In this document: one piece after another, positions 1-64,000 of the stretch
How the letters are laid out: each line of letters starts with the position of its first letter
Numbering within the stretch: the first letter of the stretch is position 1
Source: Halomonas denitrificans
GTDB taxonomy: Bacteria; Pseudomonadota; Gammaproteobacteria; Pseudomonadales; Halomonadaceae
Direction: 5' to 3'
Assembly: GCF_003056305.1 (NCBI RefSeq)
Contig: NZ_PYVX01000002.1
Coordinates: 372,001-436,000 of the forward strand
DNA: 64,000 bases
Translations under genes and position numbers: made by a program
Notes under the pieces: model-generated
What the model was told of the DNA's origin: nothing
Database searches by the model: none
The model's input: the letters and a program-made list of their open reading frames with translations, nothing else

Positions 1-2
1 CG

Positions 3-728
3 CCGGTGGGCCTCGCTTCCTTCGCCGCGGCGGCGGTGTCGGGCGGTGACCCCATGCGCACCGGCTTCCAGGCCTTCTACTACAGCCTGCGCACCGCGGC
101 GCTGCCGTTCCTGTTCATCTTCAACACCGATCTGCTGCTGATCGACGTCTCCTGGTTGCAGGGGATCCTGATCTTCGTGGTGGCCACGGTGGCGATGCTG
201 ATCTTCGCGGCGGCCACCCAGGGCTTCATGGTGACCCGCAGCCGCTGGTACGAGTCCCTGCTGCTGCTGCTGGTGGCCTTCACGCTGTTCCGCCCGGGCT
301 TCTGGATGGACATGATCCACGACCCCTATCGTGATGTGCCGCCGGCGCAGTTCGTCGAGACGCTGGGCAGCGTCAGCGATGACACCACCCTGCGGCTGCA
401 GGTCGCGGGTCTGGACGCCTACGGCGATCCCATGACCACCTACATGACGCTGCCGGTGCCCGATGGCGAGACCGGCGAGGAGCGTCTAGAGAACCTGGGG
501 CTGGAACTGTTCATCGAAGAGGATAGGGCCGTGGTCGACATGGTCGCCTATGGCAGCCAGGCCGCCGACATGGGCTTCGACTTCGACCAGGAGATCATCC
601 AGGTCCTGGCCCCGGTGGACCGCTGGACCAAGGAGTGGATGTGGCTTCCCGCCTTCCTGGTGTTCGGCCTGGTCCTGTTGCTGCAACGGCGGCGGCGCGA
701 TCGCGACGCCGCCCTGGCTCAAGCCTGA
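3..728 (+). CDS. TRAP transporter fused permease, C-terminal part (5' end outside window)
   Basis: The frame is open to the window edge, so this is the 3' part of a gene. About 240 residues are visible: a small-residue-rich start, three or four hydrophobic helices (near residues 25-45, 50-70, 80-95), a soluble stretch of about 110 residues, then one last helix and an Arg-rich end. This is the ending seen in fused 4TM/12TM (DctQM) TRAP permeases that carry the extra DUF3394 domain. It would bring an organic acid or solute into the cell with Na+. A universal stress protein follows 13 bases downstream, as teaD follows teaABC in Halomonas elongata, although TeaB and TeaC are not fused. The substrate cannot be told from this fragment. 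Confidence 0.8.
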   Translation, partial: PVGLASFAAAAVSGGDPMRTGFQAFYYSLRTAALPFLFIFNTDLLLIDVSWLQGILIFVVATVAMLIFAAATQGFMVTRSRWYESLLLLLVAFTLFRPGFWMDMIHDPYRDVPPAQFVETLGSVSDDTTLRLQVAGLDAYGDPMTTYMTLPVPDGETGEERLENLGLELFIEEDRAVVDMVAYGSQAADMGFDFDQEIIQVLAPVDRWTKEWMWLPAFLVFGLVLLLQRRRRDRDAALAQA

Positions 729-741
729 AGGAGGCACAACC

Positions 742-1170
742 ATGTACTCCAAGATCATGTTGCCGGTGGATCTGAACGAGGAGGCGTCCTGGGAGAAGGC
801 GCTGCCCACGGCCCTGTCGCTGTGCCATAGCTTCGGTGCCTCGCTGCACGTGGTGACGGTGCTGCCCGACTACCGCATGCCGCTGGTGGGCTCCTACTTC
901 CCCAAGGACTTCGCCGACAAGGCGCACCAGGCGGTCTCCGATGCCCAGCACAAGTTCATCCGCGAGAACGTGCCGGAGGACATCACCGTCCAGAGCGTGA
1001 TCGTCGACGGCTCGCCGTGGGAGGCGATCATCAAGGCGGCGAAGCAGCTCGAGGTGGACCTGATCGTCATGGCCTCCCATAACAAGCGCAAGTTCGTCGA
1101 CTACGTGCTCGGGCCCAACGCCGAGCACGTCGTGCACCACTCGAAGGTGTCGGTGATGATCGTGCGCTGA
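742..1170 (+). CDS. Universal stress protein, UspA family
   Basis: This 142-residue single-domain UspA protein starts at ATG 742 behind a good AAGGAGG ribosome site that overlaps the upstream permease stop, so the two genes are co-transcribed and probably translationally coupled. The N-terminus (IMLPVDLNE) is the first Usp strand and loop, and the C-terminal GPN-x-AEHVVHHSKVSVMIV segment is the usual nucleotide-binding end, though the first glycine of the G-2X-G-9X-G(S/T) motif is not evident. By analogy with TeaD, which lowers TeaABC transport activity in H. elongata, it may tune the TRAP transporter. That role is inferred from position only. Confidence 0.9.
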   Translation: MYSKIMLPVDLNEEASWEKALPTALSLCHSFGASLHVVTVLPDYRMPLVGSYFPKDFADKAHQAVSDAQHKFIRENVPEDITVQSVIVDGSPWEAIIKAAKQLEVDLIVMASHNKRKFVDYVLGPNAEHVVHHSKVSVMIVR

Positions 1171-1189
1171 GGCGGCCCCGGTCCCTCAG

Positions 1190-1258
1190 GCTGCCATCGC
1201 CGTCGATGGCAGCCCGGCAGCACCCTGCGAACGCCTCTCCCGAGGGAGAGGCGTTCGC
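1190..1258 (+). terminator. Two tandem perfect hairpins after the usp gene
   Basis: Two perfect stem-loops follow the usp stop. The first pairs 1190-1199 with 1204-1213 (10 bp, 4-nt loop). The second pairs 1227-1240 with 1245-1258 (14 bp, 4-nt loop). Neither is followed by a T-run, so intrinsic termination would be weak. They could instead stabilise the 3' end of the TRAP-usp mRNA. Confidence 0.55.
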
Positions 1259-1493
1259 GCGTCTGGGGCTCCGAGCGCAGGCGAGGATGCCTGGGCGAGG
1301 CGGTCGCCGGTGCGCGAGGTGGGGACACTGTGCGTTGAGGGGCCGGCGCTTGCGCCCTCTGCGTGAACGGCGGCCGTCGTCTACATTAATGAGGCGTTAA
1401 GAGATGACGGGCGCCCCTCGATCACGGGTCGAGAGGTGCCCCGAACCGGCCCGGCAGACCCGGGACACTAAAGGCGGAAACAGGGGTGTGACC

Positions 1494-2309
1494 ATGAATG
1501 CGGCAACCAGAGAGCGGGACAAGACTGCTGCGCCCAGTGTCAGGATCACCATCCGGTCAGTGGGTATGGACAAGCCACGTGCCTGGCTGGCGGCGGGCTT
1601 CGAGGACTTTCGCCAGGCCACCGCGGTCAGTCTTGCCTACGGCATGTTCTGGGTGGGGCTGAGTATCGCCGTCACCGCCGGGGCCTTCACGCTGGGACTG
1701 TGGCACTGGCTGCTGCCGCTGATCGCCGGGTTCATGTTCCTCGGGCCGCTGGTGGCCGTGGGCTCCTACGGCATCAGCCGGGCGATCGAGGCGGGGCGCG
1801 TCCCCAACCTCGGTGACGCCTTCGGCGGCTGGAAGGGCCACGCCGGCCAGCTGGCGATGATGGGCGTGATGATGATGATCTTCTTTCTCGCCTGGATCCG
1901 CCTGGCCACGCTGCTGTTTGCGCTCTTCTTCGGCCTCGAGGCGCCCAATCCCGAGACGCTCTACGCTTCGCTGCTGACCACCATCGACGGCGTGACCATG
2001 CTGGCGGTCGGCACCGCGATCGGTGCCGTGCTGGCCTTCGGCGCCTTCACCATCAGCGTCGTGGCGATCCCCACCCTGATGGATCAGGACCTCACCTTCA
2101 TGGAGGGCATCGAGGCCAGCATCCGGTCGGTGGCCAAGAACTTCCGTCCGATGCTGCTGTGGGCGGCCATCCTCACCGGCTGCGTGCTGGTCGGGGTCAT
2201 GACCTTCTACATCGGCCTGGCGTTGATCCTGCCGGTGCTGGGCCACGCCAGCTGGCACGCCTATGAGGACCTGGTGCGCATCGAGCCGGTCGAGAAGCTG
2301 GAAAGCTGA
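1494..2309 (+). CDS. DUF2189 family integral membrane protein
   Basis: This 271-residue protein has six predicted membrane helices in pairs and the DUF2189 signatures: an early GxxDF-type segment (AGFEDFRQATAVSLAYG) and a late ISVVAIPTLMDQD motif followed by a paired C-terminal helix and SWHAYEDL. Family members are widespread in proteobacteria, are often mislabelled as cytochrome oxidase subunit I, and have no established function. I chose ATG 1494 because the family homology begins shortly after it; an in-frame ATG at 1404 would add 30 low-complexity residues. The gene is monocistronic, with hairpins upstream and a strong terminator downstream. Confidence 0.85.
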   Translation: MNAATRERDKTAAPSVRITIRSVGMDKPRAWLAAGFEDFRQATAVSLAYGMFWVGLSIAVTAGAFTLGLWHWLLPLIAGFMFLGPLVAVGSYGISRAIEAGRVPNLGDAFGGWKGHAGQLAMMGVMMMIFFLAWIRLATLLFALFFGLEAPNPETLYASLLTTIDGVTMLAVGTAIGAVLAFGAFTISVVAIPTLMDQDLTFMEGIEASIRSVAKNFRPMLLWAAILTGCVLVGVMTFYIGLALILPVLGHASWHAYEDLVRIEPVEKLES

Positions 2310-2345
2310 GGCGACCCCGTCGCCGGCATCGCATCGAGGCAAGAA

Positions 2346-2377
2346 CCGCGGGGCGCCCTGGCGCCCCGCGGGCTTTT
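2346..2377 (+). terminator. Rho-independent terminator after the DUF2189 gene
   Basis: A GC-rich stem (2346-2356 pairing with 2361-2371, extendable at the loop) is followed by GCTTTT. It closes the DUF2189 transcript. Confidence 0.8.
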
Positions 2378-2452
2378 CGGCCGTCAGCGGCCTGACCTCG
2401 GGCGCCGAGTGACGTACTCTAGGGCCGCTCTCTTGTCTCAGGAATCCCGTTC

Positions 2453-3010
2453 ATGTCGACCGGATGCATCGCTCGTCTGCTGACGCCGCTGCTGTGGCTG
2501 CTGATCGCGCTCCCCCACGCCCAGGCCCACCCCCGTGACGAGGCCCATCCCCCCGCCCAGGCCCGGCCGGCGCCGCTGCCCGAGCCCACCGGCCGGGTGC
2601 TGCTGACCCTCGACGGCGACATCGCCCGTGCCAACGTGGGCGACGAGGCCCACTTCGATCGCGCCATGCTCGAGGCCCTGCCGTCGCGGGTGATCGAGAC
2701 CCACACGCCCTGGCACAGCGACAAGGGGCGCTTCGAGGGTCCCCTGGTCCGGGCCGTGCTCGAGGCCGCCGGGGCCGACGGCGACAGCCTGCGCATCCGG
2801 GCCCTCAACGGTTTCGAGGCGCGGGCCCCGCGGTCCGACTTCTACGACCACGACGTTATCCTCGCCATGTCGCGGGACGGTGAGCCCCTGGGGATCCGTG
2901 ACTACGGCCCGCTGTTCGTCGTCTATCCCTTCGATGCGCACCCCGAGCTTCTCACCGAGGCGATACGCTTCCGCTCGGTCTGGCACGTCAAACGGATCAT
3001 CGTGCCCTGA
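2453..3010 (+). CDS. Secreted molybdopterin-binding-like (SUF-type fold) protein
   Basis: This 185-residue protein has an N-terminal signal peptide (hydrophobic core LLTPLLWLLIALPHAQA, cleavage after about residue 25) and a Pro-rich linker. The mature domain looks like a small oxidoreductase-molybdopterin-binding fold: L-T-L-D-G-D-I start, then a W-x-x-x-x-G-x-FEGPLVRAVLEAAGA segment and a C-terminal FRSVWHVKRI. These stand-alone periplasmic domains usually lack the Cys ligand needed to hold molybdenum, and no candidate Cys remains in the mature part here. A hybrid histidine kinase starts 23 bases downstream on the same strand, so I infer a periplasmic sensing partner for that kinase. Confidence 0.7.
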   Translation: MSTGCIARLLTPLLWLLIALPHAQAHPRDEAHPPAQARPAPLPEPTGRVLLTLDGDIARANVGDEAHFDRAMLEALPSRVIETHTPWHSDKGRFEGPLVRAVLEAAGADGDSLRIRALNGFEARAPRSDFYDHDVILAMSRDGEPLGIRDYGPLFVVYPFDAHPELLTEAIRFRSVWHVKRIIVP

Positions 3011-3033
3011 GGGGCCTCGGGCGAGGAGGCCTG

Positions 3034-5211
3034 ATGCTGCACTATCCCCTGCGCCTGAAGCTGGGCGCCATCGCCGCGCTGCTGTTCTTCGCCGCCGCCC
3101 TGGTCGTGGTCGGGCTGGTCGCCTGGCGCCAGCACACGCTGGCCGCGAGCGTGGGCGGCAATGCCGCCTGGCACGCCTACAAGCTCGATCGCGACACGGT
3201 GGAGCTGCGCAGCTTCCTGGCGCGTCCCGACCCGGCGGCCGAGAGTCCGCTGCTGGCCCTGCGCATCCGCCTGGAGTTGCTCTACAGCCGCCTCAACCTG
3301 CTGAAGGAGGGCGACATCACCCAGCTGCTGGCCAAGATTGATATCGCCGACGAGCTGGTGGGGCAGGTCGAGTCGCACCTCGATGCCATGGACGCCCAGC
3401 TTCGCCGCCTGGACCGGCTCGATGCCGATGCCCGCAGCCATCTCATCTCGCGGCTGGGCATCCTGGGCGGCGTCACCGAGCGCTTGATCATCGCCATCAA
3501 CGGTCACCTGGCCGAGGCCACCACCGAGGAACGGCGGGCGCTGCAGACCCTCTACGTCGTGCTGCTGCTGCTGATCCTGGCGATGAGCCTGGCGGCCCTG
3601 CTGGTGGTGGTCTTCCTGTTCCGGGAGTCCCGCGACAACGCCGCCGCCCGACGCGAGCTGGAGACCCTGAGCCGCGAGCTGGAGGTCACCGCGCAGCGCG
3701 CCGAGTCGTCGAGCCGGGCCAAGTCGGAGTTCCTGGCGACCGTCAGCCACGAGATCCGGACCCCGCTCAACGGCGTGATCGGCATGAGCGACCTGCTGCA
3801 GGACCAGCCGCTGCCCGTGAAGGCGCGCCACTTCGCCGACACCATCCATGACAGCGCCCAGCGGCTGCTCGAGCTGATCAACGACATCCTGGATTTCTCC
3901 AAGATCGAGGCCCAGCGCCTGGAGTTCGAGGAGCGCCCCTTCGACCTGGCCGAGCTGATCGAGGGCGCGGTGGCGCTCTTCGCGCCACGGGCCGAGGCCC
4001 GGGGGCTGCGCCTGGCGTGCGAGCTGGACCCGCGGCTGCCGGCGCGGGTGGTCGGCGATGCCGGCCGCCTGCGCCAGGTGCTGCTCAACCTGCTCTCCAA
4101 CGCCATCAAGTTCACCGAGCAGGGCGAGGTGCGCCTGGAGGTGCGCGCCCTGGACGAGGGGCCGGTGCGCTTCGAGGTCGTCGATACGGGGATCGGCATT
4201 GCCCCCGAGAGCCAGCGTCAGCTGTTCGAGCCCTTCCAGCAGGGCGATCCCTCCACCGCGCGCCGCTTCGGCGGCACCGGCCTTGGGCTCGTGATCAGCC
4301 AGCGCCTGGTCGAGGCGCAGGGCGGGCGGCTCGCCTTCGAGAGCGAGCCGGGCCGGGGCAGTCGCTTCTGGTTCGAGTTGACGCTACCCGAGGCCACGGC
4401 CGATGAGCTCGCGATCGATACGACGCAAGCCGTCTCCGAGGGGGGGCTGGCCGACGCCCGGCTGCTGGTGGTCGAGGATGATCCGGTCAATCAGCAGGTG
4501 GCCCGTGCCATGCTCGAACGCCTGGGCTGTCGGGTCAGCGTCGCCGAAGACGCCGACGTGGCGCTCGCCTGGGCGGCCCGTGAGCGCTTCGACCTGATCT
4601 TCATGGACGTGCAACTGCCCGGCATGGACGGCCTGGAGGCGACGCGGCGGCTGCGCGCCCGCGGCGGCTGGTTGGCCGAGGTGCCGGTCGTGGCGATGAC
4701 CGCCGGGGGGCCGAGCGGGGATCAGGCACGCTGCCTGGCCGCCGGCATGAACGGCTACCTGACCAAGCCGCTCTTCCAGCAGGCCCTGGTGGCGCTGCTG
4801 CATCGGCACCTGACGCGCGTCGAGCCGACGCCGGTGGACGACGCCACGCCCCGCGAGGCGCCGCTCGAGACGGCGACCCTGTCGTCGCTGGAGGAGAACC
4901 TGGGATCACAGGGGCTCGCGGCGCTGATCGCCCTCTACCGGCAGCAGGCGACGGAGCACCTGGCGGGCCTCGAGCGGGCCCTGGACGACGGGGTCGCCCG
5001 CCAGGTCGAATACCTCGCGCACCGGCTCAAGGGGGAGTCCTCGAGCCTGGGCGCAAGGCGGGTCGCCGACCTGGCCGGCCAGCTGGAGCGGCTCGGTGCC
5101 CAGGCACGGCTGGACGAGGTCGCCGCCCTCCTGGGCGCGCTGCATCGCGGCCTGGCCACGACGCTGGTGGCGCTGGAGGCCTGGTCGTCAGCCGAGGGAA
5201 CCCGCGGCTAG
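3034..5211 (+). CDS. Hybrid sensor histidine kinase with receiver and Hpt domains
   Basis: The 725-residue inner-membrane kinase has a first membrane helix at about residues 10-30, a periplasmic helical sensor (about 31-170), a second helix (about 173-196), a coiled-coil linker, and a HisKA domain with H-box His239 (ATVSHEIRTPLNG). An HATPase domain follows (N, G1 DTGIGI, G2 GGTGLGL boxes), then a receiver (phospho-acceptor in IFMDVQLPGMDG) and a C-terminal Hpt domain (AHRLKGESS, His663). This ArcB/BarA-like layout supports an internal His-Asp-His phosphorelay. The final response regulator is not adjacent. The upstream secreted protein is likely its sensory partner. The 3' end overlaps the convergent gene at 5188-5721 by 24 bases. 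Confidence 0.92.
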   Translation: MLHYPLRLKLGAIAALLFFAAALVVVGLVAWRQHTLAASVGGNAAWHAYKLDRDTVELRSFLARPDPAAESPLLALRIRLELLYSRLNLLKEGDITQLLAKIDIADELVGQVESHLDAMDAQLRRLDRLDADARSHLISRLGILGGVTERLIIAINGHLAEATTEERRALQTLYVVLLLLILAMSLAALLVVVFLFRESRDNAAARRELETLSRELEVTAQRAESSSRAKSEFLATVSHEIRTPLNGVIGMSDLLQDQPLPVKARHFADTIHDSAQRLLELINDILDFSKIEAQRLEFEERPFDLAELIEGAVALFAPRAEARGLRLACELDPRLPARVVGDAGRLRQVLLNLLSNAIKFTEQGEVRLEVRALDEGPVRFEVVDTGIGIAPESQRQLFEPFQQGDPSTARRFGGTGLGLVISQRLVEAQGGRLAFESEPGRGSRFWFELTLPEATADELAIDTTQAVSEGGLADARLLVVEDDPVNQQVARAMLERLGCRVSVAEDADVALAWAARERFDLIFMDVQLPGMDGLEATRRLRARGGWLAEVPVVAMTAGGPSGDQARCLAAGMNGYLTKPLFQQALVALLHRHLTRVEPTPVDDATPREAPLETATLSSLEENLGSQGLAALIALYRQQATEHLAGLERALDDGVARQVEYLAHRLKGESSSLGARRVADLAGQLERLGAQARLDEVAALLGALHRGLATTLVALEAWSSAEGTRG

Positions 5212-5721
5212 GGCCGTGGCGGGGAGCCTGCCGCGTAGCTCCTCGAGGAGCCGGCACTCCTGGCGCTTGCTGTCGGCGAAGCGGGTGAGCAGGGCGTCGA
5301 GGCCCGCCAGCTGGCAGTGGCGGGCCATCAGCTCGCTGAACTGCAGCGAGTGCTGGGCGAAGGCCAGGGCGTAGCCCAGGGTCTGGGCGGCCATGGCATC
5401 GTCGCTGATGAACAGGTGCAGTCGGTACTGCTCCGCGATGGCCAGGCGCCGGGCCAGGGGCGCCGGCAGGCAGTAGCGCCGCTGCAGCCGTTCGGCGAGG
5501 GCCTCCAGGGCGCTCAGACGCTGCTCGCACTCGATGCCTAGCGTGGCCATCAGGCGACTGACGTGGGGGCGGGTCGGCAGGAAGCTCAGGGCCAGGCCGC
5601 GGTAGCGCTCCATCTCGCGGGATTCGTGGTCGTAGGTCAGTGACAGCGGCTGATCGGCGGGACTGGGACGGGCGTGCGTCTCGGGCGGGCAGGCAGGCAT
5701 GGGCATCTCCGTTCTTGTCAT
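5188..5721 (-). CDS. Small helical protein of unknown function, possibly ferritin-like
   Basis: The 177-residue protein has no family I recognise with certainty. After a Pro-rich N-terminus it is nearly all helix, with Glu/His/Tyr spaced as in diiron four-helix bundles: YDHESREMERYRG in the first helix, AEQYRLHLF and AFAQHSLQFSELMARH in the middle, KRQECRLLEELR at the end. No signal peptide is seen. A truncated, diverged copy lies at 20609-20904, and the upstream region carries an FNR/DNR-type box, so it was probably divergent from nosP before the island formed. Start ATG 5721 has a GGAAGAGG ribosome site. A ferritin-like role in NO or oxygen physiology is inference. Confidence 0.6.
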   Translation of the reverse strand: MTRTEMPMPACPPETHARPSPADQPLSLTYDHESREMERYRGLALSFLPTRPHVSRLMATLGIECEQRLSALEALAERLQRRYCLPAPLARRLAIAEQYRLHLFISDDAMAAQTLGYALAFAQHSLQFSELMARHCQLAGLDALLTRFADSKRQECRLLEELRGRLPATALAAGSLG

Positions 5722-5825
5722 CCGGGCCTCTTCCGGGCACCGTCCAGATAAGGTAGACGCAGGGGGACAGCTCCCTCCTTGATATTGGTCAATTTCGGTA
5801 GCGGATCAGCAGAAAGTACCAGGCC
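5687..5825. repeat. 139-bp perfect direct repeat, left copy
   Basis: This segment is base-for-base identical to 20851-20989, in the same orientation and 15,164 bp away. It spans the first codons of the helical-protein gene and the divergent promoter region including the FNR-like box. Sequence on both sides is homologous but clearly diverged, and deleted in places. Confidence 0.93.
5779..5792. promoter_or_regulatory. FNR/DNR-type box (left copy)
   Basis: TTGATATTGGTCAA matches the FNR/DNR/NNR consensus TTGAT-N4-ATCAA at nine of ten fixed positions. Its centre is about 65 bp upstream of the start of the gene at 5188-5721. An identical site precedes nosP at 20943-20956. Confidence 0.6.
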
Positions 5826-5871
5826 CCAGCCCCCCCCTGCCTCGTGATAAAGCCGCGCCCCGGGCCGGCAA

Positions 5872-6306
5872 ACCTTCACCGGGGTCGCCATTGGATCTCG
5901 CCCGGTTGCGGGAACCGCCTAAGGACCCCACGCCCGGGGAGCGGGAGTTGCTCGCGGAGAACGCACGCCTACGGCGTATCACCACGGCGCTGATGGGAGT
6001 CCGCGAGCGTCGCGGGCGGTGCCCCCTATGCTGCCTTCGAGCATGCCGTACTGCTCGCGGAGCCGGTACGCGTGCGCAGCGAGACCCTGCAACAGACCTT
6101 GGCCGAGGCGGCCAACCTCTCAAAGACCCGCTTTCTGGTCGCGGTGAGCCATGACCTCATGCAGCCGCTGAATGCCGTCCGACTCTTGACCAGTGCCCTG
6201 GAGGATCACGACCTTGCAGAGCCCGGCTGGTGGGTCATGTCGGTCGTTCCCTCAAGGACGTGGAGTCGCAGCTCGGTACCCTGGTGGACCTCTCACGGCT
6301 CGATGC
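5872..6306 (+). pseudogene. Decayed copy of the nahK-type histidine kinase 5' region
   Basis: The DNA from about 5872 aligns with the start of the intact kinase at 22288 onward: the TTG start region, ERELLAENARLRRI, and the H-box neighbourhood SHDLMQPLNA are all readable. Frameshifts split the reading frame and codons are missing relative to the intact gene. The nosP gene that should lie between the 139-bp repeat and this kinase is deleted here. The copy ends abruptly at about 6306, where IS21 sequence begins. Confidence 0.85.
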
Positions 6307-6766
6307 CGGCGGCTCGCCGTCGATCATCACCTCGCGCAACTAACCCGAATCCACTTGGCACTGCACGCCAGGGACCATATCGAGCACCGGTTCGTAGCAG
6401 CGGTGTTGACGGCTGATTACGGTGCTCTTCACCTGCTGCACCTAGCGGCGCAGGGTGAGGCCGACCTTCTCGCGCAGCTTGCGGGCGACCTGGACGCCGC
6501 TCAGCCGAGGGAAGGTGCGCAGCAGGTAGACGAGACGATGCAGTGGCGCTGGGCGTCGAGCTTCTCCTCGCGCTCCCGGTTCGTCTGCGCCGCCTCGCTT
6601 GTGGCCATGTCCTGGCGCAGGTGCTTGCGGGCGATGTTGTGCGAGATCCCCAGCTCCTTGCCGATGGCACGGGTCGAAAGACCCTGCCCCTCATCGTAAC
6701 GCTTTGATCTTATAAATCATTCCCCCGTTATTAACGTCTCCGTCCCGACCCTTGGCTGCGCCGACA
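6301..6766 (-). mobile_element. IS21-family istA 5' remnant with one IS end
   Basis: Read on the minus strand from ATG 6720, the frame encodes an IS21 IstA N-terminus (MIYKIKAL, then after a frameshift GLSTRAIGKELGISHNIARK, the helix-turn-helix) and continues to QVDSG and LREVMIDGEP, interrupted by two in-frame stops. A TGTCGG at 6766 reading toward istA may be the original IS terminus. The downstream half of istA is missing; an istB remnant of similar type sits at 14890. Confidence 0.8.
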
Positions 6767-6870
6767 CTGTAGGTGGATGGTGGCAGTGCTGCCACCTCGG
6801 GGATGGGTCAGAAGCGTTGGCGAATACTGGTTTACTTTACTTGGCCATGAACACCACGTGACGACCGTTT

Positions 6871-6898
6871 CTTAAGTGCAGGTTAACAGACGCTTAAG
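6871..6898 (+). promoter_or_regulatory. Three-box CTTAA operator upstream of the split transketolase operon
   Basis: CTTAAG, GTTAAC and CTTAAG are set exactly 11 bp apart (one helical turn), and a TTGATT candidate -35 begins nine bases after the last box (6908-6913). The same three-box, 11-bp-step array with the same nine-base gap to TTGAAA precedes the TRAP operon at 19390-19417. The likely binder is the LysR protein encoded at 15405-16391. The rest of 6767-6998 holds an imperfect palindrome (6779-6796) and AT-rich leader but no gene. Confidence 0.65.
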
Positions 6899-6998
6899 AC
6901 CAGCTGATTGATTAAAAAAGCACAGAGATGAAAATGGATAACGACCAAGACCAATAATACGACCTGAAAGTACCCCGGGCAAAACAAGAGATATCACC

Positions 6999-7847
6999 AT
7001 GACTACCAATCTAACCCATGGGGCTAAACCGAGCCTCGCCGAGCGGGCCTGGAATATTCGTCATAAATCCTTGCGTATGGGCGCCGTTCAGAAGCAGGGG
7101 TATGTCGGTCAGGCTCTCGGTGTCTCCGATGTGCTGGCTGTCTCTTATTTCCATGCCATGACGTTCCGCCCGGAAGATCCGGAGTGGGAAGGTCGCGACC
7201 GCTTCCTGCTGTCCATCGGCCACTACGCCATTGCTCTGTACGCTGCTCTGCTGGAAGCCGAGATTCTGCCGGAGTATGAGCTTGAAACCTATGGCACCGA
7301 CGACAGTCGCCTGCCCATGTCCGGCATGGCTTCCTATACGCCCGGCATGGAAATCACCGGTGGCTCCCTCGGCCACGGGCTTGGTATTGGCGTGGGTATG
7401 GCCCTGGGCCTGAAGCGTAAGCGGTCTGACTCGTTTGTTTACAACCTTATGTCCGATGGTGAGCTGAACGAAGGCTCGACATGGGAAGCGGCTATGTCTG
7501 CCGCCCACCACAAACTGAATAATCTGATCTGCCTGGTTGACTTTAACAACCAGCAGGCCGATGGCAAATCCACCGAAACACTGAGTTCCGAGCCCGTTGA
7601 TGGCAAGTTTGAGGCGTTTGGTTGGTATACCCAGCGGGTCGACGGCAACGACATCGATGCGCTGGTCAAAGCGTTCAACAATGCCCGCCATTACGACGGC
7701 GCTAAGCCACGGGCCATTATCTGCGATACCAAAATGTGTAAGGGCGTTCCTTTCCTGGAGGCGCGTGAAATCACCCACTTTGTTCGCGTCGACGAGGAAG
7801 AGTGGGATCTGGCTCTGAGTGTGCTTGAAGAGGGAAAACCATCATGA
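6999..7847 (+). CDS. Transketolase, N-terminal (TPP-binding) subunit
   Basis: At 282 residues this is the N-terminal half of a split transketolase. It carries the thiamine-diphosphate region: GHYAIALYAAL, GSLGHGLGIGVGMALG, and the metal-binding SDGELNEGSTWEAAM with LVDFNNQQ about 30 residues later. The C-terminal half follows at once with an ATGA overlap, so the two chains are made together and should form a heterotetramer. Split transketolases commonly sit in catabolic operons and act on non-standard ketols rather than in the core pentose pathway. First gene of the island operon; G+C is visibly lower than in the flanks. Confidence 0.92.
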   Translation: MTTNLTHGAKPSLAERAWNIRHKSLRMGAVQKQGYVGQALGVSDVLAVSYFHAMTFRPEDPEWEGRDRFLLSIGHYAIALYAALLEAEILPEYELETYGTDDSRLPMSGMASYTPGMEITGGSLGHGLGIGVGMALGLKRKRSDSFVYNLMSDGELNEGSTWEAAMSAAHHKLNNLICLVDFNNQQADGKSTETLSSEPVDGKFEAFGWYTQRVDGNDIDALVKAFNNARHYDGAKPRAIICDTKMCKGVPFLEAREITHFVRVDEEEWDLALSVLEEGKPS

Positions 7848-8881
7848 GTATGAGCCGCCGTCAATCGAAGTGGATACCCCGCAAACCGGTAGACGCCAGT
7901 GAGCGCCAACTGACCTCGGCGATGATCGCCTCGTTGTCTGCCGAGGGCATGCCAACGGTGTCCGCTCCTTTCGGCCACAAGCTGGTGGAACTGGCCAAGC
8001 AACGCGAAGACATCGTGGGCCTCTCAGCCGATCTGGCCAAGTATACGGATCTACATGTATTCGCCGAGGCCTACCCGGACCGCTTCTACCAGATGGGCAT
8101 GGCCGAACAGGTCTTCGTATCGGCTGCGGCCGGGCTGGCAAAAGAGGGTTTCACACCCTTTGCCACCACCTACGCCGTGTTCGCCTCCCGCCGCGCCTAC
8201 GACTTTATTGCCATGGCCATTGCTGAGGACAACCTCAACGTCAAGATCTGCTGTGCCCTGCCTGGCCTTACCACGGGTTATGGGCCGAGCCACCAGGCGA
8301 CAGAAGACCTGGCGATCTTCCGGGGTCTGCCCAACATAACCATCGTAGATCCATGTGACGCTCTGGACACCGAGCAGGCGGTGGAAGCCATCGCCGATCA
8401 CAAGGGACCGGTCTACATGCGTCTACTGCGTGGCAAGGTGCCGTCGGTGTTGCAGGAAATCGAAGACTACAAATTCGAACTGGGTAAAGCCAAGTTGCTG
8501 CGCGATGGTGCCGACGTGCTGTTCATCTCATCCGGGTTCATGACCATGCGCACCCTAGAGGCGGCCGACACACTGGCTAAAGACGGTATCCAGGCGGGCA
8601 TTCTGCACACGCCCACCATCAAGCCCCTGGATGTGGACACGATTCTTGAGCATTGCCGGAAGCCGGGCCGCCTGGTGGTCACGGCGGAAAACCACACCGT
8701 GATTGGCGGCCTCGGCGAAGCGGTGGCCGGCACTCTGCTGCGCAACTCGGTTACCCCGGCGTTCCGCCAGATTGCCCTACCGGACGAGTTCCTGGATGCC
8801 GGCGCGTTGCCGGTACTGCATGACCAGTATGGCATTTCCACGGACGCGATCATCCGGCAGACCAAGGCCTGGCTGGGCTGA
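7844..8881 (+). CDS. Transketolase, C-terminal subunit
   Basis: This 345-residue partner subunit carries the pyrimidine-binding and C-terminal domains. The catalytic glutamate lies in YQMGMAEQVFVSAAAGLA, followed by PFATTYAVFASRRAYDFI and the transketolase C-domain (VVTAENHTVIGGLGEAVA, near residue 285). About 30 N-terminal residues are extra and basic (MSRRQSKWIPRKP). It overlaps the first subunit by four bases. With the SDR and the hydroxyacid dehydrogenase downstream, it probably transfers or releases a two-carbon ketol unit from an acid-type substrate; the donor is not known. Confidence 0.92.
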   Translation: MSMSRRQSKWIPRKPVDASERQLTSAMIASLSAEGMPTVSAPFGHKLVELAKQREDIVGLSADLAKYTDLHVFAEAYPDRFYQMGMAEQVFVSAAAGLAKEGFTPFATTYAVFASRRAYDFIAMAIAEDNLNVKICCALPGLTTGYGPSHQATEDLAIFRGLPNITIVDPCDALDTEQAVEAIADHKGPVYMRLLRGKVPSVLQEIEDYKFELGKAKLLRDGADVLFISSGFMTMRTLEAADTLAKDGIQAGILHTPTIKPLDVDTILEHCRKPGRLVVTAENHTVIGGLGEAVAGTLLRNSVTPAFRQIALPDEFLDAGALPVLHDQYGISTDAIIRQTKAWLG

Positions 8882-8933
8882 TCAGCGCGCGGTTAAACCA
8901 TCCCGTTAACAATGCCAAAAGAGTGACAACATT

Positions 8934-9686
8934 ATGAGTATTCTGAGCGGAAAATTTGCCGTGATTACCGGAGCAGCCTCCAAAAACGGTCTCGGTAAGG
9001 CCACTGCTAAACTGTTTGCCGAACACGGCGCCACCGTCGCCATCCTCGATCTGGACCAGGCGGCCGCCGAAGAAGCGGCCCGGGACCTGGGCGAGCAGCA
9101 CGTTGGCCTGGCCTGCAACGTGACCAACAGGGACGCCTGTCATACCGCCATCCACACCCTGATTGACCGCTGGGGGCAGATCGACATTCTGGTCAACAAC
9201 GCCGGCATCACCCAGCCCGTGCGCCTGCTTGACATCGAGCCCCAGAACTACGACGCCGTACTGGACGTGAACCTCCGTGGCACCCTGTACATGAGCCAAG
9301 CGGTTATCCCGCACATGCAGAAGCGCAAGAGCGGCTCTATCGTCAACATTTCTTCCGTCTCCGCCCAGCGCGGTGGCGGCGTGTTCGGCGGTCCCCATTA
9401 CTCGGCGGCCAAGGCCGGTGTGCTGGGACTGACCAAGGCGACAGCAAGGGACTTCGCGCCGGACAACATCCGGGCCAATGCTGTATGCCCCGGCTTTATT
9501 GCCACCGACATCACCGCCGGCAAGATGACCGAGGAGATGAACGCCAAAGTCATGGCGGGCATCCCCATGGGGCGTGCGGGCAAGGCCGAAGAAGTCGCCG
9601 GTTGCTGTCTGTTCCTGGCCTCCGGCCTTTCCAGCTACGTGACGGGCTCCGAAGTTGATGTGAACGGAGGTTCCCTTATTCACTGA
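8934..9686 (+). CDS. SDR-family NAD(P)-dependent oxidoreductase
   Basis: A classical short-chain dehydrogenase of 250 residues. It has a Rossmann start with a slightly longer loop (TGAASKNGLGKATA), NNAG at about residue 88, Ser in SIVNISSVS, and the catalytic YSAAK (Tyr156, Lys160). The C-terminus ends in VTGSEVDVNGGSLIH as in FabG-like enzymes. Acid Asp in LDLDQA after beta-2 suggests NAD+ preference. In this operon it likely oxidises the incoming hydroxy compound to a keto form used by the transketolase. The gene is 52 bases after the transketolase and just before a terminator-like structure. Confidence 0.88.
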   Translation: MSILSGKFAVITGAASKNGLGKATAKLFAEHGATVAILDLDQAAAEEAARDLGEQHVGLACNVTNRDACHTAIHTLIDRWGQIDILVNNAGITQPVRLLDIEPQNYDAVLDVNLRGTLYMSQAVIPHMQKRKSGSIVNISSVSAQRGGGVFGGPHYSAAKAGVLGLTKATARDFAPDNIRANAVCPGFIATDITAGKMTEEMNAKVMAGIPMGRAGKAEEVAGCCLFLASGLSSYVTGSEVDVNGGSLIH

Positions 9687-9726
9687 GTCAACCCAGGAGC
9701 GTCAGACGATTTGGTATTCCTCTGAA

Positions 9727-9776
9727 GGATGGTCAGGCCATCCCTTTATGGCCGGAGCAAGCCTCCGGCCTTTTTT
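9727..9776 (+). terminator. Hairpin plus intrinsic terminator in the leader of the hydroxyacid dehydrogenase gene
   Basis: A small hairpin (9727-9732 with 9738-9743) is followed by a classical terminator: stem 9750-9757 with 9763-9770 and six T. Only 15 bases separate the T-run from the next start codon at 9792. It either ends the tktN-tktC-SDR transcript or works as an attenuator. An in-frame ATG at 9729 reads through the whole structure without a stop. Confidence 0.75.
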
Positions 9777-9791
9777 CAAAGGACGACGATC

Positions 9792-10772
9792 ATGGCAAGA
9801 ATTGTTTTTCTGGACCGTGAAACCATCGGACCCACCGTCAATCTGCATCGCCCCCGAGCCGACCACGACTGGGTATGCTACGACGCCACCGCCGAAGATC
9901 AGGTTGTCCAGCGATTACAGGGCGCACAGGTCGCCATTACCAACAAGGTGCCACTGAGTCGTGCCACCCTGGAACAGTTGCCGGATCTTAGGTTCATCAC
10001 CGTGGCGGCCACCGGTTACGACGTCATTGATACCCCGGCATGTGCCGAGCTGGGTATTACTGTCTCCAATGTTCGAGGCTATGCGGTGAACACCGTGCCC
10101 GAACATACCATGGCCCTGATCCTGGCGCTTCGCCGCGCTCTGGTCGGTTACCGTCAGGATGTGATTGATGGCCAATGGCAGGCGTCCGGTCAGTTCTGTT
10201 TCTTCAACCACCCGATCCGCGATCTGCGGGGCTCGAAGATCGGCATTATCGGTACCGGCACATTGGGGGCGAGTGTGGCCCGGCTGGCGGAAGCGTTCGG
10301 CATGATACCCCTTTACGCCGGCCGCAAGGGCGAGCGTGTCAGCGATGCGTCTTATACTCCGTTCGATGAGGTTCTTGAAACGGCCGATATCATCACCCTG
10401 CATGCCCCGCTGACCGACACCACCCGGGACCTGATTGGCTTGCCGGAATTCCGGCAAATGAGGCGCAAGCCCCTGGTCATCAATACCGGACGGGGCGGTC
10501 TGGTGAATGAGGCGGATCTGGTGACGGCCCTGGACGAAGGACTGATTGCCGGTGCTGGCTTCGATGTCCTGACCAAAGAGCCGCCAGCGGTTGACAACCC
10601 CCTGCTGAGCATCCTGGATCGCCCCAATGTCATTCTGACACCGCACGTTGCCTGGGCTAGCGAGGAGGCCATGCAGTCCCTCTGGCAACAGGTTGTGGAC
10701 AGTATTGATGCCTTTCTGGGGGATGAACCGGTTCGCACGGTGGTTCATGCCAAACGTCGTGACCTCGTCTGA
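9792..10772 (+). CDS. D-2-hydroxyacid dehydrogenase (glycerate dehydrogenase / hydroxypyruvate reductase type)
   Basis: The 326-residue protein has the D-2-hydroxyacid dehydrogenase layout: the outer substrate domain, a NAD-binding fold with GIIGTGTLGASVA, then the catalytic NTGRGGLVNEADL (Arg), GFDVLTKEPP (Glu) and LTPHVAWAS (His). It most resembles HprA-type enzymes that interconvert hydroxypyruvate and D-glycerate. A glycerate kinase follows 10 bases downstream, so the pair would turn hydroxypyruvate into a phosphoglycerate. Start ATG 9792 has an AAAGGA site; the in-frame upstream ATG 9729 would add 21 residues that run through a terminator hairpin, so I do not favour it. Confidence 0.88.
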   Translation: MARIVFLDRETIGPTVNLHRPRADHDWVCYDATAEDQVVQRLQGAQVAITNKVPLSRATLEQLPDLRFITVAATGYDVIDTPACAELGITVSNVRGYAVNTVPEHTMALILALRRALVGYRQDVIDGQWQASGQFCFFNHPIRDLRGSKIGIIGTGTLGASVARLAEAFGMIPLYAGRKGERVSDASYTPFDEVLETADIITLHAPLTDTTRDLIGLPEFRQMRRKPLVINTGRGGLVNEADLVTALDEGLIAGAGFDVLTKEPPAVDNPLLSILDRPNVILTPHVAWASEEAMQSLWQQVVDSIDAFLGDEPVRTVVHAKRRDLV

Positions 10773-10782
10773 GCGGCTCTGT

Positions 10783-11919
10783 ATGAAAATTCTGATTGCC
10801 CCGGATTCATTCAAGGAAAGCCTCACTGCCCGACAGGCAGCCAGGGCTATTGCCGATGGCTTCCGGGCGGTTGTGCCGTCGGCCGACCTGGTGGAACTGC
10901 CGGCAGGCGATGGCGGAGAGGGAACCGCCGAGGCCTTGGTCTCCGCCCGTGCTGGCGAATGGTTCAGTGAAACCGCCACCGGCCCACTGGGAGAACCGGT
11001 CCAGGCCAGGTGGGCCATGCTGGAGGATGGCTGCACGGCCATCATTGAGTGCGCGGCGGCCTCGGGGCTGTGTCTGGTGCCCTTGCAGGCACGGGATGCC
11101 TCACGGACCACCACGCGGGGCACCGGCGAACTCATCACCAAAGCGCTTGATCGGGGCGCCCGGCAATTTGTTATCGCCCTCGGTGGCAGTGCCACCAACG
11201 ATGCCGGGGCAGGCATGCTCCAGGCCCTGGGCGCCCGATTCCTTGACGCTGATGGCCAGGAGCTGCCACCGGGCGGCGCCGCCCTTGCCAATGTCTGGCG
11301 CATCGATCTTGACGCGCTTGACCCCAGGCTGGCCAAGGCCCAGTTCCGGGTTGCCTGTGACGTTGATAACCCGCTGATTGGCGAACACGGGGCGTCCGTC
11401 ATCTTCGGACCCCAGAAAGGTGCCGATCCAGCGACGGTGCGCCATCTGGACCGCTGTCTGGAACGATTTGCCGAGGTGGCGTTTAACACCACTGGCCGGC
11501 GAGTTGTCGATCTGCCGGGCGCCGGGGCCGCCGGCGGACTGGGGGCGGCTTTCCTGGGCTTCTTCAATGCCGAGTTGCGCCCGGGTATAGACATTGTGCT
11601 CGATACGCTGGAATTCGACCGACACCTCGAAGGCGCTGATCTGGTGATTACTGGGGAAGGCTGCCTGGATGGCCAGACGATGCGGGGCAAGACGCCGGTC
11701 GGTGTCAGTCGGCGGGCAAAGGCGGCCGGCGTTCCGGTACTGGCTCTTGCCGGTGCCGTCAACGAAGGCGCTGAGGCCTTGTTTGACCAGGGCATCGTGG
11801 CGGTCCATGGCATTGTCCGCCGCGCCACCACGTTGCCAGAAGCCCTGGTGCACGCCGAAGAGAATCTACGATTCGCCGCTCGCAATGTTGCGGCGACCTG
11901 GTACACCGGAAAAGAATAA
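10783..11919 (+). CDS. glxK: Glycerate 2-kinase, GarK/GlxK family
   Basis: The 378-residue protein starts with the family hallmark MKILIAPDSFKESLTA and contains GDGGEGTAEAL, the ALGGSATNDAGAGML phosphate loop region, and VITGEGCLDGQTMRGKTPVGV. Enzymes of this family use ATP to make 2-phosphoglycerate from D-glycerate, feeding lower glycolysis. Length is typical. It sits between the hydroxypyruvate-reductase-type gene and the second transketolase (six-base gap), which fits an operon that disposes of a three-carbon product. No frame damage seen. Confidence 0.92.
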   Translation: MKILIAPDSFKESLTARQAARAIADGFRAVVPSADLVELPAGDGGEGTAEALVSARAGEWFSETATGPLGEPVQARWAMLEDGCTAIIECAAASGLCLVPLQARDASRTTTRGTGELITKALDRGARQFVIALGGSATNDAGAGMLQALGARFLDADGQELPPGGAALANVWRIDLDALDPRLAKAQFRVACDVDNPLIGEHGASVIFGPQKGADPATVRHLDRCLERFAEVAFNTTGRRVVDLPGAGAAGGLGAAFLGFFNAELRPGIDIVLDTLEFDRHLEGADLVITGEGCLDGQTMRGKTPVGVSRRAKAAGVPVLALAGAVNEGAEALFDQGIVAVHGIVRRATTLPEALVHAEENLRFAARNVAATWYTGKE

Positions 11920-11925
11920 TAAGCG

Positions 11926-13911
11926 ATGAACAACACCGATTCCCAAAGCTTAGCCAATGCCATCCGATTTCTTTCAATTGATGCCATCGTAAAGGCCCAG
12001 GAGGGCCACCAGGGCGTGCCGCTAGGCATGGCAGAAATTGCCACCGCCCTGTTTACCCGGCACCTGAAATTCAACCCCGCCGACCCGCACTGGCCGGATC
12101 GGGATCGGGTTGTGCTGTCCAACGGGCATGGCTCGATGCTGTTGTATTCGCTGTTGTATCTTACCGGTTACGAAAAGATCGGGCTGGATCAGATCAAGAC
12201 CTTCCGGGAACTGGGGTCCCATTGCGCCGGCCATCCCGAGATCGATGTCGACAGCGGTATTGAAGTAACCACCGGGCCGCTTGGCCAGGGGATCTGCAAT
12301 GCCCTGGGCATGGCCGTCACGGAAGCTTCGCTGGGCGCACGGTTTGGCAAGGACCTTGTTGATCATCACACCTACGCCTTTGTTGGCGATGGCTGCCTGC
12401 AGGAAGGCATGGGCCAGGAAATGATTTCGCTGGCAGGCCACCTGCAACTGGGTAAGCTGATCCTGTTCTGGGACGACAACCGGATGACCGACGATGGCGA
12501 TACCCGTCTCGCCATCAGTGAGAACGTGGCGGATCGGTTTCGGGCGGCGCACTGGCACGTTATCGAACTGGACGGGCACGACCTTGAGGCCGTCTCTGAC
12601 GCCATCGCCGAGGCGAAGAAGGATCCGAGGCCCTCGATGCTGGCCTGCCGCACCGTGATTGGTTGCGGTGTACCACGGGTTCAGGGTACCCGTGGCGGCC
12701 ACAGTGCCCGGCTGTCTTCCGAGGATTCGCGGGCGGCCCGGGAACTCCTCGGCTGGTCCCACGCCCCGTTTTCCATCCCCGATGACATACTGGCCTGCTG
12801 GCGGGCAGCGGGCCGTCGAAGCGAAGACGAGTACGCCACCTGGCAACAACGGCTGGACGCCATGCCCGTAGGACAGCGTGCATACTTCGACCGGATTCTG
12901 GCCGGTGACCTGCCCCAGGGGTGGGAGAAGGTCCTGCACTATTACAAACAGCGGGTGGTGAACGAGAACACGCCCAGGCCAGGAATCAGTGCCTCGGCGG
13001 AGATCAACGACCTGCTGGTGGACGTGCTGCCTGAACGGCTGGTGGCCTGTGCCGACCTTGAAGCGCCCACCTCCCACAAACGAAGTCTGAGCGCCTTCTC
13101 TGCCGCTGACCGCTCCGGTTCCTATATCCACTGTGGCGTGCGTGAGCACATGATGGGCGCCTTGGCCAACGGCATCGCCGCCCATGGCGGAGCGATCCCG
13201 TTGTCGGTGACCTACCTGGCGTTTTCCGATTACCAGCGAGGGGCCATGCGGATGTCTGCATTGATGGGGCTTCCGGTCAATTACGTCTTCAGTCACGATT
13301 CCATCGGCGTTGGGAAAAACGGGCCGACTCACCAGCCGGTTGAGATCCTGGCCTCGTTACGTGCCATGCCTAATATGCGGGTGTTCCGACCCGCTGATGC
13401 CGTGGAAGCCGCCGAGTGCTGGCAACTGGCCCTGGAGCACAAGTCGGGCCCTAATACCCTGGTGTTTGCTAAGCAGGATCTTCCAATAGTCAGGCACGCC
13501 GACTTGGAGGCAAACTACTCCAGCCGCGGTGCCTATATCCTGGCGGAAGCCAGCGACGGAGCGCGCGCCGTCACATTGCTGGCCACTGGTTCAGAAGTTG
13601 CGATCGCCGTGGCTGCCAGGGAAGAACTACAGCGCCAGGGCCTGCCCACGGCTGTCGTGTCCATGCCCTGCTGGGAGCTCTTTGATCAACAGGACGAGGC
13701 CTACCGTTCTCGGGTGCTAGGGGAAGGCACGATCCGAGTTGGCATAGAAGCAGCTTTGCGGTTCGGGTGGGATCGTTACCTTGGTGATGGAGGGTTCGTG
13801 GGTATGACGGAGTTCGGAGCCTGTGGATCGGCGCAGACGCTTTATGAACACTTTAATATTACCGCTGCAGCTGTTGTGGAGGAGGTGAAACAGCGTTGGC
13901 GCGTCCATTGA
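11926..13911 (+). CDS. tkt: Transketolase, full length
   Basis: This 661-residue chain has the complete three-domain transketolase: SIDAIVKAQEGHQGVPLGMAE with the substrate His, GHGSMLLYSLLYLTGY, GPLGQGICNALGMA, the TPP motif GDGCLQEGMGQE...DDNRMTDDG, and the catalytic Glu in HCGVREHMMGALANG. The mid-region (about residues 250-330) is less like housekeeping TktA. Having a second, intact transketolase in the same operon as a split one suggests two different ketol transfers. An imperfect hairpin (13920-13929 with 13940-13949) follows the stop but lacks a T-run. Downstream are IS remnants. Confidence 0.9.
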   Translation: MNNTDSQSLANAIRFLSIDAIVKAQEGHQGVPLGMAEIATALFTRHLKFNPADPHWPDRDRVVLSNGHGSMLLYSLLYLTGYEKIGLDQIKTFRELGSHCAGHPEIDVDSGIEVTTGPLGQGICNALGMAVTEASLGARFGKDLVDHHTYAFVGDGCLQEGMGQEMISLAGHLQLGKLILFWDDNRMTDDGDTRLAISENVADRFRAAHWHVIELDGHDLEAVSDAIAEAKKDPRPSMLACRTVIGCGVPRVQGTRGGHSARLSSEDSRAARELLGWSHAPFSIPDDILACWRAAGRRSEDEYATWQQRLDAMPVGQRAYFDRILAGDLPQGWEKVLHYYKQRVVNENTPRPGISASAEINDLLVDVLPERLVACADLEAPTSHKRSLSAFSAADRSGSYIHCGVREHMMGALANGIAAHGGAIPLSVTYLAFSDYQRGAMRMSALMGLPVNYVFSHDSIGVGKNGPTHQPVEILASLRAMPNMRVFRPADAVEAAECWQLALEHKSGPNTLVFAKQDLPIVRHADLEANYSSRGAYILAEASDGARAVTLLATGSEVAIAVAAREELQRQGLPTAVVSMPCWELFDQQDEAYRSRVLGEGTIRVGIEAALRFGWDRYLGDGGFVGMTEFGACGSAQTLYEHFNITAAAVVEEVKQRWRVH

Positions 13912-13949
13912 GCTGGAAAGCCCCCTGCTTTCGGGATTCAGCAAGGGGC

Positions 13950-14879
13950 AATCTGTCAGGTGATCCGAAGGATCGGGTCGACTTCAACCATCACCCTCCA
14001 CACCGATGGGTTCGGTGCCAATCACTTGCTCCAGTTCGCTCGCCAGCGTGCCCCAGGTACATGCCTATGGGCCATTGAGGGTTCAGGCAGCTATGGCAGC
14101 GGGTTGACCACCTTACTGCTGGAAAACGCCGAATGCGTCGCTGAGATCGATCGACCAAGGCGTCCGGTACGCCGCAACGGCGCCAAGAGCGATGAGCTCG
14201 ACGCTACACTTGAGGCTCGTGAGGCGCTCAGTCGAGCCTAGCTGGCTCAGCCACGGCGTCGAGGGATACGCAAAGCTGTCCGTGTGCTGGTGCACATCCG
14301 CCATGCCGCTGTACAGGCCATGGGCTGGCCGGTGCCTCATCTCAAGGCGCTGGTAGTGACGCCGCCACGACATCAGCTGCATCTGCTGTACACCAATACG
14401 CTGATCGTCCGTAGTACGCGACCGCCCAGTAGAGCATCGAGCATAGCGGTACGGTCATGGCCCTTCGCGCTTCGACAAGGCGGATTCTGGCTCTGGAGGC
14501 CGAAGCCAATGACCTGGAAGCGCAGATCGAGCGATGGGTCAGGGAGAGGTCGCCGGAGCTGCTGGATGAGTCCGGCGTGGGCCCGCTGACGGCCGCCTGC
14601 GCTCGGAAACCGCACTTGCCATGCTGGCCGGTGTCGCCAATTCCCGCCTCGTCGGGCCAGGTGGTGAGGTATCGGCTCAACCGCCATGAGGACCGAGCGC
14701 TCACCTGTACCCTGTGCACTATCGTGCTCAATCGATACATCTACCCCAAGGAAACTCCCCAGTACATGGCCTGCCTTGTCCCCAAGGGAAAGAGCCATCG
14801 GTAAATCCGACGCTGCCTGAAACGATATCTGGCCAGACGCTTATCCAAAGTGCTCGATGGCCATGAAATGGCGGCTTGA
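13950..14879 (+). pseudogene. Decayed IS110-family transposase
   Basis: Translated pieces in more than one frame match an IS110 transposase in order: WAIEGSGSYGSGLTTLLLEN, VRRNGAKSDELDATLEAREAL, HLKALVVTPP, then the C-terminal part ALEAEANDLEAQIERWVRE, SGVGPLTAA, PIPASSGQVVRYRLNRHED and the ending CLKRYLARRLSKVL with stop at 14877-14879. Frameshifts, an in-frame stop at 14239-14241 and internal deletions make it inactive. Confidence 0.85.
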
Positions 14880-14889
14880 CAGACATAGC

Positions 14890-15345
14890 AGCATCCTGCC
14901 GATCGGCATCTGCTAGAAGGCCATCTAGGCCGGCTACCGGGTGCTGTGCCGTAACGCCCTGGACCTGGTCGAGGAACTGGAGCTCGCCGAGATGAAAGGC
15001 GAGCTGAAGAAGACGCTGCACAAGCTCGCCAAGGTCGACGCCCTGGTGAATGACGAACTGGCTACTTGCCGATGAGCCGTGAGGCGCGCTACCCCCTGTT
15101 GCAGTTGACCAACCGGTTCCACGAGCACCGGTCGCTGATCATCACCGCTAACAAGAACTTTACCAGCTGGGGGAGTTCTTCCACGACGATAACGTGGCGG
15201 TGCCGATCGTCGGCCGGATCATCCACCACTCGCACTTCTACCTGCAGGGGAGCGGGCTGCCGGCTGAAGCAGAAGACGCTCATCTGACTGTCACGAGGGG
15301 CACTTTTGTTGACCGCTGGTGGGTCACTTCTGATGGCCATTGACA
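14890..15345 (+). mobile_element. IS21-family istB 3' remnant and right IS end
   Basis: Residues readable with frameshifts are those of the IS21 helper ATPase IstB: AGYRVLCRNALDLVEELELA, MKGELKKTLHKLAKVDALV, PMSREARYPLLQLTNRF, EHRSLIITANKNFTSWG, then HHSHFYLQG and LKQKTLI with stop at 15285-15287. The Walker A half is missing. The next ~60 bases hold IS21-like end repeats (GGTCACTT and TTGACC elements) and end in TGACA near 15345, about 60 bp before lysR. Confidence 0.8.
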
Positions 15346-15404
15346 CGAGGGTTGGCGACCACCACGATTCAACACCACAACGACAACACTTGATTGGTGA
15401 CGTT

Positions 15405-16391
15405 ATGTCCCGGGATCCCAGCCTGAATGGCATGATCTATTTTGAGGCGGTTGCAAGACACGGACGTGTTGCCAGGGCGGCCGACGACCTCAAGGTGTCG
15501 CCTTCGGCCGTCAGTCAGCAGATCAAACTGCTGGAGGAAATGCTTGGCGTCAGCTTGTTTCGCCGGGATAAACGCCAACTCAGCCTGACCCTGGAAGGGG
15601 AACAGCTGTTTATGGCCGTCACCTCCGCCTTTGGGCTGTTGCGTGATGCCCGGCAGACCATTTCCCGGCGACAGGTCAGTCACCAGCTCATCGTTCGAAT
15701 CATGCCGAGTTTTGCGGTTCGATGGCTGGGGCCTAGACTGGCGGAGTTTATCGCGCAGAATCCGGAGTGGGACCTCAGAATTGATGCCAGTCCCGATCCA
15801 TCCAATTTCGACCGGGAGGTTGTCGACTTCGATATCCGCTACAGTCCAACTCCCTGGGATGGACTGCACTGCGAGGAGGTGTTATCTGACTACGTGTTAC
15901 CCCTGTGCAGCCCGTCTTACCGTACCAGACTGCGCGAGGAATGCGGGCCGGATGACCGAGAGGTGCTGCAGAATGCACGGCTAATTGACAGCGTGAAAGC
16001 GGTTGTTCAATGGGATAACTGGCTGGCGGGTCACCGCATTGTTCGCTCTCCAAAGTCTGCCGCGCTGCGATTCGATCGGTCATCGATGGCCTTGCAACAG
16101 GCGGTTAATGACGTTGGTGTGGTGCTGGAATCAACCACGCTGGCCACACAGGAGTTGCTGGAAGGATCCCTGGTCCCCCTCGTGCCCGAACTCGGCGCAG
16201 TGAATTTCCCGGCATACTGGCTTGTCAGCCCAAGCCGTCACAGGAGTCGCAAACTGGTTCAGGTTTTCAGGAACTGGATCATTGACGAGGCGGAGAAGCA
16301 TGAGAAGACGATCTCGGCTTTTCTACAAAGTCATGACATCGCAATCAACAACATCCCGGATGCCTTCAACAATATTTCGTTCCAGAAATAG
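15405..16391 (+). CDS. LysR-type regulator (GcvA-like) of the island
   Basis: The 328-residue regulator has a winged helix-turn-helix over residues 8-66 (AVARHGRVARAADDLKVSPSAVSQQI) and a periplasmic-binding-type effector domain like GcvA. Start ATG 15405 follows a GGTGA site and places the HTH normally; in-frame ATGs at 15306 and 15333 lie in IS end sequence. It sits between the two catabolic operons, converges with the TRAP genes, and is the obvious candidate to bind the shared CTTAA arrays at 6871 and 19390. Its own promoter lies next to the IS21 right end, which may affect its expression. Confidence 0.88.
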   Translation: MSRDPSLNGMIYFEAVARHGRVARAADDLKVSPSAVSQQIKLLEEMLGVSLFRRDKRQLSLTLEGEQLFMAVTSAFGLLRDARQTISRRQVSHQLIVRIMPSFAVRWLGPRLAEFIAQNPEWDLRIDASPDPSNFDREVVDFDIRYSPTPWDGLHCEEVLSDYVLPLCSPSYRTRLREECGPDDREVLQNARLIDSVKAVVQWDNWLAGHRIVRSPKSAALRFDRSSMALQQAVNDVGVVLESTTLATQELLEGSLVPLVPELGAVNFPAYWLVSPSRHRSRKLVQVFRNWIIDEAEKHEKTISAFLQSHDIAINNIPDAFNNISFQK

Positions 16392-16394
16392 AAC

Positions 16395-16419
16395 CACGCC
16401 GCCTGAAGCGGCGTGATTC
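16395..16419. terminator. Bidirectional terminator between lysR and dctM
   Basis: An 8-bp perfect stem (16395-16402 with 16408-16415) with a five-base loop lies in the 36-bp gap between two convergent genes. Modest T-rich stretches follow on both sides. Confidence 0.7.
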
Positions 16420-16427
16420 TGGCTGGT

Positions 16428-17684
16428 TCAGTAAATCGTTACCGCGGGTACATAACTGATCAGCGCAAGTACCGCGAGCGCTAACAGATAAAACGGAACC
16501 AATTCCTTCACGACACTGCCCACGGATGCCTTGGCGATCGTTGAGGAAATGTATAGCGTTGTACCAACCGGCGGCGTATAGAGGCCGATAGCTAGGTTGA
16601 CCACCATGATCAGTCCAAGCTGAACAGGGTCCAGACCGATAGCGGCGGCAATTCCGGTAAACAACGGCCCGAGAAGCAGCACCGCCGCCGGTAAATCAAG
16701 AAACGTCCCCACCAGCAGCATGATCACATTCATGGCCAGAATGACCTGCCATGGCTCGGAAAGCGATCCGGTCACCCACGCAGCCAGTTCCTGGGGAATT
16801 TGCTCCATCGTCAGAATCCACTGGATGATGGAGGATGCCATGATAATAACCATGACTGCCCCGGTCATGACTCCGGTCTCAAGGATGGCACTTAAGATTC
16901 CCTTCCAGCTCATATCCCGATAGATAACCGAGCCGACCAGCAGGGCATAGGCAACCGCCATCACGCTCACCTCGGTGGGTGTGGCAATTCCGAAGCGCAA
17001 CGTACCGATCACGAAGATTGGCATCAACAAAGCCGGAAAAGCATGCTTTAGCTCGGACTTCCACTTCTTCCAGCCACCCATGACCTCGGATGGCGGAAAG
17101 CCTCTCCGTACGGCGGCGAACCAGGTCAGCGCCAGCATACCTACGCCCAGCAGGACGCCCGGAAGAATACCGGCCACAAACAGGTCAATGATGGAGGTAT
17201 TAGACACCAAGCCATACAAGATCAAGGGGATCGACGGTGGTATCAGCACCGAAACGGTGGACGACGAAGCGTTCACCGCCGCCGCAAATCCTGCCGGGTA
17301 ACCTTCCTTTTTCTGTACCGGAATCAACGCATTTCCCAAGGCCGATGCATCCGCAACGGCAGAGCCTGACACCCCACCAAACATCACGGACCCCACCACG
17401 CTCACATGGCACATACCACCACGGAAACGGCCGACCAGGAGCTTGGCAAAATTCACCAGGTGTTCACCAAAGCGCCCGGACATCATCAGGCTTCCGGCAA
17501 GGATGAAAAACGGGATCGCCAGCATAGGGAAGCTTTGTGTGGGGGTGTAAAGCCGTTGTGCGATAACCGCAAGCGACTGACCCTCGAACATCAGGGCGAT
17601 GCCGGACGCACCGATCATCGCGAACGCAACTGGCACCGACACCAGCAGCAGAATGGGAAAAACCCAAATTAGTAAAGATGCCAT
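16428..17684 (-). CDS. dctM: TRAP transporter large permease, DctM type
   Basis: The 418-residue protein has about 12 membrane helices and the DctM layout, with FFILAGSLMMSGRFGEHLVNFAKLLVGRFRG-type region early and YPAGFAAAVNASSSTVSVLIPPSIPLI in the first half, the conserved transport segment, and the duplicate PPVGTTLYISSTIAKASV near the C-terminus. It forms the Na+-driven translocation unit with the small DctQ subunit 17 bases upstream. It is the last gene of the dctPQM operon. Lower G+C than the surrounding chromosome marks it as part of the island. Confidence 0.93.
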   Translation of the reverse strand: MASLLIWVFPILLLVSVPVAFAMIGASGIALMFEGQSLAVIAQRLYTPTQSFPMLAIPFFILAGSLMMSGRFGEHLVNFAKLLVGRFRGGMCHVSVVGSVMFGGVSGSAVADASALGNALIPVQKKEGYPAGFAAAVNASSSTVSVLIPPSIPLILYGLVSNTSIIDLFVAGILPGVLLGVGMLALTWFAAVRRGFPPSEVMGGWKKWKSELKHAFPALLMPIFVIGTLRFGIATPTEVSVMAVAYALLVGSVIYRDMSWKGILSAILETGVMTGAVMVIIMASSIIQWILTMEQIPQELAAWVTGSLSEPWQVILAMNVIMLLVGTFLDLPAAVLLLGPLFTGIAAAIGLDPVQLGLIMVVNLAIGLYTPPVGTTLYISSTIAKASVGSVVKELVPFYLLALAVLALISYVPAVTIY

Positions 17685-17701
17685 TGTTTATCCCCCCCGC
17701 C

Positions 17702-18292
17702 TCAGCTGTAATTCTTCGCTGTAGGGTCCTGGGCTAATGCCCGGTTGCCGGTGATGTATTCGATGGCTGAAAGCATGCCGAGCAGCGCGATCAAAGAAAA
17801 CGCGTACACCAGACTTGAATAGCCATAGATCTGTGGGATGCCCGTTTCAGCGAGTCTGCTGTACTGAGACGCTTTGATGATCGGCATGGAGTAGTAAACC
17901 ACGCCGACCGACACTACACTCACAAACAGACTTACGGCGACGGCCACAGCCCGCGCGAATCCCTCTGGCAACAGTCCCGGAATCAGGTCCACCTTGATAT
18001 GGCGCTCTTGTGCAGACGCCATCACCATGCCGCCGGCCACGGTCCAGGGAAACAGGATCGCGGGGATCTCGTAAGCCCAGGTTATGCCGCTACCGAAAAA
18101 ATATCGGAGAACCACGTTCAGTAGGATGGCCAGAAACATCGTCACTAGCGTGGTGACAACCACCGCCGCTCCCGACAGGTACATTATCTGTACCATCCGA
18201 TCAGACAGCCCCTTTACGAAGCCAGAGCGATTACGCTCTGGCTTTGCCTGTTTTGGCAGGTTCACAGTAGACACCTCAAACGTAGTCATCAC
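17702..18292 (-). CDS. dctQ: TRAP transporter small permease, DctQ type
   Basis: The 196-residue subunit has a basic cytoplasmic N-terminus of about 35 residues and four membrane helices. The FFGSGITWAYEIPAILFPWTVAGGMVMAS segment with the conserved E-x-P/W pair and the ERHIKVDLI motif are typical of DctQ. ATG overlaps the dctP stop by four bases, which points to translational coupling. It pairs with DctM in the inner membrane. Confidence 0.92.
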   Translation of the reverse strand: MMTTFEVSTVNLPKQAKPERNRSGFVKGLSDRMVQIMYLSGAAVVVTTLVTMFLAILLNVVLRYFFGSGITWAYEIPAILFPWTVAGGMVMASAQERHIKVDLIPGLLPEGFARAVAVAVSLFVSVVSVGVVYYSMPIIKASQYSRLAETGIPQIYGYSSLVYAFSLIALLGMLSAIEYITGNRALAQDPTAKNYS

Positions 18293-19260
18293 TGATCCGT
18301 CGCTTTTCTCAGATCAGCGATAAACGAGCCGAATTTCTCTTCATACTTCTCATACACCGGCGCTACGGCGTCGACAAAGGCAGCGTGATCGACTTCAGCG
18401 AACTTGCCACCCTCATTCTTGATCGTGGCTTTCAGGTTCTCGTTCAGAATATAGTTCCGCCCCCGCTGATACCAACCGGCATGCTCCGCCGCCTCGGTGA
18501 TACAAGCCTGACGCTCTTCCGGAAGCGAATTCCACCAGCCCAGACCAGCGACTACGGGCGTGCTTTGATACTGGTGCCCCGTCTGAGAAATGAAGGGGGT
18601 GATTTCATGTAGATTCGCGGAGTAAATGTTGGTTAACGGGTTCTCCTGGCCATCGAAGGTGCCACTTTGCAACGCGGTTGGCAGCTCACTCCAGCCCAGC
18701 GGTGCCGGGTTGGAGCCCAGGGCCTTGAAGATATCGATCGCAACCTGATCCGGTGGGGTCCGGATTTGCATGCCTTGCAGGTCGGCGGGGGTTGTCACGA
18801 ACTTGTTGACGTGAGTCACGTGGCGGAAGCCGTTATCCCAAAACGTCACAATCTTGAGCCCTGATTCCTGAGCCAGCTTGTCCAGTTTGTCGCCAATAGG
18901 CCCGTCCAGAACCTCCCAGACCTCCATCTCGTTATCAAACAGAAAAGGCAGCCCCAACATACCCACTTCAGGCACAATCTGGGCAAGCGTTCCCTGGGAG
19001 TTGGCGGTCATCTGTATAATGCCCGCCGTGGCGGATGTCAGCATCTCCGCGTCGTCGCCCATGGTGGCGGACGGCGCAACCTTGACGTTCGTATCCGGTG
19101 CGCAGGACGGCACGATCGCGGCAAACACCTCAGCGGCCTCGTAACGGGGATTACCCGGATTCGCGCCATGAGCAAAAGTGAGCTGTTCGGCTTGGGCACT
19201 GGTGCCGACGCAGGCGGTAACAATGGAAGCGGTGATTAGACTTTTGGTAAGAGATGTCAT
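18289..19260 (-). CDS. dctP: TRAP transporter solute-binding protein, DctP type
   Basis: The 323-residue periplasmic receptor has a clear signal peptide (cleavage after SAQA, residue 24). The binding region includes FRHVTHVNKFVTTPADLQGMQIRTPP, whose Arg is the usual carboxylate anchor of DctP proteins, and WSELPTALQSGTFDGQENPL. This points to an acid ligand such as a sugar acid or hydroxy acid. The mature protein has Cys pairs at residues about 53 and 264. The gene leads the dctPQM operon and its upstream region carries the CTTAA array shared with the transketolase operon, so uptake and catabolism look co-regulated. Confidence 0.92.
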   Translation of the reverse strand: MTSLTKSLITASIVTACVGTSAQAEQLTFAHGANPGNPRYEAAEVFAAIVPSCAPDTNVKVAPSATMGDDAEMLTSATAGIIQMTANSQGTLAQIVPEVGMLGLPFLFDNEMEVWEVLDGPIGDKLDKLAQESGLKIVTFWDNGFRHVTHVNKFVTTPADLQGMQIRTPPDQVAIDIFKALGSNPAPLGWSELPTALQSGTFDGQENPLTNIYSANLHEITPFISQTGHQYQSTPVVAGLGWWNSLPEERQACITEAAEHAGWYQRGRNYILNENLKATIKNEGGKFAEVDHAAFVDAVAPVYEKYEEKFGSFIADLRKATDQ

Positions 19261-19389
19261 GGCGTACTCCTGAGAGCGATTGGGTTTGTTGTTTTCTCAA
19301 GTGCATGAATACCGTCGTCAGGTCAATGCTGATACGGCATCCTCGGAATCCATACTTGACTTTACTCGGGCCGTTTTCAATGAGGAGGT

Positions 19390-19417
19390 CTTAACGGAAA
19401 GGTAAGCAGGGCTTAAC
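19390..19417 (-). promoter_or_regulatory. Three-box CTTAA operator upstream of the TRAP operon
   Basis: Plus-strand boxes CTTAAC, GGTAAG and CTTAAC lie 11 bp apart, as in the array at 6871. Reading toward dctP, nine bases separate the array from a TTGAAA candidate -35 (19380-19375), which is followed after 17 bases by AAGTAT. Same spacing as at the transketolase promoter, and the position suits a LysR activator. Confidence 0.65.
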
Positions 19418-19529
19418 AAAAACCGGGCTTTTCGGATGAAAGCTGCCGTTTCCAGTCAATTGGCCGGAGACGACGGTCGCGAATATCGGCCACGGCTAAG
19501 ACAAACGACCCCCGGGGCGGATTATAAGA

Positions 19530-20400
19530 GCACGGTATCAGAGGGTGCGACACTCATCCTGACACTGGGGGTGTGCTTCAAGTACGACGTCCGCCTCAGC
19601 CACGAGAAGATTGCTCGGGCCTGCGGCCTCTCCAAGGGCGTGGTCAGCAAGTACGTCAGCTTGGCTCAGGCCGCCGGCATCAGCTGGCCGCTGCCCGACG
19701 GTACCGACGAGGCGGCGCTGGAGGCGCGGCTGCCCGGCCGAAACACCGCCGCTGCGCTTCTTAGCACCGGACTACTTCCTGGTCCACCCGGCCCTCAAGC
19801 ACAAAGGCATGACCCTGCAGCTGCTGTGGGCGGAGTACGCCGAGGCCCACGGCAAGGCGTACCGCTACATCTAGTTCTGCCCACACTGCCAAACGTGGCG
19901 CGGCCCTCAACGGCGCAGCGTGCGCCAGGTCCACCGCGCCTGCGAGAGGCTGTTCATCGACTACTGCGGCCTGACCTTGCCTATCATCAACCAGGCCACT
20001 GGCGAGGTGCGCAACGCACAGCTGTTCGTGGCGGTGCTGGGGGCCTCCAGCGTCACCTTCGCCGAAGCCTCTTGGAGCCAGTCGCTGCTCGACTGGATCC
20101 TCTCCCACAAGCGTACCTTCCCGTTCCTCGGTGGGGTGCCAGAGTTGCTTGTCCCGGATAATCTGAAGAGCGCCGTCACGCGGGCATGCCGCTACGATAG
20201 CCAGCTGAACGCGACCTACGCTGAGCTGGCGTAGCACTACCAGGTCATCGTGTTGCCGGCGCGGCCCTACAAGCCCATGGTGGAAGCCGGCGTGCTGGTC
20301 GAGCGCTGGATCCTGGCCCGCCTGCGTCATCACATCTTCTTCACGCTGGCTTCACTGAATCAGGCCATCCGCGAGCTGCTGGAGGATCTCAACCGCTCGG
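19530..20400 (+). pseudogene. Decayed IS21-family istA (second type)
   Basis: Pieces in shifting frames give the order of an IstA transposase: LSHEKIARACGLSKGVVSKYVSLAQAAG (HTH), [29 protein letters not shown] (first catalytic Asp region), [46 protein letters not shown] and [21 protein letters not shown]. In-frame stops (for example 19872 and 20232) and deletions inactivate it. It differs from the istA remnant at 6301-6766. From 19418 to 19529 I see nothing else. Confidence 0.85.
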
Positions 20401-20401
20401 C

Positions 20402-20510
20402 GAGGCGGGCATCATCTGCGTCGTCGTGCCCCTCACCGCCGAGACCGAGCACCGGATCGGCGAGCGAGAGTTTGCCCTGATGAAGCTACTGGCCCAGGCC
20501 AACGCCTTCA
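20402..20510 (+). pseudogene. Fragment of a D-2-hydroxyacid dehydrogenase
   Basis: About 27 residues reading [19 protein letters not shown] then EREFALMK match the segment before the catalytic Arg in GhrB/TkrA-like D-2-hydroxyacid dehydrogenases. The frame then loses similarity. It is wedged between the istA remnant and the truncated host gene copy, and is not derived from the intact dehydrogenase at 9792, whose matching segment differs. Confidence 0.5.
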
Positions 20511-20608
20511 TCGAGGGCAGTCTCAAGGGGGAGGTGGGCAGCGGCGGCCGGCCCGACCCCTATAGCTGCCCGGGCCACCGTCCCTCTAGCGTGCTGCTGA
20601 TCGACGAG

Positions 20609-20904
20609 CTGACGCTGAGGCCCGCCAGCTGGCAGTGCCGGGCCATCAGCTCGCTGAACTGACGCGAGTGCTGGGCGAAGGCCAGGGCGTAGCTCAGGGT
20701 CTGGGTGGCCATGGCGTCGTCGCTGATGGAGAGGTGCAGTCGGTACTGCTCCGGGAGGGCCCGGCCACGGTAGCGCACCATCTCGCGAGACTCGTGGTCG
20801 TAGGTGAGTGACAGCGGCTGATCGGCGAGGCTGGGGAGGGGATGCATCTCGGGCAGGCAGGCATGGGCATCTCCGTTCTTGTCATCCGGGCCTCTTCCGG
20901 GCAC
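20609..20904 (-). pseudogene. Truncated copy of the helical-protein gene at 5188-5721
   Basis: The first ~30 codons and a middle part match the intact gene (LTYDHESREM, then EQYRLHL, AFAQHSRQFSELMARHCQLAGL) with point differences. About 40 codons between YRGRAL and EQYRLHL are deleted, and the C-terminal third is missing at about 20609, where island sequence ends. Confidence 0.85.
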
Positions 20905-20989
20905 CGTCCAGATAAGGTAGACGCAGGGGGACAGCTCCCTCCTTGATATTGGTCAATTTCGGTAGCGGATCAGCAGAAAGTACCAGGCC
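20851..20989. repeat. 139-bp perfect direct repeat, right copy
   Basis: Identical to 5687-5825. Here it precedes an intact nosP-nahK operon, and the gene on its left is the broken one, the reverse of the left copy. Together the two copies bracket the island. Confidence 0.93.
20943..20956. promoter_or_regulatory. FNR/DNR-type box upstream of nosP
   Basis: TTGATATTGGTCAA, centre about 140 bp before the nosP start. The target gene encodes an NO sensor, which makes a DNR/NnrR-like or FNR regulator plausible. Confidence 0.6.
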
Positions 20990-21089
20990 GCCTGGTCGCT
21001 CCCTGGCCGGATGCGAGCGTCGACCGACCGGCGTTGTCGCCCCCCGGCCGCGGGGCATACACTGCCCCAAACCCGACAGGCAGGCCGAT

Positions 21090-22334
21090 ATGCGTGATCT
21101 TTCCCCCGCCAGCCCCGGGCTCGGTGGTGCCTCTGACCGGGGCACGGCAGACCGGGGCGCGACGGCCCCAGGCACGATGGCCGAGGGCGAACCGCTGCCC
21201 ACCGCCGTCAGCCGCCGCCGCGACCCCCGGGCCGCGGCGCGGGAGCTCGCCGAGGCGCTGCGCCACCCCGAGCTCGGCTTCGTGCTGTTCTTCTGCAGCG
21301 CCGAGTACCCCCTGGCGGCGCTCTCCGAGGCCCTGGAGGCGGCCTTCGCCGGCGTGGCGGTGGCGGGCTGCACCACCGCCGGGGAGATCACGCCGGAGGG
21401 CTACGGGCGCGGCGGCATCGTCGCCATCGGCCTCGACCGTCGTCACTTCGCGGTCTCCTGCGCGCTGGTCGAGAACCTGGCGGACTTCGACCTGATGCGC
21501 GCCCAGCGTCTGGTCGATGGCCTGCTCGACGACTGTCGCGATCGCGCCCTGGCCCCCCTGGCCGGGCAGAGCTTCGCCCTGACGCTGCTCGACGGCCTCT
21601 CCAGCTGCGAGGAGCAGGTGCTGGCGACCCTGGATGCCGCCCTGGGGCGCATTCCCAGCTTCGGCGGCTCCGCCGGCGACGACAATCGCCTGGCCCATAC
21701 CCACGTGCATGCCGAGGGGCGCTTCCACGGCCAGGCCGCGGTGGTGGTGCTGATCAACACCCGGCTGCCCTTCGAGGTCTTCACCACCCACCACCTGCGA
21801 CCGCGCACCGAGAAGCTGGTGGTCACCCGCGCCGATCGCGAGCGCCGCCGGGTGTTGGAGCTCAACGCCCTGCCGGCCGCGGAGGAGTATGCCCGGCTGG
21901 TGGGGCTGCCGGTCGCCGCCCTGGACGCCGCGGTCTTCGCGCAATACCCCCTGGCGGTGCGGCTGGGCGAGGCGCACTACGTGCGCGCCATCCAGCGGGT
22001 CAATGACGACGGCAGCCTGAGCTTCTACTGCGCGGTGGAGAACGGCATCGTGCTTACCGCCATGCGGCCCGCGCCCCTGCTCGAGGACCTCGAGGCGGTC
22101 TTCACCGGGCTCGGCGAGCGCCTCGGTGAGCCGGCGCTGATCATCGCCTGCGACTGCTTCCTGCGCCGCCTGGAGCTGGAAACGCGCCAGCAGGTGGACG
22201 CCGCCTCGCGGCTGCTGGCGCGCTCGCGGGTGGTCGGTTTCAACTCCTATGGGGAGCAGCACCATGGCATGCACATCAACCAGACCTTCACCGGGGTCGC
22301 CATTGGATCTCGACCGGCCGCGGGCGATACCTGA
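21090..22334 (+). CDS. nosP: FIST-domain sensor, NosP type
   Basis: The 414-residue protein contains FIST_N and FIST_C domains: the strand-rich FVLFFCSAEYPLAALSEAL start, VAVAGCTTAGEITPEGY, LLDGLSSCEEQVLATLDAALG, the signature PSFGGSAGDDNRL, and the C-terminal ACDCFLRRLE with VVGFNSYGEQHHGMHINQT. Stand-alone FIST proteins encoded next to a histidine kinase are NosP haem-binding nitric-oxide sensors that inhibit the kinase in Pseudomonas, Vibrio and Legionella. The kinase gene here overlaps by 32 bases. Start ATG 21090 follows weak SD sequence. Haem binding is from family knowledge, not visible motifs. Confidence 0.85.
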   Translation: MRDLSPASPGLGGASDRGTADRGATAPGTMAEGEPLPTAVSRRRDPRAAARELAEALRHPELGFVLFFCSAEYPLAALSEALEAAFAGVAVAGCTTAGEITPEGYGRGGIVAIGLDRRHFAVSCALVENLADFDLMRAQRLVDGLLDDCRDRALAPLAGQSFALTLLDGLSSCEEQVLATLDAALGRIPSFGGSAGDDNRLAHTHVHAEGRFHGQAAVVVLINTRLPFEVFTTHHLRPRTEKLVVTRADRERRRVLELNALPAAEEYARLVGLPVAALDAAVFAQYPLAVRLGEAHYVRAIQRVNDDGSLSFYCAVENGIVLTAMRPAPLLEDLEAVFTGLGERLGEPALIIACDCFLRRLELETRQQVDAASRLLARSRVVGFNSYGEQHHGMHINQTFTGVAIGSRPAAGDT

Positions 22335-23670
22335 CGACGCCTCTCCCCGGGAGCGCGAGTTGCTGGCGGAGAACGCACGCCTGCGCCGCATCGCCGGCGC
22401 ACTGATGGAGCGGGTGGAGTCCGCCGGGGTGGCCGGTGCGGCTCCCTATGCGGCCTTCGAGCACGCCGTGCTGCTCGCCGAGCAGGTGCGCGAGCGCACC
22501 GAGGCGCTGCAGCAGACCCTGGCCGAGCTGCATGCCGCCAAGGCCGAGGCCGAGGCGGCCAACCTCTCCAAGACCCGTTTCCTGGCCGCGGTCAGCCACG
22601 ACCTGATGCAGCCGCTGAACGCCGCCCGGCTCTTCACCAGCGCCCTCGAGGAGCACGAGCTGCCCGCAGACTCGACCCGGCTGGTGGGGCATGTCGGCCG
22701 CTCCCTCCAGGACGTGGAGGCGCTGCTCGGCACCCTGGTGGATATCTCGCGGCTCGACGCCGGGGTGCTCGAGCCGGACATCGCTCCCTTTCCCGTGGCG
22801 CGGCTGCTCGACGTGCTGGCCGAGGAGTTCCGCCGGATGGCCGCGGCGCGGGGGCTGGCGCTGCACTACGTGAGAAGCGAGGCGGTGGTCGCCTCGGACC
22901 TGGCGCTGCTGGCGCGGGTGGTGCGCAACTTCCTGACCAATGCCATTCGCTACACCGAGCAGGGCCGGATCCTGCTGGGCTGCCGTCGGCGCCCCGGCGG
23001 GCTCGAGATCCTGGTGGCCGATACCGGGCCCGGCATTCCCGAGGCCCAGCGCGAGGCGATCTTCCAGGAGTTCCAGCGCCTGGGCGAGCGCCGCGACGCC
23101 GAGGATCGCGGCCTGGGGCTGGGGCTGGCGATCGTCGATCGCATCGCCGGCATCCTCGACCACCCCCTGAGGCTCGCCTCGGTGCCCGGGCGCGGGTCGC
23201 TGTTCGCGGTGCGCGTGCCCGAGGGTCGATTGCCGGAGGCGCCCCCGAGCGCGCCGGCGCCGGCCTGGGAGGGCGATCTGCTGGCGGGCATGCGGGTCTG
23301 GGTCGTCGACGACGACCCCGGGATCTGCGAGGGCATGGCGGCGCTGCTCGCCGGCTGGGGGTGTGCGGTGCGCACCGCCACCGCCCTGGCCGCCCTGGAG
23401 GCCGACCTGTACGCTCATGCGCCCGAGGAGGCCGCTGACGTGCTGCTGGTCGACTATCACCTGGGGGAGGGCGATCCCGATGGCCTCGCGGTGGCCGCGC
23501 GGCTGGGCGAGCGTCGGCCGGGGCTCGCGGTGGTGGTGATCACCGCCAATCACGACGCCGCGATCAAGAGCCTGACCCGCCAGCGGGGCTACGGCTGCCT
23601 GCTCAAGCCCGTGAAGCCGCTGCGCCTGCGCATGCAGCTGGTCGCCCTGCGAGGCGCCCGCTCAGGCTGA
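22303..23670 (+). CDS. nahK: NahK-type hybrid sensor histidine kinase
   Basis: The cytoplasmic kinase of about 455 residues has a short N-terminal coiled coil (ERELLAENARLRRI), HisKA with His99 in AAVSHDLMQPLNAARLF, HATPase boxes (NFLTNAIRYTEQG, ADTGPGIP, LGLGLAIVDRI) and a C-terminal receiver with Asp in LLVDYHLGEGDPDG. This matches PA1976 NahK/ErcS', the NosP partner. The frame overlaps nosP; TTG 22303 is the likeliest start because the homologous protein begins there and no ATG fits better. A decayed copy is at 5872-6306. Its 3' end overlaps the convergent regulator by nine bases. Confidence 0.88.
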   Translation: MDLDRPRAIPDDASPRERELLAENARLRRIAGALMERVESAGVAGAAPYAAFEHAVLLAEQVRERTEALQQTLAELHAAKAEAEAANLSKTRFLAAVSHDLMQPLNAARLFTSALEEHELPADSTRLVGHVGRSLQDVEALLGTLVDISRLDAGVLEPDIAPFPVARLLDVLAEEFRRMAAARGLALHYVRSEAVVASDLALLARVVRNFLTNAIRYTEQGRILLGCRRRPGGLEILVADTGPGIPEAQREAIFQEFQRLGERRDAEDRGLGLGLAIVDRIAGILDHPLRLASVPGRGSLFAVRVPEGRLPEAPPSAPAPAWEGDLLAGMRVWVVDDDPGICEGMAALLAGWGCAVRTATALAALEADLYAHAPEEAADVLLVDYHLGEGDPDGLAVAARLGERRPGLAVVVITANHDAAIKSLTRQRGYGCLLKPVKPLRLRMQLVALRGARSG

Positions 23671-24351
23671 GGGGGCATGGCGCTCGGCGAGCAGCGCCTC
23701 GAGGTCGAGGGCGCCGGCGGCGAGGATCGCCTGGACGCGGCCCGCGACGCCGAGCTTGCGCAGGATCGCCGAGACGTGGGTCTTCACCGTGGTCTCGGCG
23801 ATCTCCAGCTCCCGGGCGATCACCTTGTTGGAGGCCCCCCGGGAGAGGCGGATCAGCACCTCGAGCTGCTTGTCGGTGAGCTCGGCCAGGCGCCGGCGCT
23901 GCGCGTCCTGCGGGGGAGCCTCGGCCGGCGGCGAGGACGGCGCGGCCGGGGGGCGGCGCATGATCTCCGCCGGCAGGTAGAGCTGGCCCTCCAGCAGGCG
24001 GGTCAGCGCCGCCTGCAGCTCCCGGCGCGGCGTCGACTTGGGGATGTAGCCCACCGCGCCGAGCTCGATGGCCTCGAGGACGGTGCGCCGCTCCTGGTCG
24101 GCGGAGAGGATGGCCACCGGCAGGGCGGGATGGGCCTCGCGCAGCGCCTTGAGCCCCTCGAGCCCGCTGGCATCGGGCAGGCCGAGGTCAAGCAGCACCA
24201 AGTCGACCTCGGCGTGCTGCTCGGCGCTCTCGAGGGCGTGCGCCAGGCTCTCGGCCTCCAGCAGTCGACTGCCGGGCAGCCCGGCGGTGATCACCGCGCC
24301 GATGGCCTCGCGAAACAGCGGATGGTCATCGGCGACCATCAGGGTGTGCAT
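23662..24351 (-). CDS. NarL/LuxR-family response regulator (ErbR-like)
   Basis: The 229-residue regulator starts at ATG 24351 behind GGAGG. It has a receiver domain with acidic pocket ADDHPLF and phospho-Asp in [13 protein letters not shown], Lys in PKSTPRR, a Pro-rich linker, and a LuxR HTH near the C-terminus ([37 protein letters not shown]). It is convergent with nahK and divergent from the alcohol dehydrogenase gene, as ErbR/AgmR relates to the ethanol-oxidation genes in Pseudomonas. I infer it receives phosphate from the neighbouring kinase and activates the alcohol and aldehyde dehydrogenase genes. Confidence 0.88.
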
Positions 24352-24502
24352 GGCAATCCTCCTGGCATCGTCTCGCCTCCTACCGAAGGGGGAGGCGCTC
24401 TCCTGCCAACGCAGTATGTCCCACCTGGCTCCGCTGACCAAGACTGGAGGAGGCCGCGTCCATCCCCCGGCGCGGCCCGCGAAAAGGAAAAGGAGATTCG
24501 AG

Positions 24503-25531
24503 ATGGATGCAACGATGAAGGCCGCCGTGGTGCGCAAGTTCGGCGAACCGCTGGCCATCGAGGAGGTCCCGACGCCGCGGCCGAAGCGCGGCGAGATCCT
24601 GGTCAAGGTCGCGGCCTCGGGGGTCTGCCACACCGACCTGCACGCCGCCCACGGCGACTGGCCGGTCAAGCCCGAGCCGCCGTTCATTCCCGGTCACGAG
24701 GGGGTGGGGCACATCGTGGCCGTGGGCGAGGGCGTCACCCACGTCAAGGAGGGCGATCGCGTCGGGGTGCCCTGGCTCTACTCCGCCTGCGGCCACTGCG
24801 AGCACTGCCTGGGCGGCTGGGAGACCCTCTGCGAGTCGCAGCAGAACACCGGCTACTCGGTCAACGGCGGCTTCGCCGACTACACCCTGGCGGATGCCGG
24901 CTACGTGGGTCGCCTGCCCGACAACGTCGACTTCCTCGAGATCGCCCCGGTGCTGTGCGCCGGCGTCACGGTCTACAAGGGGCTGAAGATGACCGATACC
25001 CGTCCCGGCCAGTGGGTGGTGATCTCCGGCATCGGCGGCCTCGGCCACATGGCCGTGCAGTACGCCCGGGCCATGGGGCTCAACGTGGCGGCCGTCGACA
25101 TCGACGACGGCAAGCTGGCGCTGGCCGAGCGGCTGGGCGCTGCGGTGACGGTCAATGCCATGAAGACCGACCCGGCGGCCTACATCAGGAAGACGATCGG
25201 CGGGGCCCACGGGGCGCTGGTCACGGCGGTCTCGCCCAAGGCCTTCGACCAGGCCCAGGGCATGCTGCGCCGGGGCGGTACCCTGGTGCTCAACGGCCTG
25301 CCGCCGGGGGACTTCCCGCTGCCGATCTTCGGCACCGTGCTCAACGGCCTGACCATCCGCGGCTCCATCGTCGGCAGCCGCCAGGACCTGCAGGAGTCGC
25401 TGGACTTCGCCGGCGAGGGCAAGGTCAAGGCCACGGTGGCCACCGACCGACTGGAGAACATCAACGACGTCTTCCAGCGCATGATCGAGGGCCGCATCGA
25501 GGGACGCGTGGTGCTCGACATGACGTCCTGA
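24503..25531 (+). CDS. adhP: Zinc-dependent alcohol dehydrogenase, AdhP type
   Basis: The 342-residue medium-chain dehydrogenase shows the catalytic zinc ligands (Cys in [15 protein letters not shown], His and Glu in PGHEGVGHI, Cys in [13 protein letters not shown]), the four-cysteine structural zinc loop ([20 protein letters not shown]), and the NAD site [13 protein letters not shown] followed by VDIDDGK (Asp favouring NAD+). It oxidises ethanol and short primary alcohols to aldehydes in the cytoplasm. Start ATG 24503 follows AAAAGGAG. The divergent NarL-type gene and the downstream aldehyde dehydrogenase form a coherent alcohol-oxidation unit. Confidence 0.92.
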
Positions 25532-25688
25532 GCCGCCGGCGGTGACGCCCGGCGAGGCGGCTCGCCGGGCGCATCATCTCCTCCCGAAGGAGGAGCCCGG
25601 CTCCTGCCACCGGCGGATGTCGCCGGGCGCCGTGCTCGCCAACACTGAACGCTGCACCTCCATAACGACAATATCCAGGAGTCACGCC

Positions 25689-27209
25689 ATGATCTATGCC
25701 AACCCCGGCCAGGCCGGTTCGGTCGTCAGCTTCGCGTCGCGCTACGGCAACTACATCGGCGGCGAGTTCGTGCCCCCGGTGAAGGGCCAGTACTTCGACA
25801 ACATCAGTCCGGTCAACGGCGAGGTGTTCTGCCAGATTCCCCGCTCCACCGCCGAGGACATCGACCTCGCCCTGGACGCCGCCCATGCCGCCGCCCCGGC
25901 CTGGGGCAGGACCGCGGCCGCCGAGCGCGCCAATGCGCTGCTCAGGATCGCCGATCGCATGGAGCAGAACCTCGAGAGCCTCGCCGTGGCCGACACCTGG
26001 GACAACGGCAAGGCGGTGCGCGAGACCCTGAACGCAGACCTGCCGCTGGCCATCGACCACTTCCGCTACTTCGCCGGCTGCCTGCGCGCCCAGGAGGGCA
26101 CCGCCGCCGACATCGACGCCAACACCGTGGCCTACCACTTCCACGAGCCGCTGGGCGTGGTGGGGCAGATCATCCCCTGGAACTTCCCGCTGCTGATGGC
26201 CGTCTGGAAGCTGGCGCCGGCGCTGGCGGCGGGCAACTGCGTGGTACTCAAGCCGGCCGAGCAGACCCCGGCCTCCATCCTGGTGCTGGCGGAGCTGGTC
26301 GGCGACCTGCTGCCGCCCGGGGTGCTCAACGTGGTCAACGGCTACGGCGCCGAGGCGGGCCAGGCACTGGCGACCAGCAAGCGCATCGCCAAGATCGCCT
26401 TCACCGGCTCCACCCCCGTGGGCGCGCACATCCTCAAGTGTGCCGCCGAGAACATCATTCCCTCCACCGTGGAGCTCGGCGGCAAGTCGCCGAACATCTA
26501 CTTCGCCGACATCATGAACGCCGAGCCCGAGTTCATCGACAAGGCCGCCGAGGGCCTGGTGCTGGCCTTCTTCAACCAGGGCGAGGTGTGCACCTGCCCC
26601 TCCCGCGCGCTGATCCAGGAGAGCATGTACGACGCCTTCATGGCCAGGGTGATGGAGAAGGTGGGGAAGATCACCCGTGGCAACCCGCTGAACACCGACG
26701 TCCAGGTCGGCGCCCAGGCCTCCCAGGAGCAGTTCGACAAGATCATGTCCTACATGGAGATCGCCCGCGAGGAGGGCGCCGAGTTCCTGACCGGCGGCGA
26801 GCGGGAGTCGCTGGATCCGGCCATCAACAACGGCTATTACATCCAGCCGACCCTGCTCAAGGGCCACAACAAGATGCGCGTCTTCCAGGAGGAGATCTTC
26901 GGCCCGGTGGTGGCGGTGACCACCTTCAAGGACGAGGCCGAGGCGCTGGCCATCGCCAACGACACCGAGTTCGGCCTCGGCGCCGGCGTCTGGAGCCGCG
27001 ACATCAACGTCGCCTTCCGCATGGGCCGCGGCATCCAGGCCGGGCGCGTCTGGACCAACTGCTACCACCAGTATCCGGCCCACGCTGCCTTCGGCGGCTA
27101 CAAGAAGTCCGGCGTCGGCCGCGAGACCCACAAGGTGGCCCTCGAGCACTACCAGCAGACCAAGAACCTGCTGGTCAGCTACGACATCAACCCGCTGGGC
27201 TTCTTCTGA
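25689..27209 (+). CDS. exaC: Aldehyde dehydrogenase, AldB/ExaC type
   Basis: The 506-residue NAD(P)-dependent aldehyde dehydrogenase has the cofactor segment [32 protein letters not shown], the general base Glu in VELGGKSPN, and catalytic Cys in GEVCTCPSR (Cys301 or Cys303). The adjacent cysteine pair and length fit acetaldehyde dehydrogenases such as ExaC/AcoD. ATG 25689 follows AGGAG. A strong terminator follows. It completes the alcohol-to-acid route started by the upstream AdhP; the 157-bp gap may allow separate control. Confidence 0.93.
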
Positions 27210-27246
27210 TCGGTTGACGCCCCGGCGGGCCTCGAGCAGGTATTTC

Positions 27247-27273
27247 GGCGCGACGCGAGTCGCGCCTTTTTTT
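27247..27273 (+). terminator. Rho-independent terminator after the aldehyde dehydrogenase
   Basis: Perfect 8-bp stem (27247-27254 with 27259-27266), GCGA tetraloop and seven T. Confidence 0.92.
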
Positions 27274-27344
27274 GGCCGCTGCTACCCGCTCCGCCCGGGG
27301 TGCGTCATCATCACGGGTGCCGCCTCCGACCGGACGACACGGCC

Positions 27345-27971
27345 ATGACCGACCGCGAAGACCCCGACCTCCACCAGGCCCGCCTCGAGCGCGCGGCGTC
27401 GCTGATCCGCGCCAGCGGGGCGAGGCGGGTGCTCGATCTCGGCTGCGGTTCCGGGAGCCTGCTGCAGTACCTGCTGCGCGACGCGCAGTTCGAGCGGGTG
27501 GTCGGCCTGGAGCTCTGTGGCGAGCTGCTCGCCCAGGCCAAACTGAGGCTCGCGACGCTGCCCGCCGCCCGGGCGGGGCGCCTCGAGCTGATCTGCGGCT
27601 CCTATGCCGAGGCCCATCCGGCGCTGGTCGGCTTCGACGCCGCGGCCATGGTGGAGACCCTCGAGCACGTGCCCCCCGAGGGGCTCTCCCGGGTCGAGCG
27701 GGCGGTCTTCGCCGACCTGCGCCCCGGGCTTGTGGTGATGACCACCCCCAACGGCGACTACAACCCGCTCTACGGCCTTGCCCGCGGCGAATTTCGCGAC
27801 CCCGATCACAAGTTCGAGTGGGGCCGCGCGCGCTTTCGCGACTGGGGCCGTGGGGTCGCCCGCCGCCACGGCTATGGCGTGCGCTTCTCGGGCATCGGCG
27901 AGCTCGACCCCGACCTCGGCCAGCCGACCCAGCTGGCGCTCTTCACGCGAAACCCGCCCGGGAGCGGCTGA
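27345..27971 (+). CDS. Hen1-like RNA 3'-terminal ribose 2'-O-methyltransferase domain protein
   Basis: The 208-residue protein is a SAM methyltransferase (VLDLGCGSGSLLQYLL, residues 29-43) with the metal site that marks Hen1: ETLEH (Glu104, Glu107, His108) and a later His155 in DPDHKFEW. TTPNGDYN and the FEWGRARFRDW region also match bacterial Hen1. Hen1 methylates the 2'-OH of RNA 3' ends. The well-studied bacterial form is about 460 residues and is encoded with the Pnkp RNA-repair enzyme; here only the methyltransferase domain is present and no Pnkp gene lies nearby. ATG 27345 gives the natural domain start. Confidence 0.8.
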   Translation: MTDREDPDLHQARLERAASLIRASGARRVLDLGCGSGSLLQYLLRDAQFERVVGLELCGELLAQAKLRLATLPAARAGRLELICGSYAEAHPALVGFDAAAMVETLEHVPPEGLSRVERAVFADLRPGLVVMTTPNGDYNPLYGLARGEFRDPDHKFEWGRARFRDWGRGVARRHGYGVRFSGIGELDPDLGQPTQLALFTRNPPGSG

Positions 27972-27980
27972 GCCCGGGCG

Positions 27981-28922
27981 TCAGTCGTCCGAGAACCGGA
28001 CGGGGGGCAGCGGGGCGCGGTTGACCGTCAGCGAGAAGAGGTCGGGCCGGGCGTAGTGGCCGCAGACGTCCAGCGAGCGGCGCGCGCGCCGGGCGCTCTC
28101 GACCTCGATCTCGGCATGCAGGATGCCCTTCTCGCGGTTTAGCGGACCCGCCACCACCTCGCCGGAGGGCGCGATGACCACCGCATTGCCGACGTTGATC
28201 CACTCCTCCGGAGTGAAGAGCCGGTCGCGCTCGGGGAAGGTCGCCGGGATGTCGCTGCCCTGGATCGCGGTCGCCGTGCCGATCACCCAGCAGCCGCCCT
28301 CCCGGGCGATGTGGCGCAGGCTGGCGAGGCCGGCGTCGCTCGAGTCCCAGGTCGGGTTGATGAAGATCTCCAGGTCCTGTGCGTAGAGGGCGTAGCGCGC
28401 CAGCGGCATGTAGCTCTCCCAGCAGATCAGGCAGCCGATGCGCCCGGCGGGCGTCTCGACGACCCGAAGCCCGCTGGCATCGCCCATGCCCCAGACCATG
28501 CGCTCGGGGTTGGTCGGCATCAGCTTGCGGTGGCGGTTCAGCAGGCGGCCGTCCGGGCCGATCACCACCACGCTGTTGTAGAGGGTGGTGCCGCTGTAGC
28601 GCCGGTCGATCTCGTGGAGGCCCGTCACCAGGGTCACGCCGTGCCGCGCGGCGGCGTCCTGCAGGGGGGCGAGGGTGTCGCCCTCGAGGTCGACGGCGTT
28701 CTCGCGCAGCCGGGCATGCAGCTCGCTTGAGAGCGCCATGTCGCTCCCGGGGGCGAGTCGCCAGATCCAGGTGGGGTAGCCGGGCAGGTAGGCCTCCGGG
28801 AAGACCAGCAGCGTCGCCCCGGCGCCGACCGCCGCATCGATGGAGGCCAGCATCTGGTGCAGCGTCTCGTCGCGCTGCAGCAGGACCGGGGGCGACTGGA
28901 TCACCGCGACGTTCGTGGCCAT
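27981..28922 (-). CDS. Nitrilase
   Basis: The 313-residue nitrilase-superfamily enzyme has the full catalytic set: Glu43 (VFPEAYLPGYP), Lys133 (NRHRKLMPTNPERMVWGMGD) and Cys167 (CLICWESYMPLARYAL). The RKLMPT and CWE-x-xxPL motifs are those of true nitrilases (branch 1), which convert nitriles to carboxylic acid and ammonia, rather than amidases. Length is a little short of the 330-370 usual for helix-forming nitrilases. It converges on the Hen1-like gene with a nine-base gap and lies 65 bases downstream of an MFS transporter gene on the same strand, so they may be co-transcribed. Confidence 0.9.
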   Translation of the reverse strand: MATNVAVIQSPPVLLQRDETLHQMLASIDAAVGAGATLLVFPEAYLPGYPTWIWRLAPGSDMALSSELHARLRENAVDLEGDTLAPLQDAAARHGVTLVTGLHEIDRRYSGTTLYNSVVVIGPDGRLLNRHRKLMPTNPERMVWGMGDASGLRVVETPAGRIGCLICWESYMPLARYALYAQDLEIFINPTWDSSDAGLASLRHIAREGGCWVIGTATAIQGSDIPATFPERDRLFTPEEWINVGNAVVIAPSGEVVAGPLNREKGILHAEIEVESARRARRSLDVCGHYARPDLFSLTVNRAPLPPVRFSDD

Positions 28923-28987
28923 GGCAGGGTCCTCGTGCGCGCGGCCGGCGCCGAGGGGCGTCGCTCACGGGCACTAGCCTGACTTCA

Positions 28988-30361
28988 CTATAGCGGCGCG
29001 GGCCGGGGCGCGCCCTGCTCCGCCCAGGCGCCGTCATCCGTCCCTGCCTCGGCGGCCGCCGCCGGCTCGGCCTCGAGGTCGAGTTCCAGCTGCTCGGCCT
29101 CGTTGGCGGCCTCATCGGCCCAGGTGGTGCCCAGCGCCGCGCTGCCGGCCGGCATGGCGACATAGTGGCCGTGGGTCTCCGAGGCGCGGCTCGGGTAGTG
29201 CACCAGGCAGTAGAGGCCCACGGCGACGAGCAGGGCGTGGATCGCCGCCATGTCCCACATGAAGCCGTCGGGGCCGAGCCACTCCATCAGCAGGCCGGTG
29301 CTCACCGGGCCGAGGGTGGCGCCGATGCCCAGCGCCAGCACCAGGCTGCTGCTGGCCGCGATCACCTGGCTCGGGGTCAGGTCGTCGTTGGCATTCGCCA
29401 GGCAGAGCGAGTAGAGGGTCAGGCTGGTGCCGCCCAGCGCCGCCCCCAGCGCGATGCGCAGCAGCGGCGCGTCGGCGCCGACCGTCAGGCCGGCCAGCGC
29501 CAGCAGGGTGGCGAGGCCGGCCACTGCCACGATCACCTTCTGGCGGTCGGTCTTGTCCGACAGCTTGCCCAGCGGCCACTGCAAAAGCGCCCCGCCGAGG
29601 ATGAAGGCGCCCATGAAGGCGGCGACCTCGTCCACCGCCATGCCCGCGCGGGTGGCGTAGACCGCGCCCATGCCGAACACGGTGCCGTTGGCGATGCCGG
29701 TGAGCAGGCAGCCGATGGTGCCCAGTGGCGAGAGGCGGCAGAGTCGCCGCAGGCTCATCGACTCCGGCTGGCTGGTGTCCGGCTGCGGGGTGTGGCTCAA
29801 CAGGATCGGCACCAGCGCCAGCGACACCAGGATCGACACCAGCAGGAAGAGGATCACGCCGCCGGGGTCGGCCAGATTGAGCATCAGCTGCCCGCCACCC
29901 ATGCCGAGGTAGCTGATCACCATGTAGAAGGCCAGCAGGCGGCCGCGCAGCTGGTTGGAGGCGTAGCCGTTTAGCCAGCTCTCGGTCACCACGTAGAGGC
30001 CGGCGTAGGCGAAGCCGGTGACCAGGCGCATGCCGGCCCAGATCCAGGGGTCGATGACCATCACGTGCACCAGGATGGCGATCGAGGTGATCGAGGCCAG
30101 CGCCGCGAAGACCCGGATATGACCCACCTCGCGCAGCTTGCGGGGCGTCAGCGTCGAGCCGGCCAGGAAGCCCACGAAGTAGGAGGACATGATGACGCCG
30201 GTGGCAGTGTTGCCGAACGCCTCCTCGGCGGCGCGCATGCCCAGCAGGCTGCCCATCAGGCCGTTGCCGAGCATCAGCAGGCCGACGCCCAGCAGCAGCG
30301 CCCAGAGGCTCCAGGCGGCGGAGACGGTGGTGGTGCCGGAACGGGGGGCCGTGATCGCCAT
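28988..30361 (-). CDS. MFS transporter
   Basis: The 457-residue permease has 12 predicted membrane helices of the major facilitator fold, with a YcaD-like pattern (GNGLMGSLLGMRAAEE, FVGFLAGS, KLREVGHIRVFAA loop 2-3, and RLVTGFAYAGLYVVTESWLN). A soluble C-terminal tail of about 50 residues is rich in Glu and Ala. Substrate unknown. The gene is divergent from a LysR regulator across 140 bp and may be its target. Confidence 0.88.
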   Translation of the reverse strand: MAITAPRSGTTTVSAAWSLWALLLGVGLLMLGNGLMGSLLGMRAAEEAFGNTATGVIMSSYFVGFLAGSTLTPRKLREVGHIRVFAALASITSIAILVHVMVIDPWIWAGMRLVTGFAYAGLYVVTESWLNGYASNQLRGRLLAFYMVISYLGMGGGQLMLNLADPGGVILFLLVSILVSLALVPILLSHTPQPDTSQPESMSLRRLCRLSPLGTIGCLLTGIANGTVFGMGAVYATRAGMAVDEVAAFMGAFILGGALLQWPLGKLSDKTDRQKVIVAVAGLATLLALAGLTVGADAPLLRIALGAALGGTSLTLYSLCLANANDDLTPSQVIAASSSLVLALGIGATLGPVSTGLLMEWLGPDGFMWDMAAIHALLVAVGLYCLVHYPSRASETHGHYVAMPAGSAALGTTWADEAANEAEQLELDLEAEPAAAAEAGTDDGAWAEQGAPRPAPL

Positions 30362-30403
30362 GGGCGGCTCCTGACGAAAGAAAAAGTGGGGCTTGTCGAT
30401 TCG

Positions 30404-30419
30404 GCGCCGGATCCGGCGC
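30404..30419. promoter_or_regulatory. Perfect 16-bp palindrome between MFS and LysR genes
   Basis: GCGCCGGATCCGGCGC lies in the 140-bp divergent promoter region. It may be an operator or a transcript hairpin; no T-N11-A LysR motif is clearly centred on it. Confidence 0.35.
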
Positions 30420-30501
30420 AGGCAGGTAAAATAGGGTCCCAGTGCTATGCTGACAAACGCGATTTGCTACATCGATGCACAAGAAAAACTAAGGGTCATC
30501 C

Positions 30502-31404
30502 ATGCGCCGTCTGCCACCCCTCAACGGCCTGCGCGCCTTCGAGGCCGCCGCGCGCCACGAGAGCTTCGCCGCCGCCGGCAGCGAGCTTCACGTCACCGCC
30601 TCGGCGGTCAGCCAGCAGGTCCGGGCCCTGGAGGCCTGGCTCGAGGTCGCGCTGTTCGCGCGCCACGCCCGTGGCCTGGAGCTGACCGAGGCGGGCGAGC
30701 GCTACCTGCCGGAGCTCAGCGAGGCCTTCGACCGGCTGGAGCAGGCCACCCGCGTGCTGCAGAGCCGCGAGGCCGGCCAGGTGTTGACCCTCAACGTCAC
30801 CCCGTCGCTGGGGACGCAATGGCTGGTGCCGCGGCTCTGGGAGTTCAACGCGCGCCATCCGGAGGTCGACGTGCGCATCGGCGCCACCGAGCGCAACGTC
30901 GACCTGCGACGGGAGGACGTCGACCTGGCCGTGCGGCTGGGGCCGTCGCGGGAGCCGGGGGTGGTCTCCGAGCTGCTGCTGCGCGAGACCCTGGCGCCGG
31001 TGTGCGCGCCGGCCCTGCTCGAGGGCAAGGATCCGCTGCTCGAGCCCGCCGACCTCGGCCGCCAGCGGCTGCTGCATATCTTCGACCCGCACCCCGGCCC
31101 CCCGGTGACCGGCTGGCGCGAGTGGCTGGCGATGGCCGGTGCGTCCCAGGTGGACGCCCGCTCGGGGCCGCGCTTCAGCGTCTGGTACCTGGCGATCATG
31201 GAGGCGGTGGCCGGGCGGGGCGTGGCGCTGGGTCCCTTCAGCCTGGTCCGCGAGGAGCTCCGGGCGGGGCGGCTGGTGGCCCCCTTCGAGCCCTGGCTGC
31301 CCGCCGGCGTCGACTACTACCTGGCCTACCGGGCCGATGCCCTGGGCAATCCCGCCCTGGCGGCCTGCCGCGACTGGCTCCACGAGCTCTGTGCCCGGGA
31401 GTGA
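30502..31404 (+). CDS. LysR-family regulator (GcvA-like)
   Basis: The 300-residue protein has the LysR HTH (LPPLNGLRAFEAAARHESFAAAGSELHVTASAVSQQV, residues 4-40) and a C-terminal effector domain with the GcvA-type features TPSLGTQWLVPRL and DLAVRLGPS. It probably controls the divergent MFS gene. It is distinct in sequence from the island LysR at 15405, with host-like codon use. Confidence 0.9.
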   Translation: MRRLPPLNGLRAFEAAARHESFAAAGSELHVTASAVSQQVRALEAWLEVALFARHARGLELTEAGERYLPELSEAFDRLEQATRVLQSREAGQVLTLNVTPSLGTQWLVPRLWEFNARHPEVDVRIGATERNVDLRREDVDLAVRLGPSREPGVVSELLLRETLAPVCAPALLEGKDPLLEPADLGRQRLLHIFDPHPGPPVTGWREWLAMAGASQVDARSGPRFSVWYLAIMEAVAGRGVALGPFSLVREELRAGRLVAPFEPWLPAGVDYYLAYRADALGNPALAACRDWLHELCARE

Positions 31405-31428
31405 GGCGGGCGTCCGGCGGACACGAGA

Positions 31429-31452
31429 ACGGCGACGCCGGAGCGTCGCCGT
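31429..31452. terminator. Hairpin between convergent LysR and Spy-like genes
   Basis: A 10-bp perfect stem (31429-31438 with 31443-31452) and four-base loop lie in a 74-bp convergent gap. There is no clear T-run. Confidence 0.5.
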
Positions 31453-31478
31453 CGTGAACCGCAGTCTGTCGGGGGAGC

Positions 31479-32162
31479 TCAGTCCTCCCCGGGCGCGGCC
31501 CCGTCGGCCTGACCGTGTCGCGCCACGCCGTCGCACGGGCGCGGCTCCAGGGCCTCGCGCATCTCGGCGAGCTGCTCGTCGCTGAGGATCTCGGCAAGGG
31601 TCGCCTGATGCTCCTCGCGCAGCTCCCGCATCGTCTCTCGACGCTCCTGGTCTGAGGCAAAGTCACCCTCACGCAGCGCCTGCATGTCAGCGTAAATCGC
31701 TTCGCGGGCCTCGCGCAGCGCCTCGCGCTCGGCGTCCGAGAGCTCCCAGGTGTCGACCAGCGCGGCCAGGCGCCGCTGCATGGCCTCGCGTTGCTCGGCG
31801 CGCCGCTCGTCGCGCCACTCCTGACGGAGTTCCCGGCGCGCCGTGGCCAGGGCCTCGCGCTGCTCGTCGTCGAGGAGCTCGTCCAGGCGCTGGCGGTGTG
31901 CCTCACGCAGTTCGCGGATGGCCTTGCGGTGCTCGCGGCGGGCCTCTTCCAGCGCCTCGCGGGTCTCAGCGTCGATGCCGGCCCGCTCGAAGAGGGCCTG
32001 TCGGCGTTGCTCGTGCTGCTCGCGATGTTCCTCGCTAGCGTCGTGCTGCCAGCCCTCCTTCCAGCCCTCCTGGGGAGCAGCGCTGGCGGAGAGCGCCAGG
32101 GGAGCGAGGGCGACGGCGAGCAGGGCGGGCGCCAGCAGGGTACGGGTGAGAGAGCGGGTCAT
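31479..32162 (-). CDS. Periplasmic Spy/CpxP-like helical protein
   Basis: The 227-residue protein has a signal peptide (cleavage near residue 29, SASA-AP) and a highly charged, all-helical mature part with repeated L-D/S-D-E-Q/R-REAL units resembling the LTxxQ motif of Spy and CpxP. Spy-family proteins are ATP-independent periplasmic chaperones or stress sensors. Two similar halves are visible (residues about 60-125 and 140-205), so it may be an internal duplication, longer than the usual ~160 residues. It lies 139 bases downstream of a BaeR-like regulator on the same strand; in enteric bacteria BaeSR controls spy. Confidence 0.8.
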   Translation of the reverse strand: MTRSLTRTLLAPALLAVALAPLALSASAAPQEGWKEGWQHDASEEHREQHEQRRQALFERAGIDAETREALEEARREHRKAIRELREAHRQRLDELLDDEQREALATARRELRQEWRDERRAEQREAMQRRLAALVDTWELSDAEREALREAREAIYADMQALREGDFASDQERRETMRELREEHQATLAEILSDEQLAEMREALEPRPCDGVARHGQADGAAPGED

Positions 32163-32301
32163 GGCGGTTCTCCTTGGGTGACGCTGCCAGTCTCGTCGCT
32201 CGCGGTGCAGCCGGCATGCAGCGACGGTGCAAGAGCCGTGAATCCGCCGGTCTCCTCCAGTCTAGCCCGCCTGCGGGGGGCGCTCCGCCCGCCGTCGACG
32301 C

Positions 32302-33012
32302 CTACTCCTCCGGCTGGTACTTGTAGCCCACGCCGTAGACCGAGCGGATCACCTCGCGCTCCGGCCAGGTCTCGGCGATCTTGCGGCGCAGCTTCTTGAT
32401 ATGGCTGTCCACGGTGCGCTCGGAGACGATGCGATGGTCGCGGTACATGTGATCCATCAGCTGCTCGCGGGCGAAGATGCGCCCCGGCGACTGCATCATC
32501 ACCTTCAGCAGCTGGAACTCCACCGCGGTCAGCCCCAGGTCCCGGCCGTCGGCCAGCGCCCGCCAGCCCTCCTCGTCGAGGACCAGGTCGCTGCCGCCGC
32601 CGGGGGCGGGATCCTGGGCCGCCCGGCTGCGCCGCAGCACGGCCTTGATCCGCGCCACCACCTCCCGGGGGCTGAAGGGCTTGCAGATGTAGTCGTCGGC
32701 GCCGAGCTCCAGGCCGAGCAGGCGGTCGACCTCCTCGACCCGCGCGGTGAGCATGACGATGGCGATCTCCGGCCAGCGCTGGCGTACCTCCCGGCACAGC
32801 GTCAGGCCGTCGGTGCCGGGCAGCATCAGGTCGAGCAGGATCAGCTCGGGGCGCGTCGCGCGACCCTCGAGCCAGGGCAGCACGGCGTCGCCGTGGGCCA
32901 GGTGGTGGCTGGTGAAGCCGCTGCCCTGCAGGTAGTCGGCAACCAGGCGGGCGATCTTGGGTTCGTCCTCGACGATCAGGATCTGGACCGGGTCGGTGTC
33001 GTGGGTGCTCAT
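32302..33012 (-). CDS. baeR: OmpR-family response regulator, BaeR-like
   Basis: The 236-residue regulator has a receiver (acid pocket VEDEP, phospho-Asp in LILLDLMLPGTDG, Lys in KPFSPREVVARI) and a winged-helix DNA-binding domain ending in SVYGVGYKYQPE. The linker and recognition helix (SERTVDSHIKKLRRKI) are close to BaeR. ATG 33012 overlaps the kinase stop by four bases. It likely activates the downstream Spy-like gene under envelope stress. Confidence 0.88.
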   Translation of the reverse strand: MSTHDTDPVQILIVEDEPKIARLVADYLQGSGFTSHHLAHGDAVLPWLEGRATRPELILLDLMLPGTDGLTLCREVRQRWPEIAIVMLTARVEEVDRLLGLELGADDYICKPFSPREVVARIKAVLRRSRAAQDPAPGGGSDLVLDEEGWRALADGRDLGLTAVEFQLLKVMMQSPGRIFAREQLMDHMYRDHRIVSERTVDSHIKKLRRKIAETWPEREVIRSVYGVGYKYQPEE

Positions 33013-34448
33013 GCGGCGTCCTCCCTGGAAGCGGGGTCCTGGATGGCGGTGAAGGTGAGGGTCCAGCATAGCCCGCCGAGCGCGGAGGGCGAGGCCAGCA
33101 TCCGGGCGCCGTGGGCACGCGCCAGGGCGGTGGCGATGGAGAGCCCCAGGCCGCTGCCGCCGCTGGCGCGACTGCGCGATCCCTCCACCCGGTAGAGGCG
33201 TTCGGTGAGGCGCGGCAGCTCGGCCTCGGGCACCCCGGGGGCGCTGTCCTCCCAGCTCACCCGCACCTCGCCGTCGCGGCAGGCCAGGGTCACGCGCAGG
33301 CGGCCCGGCGCGCGGGTGTAGGCGCAGGTGTTGTCGATCAGGTTGTTCCACAGCTGGCGCAGGCGCTGGACGTCGCCGCGGATCCAGGCCGGGCCGTCGA
33401 TCGCGCGCTCCAGCCGGATGCCGCTGTCGTCGAGCCAGCCGGCGGCCTCGTCGAGTCGCGAGGCGAGGCTCTCGGCCAGGTCCAGCGGGGCCAGCTGGAC
33501 CTCCAGGGCGCCGGCATCGCTCTGCGAGAGCAGCCGCAGGTCGGCGACCAGGCGCTCCAGCTGGCCCACCTCCTGGGCCAGCGAGTGCAGGTTGTCCGCG
33601 TCCAGCGCGCGGATGCCGTCCTGCATCGCCTCGATCTCGCCGCGCAGCACGGCGAGCGGCGTGCGCAGCTCGTGGGCGATGTCCGACACCCAGCGGTTGC
33701 GCGCCTCGCGGCTGGCCTCCAGGGTCGCGGCCAGCACGTTGAAGTCGTGGGCGAGGCTCGCCAGCTCGTCGCGACCGTGCTCCGCCAGGCGGGTGCTGTA
33801 GTCGCCCTCGGTGAGGCGCCGGGTGGCCCGGGCCATGCCCCGGGTGCGTCGCCCCAGCCACCAGGAGAGGCCGCCGGCCAACAGCAGCGAGGCCAGCCCC
33901 AGGGCGGCGACGATGATGCCGAGGTTGCGCTGCTGGCGGGAGAGGAAGATGCGGTCCATGCGCGCCATCAGCTGCTGGGGCGGCCGGTAGCCGAGCATGC
34001 CGACCTCCTCGCCGTCGCTCTCGATGGGCAGCCAGCGCAGCTCCGCCGCCTCCTGGTCGCCGTCCGGGGGCAGGCCGATCACCGGCAGGCCGCCGGCGTC
34101 GTGGAGCACGAAGTCCCGGGGGTCGCCCAGGCGCCGCTCGATGCCCTCCGGCGGCGGCGTGTCGCCCGGCCACAGCTGTCGGCGCACCAGGCGATGCCAG
34201 GCGAGAGGCGACTGGCGCAGCCACTGCCAGTCGCCGCGGCGCGCCCACTCCTCGGCGAGCCCCTCGGCCAGGGTCTCGGCGCGGCGGGTCTGGGTCTTGT
34301 CGAGGTATTCGATGAAGCCCTGGTCGAGGCTGCGGGAGACGGCCAGGAACACCAGCCCCGAAATGGCCACGTTGACCACCAGGATGATCGCGAACAGCTT
34401 GATGCCGAGTCGCGAGACGGCCGGGCGGGGGAGGCGAGGCGCACGCAT
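33009..34448 (-). CDS. baeS: Sensor histidine kinase, BaeS-like
   Basis: The 479-residue membrane kinase has helices at about residues 10-32 and 165-187 flanking a periplasmic domain of about 135 residues, a HAMP domain, HisKA with the H-box SDIAHELRTPLAVLRGEIEAM, and HATPase boxes (NNLIDNTCAYT, GGSGLGLSIATAL). The layout and loop length match BaeS. I chose ATG 34448 (GGAG eight bases upstream); an in-frame start at 34490 would add 14 residues. The kinase is first in a baeS-baeR order with the Spy-like gene following. Confidence 0.87.
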   Translation of the reverse strand: MRAPRLPRPAVSRLGIKLFAIILVVNVAISGLVFLAVSRSLDQGFIEYLDKTQTRRAETLAEGLAEEWARRGDWQWLRQSPLAWHRLVRRQLWPGDTPPPEGIERRLGDPRDFVLHDAGGLPVIGLPPDGDQEAAELRWLPIESDGEEVGMLGYRPPQQLMARMDRIFLSRQQRNLGIIVAALGLASLLLAGGLSWWLGRRTRGMARATRRLTEGDYSTRLAEHGRDELASLAHDFNVLAATLEASREARNRWVSDIAHELRTPLAVLRGEIEAMQDGIRALDADNLHSLAQEVGQLERLVADLRLLSQSDAGALEVQLAPLDLAESLASRLDEAAGWLDDSGIRLERAIDGPAWIRGDVQRLRQLWNNLIDNTCAYTRAPGRLRVTLACRDGEVRVSWEDSAPGVPEAELPRLTERLYRVEGSRSRASGGSGLGLSIATALARAHGARMLASPSALGGLCWTLTFTAIQDPASREDAA

Positions 34449-34594
34449 GGGCAGGCTCCGGGGTCGAGGGATGGCGAGGGGCGCGATCATTCTCGCCGCC
34501 GGACGTGCAGCCTTCGTTCAGGCACTGTGCAGGCAATGTGCAGGTCGTCGACAGCCTCGCGCACTCGGCGGGGGCCGGCAAGCCCGCCCGCGCC

Positions 34595-35521
34595 TCACAG
34601 CGTGAGCAGGAAGAGGATCAGCGGCGGCGAGAGCAGCGAGAGGATGAAGCCCGAGACCACCGCCACCGGCACGCAGGCGACGCCGCCGTGCTGCTGGATC
34701 ACCGGCAGCGTGAAGTCCATCGAGGTGGCGCCGCCATAGCCGATGGCGAGCGCCGCATGGCGGCGGATCACCAGCGGGATCAGCACGAAGGCGAGCAGTT
34801 CCCGGGCCAGGTCGTTGAAGAAGGCCACGCCGCCCAGCAGGGGGCCGAGCTGATCGCCGATCAGGATGCCGGAGAGCGAGTACCAGCCGAAGCCCGCTGC
34901 CATGGCGAGCCCCTCGTTCCAGGCGAGGTCGAGCAGCGGGGCGGCGAGCAGGCCGCCGACCAGCGAGCTGGTGGCCAGCGTCAGGGCGATGGCCAGCCCG
35001 AAGCGGTTGAGCACGATCTGGCGCAGCGGCATGCCGGAGTTGCGCAGCTGGCAGCCGATCAGCGCCAGCAGCGCGTAGAGCACCCACTCCGCCAGGCGCT
35101 CGGCGAGCGCGAACAGGCCGCTGCCGGCCAGCCACTCCAGCAGCAGGCCGATCACCACGCCGGCCACCACCACCGCGACCAGCGACAGCGAGCCGAGCAT
35201 GGCGGCGAGCTTGCTGGTGGGCGCGCCGGCCACCACCGCCGAGGTGCCGGCGGTCAGCCCCAGTCGGCGCGACAGCCACCACAGCGCCGCCAGGTTGCAG
35301 GTCGAGATCACCGCGAACAGCAGCAGCGCCTGGCTGCCCAGGCGCGAGAGCTGGCCGCCCAGGTCGTCCAGGCCGGCGAGGCTCACGCCCATCAGCAGCA
35401 GGATCACGTAGATCGAGGCGTTGACGCCGTGGTTGATCGGGGCCATCCACCGCGGATCGCGGACCCGGACCAGGTAGCCCAGCACCAGGGGCAACAGCAC
35501 GATCAGCAGACCGCTCAGCAT
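34595..35521 (-). CDS. lysO: LysO-family (YbjE) lysine exporter
   Basis: The 308-residue inner-membrane protein has eight to nine helices and two LysO halves: an N-terminal LPLVLGYLVR and a C-terminal domain with GFGWYSLSGILIGDQLGP, LARELLAFVLIPL and the conserved GGATSMDFTLPVIQQHGG. LysO exports lysine and toxic analogues such as thialysine. E. coli LysO is a single chain of 299 residues, so length agrees. The gene is separated from the kinase by 146 bases and may be independent. Confidence 0.9.
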   Translation of the reverse strand: MLSGLLIVLLPLVLGYLVRVRDPRWMAPINHGVNASIYVILLLMGVSLAGLDDLGGQLSRLGSQALLLFAVISTCNLAALWWLSRRLGLTAGTSAVVAGAPTSKLAAMLGSLSLVAVVVAGVVIGLLLEWLAGSGLFALAERLAEWVLYALLALIGCQLRNSGMPLRQIVLNRFGLAIALTLATSSLVGGLLAAPLLDLAWNEGLAMAAGFGWYSLSGILIGDQLGPLLGGVAFFNDLARELLAFVLIPLVIRRHAALAIGYGGATSMDFTLPVIQQHGGVACVPVAVVSGFILSLLSPPLILFLLTL

Positions 35522-35604
35522 CGAGATTCCCTTCCCGTCGGGGTCGCCGGCGGCGACCGAAAACCGCCCACTCTAGTCAATTTCCCTTCGGGGAGGAAGC
35601 GCGC

Positions 35605-36291
35605 TCAGCGCGGGGGGAGGGCGAGTTCGGTCAGCGCCAGGCGGCTGCGCCGCTCGCCGTCGCGGTGGTACTCCATGGCCAGCAGCAGCCCGGGCACGCC
35701 GGGATGGAAGCTGAAGCGCAGCCGGCGATCCGGTTCGTCGGGCTCGATGACCTCCACCCGCACCGCCTCGAACTCCCCGGCCGGCAGCGAGAGGGCGGCG
35801 CGCGGCAGCAGCCGGTATTCGACCAGCGTCTCGCGACCGCGATGGTCGAGGTAGCGCAGCCGGCAGGGGGCGGCGCACTGTCGGGCCGTGGCGCGCCGCG
35901 ACAGCTCGAACAGCGCCGCCTGGCGGTCGGGCAGCCGGGCCAGGGCGTCCTGGTCAAGGGTGTAGCGCTTGCCGACCCCGAGCAGGGAGTAGCCGCTGGC
36001 GTAGTGCAGCGAGCGCACCGCCTCGCCGGCGAGAAAGCGGCTGCGTTCGCGGCCCTGGGCCAGGGTGATGTCGGCGCGCATGTCGCTCAGCCACTGGCTC
36101 CCGTCCCGGGAGAGGCGGTGCTCGATGGTGGCGTTCGGCCAGCCGTCGACCTCCAGGTGATAGCGGGCGTCGAAGGGGCGCGGCTCGGCGGCGTGCACGC
36201 CGGCACCGCCCGGCAACAGAAAGACCAGCAGCAGCCAGGGCAGCAGCGGTAACAGCCGCGGGAGGCGGCGATGACGCGAGGGTGAGGGCAT
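35605..36291 (-). CDS. DUF3108 periplasmic protein
   Basis: The 228-residue protein has a long basic N-region and hydrophobic signal core (LPLLPWLLLVFLLPGGAGVHA), then a DUF3108 domain of beta strands (FDARYHLEVDGW, SGYSLLGVGKRYT, LRYLDHRGRETLVEYRLL, FSFHPGVPGLLLAMEYHRDGE). Two Cys (CAAPC) could form a disulfide. The function of DUF3108 is not known; such proteins are thought to sit in the cell envelope. ATG 36291 was chosen because the signal peptide begins there. Confidence 0.8.
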   Translation of the reverse strand: MPSPSRHRRLPRLLPLLPWLLLVFLLPGGAGVHAAEPRPFDARYHLEVDGWPNATIEHRLSRDGSQWLSDMRADITLAQGRERSRFLAGEAVRSLHYASGYSLLGVGKRYTLDQDALARLPDRQAALFELSRRATARQCAAPCRLRYLDHRGRETLVEYRLLPRAALSLPAGEFEAVRVEVIEPDEPDRRLRFSFHPGVPGLLLAMEYHRDGERRSRLALTELALPPR

Positions 36292-36446
36292 GACGGCGCT
36301 CCAGGGCCAGCGGTCGGCAGGGGTGAGAGTCCCCACGCGCCGCGGGGTTCCCTGGCGCGGGCGTCTCGCGCGGCCCCACGGGGCTGCTAGGCTTGCGGTG
36401 AAGGACGCGCCCGCGTCCACGAGCTCATGCCAACGAGGAGACTCCC

Positions 36447-37007
36447 ATGGCCAGACTCCTGCTGATCGCCGGGGACTACGTCGAGGACTACGAGATCATG
36501 GTGCCCTTCCAGGCCCTGCAGGCCATGGGGCACACGGTCGACGCCGTCTGTCCCGACAAGCGCGAGGGCGACAAGGTGCGCACCGCCATCCACGACTTCG
36601 AGGGTGACCAGACCTATTCCGAGAAGCCGGGCCACGACTTCGTCCTCAACGCCACCTTCGCCGAGGTGAGCGCCGAGGACTATGACGGCCTGGTGGTGCC
36701 CGGGGGGCGCGCCCCGGAATACCTGCGCCTGGACGAGCGCGTGCTGGAGCTGGTGCGCCACTTCTTCGAGTACGACAAGCCGACGGCGGCCATCTGCCAC
36801 GGCGCTCAGCTGCTGGCGGCGGCGGTGCCCCTCGAGGGCTTTCGCGTCTCGGCCTATCCCGCCTGCGCGCCGGAGGTGCGCCTGGCCGGCGGCGACTTCG
36901 CCGAGATCGCGGTCGATCAGGCGGTCACCAGTGGTATGCTGGTCTCCGCTCCGGCCTGGCCCGCCCACCCGGCCTGGCTGAAGCAGTTCGCCGCCCTGCT
37001 GTCGTGA
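36447..37007 (+). CDS. DJ-1/PfpI family protein
   Basis: The 186-residue protein has the DJ-1/PfpI fold with a nucleophile elbow [10 protein letters not shown] (Cys about residue 117) preceded by the [10 protein letters not shown] loop. An acid residue (Glu15 in YVEDYE) completes the usual pair. Members include deglycase-like stress proteins and proteases; the long insertion [21 protein letters not shown] matches a subgroup of uncharacterised members. The gene is just upstream of the TetR/SDR pair and may share electrophile-stress function with them, which is inference. Confidence 0.85.
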
Positions 37008-37033
37008 TCGAGATCGGCGGGGTTTGACGCCAC

Positions 37034-37048
37034 TAGACGACTGGTCTA
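37034..37048. promoter_or_regulatory. NemR-like operator at the tetR promoter
   Basis: TAGAC-N5-GTCTA inverted repeat 12 bp before the tetR start, resembling the NemR box TAGACC-N4-GGTCTA. A related palindrome lies in front of the SDR gene. Confidence 0.6.
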
Positions 37049-37059
37049 TTCTTTGCCCC

Positions 37060-37683
37060 ATGAAGACGCAAGACACCCGTGACAAGCTGATCCAGATCGG
37101 CGCCGAGCTGATCGCCGAGCAGGGCTTCAACGCCACCGGCATCAACGCGGTGCTGAGTCGGGCAGGGGTCCCCAAGGGCTCCTTCTATCACTACTTCTCG
37201 AGCAAGGAAGATTTCGGCCTGGCCGTGATCGACGCCTTCGCCGAGCAGTACGACGCGCGCCTGGTGGCGCTTCTCCAGGCGCCGGATCAGCCGCCGCTCT
37301 CCCGTCTGCGTCGCTACTTCGACGCCGGCCGGGCCGACATGCACTCCTGCGATCATGCGCGGGGCTGTCTGATCGGCAACCTCGGCCAGGAACTCTCCTC
37401 GCGCAGCGAGGTGTTCCGTGCGCGGCTCGACCAGGTATTCCGCCAGTGGGAGCGTCACCTGGTGGCCTGCCTCGAGGAGGCCCGGGCCGCCGGCGAGGTC
37501 TCCGAGACGCTCGACGTCGAGCGCCTGGCCGGCTTCATCCTGGCCGGCTGGCAGGGCGCCATGCTGCGCGCCAAGACCACCAAGTCGCTGGCGCCCATGG
37601 AGGCCTTCGAGCAGGTGCTGTTCCACGAGGTGCTGGGGCGCGAGGCGGCCCCCCGGGCGATGGCCTCCCACGAGGCCTCCTAG
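37060..37683 (+). CDS. TetR/AcrR-family regulator, NemR-like
   Basis: The 207-residue repressor has an N-terminal HTH (ELIAEQGFNATGINAVLSRAGVPKGSFYHYFSSKEDF) and an effector domain with Cys in MHSCDHARGCLIGNLGQELS, the segment that in NemR/AcuR-type proteins senses electrophiles. Its promoter contains an inverted repeat and the downstream SDR promoter a near-identical one, so it likely represses both genes and is relieved by reactive aldehydes or quinones. Start ATG 37060. Confidence 0.88.
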   Translation: MKTQDTRDKLIQIGAELIAEQGFNATGINAVLSRAGVPKGSFYHYFSSKEDFGLAVIDAFAEQYDARLVALLQAPDQPPLSRLRRYFDAGRADMHSCDHARGCLIGNLGQELSSRSEVFRARLDQVFRQWERHLVACLEEARAAGEVSETLDVERLAGFILAGWQGAMLRAKTTKSLAPMEAFEQVLFHEVLGREAAPRAMASHEAS

Positions 37684-37755
37684 CCCGACAGGCGGCCCTC
37701 CCGGCGAGCCGGGAGGGTGGTGTCTGGAGCCACATTCGATTTATCCCGTTTCTAG

Positions 37756-37767
37756 TAGACCGGTCTA
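37756..37767. promoter_or_regulatory. NemR-like operator at the SDR promoter
   Basis: Perfect palindrome TAGACCGGTCTA 41 bp before the SDR start, sharing TAGAC and GTCTA half-sites with the operator at 37034. Confidence 0.65.
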
Positions 37768-37808
37768 GCAAGGCCGTTTCACGGTATCACTGCACAGGAG
37801 CCATATAG

Positions 37809-38546
37809 ATGTCCGAGATCCAAGGCAAGGTCGTGATCATTACCGGGGCCAGCAGCGGCCTCGGCGAAGCCACCGCCCACCGCCTGGCCAAGGCCGGCGC
37901 CAAGCTGGTGCTGGGCGCCCGCCGCGAAGAGCGCCTGCAGGCCCTGCGCGACGCCATCGTCGAGCAGGGCGGCGAGGCGATCTACCGCGTCACCGACGTG
38001 ACCGAGCGCGACCAGGTCGAGGCCCTGGCCGAGGCGGCGAAGGAGGCCTACGGCCGCATCGACGTGCTGGTCAACAACGCCGGCCTGATGCCGCTGTCGC
38101 CGCTGGACCAGCTCAAGGTCGACGAGTGGGAGCAGATGGTGGACGTCAACATCAAGGGCGTGCTCTACGGCATCGCCGCGGTGCTGCCGACCATGCGCGA
38201 GCAGCACGCCGGCCACATCATCAACCTCTCCTCGGTGGCCGGCCACGTGGTCTTCCCCTCCGCGGCCGTCTACTGCGCCACCAAGTACGCGGTCAAGGCA
38301 CTCTCCGAGGGCATCCGCCAGGAGGGCGGCGAGGAGATCCGCTCCACCAACATCTCGCCGGGGGCGGTGGCCACCGAGCTCACCTCCACCATCAGCGATG
38401 AGGAGACCGCCAAGGGCGTCAACGAGCTCTACGAGATGGCCATCGACGCCGATGCCATCGCCCGGGCGATCGTCTACGCCATCGAGCAGCCGGCCGATGT
38501 CGACGTCAACGAGCTGATCATCCGGCCGACCAAGCAGCCGCTCTAA
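37809..38546 (+). CDS. SDR-family oxidoreductase
   Basis: A 245-residue classical [15 protein letters not shown] cofactor loop, LGARREER (Arg residues suggesting NADPH), [13 protein letters not shown] and YCATK catalytic Tyr/Lys. It belongs to the YdfG/serine-dehydrogenase-like cluster often found with TetR regulators. The preceding palindrome and TetR gene suggest induction by reactive carbonyls and a role in reducing them. Confidence 0.9.
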
Positions 38547-38581
38547 GCCGCGCGCCCGCCGGACGAACGGCCTGAAGGAAC

Positions 38582-38616
38582 CCGGGCACGGTGCCTCGCA
38601 CCGTGCCCGGTTTTTT
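38582..38616 (+). terminator. Strong Rho-independent terminator after the SDR gene
   Basis: Perfect 13-bp stem (38582-38594 with 38598-38610), three-base loop and six T. Confidence 0.95.
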
Positions 38617-38676
38617 GCGTGAGTGCCTTGTGTCGGTGCTTGATGGGTGAGCGTGATGCAGGAGTCCGGCCGGCCC

Positions 38677-40023
38677 TCAGGCGCGCGACTGCAGGCGCGC
38701 AAGGCGCGGGCTCAGGATGACCGGATAGTCGCTCGCGCCCGCCTCGAGGCGCCTGACATCGGCGGGGAAGCGGGGCAGGGCATCGGCGACCCGCTCCCGG
38801 GCGTCATCGGCGCGGGCCATCTCGGCCTCGACCAGCCGGCCGGCCTTCACCAGAGGGCGCAGCAGCGGCTCGCCGGCCGCGACCGGCTCGTCGCGCAGGG
38901 CGATGACGTCGCCGAGGTAGTGGCCCTGGTCGTCCCGGCGGCGATAGACCTGCTTGGGGCAGGGCAGGTTGATCTTGCCCGGCGAGTGCTTGACCCGCGG
39001 CTCGCCGGCGTAGGCGACCAGCTTGTAGGAGAGGTCGATCACCGGGGCGTCCGCGGAGACCCCCATCTGGGTGCCCACCCCGAAGGCGTCGATGGGCGCG
39101 CCCTCCTCGAGCAGTACCGCGATCTGGGCCTCGTCGAGGCCGCTGCTGGCGACGATCTGCACCTCGTCATGGCCGGCGTCGTCGAGCAGCCGTCGCGCGC
39201 CCCGGGCCAGCTCGCCCAGGTCGCCGGAGTCGAGCCGGATGGCCTTCACCGCGAGGGCCGGCTCCTCGCCGAGCAGCTCGATCACCTTCTGCACCCCCTC
39301 GAGGGTGTCGTGGGTGTCGACCAGCAGGGTGGTGCCAGGGTAGTGGCGGGCGAAGGCGCGAAAGGCCTCCCGCTCGCTGTCGTGGGCCAGCACGTAGCTG
39401 TGGGCCATGGTGCCGCTGAGCGCCAGGCCGTGGCGCAGGCCGCCGAGCACGTTGCTGGTGCCGGCGAGCCCGGCGGTGCGGTAGGCGCGGACCCCGCGCA
39501 CCGCGGCATCGATGCCGTGCATGCGGCGCATGCCGAAGTCCACCACCGGCCGGCCCCGCGCCGCCATCACCACGCGCACCGCCTTGGAGGCCAGCACCGT
39601 CTCCAGCTGCACCAGGTTCATCGCCAGGCTCTCGAGGAGCTGGGCCTGGGCGATGGGCGCCTCCACCTCCAGCAGCGGCTCGTTGGCGAACACCGGCGTG
39701 CCCTCGGGCAGGGTCCAGATGTCGCCCTCGAAGCGCCAGTTGGCCAGCCAGTCGATAAAGCCGGCCTCGAAGAGCCCGGTGTCGGCCAGGCGCGAAAGGG
39801 CGGTGTCGCCGAAGCGCAGCCGGGCGAGCCGGGCGGCGGCGTGCTGCTGCCCGCAGGCGAGCATGAAGCGGCGCTCGGGCGGCAGCCGGCGAAAGAAGAG
39901 GCTGAAGGTCGCCACGCCCTCCATGGCCTCCTGCCAGTAGGCCTGGGTCATGGTCAGCTGGTAGAGGTCGGTGAGCAGGGCGAGCTCGTCCTCCTCGACC
40001 GTCAGGGGCGTCGGCGCGCTCAT
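38677..40023 (-). CDS. pncB: Nicotinate phosphoribosyltransferase
   Basis: The 448-residue enzyme makes nicotinate mononucleotide from nicotinate and PRPP in NAD salvage. It has the start [15 protein letters not shown], the [15 protein letters not shown] stretch, the active-site loop with His in [37 protein letters not shown], and [23 protein letters not shown]. It is the longer bacterial/archaeal form rather than E. coli PncB. The upstream pncA overlaps it by four bases, giving a two-step nicotinamide-to-NaMN operon. Confidence 0.92.
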
Positions 40024-40586
40024 GGGCGCACCTCGACGCCGGCCTCGAGCAGCGTATCGCGCACGTCGTCCACGGCGGCGGGGTCGACCGCGGCGCTCAA
40101 GGCCTCGAGCAGGCGCACCTCGAAGCCCTCACGTCGGGCGTCCAGGGCGGTGGCCCGGACGCAGACGTCCAGCGCCAGGCCGCACACGATCACCCGTTCG
40201 ACGCCCCGCTCGCGCAGGTAGCCGGCGAGGCCCGTGCCATCGAAGGCGGAGTAGGCGTCGGCATCGAAGGCCGTGGCCTTGCTGACCCGCACCGTCTCGG
40301 CGGGCAGCGCGAGGTCGGGATGGAAGGCCGCCCCCGGGGTGTCCTGCACGCAGTGCACCGGCCAGGGGCCGCCGCGATGGTCGAAGCTCGCGTGATCGAC
40401 GGGGTGCCAGTCCCGCGAGGCGACGACCAGCGCCCCCGCCGCCCGGGCCGCCTCGATCTCGGCGTTGATGCCCGGCACCAGCGCCGTGGCGCCGTTCACC
40501 GCCAGGGCGCCGCCCTCGCAGAAGTCGTTCTGCAGGTCCACGACGAGCAGCGCGTCGCGGGGCTCATAGTGCTCGTTAACGCTCAT
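40020..40586 (-). CDS. pncA: Nicotinamidase
   Basis: The 188-residue cysteine hydrolase turns nicotinamide into nicotinate. The catalytic Asp is in LLVVDLQNDFCEGGAL, metal ligands in SRDWHPVDHASF, and the nucleophile Cys in ALDVCVRATALDA, preceded by the cis-peptide GLA. ATG 40586 has a GGAGG six bases upstream; a GTG one codon earlier is less well placed. The stop overlaps the pncB start. Confidence 0.92.
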   Translation of the reverse strand: MSVNEHYEPRDALLVVDLQNDFCEGGALAVNGATALVPGINAEIEAARAAGALVVASRDWHPVDHASFDHRGGPWPVHCVQDTPGAAFHPDLALPAETVRVSKATAFDADAYSAFDGTGLAGYLRERGVERVIVCGLALDVCVRATALDARREGFEVRLLEALSAAVDPAAVDDVRDTLLEAGVEVRP

Positions 40587-40684
40587 CACGCACCTCCCGG
40601 GAGGTCGTAGGGTGTCCCTCCACAGGGTAGGGGCTGAGTCGCCGTTGTTGTAGGGGGCGGTCGCTGCCCGCCCCGCTCAGCCGC

Positions 40685-41626
40685 TCAGTACCCGGCCCGG
40701 GGATCGACGGTGTCGATCGGCGTCCCCGCCTCGAGGGCGCGCAGCGCCTCGGCCACCTGGTCGAGCGCCTCGGCGAGGGGCGTGGGGCCGGCCATGTGGG
40801 GGGTGATCATGACCCGCGGGTGCGACCACAGCGGGCTCGCCTCGGGCAGCGGCTCCTCGGGGAAGGCGTCGAGCAGCGCGCCGCGCAGCCGCCCGGTCGT
40901 CTCGTCCTCGGCCTCGCCCAGGGCGTCGAGCAGCGCCGCCTCGTCGATCAGGGCGCCGCGCCCCGGGTTGATCAGGCTCGCCCCCTCGGGGAGCCGCGCC
41001 AGAGCCTGGGCATCGATGATGTGACGGGTCGCGGGGGTGTCGGGGAGCAGCAGCACCAGGCTCTTGACCCGCTCGAGCAGCGCCTCGAGCCCTGCGTCTC
41101 CGTGGTGGCAGTGGATGCCGGGCAGCGTCTTGGGCGAGCGGCTCCAGCCGTGCACCGGGAAGCCGTCGGCGGCCACCATGGCCGCCACCCTGGCGCCGAT
41201 GGCGCCGAGCCCCAGCACGCCCACCGGCCAGTCGGCCTTGTCGATCACCGCGTGCTCCCGCCACTGGTGGCGTGCCTGCTGGCGGCGATAGCGGTCGAAG
41301 TCGCGCTGGAAATGCAGCAGGCCGTAGCGCACGTAGTCGCCGATCAGCTCGGCCATGCCGGCATCGCGCAGCTTGACGATCGGCACCTCCCGGGGCAGGG
41401 CGGGATTGTTGAGCAGCGCATCGACCCCGGCGCCGAGGTTGACGATGCCCTTGAGCGCCACCGGCTCGCGCAGCAGCTCGGCGGAGGGCTTCCAGACGGC
41501 GAGATAGTCCGCGCTGCGACGCTGCTCCGCCGGGGCCGCGCTGGTGATCACCTCGGCCTCGGGTAGCCGTTCGGCCAGGGCCTCGCGCCACTGCTCGGCG
41601 TCGTCGATATGGACCAGCACTCGCAT
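40685..41626 (-). CDS. ghrA: Glyoxylate/hydroxypyruvate reductase A
   Basis: The 313-residue enzyme has the GhrA form of the D-2-hydroxyacid dehydrogenase fold: short substrate domain, WPVGVLGLGAIGARVA cofactor loop, WSRSPK (Arg for NADPH), NPGRGALIDEAALL, and PRVMITPHMAGPT with the catalytic His. It reduces glyoxylate and hydroxypyruvate. It is host-type by codon use and different from the island enzyme at 9792. It appears monocistronic. Confidence 0.92.
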   Translation of the reverse strand: MRVLVHIDDAEQWREALAERLPEAEVITSAAPAEQRRSADYLAVWKPSAELLREPVALKGIVNLGAGVDALLNNPALPREVPIVKLRDAGMAELIGDYVRYGLLHFQRDFDRYRRQQARHQWREHAVIDKADWPVGVLGLGAIGARVAAMVAADGFPVHGWSRSPKTLPGIHCHHGDAGLEALLERVKSLVLLLPDTPATRHIIDAQALARLPEGASLINPGRGALIDEAALLDALGEAEDETTGRLRGALLDAFPEEPLPEASPLWSHPRVMITPHMAGPTPLAEALDQVAEALRALEAGTPIDTVDPRAGY

Positions 41627-41695
41627 GGGAACCTCCGGGGGAAGATGAACGGTCGAGCCATCTTCCCGATTTCGGCGGCGCGAAGAAAGTCCCGC

Positions 41696-43336
41696 TCAGG
41701 CCGGGGTCGCGCGGCGCTCGCGGCGGGCCTCCGCCGGGGGCGGGTTCGCAGCGGCCGACGCCGGCGCCTCCTGCTCCTCGTGCTCGGCGGCGACCCGGAA
41801 GCGGGCGACCCGCTCGGCGAGCTCCGCCGCCTGGGCCTCCAGGGTCGCCGCCGAGGCGTTGGTGGCCTGCACCAGGCCGGCGTTCTGCTGGGTCGTGGCG
41901 TCGAGCTCGGCCACCGCCGTGCCGATCTGCGCCAGGCCGTCGGACTGCTCGCGGGTGGCCGCCCCGATGCGCAGCACCTCCTCGCCGAGGCGCTCGATGC
42001 CCTCGGTGGTCTCGCTCATACTGACGCCGCTCTGCTCCACCTGGCGGGCGCACTCGTCGAGCTGGCGGCGGGTGCCCTCCAGCAGGTTTCGGATCTCGCC
42101 GGCGGCGTCGGCGCTGCGGCTGGCCAGGGCCCGTACCTCGGTCGCCACCACGGCGAAGCCGCGGCCCTTCTCGCCGGCGCGGGCCGCCTCCACCGAGGCG
42201 TTGAGGGCCAGGATGTTGGTCTGGAAGGCGATGGTGTCGATGGTCTCGATGATGGAGTCCATGCGCCCGGCATCGGCGACCACGGCCTGGATCAGCGTCA
42301 CGCTGCGCCTCACGCTGTCGTGGCTCTCCCGCGCCCGGGCGGTGGCGCGCTCGGCCAGGCCGTCGGCCTCCCGGGTGCTCTGGGCGTTCTGTGACACCGA
42401 ACTGGTGATCTCCTCCATGCTGGCGGCGCTCTGCTGCAAGGCGCTGGCCTGCTGCTCGGTCCGCGAAGCCAGGTCCTGGCCGCCCCGGGCGATCGCCTCG
42501 GCACCCTGGTGGACGGCGAGGACAGTGTGGTGGATCGAGGCGACCAGGCCCCCCAGCGAGTCGGTCATCTGGCGCAGCGCGCCGAGCAGTCGCGCGGTCT
42601 CGTCGCGGCCGTGCACCTCGATGACCTGGCGCAGGTCGCCCCCGGCGACTCGCTCGGTGATCGCCAGCGCCTGGCCCAGCGGCCGGATGATGCTGCGGGT
42701 GATCAAAAGCGACAGGGCGACGGCCACCGCCAGGGCCAGGCCGGCGAACACCAGCAGGCCGGTGAGGGCACTGCCGTGGCGGGCCTCGATGCCGCTCGCG
42801 GCGTCGGCCATGTGGGCCTCGGCGCGCTCGCCGATGCCATCGGCGGTTTTCTGGAGCTGGTAGACCGCCGCCTTGTGCGCCGAGAAGGCGCGGTTGGCGT
42901 CGGCAGTGGTGGCGAACTCGCCGCCCTGCAGCCGGCGGTAGGTGGCCGCGAAGCCGGCGGCGTAGTCGTCCAGGGCCTCGCCGGCCTCCACGTAGAGCGC
43001 CTCGAGCGCGGGGGAGGGGGCCAGGTCGGCGCCGGCCGCCAGGGTGTCGGCGAGCCGCTCCCGGGCCGCGCGCCACTTGTCGTGATACTCGGCGACCTTT
43101 TCCGCCTCGCGCAGGTGGATGAAGGCGTCCTTCTCGTAGCGCCGGAGCTGCAGGGCCAGCCGCTGGACCCGCGAGGCGTTGAGGGCGATGGCGGCATCGA
43201 CCTCCAGGGTGTCGACGGCGGTCGTCCTGACCTGGGACAGGCCGCGGATGCCGACGCCGACGGCGGCCAGCAGCAGCAGGACGATGAGCGCAAAGGCCAG
43301 GGCGAGGCGGGCGCCGATGGAGAAGCGTTGCAGCAT
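41696..43336 (-). CDS. Methyl-accepting chemotaxis protein
   Basis: The 546-residue chemoreceptor has a first membrane helix (residues 8-30), a periplasmic four-helix-bundle sensor (about 31-185), a second helix (about 188-210), a HAMP domain, and a signalling hairpin with the invariant tip [20 protein letters not shown] and [15 protein letters not shown]. It ends in a Pro/Arg-rich tail without a NWETF-type CheR-docking pentapeptide. ATG 43336 is the natural start; the open frame continues far upstream without homology. The ligand is unknown, although the divergent ectoine operon makes an osmolyte possible. Confidence 0.9.
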
Positions 43337-43711
43337 GGGGGCAGGGACCTTGGGTGAGGGGTGACCCCCTTCTATCGGCCGGCCCTCGTCATTTCTTAAA
43401 CTACTGTTTTCTAATATTTTAATGGCCTCGGCGCCGGGCCCGCTCGCCGGCGATCGTGGCGCCGCCCCGACGGCGGGCTCGCCGGCCGGAGCGGGCGGCG
43501 TCGGCATGGGCGCAGGGGCGGTCGTGACGCGGCGTCGGCGCCCTCCAAGAAATGCTTGACCGCCTACCATGGGTTGGCAGTAACCTGCTCTTAGATAAGC
43601 GATCGACTGTGCGACGCCACCCCCGGCCCGTGACCGGGAGGGCCCTCGGCAGTGATGCGGCACCCGGCCCGGCCTTCTCGTCGCAGAGAGGGCCGATTTG
43701 TTGATGATGCG
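43337..43711. promoter_or_regulatory. Divergent promoter region between the chemoreceptor and doeA
   Basis: This 375-bp gap has an AT-rich patch at 43391-43425 (probably the chemoreceptor promoter, minus strand) and, toward doeA, TTGACC at 43556 with TAACCT 19 bp later, a weak sigma-70-like pair. I see no small gene in it. Confidence 0.4.
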
Positions 43712-44926
43712 ATGGCGAGTGGCTTCATGATTCAGGTTTCCCTGCCCTTCACTCGTGAAGAATATGCGACCCGCCTGTGGAAGGTGCGCGCCGAGATGGC
43801 CAGCCGCGGTATCGACGTGCTGATCGTCAGCGATCCCTCCAACATGGCCTGGTTGACCGGCTATGACGGCTGGTCCTTCTACGTCCACCAGTGCGTGCTG
43901 GTCGGCCTGGAGGGGGAGCCGGTGTGGTATGGCCGGCGAATGGATGCCAACGGGGCCCTGCGCACCTGCTGGATCGACCCGGACAACATCACCTACTACC
44001 CGGATTACTACGTCCAGAATCCGGACATGCATCCCATGGACTACCTCGCCCAGACCATCCTGCCCGACCGGGGCTGGCACGAGGGCGTAGTCGGCATGGA
44101 GATGGACAACTACTACTTCTCGGCCAAGGCCTACCAGAGCCTGCTGCGCGAGCTGCCCCATGCGCGCTTCATGGACGCCAACTCGCTGGTCAACTGGTGC
44201 CGGGCGATCAAGTCGCCGCAGGAGATCGCGTACATGCGGGTGGCGGCGAAGATCGTCGAGGGCATGCACACCCGCATCCTCGAGGTGATCGAGCCGGGCC
44301 TGCCCAAGAGCAAGCTGGTCTCGGAGATCTACCGGGTGGCCATCGAGGGCTGGCGCGACGACCAGGGCAAGATCTACGGCGGTGACTATCCCGCCATCGT
44401 GCCGATGCTGCCCACCGGCTCGGATGCCGCCGCCCCGCACCTGACCTGGGACGACACCCCGTTCCGCAAGGGCGAGGGCACCTTCTTCGAGATCGCCGGC
44501 GTCTTCAAGCGCTACCACGCCCCGATGTCGCGGACCGTCTTCCTGGGCAGGCCGCCCCAGGAGTTCGTGCGCGCCGAATCGGCGCTGCTCGAGGGCATCG
44601 AGAACGGCCTGGCGGTGGCCAAGCCTGGCAACCGCACCGCGGACATCGCCATGGCGCTGGGCTCGGCCATGGACAAGTACGGCTTCGACCGCGGCGGTGC
44701 CCGCTGCGGCTACCCCATCGGCATCAGCTACCCGCCGGACTGGGGCGAGCGCACCATGAGCCTGCGTCCCTCGGACGAGACCATCCTGCAGCCGGGCATG
44801 ACCTTCCACTTCATGCCGGGCCTGTGGGAGGACGACTGGGGCCTGGAGATCACCGAGAGCATCCTGATCACCGAGACCGGCTGCGAGACCCTGGCCGACT
44901 TCCCGCGCCAGCTGTTCGTGCGCTGA
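43712..44926 (+). CDS. doeA: Ectoine hydrolase DoeA
   Basis: The 404-residue protein is the M24 peptidase-fold ectoine hydrolase (EutD/DoeA). It opens the ectoine ring to N-acetyl-diaminobutyrate. Diagnostic stretches are [90 protein letters not shown] and the C-terminal [13 protein letters not shown]. It is nearly the same length as H. elongata DoeA. ATG 43712 or 43727 could be the start; neither has a strong SD. First gene of the ectoine catabolic run. Confidence 0.95.
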
Positions 44927-45135
44927 GTTCAACTTACCGCCCAAGGAGGGGCGCGGGGGCAAACCGAAGAGGAGGTCTTTTGCCAGGGAAGGCAAAAGTA
45001 GCGTACAGGGAGGTATCCACAGCGCCTCCTGTAGGCCGGCCCCGCTCGCAGGTTTGTCGCCGCAACGGCCCCGCGTCGAGTCTTCGCCCAGAAGGGAGTC
45101 TCGGCCAACCCCTAGAAGAAGATGGAGATCACCCC
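44927..45135 (+). other. Long doeA-doeB spacer with hairpin
   Basis: The 209-bp gap contains several purine-rich SD-like tracts and one 8-bp hairpin (44977-44984 with 44991-44998) with no T-run. No gene is evident. It may set the doeA to doeB ratio or hold a second promoter. Confidence 0.4.
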
Positions 45136-46149
45136 ATGACCAAGCGCCCCAGCCCGATTTCCGCCACCGTCGACTTCGACGCCGACGGCGTGCAGCACGG
45201 CTTCCTGAAGCTGCCGATCTCCAACGACGAGTCGGCCTGGGGAGCAGTGATGATCCCGATCACCGTGGTCAAGAACGGCGAGGGCCCCACGGCGCTGCTG
45301 ACCGGCGGCAACCACGGCGACGAGTACGAGGGCATCACCGCGCTGATGAAGCTCGCAAGCACCCTCGAGGCGACCGACGTCACCGGTCGGGTGATCATCG
45401 TGCCGATGATGAACACCCCGGCGGTGATGGCCGGCAAGCGCACTTCCGGGCTCGACGGCGGCAACCTCAACCGCAGCTTCCCCGGCGACCCGGACGGCAG
45501 CGTGACCGAGAAGATCGCCGACTACTTCACCCGGGTGATGGTGCCGATGAGCGACGTGGTGCTCGACCTGCACTCCGGCGGGCGCACCCTGGACATCATC
45601 CCGTTCGGCGCTTCCCACGTGCTGGAGGACGCCGACCAGCAGCGCCAGGCGCTGGAGGGGGCCAAGGCCTTCGGGGCGCCCTACGCCATGATGATGTTCG
45701 AGCTCGATGCCGAGGCGCTGTTCGATACCGCGGTGGAGCGCCAGGGCAAGATCTTCGTGGCCACCGAGCTCGGCGGCGGCGGCACTTCCACGCCGGAGAG
45801 CCTGGCCATCACCGAGCGCGGCGTGCGCAACTTCCTGATCCACTACGGGCTGATCGAGGGGCGGGTGGAGATGCCCGCCGAGCCCCAGGTCTACCTCGAC
45901 ATGCCCGATGCCAGCTGCTACGTGCAGAGCGAGCACTCCGGCCTCCTGGAGCTGACCCTGGCGCTCGGTGAGCCGGTGGAGCGGGGCCAGGTGATCGCCC
46001 GGGTCTACGACATGACCCGCAGCGGCACCCCGCCCGTGGAGTACCGTGCCGAGCGCAGCGGCATCCTCGCCGCACGGCGCTTCCCGGCGCAGGTCAACAT
46101 GGGCGATACCATCGCGGTGATCGCCGAGGTGGTCGAGTCGCTGGCATGA
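45136..46149 (+). CDS. doeB: N-acetyl-L-2,4-diaminobutyrate deacetylase DoeB
   Basis: The 337-residue zinc hydrolase belongs to the AstE/AspA (M14-like) deacylases: zinc ligands His60 and Glu63 in [10 protein letters not shown] and His146 in LDLHSGG, with [12 protein letters not shown] and [13 protein letters not shown] forming the substrate pocket. It removes the acetyl group from N-acetyl-diaminobutyrate made by DoeA. ATG 45136 has GGAG upstream. The stop overlaps doeX by four bases, so enzyme and regulator are coupled. Confidence 0.95.
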
Positions 46150-46619
46150 AGCTCGATCGCTACGACCTGAAGATCCTCGAGATCCTCTCCCGCGACGGGC
46201 GCATCACCAAGTCGAAGCTGGCCGAGGCGATCAACCTCTCGGTCAGCCCCTGCTGGGAGCGGGTGCGGCGGCTCGAGAAGGCCGGGATCATCGAGGGCTA
46301 CAGCGCCCGCATCAATCCCGATGCGCTGGTCAAGCGCACCCCGGTGTGGGTGCAGATCGAGCTCAAGGCACACAATGCCGAGAGCTTCGCTCGCTTCGAG
46401 GCTCTGGTCCACGCCACCCCCGAGGTCACCGAGTGCGTGGCCGTCGGCGGTGGCGTCGACTACCTGATCAAGTTCGAGACCGATTCCATCGATGCCTATC
46501 AGCGCCGCATGGATGCCTGGTTGACCGGCGAGGCCGGCATCGAGCGCTACTTCACCTACATCGTCACCAAGACGGTGAAGCGTCCCTCCCCGGGGTTCTC
46601 TCCCGACGATCTCGCCTGA
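46146..46619 (+). CDS. doeX: Lrp/AsnC-family regulator DoeX
   Basis: The 157-residue regulator has an Lrp HTH (LKILEILSRDGRITKSKLAEAINLSVSPCWERVRRLEKAG) and a RAM effector domain. In H. elongata DoeX binds DNA near the doe genes and is thought to respond to diaminobutyrate-type intermediates. In the order I recall for H. elongata, doeC follows; here a four-gene cassette of about 6.5 kb separates them. Confidence 0.93.
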   Translation: MKLDRYDLKILEILSRDGRITKSKLAEAINLSVSPCWERVRRLEKAGIIEGYSARINPDALVKRTPVWVQIELKAHNAESFARFEALVHATPEVTECVAVGGGVDYLIKFETDSIDAYQRRMDAWLTGEAGIERYFTYIVTKTVKRPSPGFSPDDLA

Positions 46620-46648
46620 ACGGATTCGCCCCGACCGCGATGTCAGCG

Positions 46649-46678
46649 TTGATGTCATGCCGGCACATGTGTCATAAG
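46649..46678 (+). promoter_or_regulatory. Candidate promoter for the four-gene cassette
   Basis: TTGATG (46649-46654) and CATAAG (46673-46678) are 18 bp apart, about 130 bp before the C-N hydrolase gene. The palindrome TGCCGGCA occurs inside it (46658-46665) and again at 46723-46730, so both could be regulator contacts. Confidence 0.4.
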
Positions 46679-46804
46679 CTGGTCTTGGAGGGTGGGCGAG
46701 TGTCCACCCGGCCGGGCGATCCTGCCGGCATGCATCCGCTGGTGCCGGTTCGTGTTCGATAGTGCCCCGGAAGTGTTCTAGATCGCCTGACGCAGAGAGC
46801 TCCT

Positions 46805-47674
46805 ATGTCCTATTTCACGATTGCCGGTGTGCAGATGCACGCCCATCACCACGGTGACAACACCGAGGCCATGCGCCATCGCATCGACGTGCTGATGAGC
46901 CGCTTCCCCCAGGTACAGATGGTGCTGTTCAGCGAGCTGATGCCGATGGGGGCCTCGACGCATCATGCGCAGCCGCTGCCCAGCGACGCCGAGGCGATGT
47001 TCTGCCAGATCGCCGAGCAGCATCGCATCTGGCTGATTCCCGGCTCGATGTTCGAGCAGGCCGAGGACGGCATCTACAACACCCTCTCGGTGATCAACCC
47101 CCACGGCCAGGTGGTCAACCGCTTTCGCAAGCTGTTCCCCTTCCGTCCCTACGAGATCGGGGTCGAGAGCGGCACCGAGTTCGTGGTCTTCGACGTGCCC
47201 AATGTCGGTCGCTTCGGGGTCTCGATCTGCTACGACATGTGGTTCCCCGAGACCACCCGCACCCTGGCCGCCATGGGCGCCGAGGTGATCCTGCACCCGA
47301 CCATGACCGACACCATCGACCGCGACATCGAGCTGTCGATGGCGCGCACCAACGCGGCGGTCAACCAGTGCTACTTCTTCGACATCAACGGCGCCGGGGC
47401 CCTGGGCAACGGCCGCTCGATCGTGGTGGGGCCCTCCGGCGACGTCATTCACCAGGCGGGGATCGGCGAGGAGATCATGCCGATCGAGGTCGACATGACG
47501 CGGGTGCGGCGTGAGCGCGAGGCGGGGCTGCGTGGCCTGGGCCAGCCGCTGAAGAGCTTCCGCGACCGCAAGGTGGATTTCTCGCTCTACCGCAGCGAGA
47601 CCGGCTCCACGCCCTTCCTCGACACCCTGGGTCCGCTGGCCAAGCCGGTCCGGGCCAACGTCGAGGACTATTGA
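46805..47674 (+). CDS. Carbon-nitrogen hydrolase of the embedded cassette
   Basis: The 289-residue nitrilase-superfamily amidase has Glu44 (FSELMPMG), Lys109 (FRKLFPF) and Cys142 (ICYDMWFPE). The CYD-x-xFPE pattern is typical of amidases and N-carbamoyl-amine hydrolases such as the polyamine-pathway AguB, not of true nitrilases. Substrate unknown; with a basic amino-acid-type decarboxylase nearby, a small amide or N-carbamoyl amine is possible. It begins a cassette of four same-strand genes with gaps of 38 to 53 bases. Confidence 0.87.
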   Translation: MSYFTIAGVQMHAHHHGDNTEAMRHRIDVLMSRFPQVQMVLFSELMPMGASTHHAQPLPSDAEAMFCQIAEQHRIWLIPGSMFEQAEDGIYNTLSVINPHGQVVNRFRKLFPFRPYEIGVESGTEFVVFDVPNVGRFGVSICYDMWFPETTRTLAAMGAEVILHPTMTDTIDRDIELSMARTNAAVNQCYFFDINGAGALGNGRSIVVGPSGDVIHQAGIGEEIMPIEVDMTRVRREREAGLRGLGQPLKSFRDRKVDFSLYRSETGSTPFLDTLGPLAKPVRANVEDY

Positions 47675-47712
47675 CCTCTCGCCTGCGGGCGGGGCAGTGA
47701 CAAGGAGACTCC

Positions 47713-49296
47713 ATGCTGGACCCACTGCTTCGATGGCTGCGCCGCCTGTTTGGCAACTCCCCGGCGGCTCCTGCCGCGCACCAGGCGCCTGGCGCCTCCC
47801 CCGTAACCGATGGAGCGACCACGATGAGCACAATAACAACCATTGCCGACGTCCGCCGCCACTTCCTCAACAACAAGGAGCCGATCTACTTCATCTCGGC
47901 CACCAACTTCAACCTGCTGGGCATCGGCGACTGGGTGGGCAACTTCCGCCACATCAACTACATCGACTGCTTCGAGGGCCAGCAGCGCAACGTCTTCGTG
48001 CCCAAGGAGAAGTTTCCCCGCGACTTCGAGAGCATCGAGGACATCAACAACTACCTCCTCGAGCACAAGGAGGTCATCGACTTCATCCAGTCCCGCGCCC
48101 AGGGCGAGAATGCCGGCGTGGCCGCCTTCCTGATGTTCGACGAGCACACCGAGGAGGTCTGCGAGCAGCTCGGCCTCAAGGTGGCGTTCCCGCCGGCCAA
48201 GCTGCGCTCGCGCATGGACAACAAGATCGAGACGGTGCGCATCGGCAACAAGGCCGGCGTGCCCAGCGTGCCCAACGTGCTGGCCAAGGTGGGCAGCTAC
48301 CAGGAGCTGTGCGAGGTGAGCCGGGAGCTCGGCGACGACCTGGTGGTGCAGACCGCCTTCGGCGACTCCGGCCACACCACCTTCTTCATCTCCAGCGAGG
48401 ACGACTACTACAAGCACGCCGAGGAGATCGAGGCCGAGGCCGAGGTCAAGATCATGAAGCGCATCAACTGCCGCGGCTCGGCCATCGAGGCCTGCGCCAC
48501 TCGCTGCGGCACCGTGGTCGGCCCGCTGATGACCGAGCTGGTCGGCTTCAAGACGCTGACCCCCTACAAGGGCGGCTGGTGCGGCAACGAGATGTTCGCC
48601 GGGGCCTTCGACCAATCGGTCCGCGACAAGGCCCGGGAGTACACCTTCCAGTTCGGCGAGGCACTGCGCGAGGAGGGCTATCGCGGCTACTTCGAGCTCG
48701 ATTTCCTGATCGACATGGACAACGGCGAGGTCTACCTCGGCGAGCTCAACCCGCGGGTCACCGGGGCCAGCTCGCTGACTAACGTGGCGGCCTTCGCCCA
48801 CTCCGACATCCCGCTGTTCCTGTTCCACCTGCTGGAGTTCTCCGACGTCGACTTCGATCTCGACATCAACGAGATCAACGAGCGCTGGTCGCACCCGGAG
48901 AGCGTCGACAGCTGGAGCCAGCTCGTCATCAAGCACACCGACGAGAGCGTCGACCTGCTGACCCAGGCGCCGCGCACCGGGGTCTGGAAGATGGCCGCCG
49001 ACGGCAGCATCGGCTACCACCACTACAACTATCACCCCCACGCCGCCGAGGACGAGAGCGAGGGCTTCTTCCTGCGCATCAGCGGGGCGGGCGACTTCCG
49101 CTATGAGGGCGCCGATCTCGGCATCCTGATCACCCGCGGGCGCCTGATGGACGACGACTTCCAGCTCAACGAGCGTGCCAAGGCGTGGATCGACGGTATC
49201 CGCGGCCAGTACGCGGGCCAGTCGCTTCAGGATCCGGTGGTGGAGGAGGTGGCCGTCAGCCACGCCGTCGGCGGCGGCAACTTCAAGATCCTGTGA
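47713..49296 (+). CDS. ATP-grasp ligase of the embedded cassette (biotin-carboxylase-like)
   Basis: The 527-residue protein has an ATP-grasp core: KLRSRMDNKIETVRIGNKAGVPSVPN, VVQTAFGDSGHTTFF, and the metal-binding end GYFELDFLIDMDNGEVYLGELNPRVTGASSL. It lacks the biotinyl domain and most carboxylase features, so it more likely ligates a carboxylate to an amine or thiol. Start ATG 47713 has an AGGAG and adds a 37-residue basic, Pro/Ala-rich extension; a second start at 47824 (GGAG) is where homology seems to begin. Ligase, C45 and C-N hydrolase together suggest amide-bond making and breaking on the same compound. Confidence 0.78.
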   Translation: MLDPLLRWLRRLFGNSPAAPAAHQAPGASPVTDGATTMSTITTIADVRRHFLNNKEPIYFISATNFNLLGIGDWVGNFRHINYIDCFEGQQRNVFVPKEKFPRDFESIEDINNYLLEHKEVIDFIQSRAQGENAGVAAFLMFDEHTEEVCEQLGLKVAFPPAKLRSRMDNKIETVRIGNKAGVPSVPNVLAKVGSYQELCEVSRELGDDLVVQTAFGDSGHTTFFISSEDDYYKHAEEIEAEAEVKIMKRINCRGSAIEACATRCGTVVGPLMTELVGFKTLTPYKGGWCGNEMFAGAFDQSVRDKAREYTFQFGEALREEGYRGYFELDFLIDMDNGEVYLGELNPRVTGASSLTNVAAFAHSDIPLFLFHLLEFSDVDFDLDINEINERWSHPESVDSWSQLVIKHTDESVDLLTQAPRTGVWKMAADGSIGYHHYNYHPHAAEDESEGFFLRISGAGDFRYEGADLGILITRGRLMDDDFQLNERAKAWIDGIRGQYAGQSLQDPVVEEVAVSHAVGGGNFKIL

Positions 49297-49343
49297 ACAC
49301 CGGGATCGGATCCCCTTCGTCGCGGGAGGTGCCGCCGGGCGAG

Positions 49344-50342
49344 ATGGACAAGATGCTCGATTTCCGCACCGTGCATGAGGCGACGGCGGGGCCGCGCTGG
49401 CAGGCGCTGTTCGCCCACCACTGGCCGGCCTACGAGCAGTGGTACCTGAGCGAGGGGGAGCGCGAGCGGCCGGGGTATCTCGCCTGCTACAACGCCCTGC
49501 GCCGGCACATGCCGGAGCTGCTCGAGACCTATCGGGCGCTCTGCGATCTGGCCGGCGGCGGGGATCTGGCCGCGCGCTTCCTGAGCCTCTACCAGCCGCC
49601 GCCCTACATCACCGGCTGCTCCCAGGCGGTGCTGGCAAGCCCCGAGTCGACGGTGCTGGCGCGCAACTACGACTACCCCCCGGAGCTGTGCGAGGGGACC
49701 ATCCTCTACACCCACTGGAACGCCCGGCGGGTGATCGCCATGACCGACTGCCTGTGGGGCGTGCTCGACGGCATGAATGACTCGGGGCTCGCCGTGTCGC
49801 TGGCCTTCGGCGGGCGCAAGGCGGTGGGGCAGGGGTTCGGTGCGCCGATCATCCTGCGCTACCTGCTGGAGTTCTGCGACAGCGTGCCCGAGGCCGCCGA
49901 GGTGCTGGCGCGGATTCCCACCCACATGGCCTACAACATTACCGTGGCCGACGCCGCCGGTCGCTACGTCACGGCGATGATCGCTCCCGACCGTCGCGCC
50001 AGCATCCGTCGGGTGCCGGTGGCGACCAACCACCAGAAGAAGATCGAGTGGTACGCCCACGCCTTGGCCTCGGAGACGCTGATCCGCGAGCGCCAGCTGT
50101 CGATCCTGGTGGACGACGAGGCCACCACCGAGGAGCGGCTGATCGCCGCCTTCTCGTCGCCGCCGCTGTTCCGCCACGACTACCGCCGCGGCCTGGGCAC
50201 GGTCTACACCGCGGTCTATCGACCCGTCTCGGGTCGCGCGCAGTTCCACTGGCCCGGCCTGACCCTCGACCTGGGCTTCGACCACTTTCCCGAGGAGCGC
50301 ATCACCGTGCGCTACGGGGTGCGAGGACTGCACTCCGGCTGA
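49344..50342 (+). CDS. C45-family (acyl-CoA:6-APA acyltransferase-like) Ntn hydrolase
   Basis: The 332-residue protein resembles C45 autoproteolytic acyltransferases and hydrolases. The likely self-processing nucleophile is Cys92 in ITGCSQAVLASPESTVLARNYDYP, leaving an N-terminal propeptide of 91 residues. GVLDGMNDSGLAVSLAFGGR and VPVATNHQKK fit the Ntn fold. Known members acylate or deacylate small amines and peptides such as penicillin and carcinine. ATG 49344 is the best-placed start. It lies between the ATP-grasp ligase and the decarboxylase. Confidence 0.83.
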   Translation: MDKMLDFRTVHEATAGPRWQALFAHHWPAYEQWYLSEGERERPGYLACYNALRRHMPELLETYRALCDLAGGGDLAARFLSLYQPPPYITGCSQAVLASPESTVLARNYDYPPELCEGTILYTHWNARRVIAMTDCLWGVLDGMNDSGLAVSLAFGGRKAVGQGFGAPIILRYLLEFCDSVPEAAEVLARIPTHMAYNITVADAAGRYVTAMIAPDRRASIRRVPVATNHQKKIEWYAHALASETLIRERQLSILVDDEATTEERLIAAFSSPPLFRHDYRRGLGTVYTAVYRPVSGRAQFHWPGLTLDLGFDHFPEERITVRYGVRGLHSG

Positions 50343-50395
50343 TCCCGGGACCATCCCCGCCCCTTCAACAACAACGAACCTGGATGGGTGTTGCC

Positions 50396-53179
50396 ATGCA
50401 AGAGTTGACGCAAACCGAGACGCCCTACACCGCCCTGGGCTTCTACCACAAGATCTCCCAGCTGCGTGCCGACACCTGGAATGCGCTGAAGCGTGACCTC
50501 GGGCAGCTGGTCCGCCTGGATGACGAGGGCCGGGCCAAGAACCTGGTCAAGGCGGTCGAGGTCAAACTGACGCGGCTCGAGATCATCGAGGACTATCACG
50601 CCTTCCCCTCCAAGGAGGACTTCCGCCACCTCTGGGCGCTGTTCGATCGCAAGGAGTACGGGCTCCTGGAGAAGGTGGTCAGGCGCCTGGTGCGGGCGCT
50701 GATCAGCGAGTCCTACCGGCGTCGCCACGTCGACCTCTCCGAGACCGATGCCGACGCCGAGGATCTGGAGACCCTCGACGCCCTGACGCAGCTGCGCCGC
50801 GGCCACCCCGCCTCCAGCAGCTCGGCCCAGCCCTACTTCGAGCTGCTGATCGTCGACAACCTCTCGGCCCCGGAGGAGGAGGTGGTCCGCGAGGCCTTCC
50901 ACAGCATGCGCCGCCCGGAGGACCGCTTCGTCTACGACGTGGTCACGGTGCGCAGCTTCGAGGACGCGCTGATCGCGGTACTGGTCAACCCCAACATCCA
51001 GGCCTGCCTGATCCGCTACGAGTTCCCCTACAAGTCGAAGTACAACCTCAGCGCCCTGCGCAGCTACCTCGAGGGGATCTCCGAGCAGTCGCTGGAGCAG
51101 AAGTCGGAGGCCGAGCGCAGCATCCTGCTGAGCTCGATGATCCACGAGCTGCGCCCCGAGATCGACCAGTTCCTGGTCACCAGCGGCGACGTGGAGGCCA
51201 CGGCCAGCCGCGACATCCGTCACTTCAATCGCATCTTCTACCGCGAGACGGACTACATCGAGCAGCACCACACCATCCTGCGGGCGATCGACAATCGCTA
51301 CCGCACGCCCTTCTTCGACGCCCTGCGCGAGTACAGCAAGAAGCCGACCGGGGTCTTCCACGCCATGCCCATCTCCCGGGGCAAGTCGATCACCCGCTCG
51401 CACTGGGCGGGGCAGATGATCGACTTCTACGGCATCAACATCTTCCTCGCCGAGACCTCTGCCACCTCCGGCGGGCTCGACTCCCTGTTGCAGCCCTACG
51501 GGCCGATCAAGAAGGCCCAGGAGTACGCCGCCCGCGCCTTCGGTGCGCGCCAGACCTTCTTCGTCACCAACGGCACCTCCACGGCCAACAAGATCGTCGT
51601 CCAGGCGCTGGTCAAGCCACGAGACATCGTGCTGATCGACCGCGACTGCCACAAGTCGCACCACTACGGCATGGTGCTGGCCGGCGCCCACGTCAGCTAC
51701 CTCGACTCCTACCCGCTCAATGACTACTCGATGTATGGCGCGGTACCGCTGCACGAGATCAAGAAGACGCTGCTCGGCTACAAGCGCTCGGGCCAGCTCC
51801 ACAAGGTCAAGATGCTGCTGCTCACCAACTGCACCTTCGACGGCGTGGTCTACAACGTGCGGCGGGTGATGGAGGAGTGCCTGGCGATCAAGCCCGACCT
51901 GGTCTTCCTGTGGGACGAGGCGTGGTTCGCCTTCGCCGGCTTCAACCCGACCTACCGGCCGCGCACCGCCATGCATGCCGCCCGCACCCTGCGTGATCTC
52001 TACCGCAGCGACGCCTATCGCGAGGAGTACGCGGCCTGGAAGGCCGAGTTCGACGCCCTCGATCCCGACGACGATGCCACCTGGCTCGATCGGCGCCTGA
52101 TGCCCGACCCCGATACGGTGCGCATCCGCGCCTATGCCACCCACTCCACCCACAAGACCCTGACCTCGCTGCGTCAGGGCTCGATGATCCACATCTGGGA
52201 TCAGGACTATCGCCAGAAGGTCGAGGCGCCGTTCCACGAGGCCTACATGACCCATACCTCGACCTCGCCGAACTACCAGATCATCGCCTCGCTGGACGTG
52301 GGGCGCATGCAGGCCGAGATGGAGGGCTTCGAGCTGGTGCACGCCCAGGTCGAGGCGGCGCTGTCGCTGCGCGAGCAGCTCTATACCCACCCGCTGCTGC
52401 AGAAGTACTTCCGGGTGCTGATCAACCGCGACATGGTGCCGCTGGAGTACCGCGAGTCGGGGGTCGAGACCTTCTACGACCCGGTCACCGGCTGGAACAA
52501 GATGGAGGAGGCCTGGGCCAACGACGAATTCGTTGTCGACCCCAGCCGCATCACCATCGCCATCGGCGCCACCGGCATCGACGGCGACACCTTCAAGAAC
52601 GAATACCTGATGAACAAGTACGGCATCCAGATCAACAAGACCTCGCGCAATACCGTGCTGTTCATGACCAACATCGGCACCTCCCGGGGGGCCATCGCCT
52701 ACCTGCTCGACGTGCTGATCAAGCTGGCCAAGGAGTTCGAGTACCGCTGGGAGGAGAGCAGCCGCCCCGAGCGCAAGATCATCGAGAACCGCGTCCACTC
52801 GCTGACCAAGGAGCTGCCGCCGCTGCCGGACTTCAGCCGCTTCCACGACGCCTTCCGCCCCAAGGCTGAGAGCGCCACGCCGGAGGGGGACATCCGCCGC
52901 GCCTACTTCCTGAGCTACGACGAGGAGAACACCGAGTACCTGCGCTTCGACAACGGCGAGCTGCAGGCCCACATGCGCGACGGCCGCGACGTGGTCTCGG
53001 CGAGCTTCGTGATCCCCTATCCGCCGGGCTTCCCGGTGCTGGTGCCCGGGCAGGTGGTCAGCGCGGAGATCCTGCACTTCCTGCAGGCCCTGGACGTCAC
53101 CGAGATCCACGGCTACAGGCCGGAGCTCGGCCTGCTGGTGTTCACCGAGGAGGCGCTGACCAACCCGCCCGAGGGCTGA
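50396..53179 (+). CDS. Large Orn/Lys/Arg-type PLP decarboxylase
   Basis: The 927-residue fold-type I PLP enzyme is far longer than LdcI/AdiA (715-755). The catalytic Lys is Lys587 (ATHSTHKTLTSLRQGSMIH), with FFVTNGTSTANKIV and DEAWFAFAGF (Asp508) in the cofactor site. The first ~300 residues are a long acidic/helical N-domain, with a receiver-like wing around 145-215 (FELLIVDNL, CLIRYEFPYKSK). Substrate is not readable: lysine, arginine, ornithine or, given context, diaminobutyrate are all possible. ATG 50396 chosen; ATG 50384 is in frame. Confidence 0.82.
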   Translation: MQELTQTETPYTALGFYHKISQLRADTWNALKRDLGQLVRLDDEGRAKNLVKAVEVKLTRLEIIEDYHAFPSKEDFRHLWALFDRKEYGLLEKVVRRLVRALISESYRRRHVDLSETDADAEDLETLDALTQLRRGHPASSSSAQPYFELLIVDNLSAPEEEVVREAFHSMRRPEDRFVYDVVTVRSFEDALIAVLVNPNIQACLIRYEFPYKSKYNLSALRSYLEGISEQSLEQKSEAERSILLSSMIHELRPEIDQFLVTSGDVEATASRDIRHFNRIFYRETDYIEQHHTILRAIDNRYRTPFFDALREYSKKPTGVFHAMPISRGKSITRSHWAGQMIDFYGINIFLAETSATSGGLDSLLQPYGPIKKAQEYAARAFGARQTFFVTNGTSTANKIVVQALVKPRDIVLIDRDCHKSHHYGMVLAGAHVSYLDSYPLNDYSMYGAVPLHEIKKTLLGYKRSGQLHKVKMLLLTNCTFDGVVYNVRRVMEECLAIKPDLVFLWDEAWFAFAGFNPTYRPRTAMHAARTLRDLYRSDAYREEYAAWKAEFDALDPDDDATWLDRRLMPDPDTVRIRAYATHSTHKTLTSLRQGSMIHIWDQDYRQKVEAPFHEAYMTHTSTSPNYQIIASLDVGRMQAEMEGFELVHAQVEAALSLREQLYTHPLLQKYFRVLINRDMVPLEYRESGVETFYDPVTGWNKMEEAWANDEFVVDPSRITIAIGATGIDGDTFKNEYLMNKYGIQINKTSRNTVLFMTNIGTSRGAIAYLLDVLIKLAKEFEYRWEESSRPERKIIENRVHSLTKELPPLPDFSRFHDAFRPKAESATPEGDIRRAYFLSYDEENTEYLRFDNGELQAHMRDGRDVVSASFVIPYPPGFPVLVPGQVVSAEILHFLQALDVTEIHGYRPELGLLVFTEEALTNPPEG

Positions 53180-53228
53180 GCCTCGGCGTCCGGAACGGGC
53201 GCCCACAGAAAAAACCGCGGCGTAGCGG

Positions 53229-53377
53229 CGCAGGACAAAAAATCCTGCGTCCTATTCGCCGGTGAACGAAAAGTCTCGTCCCGCCATCGCCCTTACCCTG
53301 TACCCATCGAGCCGTCCTGTGGCCTAGCGACAGGCGGCTCGTCCGTTTCTATCACGCCGGCCATGAGGTGGCCGGCG
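53229..53377 (+). other. Two hairpins in the 216-bp leader of doeC
   Basis: The first hairpin (53229-53235 with 53243-53249) has an A-rich loop. The second (53355-53363 with 53369-53377) is a 9-bp perfect stem 18 bases before the doeC start, right upstream of its GGGAGG. They may end the cassette transcript or shape doeC translation. No small gene seen. Confidence 0.45.
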
Positions 53378-53395
53378 CGTCAGGGGAGGTAGCGC

Positions 53396-54877
53396 ATGAC
53401 TCTGTCCAACAAGCTCAGCGATCCGCGTCTGTTCCGTCAGTACGCCTACGTGGACGGCAAGTGGACCCACGGCGACGGCAACCGCGAGGAGGCCGTCTTC
53501 GACCCGGCCACCGGCGAGACGCTGGGCCACATCCCCTGGCTGGAGCCCCACCAGATCACCGCGGCCGTGGATGCCGCCGAGGCCGCCTTCGTGCACTGGC
53601 GTGCGCTGCGTGCCGACGAGCGCTGCGAGCGGCTGCTCGCCTGGTACGACCTGCTGCAGGTCCACCGCGAGGACCTCGCGCTGATCATGACCCTCGAGCA
53701 GGGCAAGCCGCTGCCCGACGCCCGGGGCGAGGTGGAGTACGGGGCCAGCTTCGTGCGCTGGTTCGCCGAGGAGGGCAAGCGCACCTTCGGCGAGACCATC
53801 CCGAGTCATATTCCCAATGCGGCGCTCGGCACCCTCAAGGAGCCGGTGGGCATCGCCGCGCTGATCACGCCCTGGAACTTCCCGCTGGCGATGATCACCC
53901 GCAAGGCCGCCGCCGCCATGGCCGCCGGCTGCACGGTGATCGTCAAGCCCGCCGGCGAGACCCCGTTCTCGGCGCTGGCGCTGGCGGAGCTCGCCGAGCG
54001 CGCCGGCATCCCGGCCGGGGTGTTCAACGTGGTGCTGGGCGATCCCCCCGAGGTGTCCCGGATCCTGTGCGACGAGGACCGCGTCAAGGCGCTCTCCTTC
54101 ACCGGCTCCACCCGGGTCGGTCGGCTGCTGCTGGAGCAGAGCGCCAACACCGTGAAGCGCGTGTCTCTGGAGCTTGGCGGGAACGCCCCCTTCATCGTCG
54201 GGCCGGACATGGATCCCCGGGAGGCAGCCTTCGCCGCGGTGGCGGCCAAGTTCCAGACCGCCGGGCAGGACTGCCTCGCCGCGGACCGCATCCTGGTCCA
54301 CGAGTCGATCCATGACGAGTTCGTCGAGCACTTCGCCGAGCGCATGGCGGCGCTGACCGTGGGCAACGGCCTGGAGAGCGAGGTCGACCTGGGCCCGCTG
54401 ATCCATCGCCAGGCGGTGGAGAAGGCCGCGGCCATCGTCGACGACGCCATCTCCAAGGGCGCGACCCTGGTGGCCGGCGACCAGAGCCAGGCGCCGGGCG
54501 AGAACTTCTTCATGCCGGTGCTGCTGACGGGCGTGACCCACGACATGAAGATCTGGCACGAGGAGAGCTTCGCGCCGGTGGCCGGGATCACCGCCTACGC
54601 CGACGACGACCAGGTCATCGAGATGGCCAACGACACCGAGTACGGCCTCGCGGCCTACCTCTACACCCACGACATCCGCCGCATCTGGAAGGTCCTGCGG
54701 GCCCTGGAGTTCGGCATGGTGTCGGTGAACTCGGTGAAGATGACCGGCCCCCCGGTGCCCTTCGGCGGCGTCAAGCACTCCGGCCTCGGCCGCGAGGGCG
54801 GCGTCACCGGGATCGACGAATACCTGGAAACCAAGTATTACTGCCTCGGCGCCCTGGGCTCCGTCTCCGGGAGCTGA
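53396..54877 (+). CDS. doeC: Aldehyde dehydrogenase DoeC (aspartate-semialdehyde forming aspartate)
   Basis: The 493-residue succinate-semialdehyde-dehydrogenase-like enzyme has PWNFPLAMITRKAAAAMAAG, FTGSTRVGRLL, base Glu in LELGGNAPF and catalytic Cys293 in TAGQDCLAADR. In the doe pathway DoeC oxidises aspartate semialdehyde, made by DoeD from diaminobutyrate, to aspartate. Its position directly before doeD supports this over a GABA-pathway role. Start ATG 53396 has GGGAGG. Confidence 0.9.
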   Translation: MTLSNKLSDPRLFRQYAYVDGKWTHGDGNREEAVFDPATGETLGHIPWLEPHQITAAVDAAEAAFVHWRALRADERCERLLAWYDLLQVHREDLALIMTLEQGKPLPDARGEVEYGASFVRWFAEEGKRTFGETIPSHIPNAALGTLKEPVGIAALITPWNFPLAMITRKAAAAMAAGCTVIVKPAGETPFSALALAELAERAGIPAGVFNVVLGDPPEVSRILCDEDRVKALSFTGSTRVGRLLLEQSANTVKRVSLELGGNAPFIVGPDMDPREAAFAAVAAKFQTAGQDCLAADRILVHESIHDEFVEHFAERMAALTVGNGLESEVDLGPLIHRQAVEKAAAIVDDAISKGATLVAGDQSQAPGENFFMPVLLTGVTHDMKIWHEESFAPVAGITAYADDDQVIEMANDTEYGLAAYLYTHDIRRIWKVLRALEFGMVSVNSVKMTGPPVPFGGVKHSGLGREGGVTGIDEYLETKYYCLGALGSVSGS

Positions 54878-54962
54878 GTCCGAGACCCCGTGGGAGCCGG
54901 GCGAGGATCGTCCCGCCCGGGCTCCCCGACACGCGCGCCGAGCGGCGCCACACTCCACCACC

Positions 54963-54982
54963 CTCCCCGCCGCGGCGGGGAG
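54963..54982 (+). other. 20-bp perfect palindrome in the doeC-doeD gap
   Basis: CTCCCCGCCG and its exact complement meet without a loop in the 131-bp spacer; a second bulged hairpin precedes it (about 54894-54925). Neither has a T-run. Confidence 0.45.
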
Positions 54983-55008
54983 CCTTCGATGAGCAAAGAG
55001 AGAACGAG

Positions 55009-56436
55009 ATGAGCCAGCAGCACCGGGACCTGATCGAGCGCGACCGCAAGGTGACCTTCCACGCCTCCACCCACCTGCGCGACTTCGCCCATGGCGACGC
55101 GCCGGGCCGGGTGATCAGCGGTGGCAAGGGCATCCACATCGTCGACAAGGATGGCCGCGAGTTCATCGACGGCTTCGCTGGCCTGTACTGCGTCAACATC
55201 GGCTATGGCCGCACCGAGGTGGCCGAGGCCATCTATCGCCAGGCCCTCGAGCTCTCCTACTACCACACCTACGTGGGGCACTCCAACGAGCCGCAGATCG
55301 CGCTCTCCGAGAAGGTCCTCGAGCTCGCCGGCCCCGGCATGTCCAAGGTCTACTACGGCATGTCCGGCAGCGATGCCAACGAGACCCAGCTCAAGATCGT
55401 GCGCTACTACAACAACGTGCGCGGCCTGCCGCAGAAGAAGAAGGTGATCTCGCGGATGCGCGGCTACCACGGCTCCGGCATCGCCTCGGGCTCGCTGACC
55501 GGCCTCAAGGCGTTCCACGACCACTTCGACCTGCCCATCGACACCATCCGCCACACCGAGGCGCCGTTCTACTACCAGCGGGCCGCGGAGCTCGAGGGCA
55601 TGAGCGAGCGCGAGTTCTCCAAGCACTGTGCCACCAAGCTCGAGGAGATGATCCTCGCCGAGGGCCCGGACACCGTGGCCGCCTTCATCGGCGAGCCGGT
55701 GCTCGGCACCGGCGGCATCGTGCCGCCGCCGGAGGGCTACTGGACCGAGATCCAGGCGGTGCTGGCCAAGTACGACGTGCTGCTGATCGCCGACGAGGTC
55801 GTCTGCGGCTTCGGGCGCATCGGCACCGACTTCGGCAGCCACTTCTACGGCATCAAGCCCGACCTGATCACCGTGGCCAAGGGCCTGACCAGCGCCTACC
55901 AGCCGCTCTCCGGGGTGATCGTCGGCGACCGCGTCTGGAAGGTGCTGGAAGCCGGCACCGGCGAGTACGGCCCGATCGGCCACGGCTGGACCTACTCCGG
56001 CCACGCCCTGGGCTGCGCCGCGGGCCTCGCCAACCTCGAGATCATCGAGCGCGAGGGGCTGACCCAGAACGCCGCCGAGACCGGCGCCTACCTGCAGCAG
56101 CAGATGCAGGCCGCCTTCGGCGACCACCCCATCGTCGGCAACGTGCGCGGCGTGGGCATGCTGGCGGCGCTTCAGTTCGCCGCCGACCCGACCCGCCGCC
56201 AGGACTTCGATCCGGCGCTCAAGGTCGGCCCGCGGATCGCCGCCGCGGCGCTCGAGGAGAACCTGATCGCCCGCGCCATGCCCCAGGGCGACATCCTGGG
56301 CTTCGCGCCGCCGCTGACCACCAGCCGCGAGGAGGTCGACGAGATCGTCGCCCGGGCCCGTCGCGCCGTGGATGCGGTGCTCGACGAGCTGGTCCGCGAG
56401 GGCGCCGTCAAGGGCGTGGCCGCCACCGTCGCCTGA
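55009..56436 (+). CDS. doeD: Diaminobutyrate transaminase DoeD
   Basis: The 475-residue class III aminotransferase has GLYCVNIGYGRTEVAEA, MSGSDANETQLKIVRYYNN, EPVLGTGGIVPPP, DEVVCGFGRIGTDFGS and PLP Lys291 in TVAKGLTSAYQPLS. It converts L-2,4-diaminobutyrate to aspartate semialdehyde, the DoeC substrate. Length and motifs match H. elongata DoeD. A taurine/omega-amino-acid transaminase is the alternative, less likely in this context. Confidence 0.92.
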   Translation: MSQQHRDLIERDRKVTFHASTHLRDFAHGDAPGRVISGGKGIHIVDKDGREFIDGFAGLYCVNIGYGRTEVAEAIYRQALELSYYHTYVGHSNEPQIALSEKVLELAGPGMSKVYYGMSGSDANETQLKIVRYYNNVRGLPQKKKVISRMRGYHGSGIASGSLTGLKAFHDHFDLPIDTIRHTEAPFYYQRAAELEGMSEREFSKHCATKLEEMILAEGPDTVAAFIGEPVLGTGGIVPPPEGYWTEIQAVLAKYDVLLIADEVVCGFGRIGTDFGSHFYGIKPDLITVAKGLTSAYQPLSGVIVGDRVWKVLEAGTGEYGPIGHGWTYSGHALGCAAGLANLEIIEREGLTQNAAETGAYLQQQMQAAFGDHPIVGNVRGVGMLAALQFAADPTRRQDFDPALKVGPRIAAAALEENLIARAMPQGDILGFAPPLTTSREEVDEIVARARRAVDAVLDELVREGAVKGVAATVA

Positions 56437-56491
56437 CGGCTCGCCCGCCGCCGGTCCCGCCCGGGGCCGGCGGCCGTCGCCATCGATCATC

Positions 56492-56517
56492 GTCGCCGCG
56501 GGCTCGCCCGCGGCGAC
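56492..56517 (+). other. Perfect hairpin in the doeD-eutB gap
   Basis: 11-bp stem (56492-56502 with 56507-56517) with a CTCG loop, 24 bases before the eutB start and without a T-run. It may act as an mRNA stability or processing element. Confidence 0.45.
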
Positions 56518-56541
56518 GCCGTTGTCGGGGGAGGAAACACG

Positions 56542-57534
56542 ATGCACCACCACGGTGTCACCCTGGAGCGAATCTACCAGGCGCGTCGGCGCCTCGCCGG
56601 CGAAGCGGTGCGCACGCCGCTGGTGCCTTCCGCGGCGCTTTCGGCACGCTTCGACGCCGAGATCCTGCTCAAGCTCGAGACCCACCAGCCCACCGGCGCC
56701 TTCAAGCTGCGAGGGGCCACCAACATGATCGCTGCGCTGATCGAGCGCCACGGCCGCGAGGCCCTGGCGGCCGGGGTGGTGACCGCCTCGACCGGCAACC
56801 ACGGCCGGGCGGTGGCCTACGCCGCGGCGCGCCAGGGCGTGCCGGCGGTGATCTGCCTGTCGCGCCTGGTACCGCCTGACAAGGTCGCCGCCGTCGAGGC
56901 GCTGGGCGCCGAGGTACGGCGCGTCGGGGCCAGCCAGGACGAGGCCTTCGAGGAGGTCGAGCGGCTGGTGCGCGAGCGCGGCATGACGCTGATCCCGCCC
57001 TTCGACGATCCCCTGGTCGCGGCGGGGCAGGGCACCATCGGCCTGGAGCTGATGGAGGAGTGCCCGGCGCTCGACCGGGTCATCGTCGGGCTCTCCGGCG
57101 GTGGCCTGCTGGGCGGCATCGGCGCCGCGGTGAAGGCGATCCGGCCCGCCTGCCGAGTCACCGGGGTGAGCCTCTCCCGGGGCGCGGCCATGTGGGAAAG
57201 CCTCCGGGCGGGCCGCCCCGTGGCGGTCGAGGAGGTCGAGAGCCTGGGCGATTCGCTGGGCGGCGGCATCGGCGCGGACAACCGCTGCACCCTGCCGCTG
57301 GTGCGCGAGGTGATGGACGACCACTGCCAGGTCTCGGAGCGCGCCATCGCCGATGCCATGGTGACGCTCCTCGAGCACGAGAAGGTGCTGGTGGAGGGCG
57401 CCGCCGCGGTGGGGCTCGCGGCGCTGAGCGAGCACGGCCTCGACGTGCGCGGCCAGCGCGTGGCGCTGATCCTCTCCGGCAACGCGGTGTCGCTTGCCAC
57501 CCTTGACCGCGCCCGGGCCCTGGCGGGACGCTGA
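56542..57534 (+). CDS. eutB: Hydroxyectoine utilisation dehydratase EutB
   Basis: The 330-residue fold-type II PLP enzyme resembles threonine dehydratase. PLP Lys55 is in TGAFKLRGATN, followed by TASTGNHGRAVAYAA and the phosphate loop GLSGGGLLGGIGAA. With EutC it acts on hydroxyectoine-derived hydroxydiaminobutyrate in Sinorhizobium and Ruegeria models. GGGGAGG precedes ATG 56542. No EutA is encoded here. Confidence 0.9.
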   Translation: MHHHGVTLERIYQARRRLAGEAVRTPLVPSAALSARFDAEILLKLETHQPTGAFKLRGATNMIAALIERHGREALAAGVVTASTGNHGRAVAYAAARQGVPAVICLSRLVPPDKVAAVEALGAEVRRVGASQDEAFEEVERLVRERGMTLIPPFDDPLVAAGQGTIGLELMEECPALDRVIVGLSGGGLLGGIGAAVKAIRPACRVTGVSLSRGAAMWESLRAGRPVAVEEVESLGDSLGGGIGADNRCTLPLVREVMDDHCQVSERAIADAMVTLLEHEKVLVEGAAAVGLAALSEHGLDVRGQRVALILSGNAVSLATLDRARALAGR

Positions 57535-57535
57535 G

Positions 57536-57607
57536 CCCTCAGCGTTTCCTGAAGGCAAGCCCTCAGCTCTTCCTGGAGGCAAGCCCACAGCTTTTCATGG
57601 AGGTTGC
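57536..57607 (+). repeat. Three tandem 24-bp repeats filling the eutB-eutC gap
   Basis: Units 57536-57559, 57560-57583 and 57584-57607 are imperfect copies of CCCTCAGC-N8-GGAGGCAAG. Units 2 and 3 contain GGAGG and unit 1 GAAGG; the third supplies the ribosome site of eutC at 57609. Confidence 0.85.
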
Positions 57608-57608
57608 C

Positions 57609-58556
57609 ATGCAGCTCTACCAGCGCGAGGCCATCGAACGGGCCGTCGGTATCGATCCGGCGGCGCTGGCCGCCGTGGAGGCGGGCTTCGCGGCGCTGGG
57701 TCGCGGCGAGGTGGTGCAGCCGCCGATCCTCTCCATGGCCATCGAGGAGGCCAACGGCGAGGTCGACGTCAAGACCGCCCATATCCGCGGCGCCGAGCGC
57801 TTCGCCATCAAGGTCAGCCCCGGCTTCTTCGACAATCCGCGGCTGGGGCTGCCGAGCCTCAACGGCCTGATGATGGTGTTCTCGGCCCGCACCGGCCAGG
57901 TGGAGGCGGTGCTCTTCGACGAGGGCTACCTCACCCGGGTGCGCACGGCCCTCGCCGGCGCCATCGCGGCGAAGCACCTGTCGCGCCCGGACAGCCGCCG
58001 GGTCGCGGTGCTCGGCGCGGGGGAGCAGGCCGAGCAGCAGGTCCAGGCGCTGCGGCTGGTGCGCGACATCGACGCCGTCGACGTCTGGGCGCGCCGCCGC
58101 GAGGGCGCCGAGGCTTACGCCGAACGGATGCGCGCCGCGGGGCTCGCGGTGACCGTGCACGACGCGGTGGCGAACGCCTGCGCGGCGGCCGATATCGTCG
58201 TCACCGCCACCCCCTCGCGCACGCCGCTGCTCCACGCCCGGGATTTGCCGGAGGGCGTGCACGTCACCGCCATGGGAGCCGACAGCCCCGAGAAGCGCGA
58301 GCTCGACGCCTCGGTGCTGACCCGCGCCGACGCCTTCGTCTGCGACACCCGGGCCCAGAGCGAAGCCAACGGAGAGCTCAAGGCCTTCGCCGGCGGCGAG
58401 GCGCCCTTCAAGGTCCATGAGCTCGGTCGGGTGATCGCCGAGGGCCAGCGCCTGCGCCTCTCCAAGGCGACGATGACGGTGTGCGACCTCACCGGCACCG
58501 GCGTGCAGGACACCGCCATCGCGGGCTTCGCCCTGTCGCGGCTCGCGGCCGGCTGA
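57609..58556 (+). CDS. eutC: Ornithine-cyclodeaminase-like EutC
   Basis: The 315-residue protein belongs to the ornithine cyclodeaminase/mu-crystallin family, with the substrate segment AERFAIKVSPGFFDNP (Lys), TAALAG-like RTALAGAIAAKHLSRPDS, and the Rossmann VAVLGAGEQAEQQVQAL. In eut clusters EutC works with EutB on hydroxyectoine. ATG 57609 is preceded by GGAGG from the third 24-bp repeat. Confidence 0.9.
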   Translation: MQLYQREAIERAVGIDPAALAAVEAGFAALGRGEVVQPPILSMAIEEANGEVDVKTAHIRGAERFAIKVSPGFFDNPRLGLPSLNGLMMVFSARTGQVEAVLFDEGYLTRVRTALAGAIAAKHLSRPDSRRVAVLGAGEQAEQQVQALRLVRDIDAVDVWARRREGAEAYAERMRAAGLAVTVHDAVANACAAADIVVTATPSRTPLLHARDLPEGVHVTAMGADSPEKRELDASVLTRADAFVCDTRAQSEANGELKAFAGGEAPFKVHELGRVIAEGQRLRLSKATMTVCDLTGTGVQDTAIAGFALSRLAAG

Positions 58557-58632
58557 GACCCGGCGCGCCGACTTGTCGCAACGGCTCGCCTGGCGCACGC
58601 TGGGAGCCTTCACCGATGGAAGGAGCTAGGAG

Positions 58633-59316
58633 ATGGCCACGATACTCGCCTTCGACGTCTACGGGACCCTGATCGATACCCACGGCGTGGTCGACGAACT
58701 CGCCCTGCGCCTCGCCGTGCAGGAGCGCTCGGACCTGGCGCCCGAGTTCTCGCGGCGCTGGCGCGACAAGCAGCTCGAGTACAGCTTCCGCCGCGGCCTG
58801 ATGGGCGCCTACGTCGACTTCGCCCGCTGCACCCGCGAGGCGCTGGAGTTCACCGATCGTGCCCTGCAGACGCGCTTCTCGGAGACCGACAAGGAGCACC
58901 TGATGGGCGTCTATGCGCGCCTGCCGGCCTTCCCGGAGGCCGCGGCGGCGCTGGAGCGCCTCGTCGCGGCGGGGATGAGCTGTGTGGCCTTCTCCAACGG
59001 CGGCCGCGAGGCGGTCGAGGGCCTGCTCGAGCAGGCCGGTATTCGCGAGTGCTTCGACGACGTGGTCAGCGTCGACGAGGTCAAGCGCTTCAAGCCCGAC
59101 CCGGCGGTCTACGCCCACCTGCGCTATCGCCTGGAGAGCGAGCCCGGCGATACCTGGCTGATCTCCAGCAACGCCTTCGACGTGATCGGCGCCCGCCACG
59201 CCGGCCTGCATGCCGCCTGGGTACGGCGCAGCCCGGATGCGCCCTTCGACCCCTGGGGCATCGACCCCGACCTCACCGTGCCCGACCTCGACGCCCTGGC
59301 CGAGCGGCTGGCCTGA
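58633..59316 (+). CDS. Haloacid dehalogenase type II (HAD) protein
   Basis: The 227-residue HAD hydrolase has nucleophile Asp8 in LAFDVYGTLIDT, motif II CVAFSNGG, motif III Lys in VKRFKPDPAVY and motif IV SSNAFDVIGA, all of the L-2-haloacid dehalogenase type. HAD proteins recur at the end of ectoine catabolic clusters, but no substrate has been shown, and dehalogenation is doubtful here. It is 76 bases after eutC. Confidence 0.88.
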   Translation: MATILAFDVYGTLIDTHGVVDELALRLAVQERSDLAPEFSRRWRDKQLEYSFRRGLMGAYVDFARCTREALEFTDRALQTRFSETDKEHLMGVYARLPAFPEAAAALERLVAAGMSCVAFSNGGREAVEGLLEQAGIRECFDDVVSVDEVKRFKPDPAVYAHLRYRLESEPGDTWLISSNAFDVIGARHAGLHAAWVRRSPDAPFDPWGIDPDLTVPDLDALAERLA

Positions 59317-59363
59317 GCCGGCAAGACTCACTCCGTTAAATCCAGAGCAGCTACGCCCGACAC

Positions 59364-59402
59364 GACGACGCCCTGGCCGCATCGACCGGCCAGGGCGTCG
59401 TC
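59364..59402. terminator. Bidirectional hairpin between HAD and AhpD-like genes
   Basis: A perfect 16-bp stem (59364-59379 with 59387-59402) with a seven-base loop in a convergent gap. No T-run, but stem strength suggests termination. Confidence 0.65.
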
Positions 59403-59419
59403 GCGAGGTGCAGGCGGCC

Positions 59420-59989
59420 TCAGCCCTGCCAGGCGTAGTCGGCGAAGGCCTCGTCGACGGGCGGCTGGTTGACGTGATTGGCGTAGTTGGAGAGCGTCTT
59501 GACGGCCAGCGCCAGGACGATCTGCAGCACGTGCTGCTCCTCGAAGCCCGCCGCCAGGAAGGCCTCGACGTCCGCCTCGCCGGGCATGCCCCGGGTCTCG
59601 AACATCACTTGGGTGAAGGCGGCCAATGCCGCGAGGCGCGCGTCGGGGATCGGCCGGTCGTGGCGGATCGCCTCCAGCACCTCGGCCGGCACCTGGGACA
59701 TCTTGTCGGCCAGCATGCTGTGGGCGGACATGCAGTAGCCGCAGCCGTTGAGCCGGCTGATGGTCAGAAAGACCACCTCCTGCTCGGGCGGGGCGAAGCC
59801 GGAGTCCTCGCGGAAGCGTTCATAGCCGTGCAGGTAGGTGTCAAGCACGCCGGGCGCCTTCGCCATGCCCTCGTACATGTTGGGAACGAAGCCCAGCGTC
59901 TCGTTGGCCTGCTCGAGCAGCGGCCTCGCCTTGGCGTCGGCGGTCTCGAGGGTCTGGGGAGGGAGTTGCAGCTTGTAGCCGGTGGACAT
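59420..59989 (-). CDS. Carboxymuconolactone decarboxylase/AhpD-like peroxidase-related protein
   Basis: The 189-residue all-helical protein carries the AhpD redox motif in NGCGYCMSAHSML with the CxxC pair and downstream His. Such proteins reduce peroxides or work as alkylhydroperoxidase partners. ATG 59989 has AAGGAGG. An operator-like sequence upstream (60049) matches one at the divergent-looking TetR gene, so it is probably under that repressor. Confidence 0.88.
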   Translation of the reverse strand: MSTGYKLQLPPQTLETADAKARPLLEQANETLGFVPNMYEGMAKAPGVLDTYLHGYERFREDSGFAPPEQEVVFLTISRLNGCGYCMSAHSMLADKMSQVPAEVLEAIRHDRPIPDARLAALAAFTQVMFETRGMPGEADVEAFLAAGFEEQHVLQIVLALAVKTLSNYANHVNQPPVDEAFADYAWQG

Positions 59990-60048
59990 GGGACTTTCCT
60001 CCTTCATCGTCATGGGGAGAGTGTCGCAGAGCGTGTCGCGCCATTTCT

Positions 60049-60063
60049 GTATCGATCGTTCCC
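60049..60063. promoter_or_regulatory. Shared operator, AhpD-like gene copy
   Basis: GTATCGATCGTTCCC, 60 bp upstream of the AhpD-like start, matches GTACCGATCATTCCA in front of tetR at 60706 at 12 of 15 positions. TATCGATCG contains a palindromic core. Confidence 0.5.
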
Positions 60064-60098
60064 GAAATGGCAAGGGGCGAGGCTCGGCGGCTTGCCGA

Positions 60099-60692
60099 TC
60101 ACGGGCGTCGCAGGCCGTCGAGCAGCAGCTCCACCGCCTGGCGGGCCTGCTCGGCGTCCGCACCGCTCTTCAGCAGGGTCCTGAGCCCGGCCATGCCCAT
60201 CGTCAGGTAGCCGGCCAGGGCCTCGGCGTCTCGCTCGGGGGCGATGTCGCCCTCGGCCTGCGCCCGCGCCACGGCGAGTCGGAAGAGCGCCGTGATGGCG
60301 GCCACGCTCTGCTGCGCCTCCTGCGACGGTGCATCGCCGCGCTGGCCGAGCTCGCTGGCCGAGTTGAAGATCAGGCAACCCAGGGCGGCGCGCTCGCCGC
60401 CGGCCTCGCCGGCCGTCTCGCGGAAAAGGCCCTCCAGGAAGCCCAGGGCCGAGGGCGCCGCCGCCAGACGGCGTTCCAGCCGGCCGAGCAGCGACGCGCG
60501 ATAGCGTCTCAGGGCCTCGAGGAACAGCTGCTCCTTGTTGCCGAAGGCCTGGTAGAGGCTGCTGCGCGACAGGCGCATGGCCTCAAGCAGGTCGCGGGTC
60601 GAGGCGCTGTCGTAGCCTCGTGCCCAGAAGACCTGCATGGCGGCGCTCGCGGCCTCGTCGGGGCTGAAAGCGATGGGGCGTCCTCGTGTCAT
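60099..60692 (-). CDS. TetR/AcrR-family repressor
   Basis: The 197-residue regulator has an N-terminal HTH (AMQVFWARGYDSASTRDLLEAMRLSRSSLYQAFGNKEQLF) and a TetR_C-type effector domain with Cys in ALGCLIFNSASELG. It is upstream of and co-directional with the AhpD-like gene, and both have a near-identical operator, so I infer autoregulation and control of the redox gene. ATG 60692 fits the HTH. Confidence 0.88.
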   Translation of the reverse strand: MTRGRPIAFSPDEAASAAMQVFWARGYDSASTRDLLEAMRLSRSSLYQAFGNKEQLFLEALRRYRASLLGRLERRLAAAPSALGFLEGLFRETAGEAGGERAALGCLIFNSASELGQRGDAPSQEAQQSVAAITALFRLAVARAQAEGDIAPERDAEALAGYLTMGMAGLRTLLKSGADAEQARQAVELLLDGLRRP

Positions 60693-60705
60693 GGCGGTGA
60701 ATTTA

Positions 60706-60720
60706 GTACCGATCATTCCA
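60706..60720. promoter_or_regulatory. Shared operator, tetR copy
   Basis: GTACCGATCATTCCA lies 14 bp before the tetR start and also within the divergent promoter region of the 800-residue ATP-grasp gene, so TetR could influence that locus as well. Confidence 0.5.
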
Positions 60721-60845
60721 TAATTCAAGGCGCGACAGATCGCCCGGCGGTTGCTATCGCTGTAAGGAGCGCCGGGCCGCGACGACAGAGCGACCAGCGT
60801 TCACCGCCACGGCATCCCCCCGAGGCCGCACAGGAGAATCCGAGC

Positions 60846-63248
60846 ATGACGGAGCAGCATTCGCCGAGACGTTTCTGGCTGGGCGGCAAGCGTGCCGCGG
60901 AACAGGACCGCTTCTTCCGCGAGGCCCTAGAGCCCCTGGGCTGGCGGGTGGGGGACGCCCAGCAGTGGGACGCCGCCTGGGTCACCGGCATGCCGGAGGC
61001 CGGACAGTTCCGCCGGGTCTCGCCGACGCGCCGGATGAACCACTTCCCGGGCAACGCGGCGCTCACCGTCAAGAGTCGCTTGCACGAGAGCCTCGCCGCC
61101 CTGCGCGAGCGTCTTGTCGAGAGCTACGGGCCCGATCATGACCTCGCCCGGCGCCTGGCCTTCTTTCCCCGTGCCTACGTGATGCCCGACGACTACCATG
61201 CGCTGCAGCAGGCCGCCCGGTCGCGTCCCGAGCAGCGCTGGATCCTCAAGCCCACCAACGCCTCCAAGGGCAAGGGCGTGCGCGTGCTCAGCGACGTCGC
61301 CGAGGCGCCCCTGGCCCGGGACTGGCTGGTGCAGGAGTACCTGGCCAACCCCCACACCATCCGCGGCCACAAGTACGTGCTGCGCCTCTACGTGCTGATC
61401 AGCTCGCTGGCGCCGCTGCGGGTCTACCTCTACCGCCAGGGCTTCGCCAAGCTGGCCTCGGAGCCCTGGGACCCCGACGATGCCGACAACCCCTTCAGCC
61501 AGCTGACCAACCCGGACATCAACGCCCTGAACGACCGCGCCGAGGTGCCGGTGGAGTTCATCGATCTCGACCGCTACCGCCGCTGGCTCCGGGATCAGGG
61601 GCACGACGACGCGGCCCTCTTCGCCCGCATCGAGGACCTGGTGGCGCTCACCGCGATCTCCGCCGTGGACGCCATGCGCGCCCGCACCGCCGAGGCCGGC
61701 GCCGACCCGCGGGGCTGCTACGAGCTGCTGGGGCTCGACTGCCTGGTGGACGACACCCTCACGCCCTGGATCCTCGAGTGCAACCTGAGTCCCTCGCTCG
61801 GCATCTGCGCCGCCCCGGAGTCGGGCGGGCGGGTCGAGGAGGCCGTCAAGGGGGGCCTGGTCCGGGACCTGGTGACGCTGCTCGACATCCCCGGCCAGGC
61901 GGCGAGCCAGCAGGCGGGCCGGGACGAGGCCGCGGCGCTCCTCGCCGAGGCCGAGGCGGAGCGGGCGCGCGCCGGCGGCTTCCAGCGGCTGCTGCCGGCC
62001 GCCGAGCCGGCGCGTTATCTGCCCTGTTTCACGCTGCCGAGCCTGGCCGACTGGCGGCTGGCCGCGGGGCTCGCAGGGCGGGCGCTGCCGGCCCCGCGCC
62101 TCGCGCGGCGTCATGTCGCGGAGATCGTCGACGGGGAGCGCCTCGCCCTCTACGACACCCGTCGCGGCGATCTCTACCGGCCCAACGACACGGCAGCGCT
62201 GATCTGGCTGCTGGCGACCGAGGGGCTCGACATCGAGGCCATCGTCGAGGCGCTGGCGAGCGCCACGAAGGAGGCCAGCAACGAGCGCACGACCGTTCAC
62301 GAGCGCCTGCGCCGGGAGGTCTGGACCACCCTGCACGACTGGTGCCGCGTCGGCCTGCTCCGCCAGGCGGGCGAGGGGGACGCCGCGGACGCGACCGCGC
62401 CGGCCGCCGAAGCGCCCGAGGCGCCCTCCGATCCGCACGCCTTCGCGCTGCGTCTGGCGGGGCAGGAGTGGGCGCTGGAGGTGGCGAGTGCCCCGGCCAT
62501 CGCGCGGCTCGTGGCCGGCTTCGGCGCGCGGCTGGCGCCGTTCGACGGCGAGGCGGCGAGCGGGGGGCCGCGGCTTCGGGTACTGCGCGAGGCGGCGGGC
62601 TATGCGCTGGCCGAGGGCGATCGACTGGTTGCCGCGCGGCTGACCCTGGACCGGCTGGTCCCCACCCTGACCGCCCACCTGCTGCGCCGGGTCGCGAGTC
62701 CCGACCGGCCGGTGATCGACGCGCCCCTGCTGGTCGGGCCCGACGGCACCGGCGTGCTCTGCCTGTTCCCCGAGGGCGCGCCGCGCCGCGACCTGCTAGT
62801 GCGGCTGGGCGCGGCCGGCGGCGGTCGGCTGACCCGCGGCGTGCGCCTGGACCTCGCGGATCCGACGCGGGCCGAGCTGCTGGACGCGCCCTTGGACTCG
62901 CCCTTGGAAAAGGCCGGCGCGGCGCCGGCGTCGACCCGCACGGCGAACGTGACCCTGCGCGGCGTGCTGCTGGCGGGCGACGCGCACGGCGATACGCCCC
63001 TGGCCCCGGTCGCCATGCTGGAGGCGCTGGGCACGCTGCTGCCGCACTGCCTGGCCGGGGAGGAGCGGCTGACGGGACAGGGCGTGGCGGCCCTGGGCGA
63101 CTGGCTCGCCACCCTGGCCCTCGGCGCCGTCGCGATCGACTCGAAAACGGAGAGTGAGGCGCCGTCGAGCGCGGCGCTGGTCGCCTGGCTGGCCGAGAGC
63201 ATTGCCCCCGACGCCCCCGTCCCCCGCGCCGCGGCGGCGGGGGAGTAG
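60846..63248 (+). CDS. Fusion: TTL-type ATP-grasp, PqqD-like RRE and HPr-kinase-like domains
   Basis: The 800-residue protein joins three parts. Residues 1-345 match tubulin-tyrosine ligases: WILKPTNASKGKGVRVL, VQEYLANPHTIRGHKYVLRLYVLI, QLTNPDIN, and the metal/ATP end ELLGLDCLVDDTLTPWILECNLSPSLG. After an Ala-rich linker, residues about 420-510 look like PqqD (HVAEIVDGERLALYDTRRGDLYRPND, then TAALIWLLATEGLDIEAIVEAL), the peptide-recognition fold of RiPP enzymes. Residues about 530-800 resemble HPr-kinase-related domains, but the P-loop region (LVGPDGTGVL) lacks the Lys-Ser pair. AGGAG precedes ATG 60846. A small peptide gene follows. A modifying enzyme for that peptide is the inference. Confidence 0.8.
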   Translation: MTEQHSPRRFWLGGKRAAEQDRFFREALEPLGWRVGDAQQWDAAWVTGMPEAGQFRRVSPTRRMNHFPGNAALTVKSRLHESLAALRERLVESYGPDHDLARRLAFFPRAYVMPDDYHALQQAARSRPEQRWILKPTNASKGKGVRVLSDVAEAPLARDWLVQEYLANPHTIRGHKYVLRLYVLISSLAPLRVYLYRQGFAKLASEPWDPDDADNPFSQLTNPDINALNDRAEVPVEFIDLDRYRRWLRDQGHDDAALFARIEDLVALTAISAVDAMRARTAEAGADPRGCYELLGLDCLVDDTLTPWILECNLSPSLGICAAPESGGRVEEAVKGGLVRDLVTLLDIPGQAASQQAGRDEAAALLAEAEAERARAGGFQRLLPAAEPARYLPCFTLPSLADWRLAAGLAGRALPAPRLARRHVAEIVDGERLALYDTRRGDLYRPNDTAALIWLLATEGLDIEAIVEALASATKEASNERTTVHERLRREVWTTLHDWCRVGLLRQAGEGDAADATAPAAEAPEAPSDPHAFALRLAGQEWALEVASAPAIARLVAGFGARLAPFDGEAASGGPRLRVLREAAGYALAEGDRLVAARLTLDRLVPTLTAHLLRRVASPDRPVIDAPLLVGPDGTGVLCLFPEGAPRRDLLVRLGAAGGGRLTRGVRLDLADPTRAELLDAPLDSPLEKAGAAPASTRTANVTLRGVLLAGDAHGDTPLAPVAMLEALGTLLPHCLAGEERLTGQGVAALGDWLATLALGAVAIDSKTESEAPSSAALVAWLAESIAPDAPVPRAAAAGE

Positions 63249-63316
63249 CGGGGCCCGAGCATTCGGCGCCGCTGCGGCGACGCCGATGACGGGGTCGGCC
63301 CCCTGGCCGGCCCGCG

Positions 63317-63347
63317 GCATGGCGACACGCACGGCGTGTCGCCATGC
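63317..63347 (+). other. Strong hairpin between the fusion gene and the peptide gene
   Basis: A perfect 14-bp stem (63317-63330 with 63334-63347) with a three-base loop, midway in the 169-bp gap, no T-run. It could be a processing or partial termination site that lets the peptide be made in excess. Confidence 0.6.
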
Positions 63348-63417
63348 GATTCGAACGCGGAGGTCGAGCGCGTATCGACGCTGCGGATCGACATTGCCAA
63401 TCGAGGAGGTCATGACC

Positions 63418-63687
63418 ATGACACTGCACGACGAGAAACGTCGCCACCTGCTGGGCCGGCTCGGTCGACAGCTCGGCTACACGGCACCGGCGCTGCTGCT
63501 GGTGGCGAGCGGCGCGGCCTTCCAGGCCGTGGCCGGCGAGCCCGCCGCGACGCCGGAGACCGTCGGCGGCTACACCAGCGGCCAGGAGGCGTCCCTGATG
63601 CTGGCCGAGGCGCACGCCGAGGCCGAGGGGGAAGCGGAAGGCGAAGCCGAGGGTGAAGCCGAAGCCGAGGCCGAGGCCGAGGGGTGA
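63418..63687 (+). CDS. Small peptide with YxxPxL leader motif and Glu-rich tail (candidate RiPP precursor)
   Basis: The 89-residue product has a basic start (DEKRRHLLGRLGRQLG), a hydrophobic stretch containing YTAPAL (residues 21-26), and after a short linker a tail of (EA/EG) repeats: residues 64-88 hold 12 Glu. YxxPxL is the motif bound by the PqqD-like B1 protein in lasso-peptide leaders. ATG 63418 lies eight bases after GAGGAGG; ATG 63412 is also in frame. The hydrophobic stretch could instead be a signal peptide, ending near AVAG. A bulged hairpin follows the stop (63714-63745). Not a family I know. Confidence 0.75.
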   Translation: MTLHDEKRRHLLGRLGRQLGYTAPALLLVASGAAFQAVAGEPAATPETVGGYTSGQEASLMLAEAHAEAEGEAEGEAEGEAEAEAEAEG

Positions 63688-63795
63688 TCTCGCCATCGCC
63701 CCTTCCCTGAGAGGCCGGGCCGTCGCCCCGGGTGACGGCCCCGGCTGCCTCACCGCCTTCGGACGGGCCTGCCACGGACCCGACAGGAGCGCCAC

Positions 63796-64000
63796 CATGT
63801 CCACACCCGCATCCCTGCCATCACGCCACGCCCCGGGCCTCATCGAGGAGAACCGGCAGGCGCTGGCCCAGCTGAGGCGCCTGCTCGACGACCTGGCCCC
63901 CGAGGCCTATCGACGGGTCTTCGGCGTCCAGGGACGTCACACCCTCGGCAAGCACGTTCGCCATATCATCGATCACTACGAGGCGCTGATCGACGGTCTC
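63796..64000 (+). CDS. DinB-like protein, N-terminal part (runs off the window)
   Basis: About 68 residues are visible: a short leader, then LIEENRQALAQLRRLLDDLAPEAYRRVFG and GKHVRHIIDHYEALIDGL. The His-x-x-His-x-x-x-H pattern in the second helix fits the DinB/YfiT metal-binding four-helix bundle. ATG 63796 follows GGAG with ten-base spacing. It is 108 bases after the peptide gene and may belong to the same operon. Confidence 0.6.

Follow-up and report, generated by a model that had tools for sequence, protein, structure and literature searches.

What does a tubulin-tyrosine-ligase-like (TTL) enzyme do in a bacterium when it is fused to a domain that reads leader peptides and is encoded just upstream of a small, glutamate-rich protein? 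This question is raised by a locus in a 64,000-nucleotide stretch of Halomonas denitrificans DNA (hereafter the window), in which all features described below lie on the forward (+) strand. An open reading frame of 800 residues (60846..63248) joins a TTL ligase, a lasso-type RRE and a degenerate HprK/PEPCK-like domain, and is followed by the gene of the small protein. We favour, with reasonable though far from full confidence, an RRE-guided system for protein-tail modification with a TTLL-type ligase. A shade less firmly, we propose that the TTLL-type enzyme and the lasso-type RRE build branched chains of glutamate (or other amino acids) on exported proteins, c-type cytochromes included, at their E-x-E-x tails. 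We found no published description of such a system in the literature, and the fusion enzyme probably modifies exported bacterial proteins in a hitherto undescribed manner.

The ligase domain resembles glutamylases

The TTL domain spans residues 61-346 (61026..61883; Pfam E 2.7e-51). The two TTL motifs named in the preliminary description, KPTNASKGKG and LECNLSPSLG, are both present. The first forms the ATP-grasp loop (residues 135-144, 61248..61277), a lysine-rich segment that varies only slightly in an alignment of 35 homologues, and the second contains ECNLSPSL (residues 311-318, 61776..61799), which, like the longer LECNLSPSL, is identical in 35/35 homologues. A profile built from these homologues and searched against the PDB matched TTLL6 (E 2.5e-52), TTLL7 (5.8e-44) and TTLL11 (1.6e-25) far ahead of 5vlq (1.1e-13), which we take to be the glycylase TTLL3, and of TTL (1.5e-12). 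By these E values, tubulin tyrosine ligase proper is ruled out as the nearest relative, and TTLL6 is the closest of the solved structures. AlphaFold modelled the TTL domain poorly within the whole fusion (mean pLDDT 54.4), so sequence is the basis of the ligase assignment. In G039, which is among the 45 strong-TTL genomes described below, the fusion contains an in-frame TAG.

The preliminary description had named tyrosine, glycine and glutamate side by side as residues that TTL-family enzymes add to tubulin tails; the assignment to TTL ligases stands, with the resemblance to glutamylases well above that to TTL and 5vlq. The same architecture could nonetheless use another donor: glycine, tyrosine, some other amino acid, or a mixture of them might be joined to the tail. 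Residues common to TTLL6 and TTLL7 in two motifs are not kept in any of the 35 homologues: the Asp of KFDLR is Val, and the Arg of GLAR (GLVR in TTLL7) is Lys. With both substitutions fixed throughout the family, the enzyme may bind its nucleotide or donor differently from TTLL6 and TTLL7. Moreover, 8/62 non-redundant precursors end in Tyr (GAY 3, GTY 2, SGY 2, GGY 1), as alpha-tubulin does. Against another donor stand the wide margin by which glutamylases lead the PDB relatives and the cytochrome precursors described below, in which C-terminal addition is impossible, and we regard it as unlikely.

In contrast to those two motifs, K135, E311 and N313, which we take to be the catalytic residues of the ATP-grasp site, are invariant in 35/35 homologues, which suggests catalysis. 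This argues against a role of the fusion mainly as a chaperone or export escort, whose RRE and TTL domain would hide the leader and the acidic tail without lasting modification. Such a role would suit the coincidence of an RRE with a signal-like leader, and for bufferins the available portion of PMC12452194 speculates that the signal peptide becomes hidden once the partner binds; we consider it very improbable here.

A lasso-type RRE and a degenerate third domain

The PqqD-like region noted earlier at about residues 420-510 proved to be an RRE (residues 417-507, 62094..62366). Pfam places PqqD at residues 434-505 (E 4.8e-7), and a model of residues 411-512 adopts the expected PqqD/RRE fold, superposing on 6jx3_B with Z 11.6 and 1.6 Å over 84 residues. 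A profile of the region gave three PDB matches at E up to 10, all of them RREs of lasso systems: TbiB1 (4.1e-5), TfuB1 (4.7e-5) and a lasso PqqD chaperone (1.2). The PqqD score falls under the Pfam cut-off in three loci (L053, L055, L077), the RRE is weak in f157 and f183, and a search of G355 with PF05402 found no PqqD.

The C-terminal domain (about residues 522-793, 62409..63224) had been called a degenerate kinase-like end, and both parts of that phrase hold. Its model has an HprK/PEPCK-type fold, matching PEPCK with Z 8.0 over 268 residues and HprK with Z 7.6 over 129 residues at 3.5 Å, both middling scores. At the sequence level no convincing PDB relatives were found for it (two matches, E 1.4 and 1.9). 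The P-loop consensus is GxxGxGK[ST]; the stretch where it would be expected is variable and lacks K[ST] in the aligned homologues. The third domain is therefore probably inactive as a kinase, and an active HprK kinase is unlikely.

A small precursor with an export-like leader and a glutamate-spaced tail

Two in-frame ATGs, at 63412 and at 63418, could start the small reading frame. The ribosome-binding site GAGGAGG (63403..63409) lies 2 nt ahead of the first and 8 nt ahead of the second, and homologues begin at 63418; we therefore place the start there, which bears out the 89-residue length first given for this peptide (63418..63687). Between the fusion and the precursor genes the window holds a perfect 14-nt inverted repeat with a 3-nt loop (63317..63347), a strong hairpin (z -5.0). 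Since among seven relatives L004 alone had part of this sequence (8-nt arms/core), we do not count a conserved RNA element to the system.

Residues 1-39 (63418..63534) form a leader or export-signal-like segment with YTAPAL at 63478-63495, and residues 68-89 (63619..63684) an acidic (E-A/G)n tail. Across the tails of the 62 non-redundant precursors, a Glu is followed by the next exactly two residues on in 719 of 770 cases. Because synonymous codons are mixed while this spacing is kept, we reject a repeat artefact at the DNA level; the tail appears to be under selection at the protein level. The match of the leader to YxxPxL, pointed out in the preliminary description, holds for the window peptide and 48/62 precursors and is relaxed in the rest, where Tyr is replaced by His, Ser or Val, or Leu by Met, Ile or Phe, with Pro as a further substitution in L007. 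The search patterns demanded the Pro of the motif, so its presence in 62/62 carries no evidential weight. Only 2/54 short precursors contain Cys, which excludes this residue as the modified one in most of them.

The leader also resembles an export signal: AxA comes after a hydrophobic stretch in 59/62 precursors. An ordinary signal peptide would be an alternative explanation for it.

The precursor follows the enzyme

Is the pairing of enzyme and peptide particular to this locus? The short peptide lies immediately downstream of the fusion in 14/14 loci of one homologue set. Because the genomes of the two homologue sets overlap, duplicate loci were removed by comparing the final 300 residues of each fusion, giving 54 loci from three families, with the window, two RRE-less TTLs (L056, L057) and a truncated fusion (L109) excluded. 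In 52 of these 54 other loci a similar leader with a near-strictly alternating (E-A/G)n tail is encoded on the same strand less than 1 kb downstream. This count comprises 49 loci (L077 added by hand) plus L078, L101 and L103; the precursor pattern had overlooked these three and the short precursor of L077, all present by other searches. L079, L080 and L110 yielded no BLAST match. The peptide gene is thus present at homologous loci, as the earlier proposal expected, and the system is conserved rather than an isolated observation at the window locus.

We compared 201 Halomonadaceae genomes: all 45 with a strong TTL match have the leader, against 2 of the other 156 (Fisher 6e-43, a value that ignores phylogeny); one leader match (G041) is marginal (8.6e-4). 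Two genomes (G171, G175) still have the short precursor on a different contig from the fusion, and in G119 a cytochrome precursor remains though TTL gave no match. The leader is present in f157 (3/3) and f183 (G687), and absent from the RRE-less TTL genomes G394 and G488, and likewise G871. These data bear on whether the precursor could be an ordinary exported acidic protein, merely linked to a ligase that acts elsewhere or whose product is a free peptide or metabolite. The signal-peptide-like features of the leader would agree with this. However, the leader family follows the enzyme across three families even when unlinked, the RRE of the enzyme belongs to a type that recognises leaders of this kind, and the tail is similar to known TTLL substrates; mere linkage is accordingly improbable.

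Strong TTL matches are rare elsewhere: among 378 sampled genomes of the phylum, only the two fusion genomes had one below E 1e-50, the next being 8.5e-13. A match over the Pfam cut-off occurred in 42/378, nearly all of them weak and covering a short part of the domain.

A cytochrome form and neighbouring genes

A protein combining the leader, the repeats and a cytochrome c is also present in 33/45 of the strong-TTL Halomonadaceae genomes; the window's own genome encodes one 9 kb away, outside the window. In these precursors the repeats are internal, not C-terminal, and therefore tyrosination at the C-terminus is excluded as the general reaction; the arrangement fits ligation to side chains rather than to the C-terminus. 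Since c-type cytochromes are headed by the leader, which resembles an export signal, the system probably yields exported proteins. The original idea of a RiPP-type system with a peptide product thus keeps its RRE and its precursor, with exported proteins in place of a classical small natural product.

A DinB_2-like gene (Pfam E 1.2e-8) starts at 63797 and continues past the window (63797..64000). A DinB-like gene is the same-strand neighbour in 51/54 distinct loci and DoxX genes lie near the fusion in some lineages; both are parts of the cassette, DoxX in those lineages only. An anti-phage defence system was rejected, as PADLOC models gave no match to the fusion, the DinB-like protein or the cytochrome at E up to 0.01.

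A proposed model for leader-guided tail modification

We then infer a mechanism in five steps, given by decreasing certainty. The RRE would bind the YxxPxL-like part of the leader in the cytoplasm and bring the flexible tail to the ATP-grasp site. The leader would double for export, with cleavage near AxA, so that the product acts in the periplasm. The ligase would attach amino acids to the tail at the expense of ATP. The amino acid would most likely be glutamate, added to the gamma-carboxyl of internal tail glutamates, which is the initiating reaction of TTLL4/TTLL5-type enzymes, to give branched, strongly anionic tails. Finally, the HprK-like domain may serve as a scaffold or regulator, and the DinB-like and DoxX proteins may be accessory. 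As to purpose, it is only a guess that the tails, next to a cytochrome in the periplasm, bind metal or sulfur species.

If true, the model would place a TTL-type ligase within an RRE-guided pathway and show how periplasmic cytochromes could come by branched polyanionic tails. Bacteria would then have a counterpart of the tubulin-tail code, one that is written ahead of export. One leader would be both RRE ligand and signal peptide, making this a further case, beside bufferins, of a leader doubling as an export signal. A small bacterial pair that can be co-expressed would open TTLL chemistry to testing, and the leader might be transferable. The rarity of strong TTL matches raises the question of origin.

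Comparison with known systems

Bufferins and oxazolins (MNIO systems), as presented in the available portion of PMC12452194, share signal-like leaders, repeat-rich tails and, in some lineages, DoxX neighbours with the present system, whereas here there is no MNIO and Cys is absent from most short precursors. The MNIO family PF05114 was found in 0/6 genomes searched, and an MNIO/bufferin system was rejected on this ground.

Lasso systems with a B1 RRE and an HprK-like kinase (e.g. bsf) have a B1-type RRE, a YxxPxL-like leader and an HprK-like domain in common with our locus, and in one known case the RRE strongly stimulates the HprK-like enzyme on a YxxPxL precursor (PMC10368454, in the sections available). 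They differ in that our locus has a TTL ligase, a long acidic tail in place of the lasso core and its domains on a single chain. The lasso B2 leader peptidase (PF13471) is absent from the window's own genome (G000), which rules out a lasso peptide system, and from 5/6 genomes; in G012 it lies on contig C18 and the fusion on contig C24.

HPr-rel-A systems likewise set a PqqD-type domain (TIGR04353) beside an HprK-like domain, and TIGR04353 matches 13/35 homologues weakly (best E 0.0019); in our case a single chain includes a TTL ligase and acidic-tail precursors are added.

The TTLL polyglutamylases (TTLL6/7; TTLL5 on RPGR-ORF15) have a TTL ligase domain related along its length to that of the fusion. 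According to the portion of PMC13052805 available, TTLL5 glutamylates the Glu-Gly repeats of RPGR-ORF15, and there too the substrate is Glu-rich, repetitive and flexible and docks through a separate element. The fusion differs from them in its fixed Asp-to-Val and Arg-to-Lys changes and in being bacterial, without tubulin and with exported substrates, which are predicted to dock through an RRE on an N-terminal leader.

Results

The fusion gene (60846-63248; G000:C6:372001-436000 being the window within a 3.76-Mb assembly) encodes 800 residues, on which Pfam places a TTL domain at residues 61-346 (E 2.7e-51) and a PqqD domain at residues 434-505 (E 4.8e-7), as expected from the preliminary description of both on one chain. 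Its 14 relatives in a named genome collection all belong to Halomonas, Billgrantia and Franzmannia. Against solved structures, a profile of 35 homologues scored best with TTLL6 (2.5e-52), TTLL7 (5.8e-44) and TTLL11 (1.6e-25), followed after a gap by entry 5vlq (1.1e-13), which we take to be the glycylase TTLL3, and TTL (1.5e-12). The TTL-family assignment stands; by its sequence, with glutamylases far ahead of TTL, the domain is classed as glutamylase-like and not as a tyrosine ligase. With the same profile, a TTLL6 chain carrying A-R and I at three positions scored 181.6 bits and one carrying C-Q and H 177.2; the fusion family has S-K or A-R, plus L, at these positions in the alignment. We assume that they divide initiating from elongating glutamylases. 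Such a division of labor, with TTLL4 and TTLL5 among the initiators, is described in passages of PMC9117372, which names no residues for it. Glutamate as the donor is a prediction, because the Asp of the KFDLR motif is Val and the Arg of the GLAR motif is Lys in all 35 homologues, which speaks against a plain glutamylase.

One fusion gene (L108, genome G039) contains an in-frame TAG next to an intact precursor. Other bacteria encode TTL proteins of 367 and 373 aa without PqqD (L056 in G394 and L057 in G488) and a TTL frame of 875 aa (L120 in G871).

With hits of E up to 1 allowed, PqqD matched all 35 homologues (best 2.3e-12); the NCBIfam lasso PqqD model matched 28/35 (best 3.1e-6). Searching the PDB with the RRE profile at E up to 10 returned three sequences, all lasso RREs (TbiB1, 4.1e-5; TfuB1, 4.7e-5; a lasso PqqD chaperone, 1.2), and the model of residues 417-507 superposed on 6jx3_B with Z 11.6 and 1.6 Å over 84 residues, supporting the proposed RRE fold. 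In lasso systems, RREs of this type serve precursors with YxxPxL leaders, according to sections of PMC10368454. PqqD fell under the Pfam cut-off in families f157 (L053, L055) and f183 (L077), and a genome search of G355 with PF05402 gave no match. Further PqqD domains occur elsewhere in these genomes, and also in G020 and G063, both without the fusion.

The model of residues 411-800 has a mean pLDDT of 76.5 and a pTM of 0.74, with about 522-793 fairly good. This region resembles PEPCK (Z 8.0, 268 residues aligned) and HPr kinase 3tqf (Z 7.6, 129 aligned, 3.5 Å); these Z values are middling, and nearly all top non-RRE rows belong to the HprK/PEPCK superfamily. The P-loop stretch shows no conservation among aligned homologues. 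A degenerate kinase-like end had been noted before; it is probably a pseudokinase.

The ATG at 63418 is best placed relative to the ribosome-binding site and agrees with the start in relatives, which upholds the 89-residue peptide (63418-63687) adjoining the fusion. The peptide gene also recurs at homologous loci: at 52 of the 54 other distinct loci, a short precursor consisting of leader and tail is encoded less than 1 kb downstream on the fusion's strand (49 in the main count; L078, L101 and L103 from a separate comparison). The exceptions, L065 and L083 (genomes G171 and G175), carry a leader-repeat-cytochrome c gene within the fetched stretch, and their short precursor is encoded on a different contig. 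Loci with fusion and precursor span Halomonadaceae, f183 (same order) and f157 (same class). Across 62 non-redundant precursors, the tails contain E 832, A 488, G 442, S 39 and P 29; Glu-to-Glu spacing is exactly two residues in 719/770 cases with synonymous codons mixed, and therefore selection acts on the protein.

Past the acidic tail, the precursors of L053, L054, L055, L014, L092, L093, L095 and L098 encode a C-terminal Tyr (SGY, GGY, GAY, GTY). Alpha-tubulin likewise ends in Tyr.

The leader is common to three kinds of protein: short precursors carrying segments similar to QEAPLMLAEAHAE, short precursors with an SDV..GYYM segment, and CxxCH-containing cytochrome c proteins. These cytochrome forms occur in 33 of the 45 Halomonadaceae genomes with a strong TTL match; nine of the remaining twelve have short forms only among the leader matches inspected, and G008, G149 and G190 have one leader match each. 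The cytochrome form of the Halomonas denitrificans genome lies outside the window (G000:C6:444491-445171, equal to L111:10491-11171), 9 kb from the fusion and unlinked; its SoxA-TsdA_cyt-c match (E 7.9e-7) makes the haem domain SoxA/TsdA-like. A simple script, not a trained signal-peptide predictor, found AxA behind a hydrophobic stretch in 59/62 precursors, a median net charge of +3 ahead of it, and RR within the first 15 residues in 51/62. The cytochrome forms need the periplasm, since haem is attached to c-type cytochromes there. The Glu-rich tailed precursor is retained as the putative substrate, now widened from a peptide to the tails of probably exported proteins, cytochromes included.

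TTL matches that are strong and almost complete (E at most 3.9e-47) were found in 45/201 Halomonadaceae genomes, one of them (G039) with the in-frame TAG. The leader is present in 45/45 of these and in 2/156 others, counts uncorrected for relatedness; the two are G119, through a cytochrome form (E 2e-19), and G041, through a marginal match (8.6e-4). For all 44 foreign loci from the TTL genomes, the alignment with the fusion extends over the RRE. The leader is absent from G394 and G488, with their RRE-less TTLs, and from G871; it is present in all three f157 genomes and in G687 (f183). The spread over three families and the precursors found unlinked to the fusion argue against mere synteny. In G021 (L109), the fusion frame is truncated with a DinB remnant inside the same ORF, and the leader is missing from this genome, the pattern that a deletion of the cassette would leave.

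G119, without a TTL match, carries its leader-repeat-cytochrome c gene at L112 (G119:C85), perhaps a relic.

The cassette holds further members. A DinB_2-like gene lies on the same strand in 51/54 distinct loci, in 49 of them no more than 1.6 kb downstream, and a DoxX match, always on the same strand, immediately follows the fusion in loci sampled from f157 and groups g2, g12 and g20. A rhodanese family occurs on the opposite strand in four groups (one member tested by Pfam); such neighbors and the SoxA/TsdA-like cytochrome at most hint at sulfur redox chemistry. Between fusion and precursor lies a perfect 14-nt inverted repeat with a 3-nt loop (63317-63347; RNA fold of 63310-63362, -35.4 kcal/mol, z -5.0), whose 8-nt core recurs in L004; it is possibly an attenuator or processing site.

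Just outside the window (L111:2454-3971), genes for a DUF3047 protein, a small Cys-containing protein and an ECF sigma factor lie on the opposite strand; their relatives recur close to the cassette in several genera.

Discussion

Together, our results establish the domain make-up and conservation of the fusion and its co-occurrence with the precursor. With the changes described above, the core of the initial interpretation survives strong tests, whereby RRE-guided ligation itself is predicted. We then propose a mechanistic model, in order of falling certainty. The RRE would recognize the precursor leader; the precursor would be exported; the ligase would join amino acids to the tail in an ATP-dependent reaction; the added amino acid may be glutamate, via gamma-carboxyl branches; and the HprK-like domain, read as a scaffold because its P-loop stretch is unconserved, may serve as such.

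We found no account of a TTL ligase with an RRE or RiPP precursors, or in Halomonas, nor of polyglutamylation linked to an RRE, in the open-licence literature, a scope in which other papers may have been missed. Neither 'tubulin' nor 'TTL' occurs in the main text of RRE-Finder (PMC7470986), of a 2025 survey of RREs (PMC12710340) or of a survey of graspetides (PMC8939145).

There is a precedent for an RRE and an HprK-like kinase that share a precursor: BsfK is strongly stimulated by BsfB1, according to PMC10368454. Portions of PMC12452194 state that few bacterial RiPPs have a signal peptide for a leader, with bufferins and oxazolins as described cases, and that DoxX is frequent in their clusters; a DoxX match is found in 12/54 fusion loci. 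MNIO is absent from 6/6 genomes tested, and the lasso B2 family from the Halomonas denitrificans genome and 4/5 others; both candidates are therefore ruled out, the fusion system being neither bufferin/oxazolin nor lasso. Among known substrates, the closest parallel to the precursor tails, judging from the account in parts of PMC13052805, comes from RPGR, whose Glu-Gly repeats are glutamylated by TTLL5 docked on a separate basic element of RPGR.
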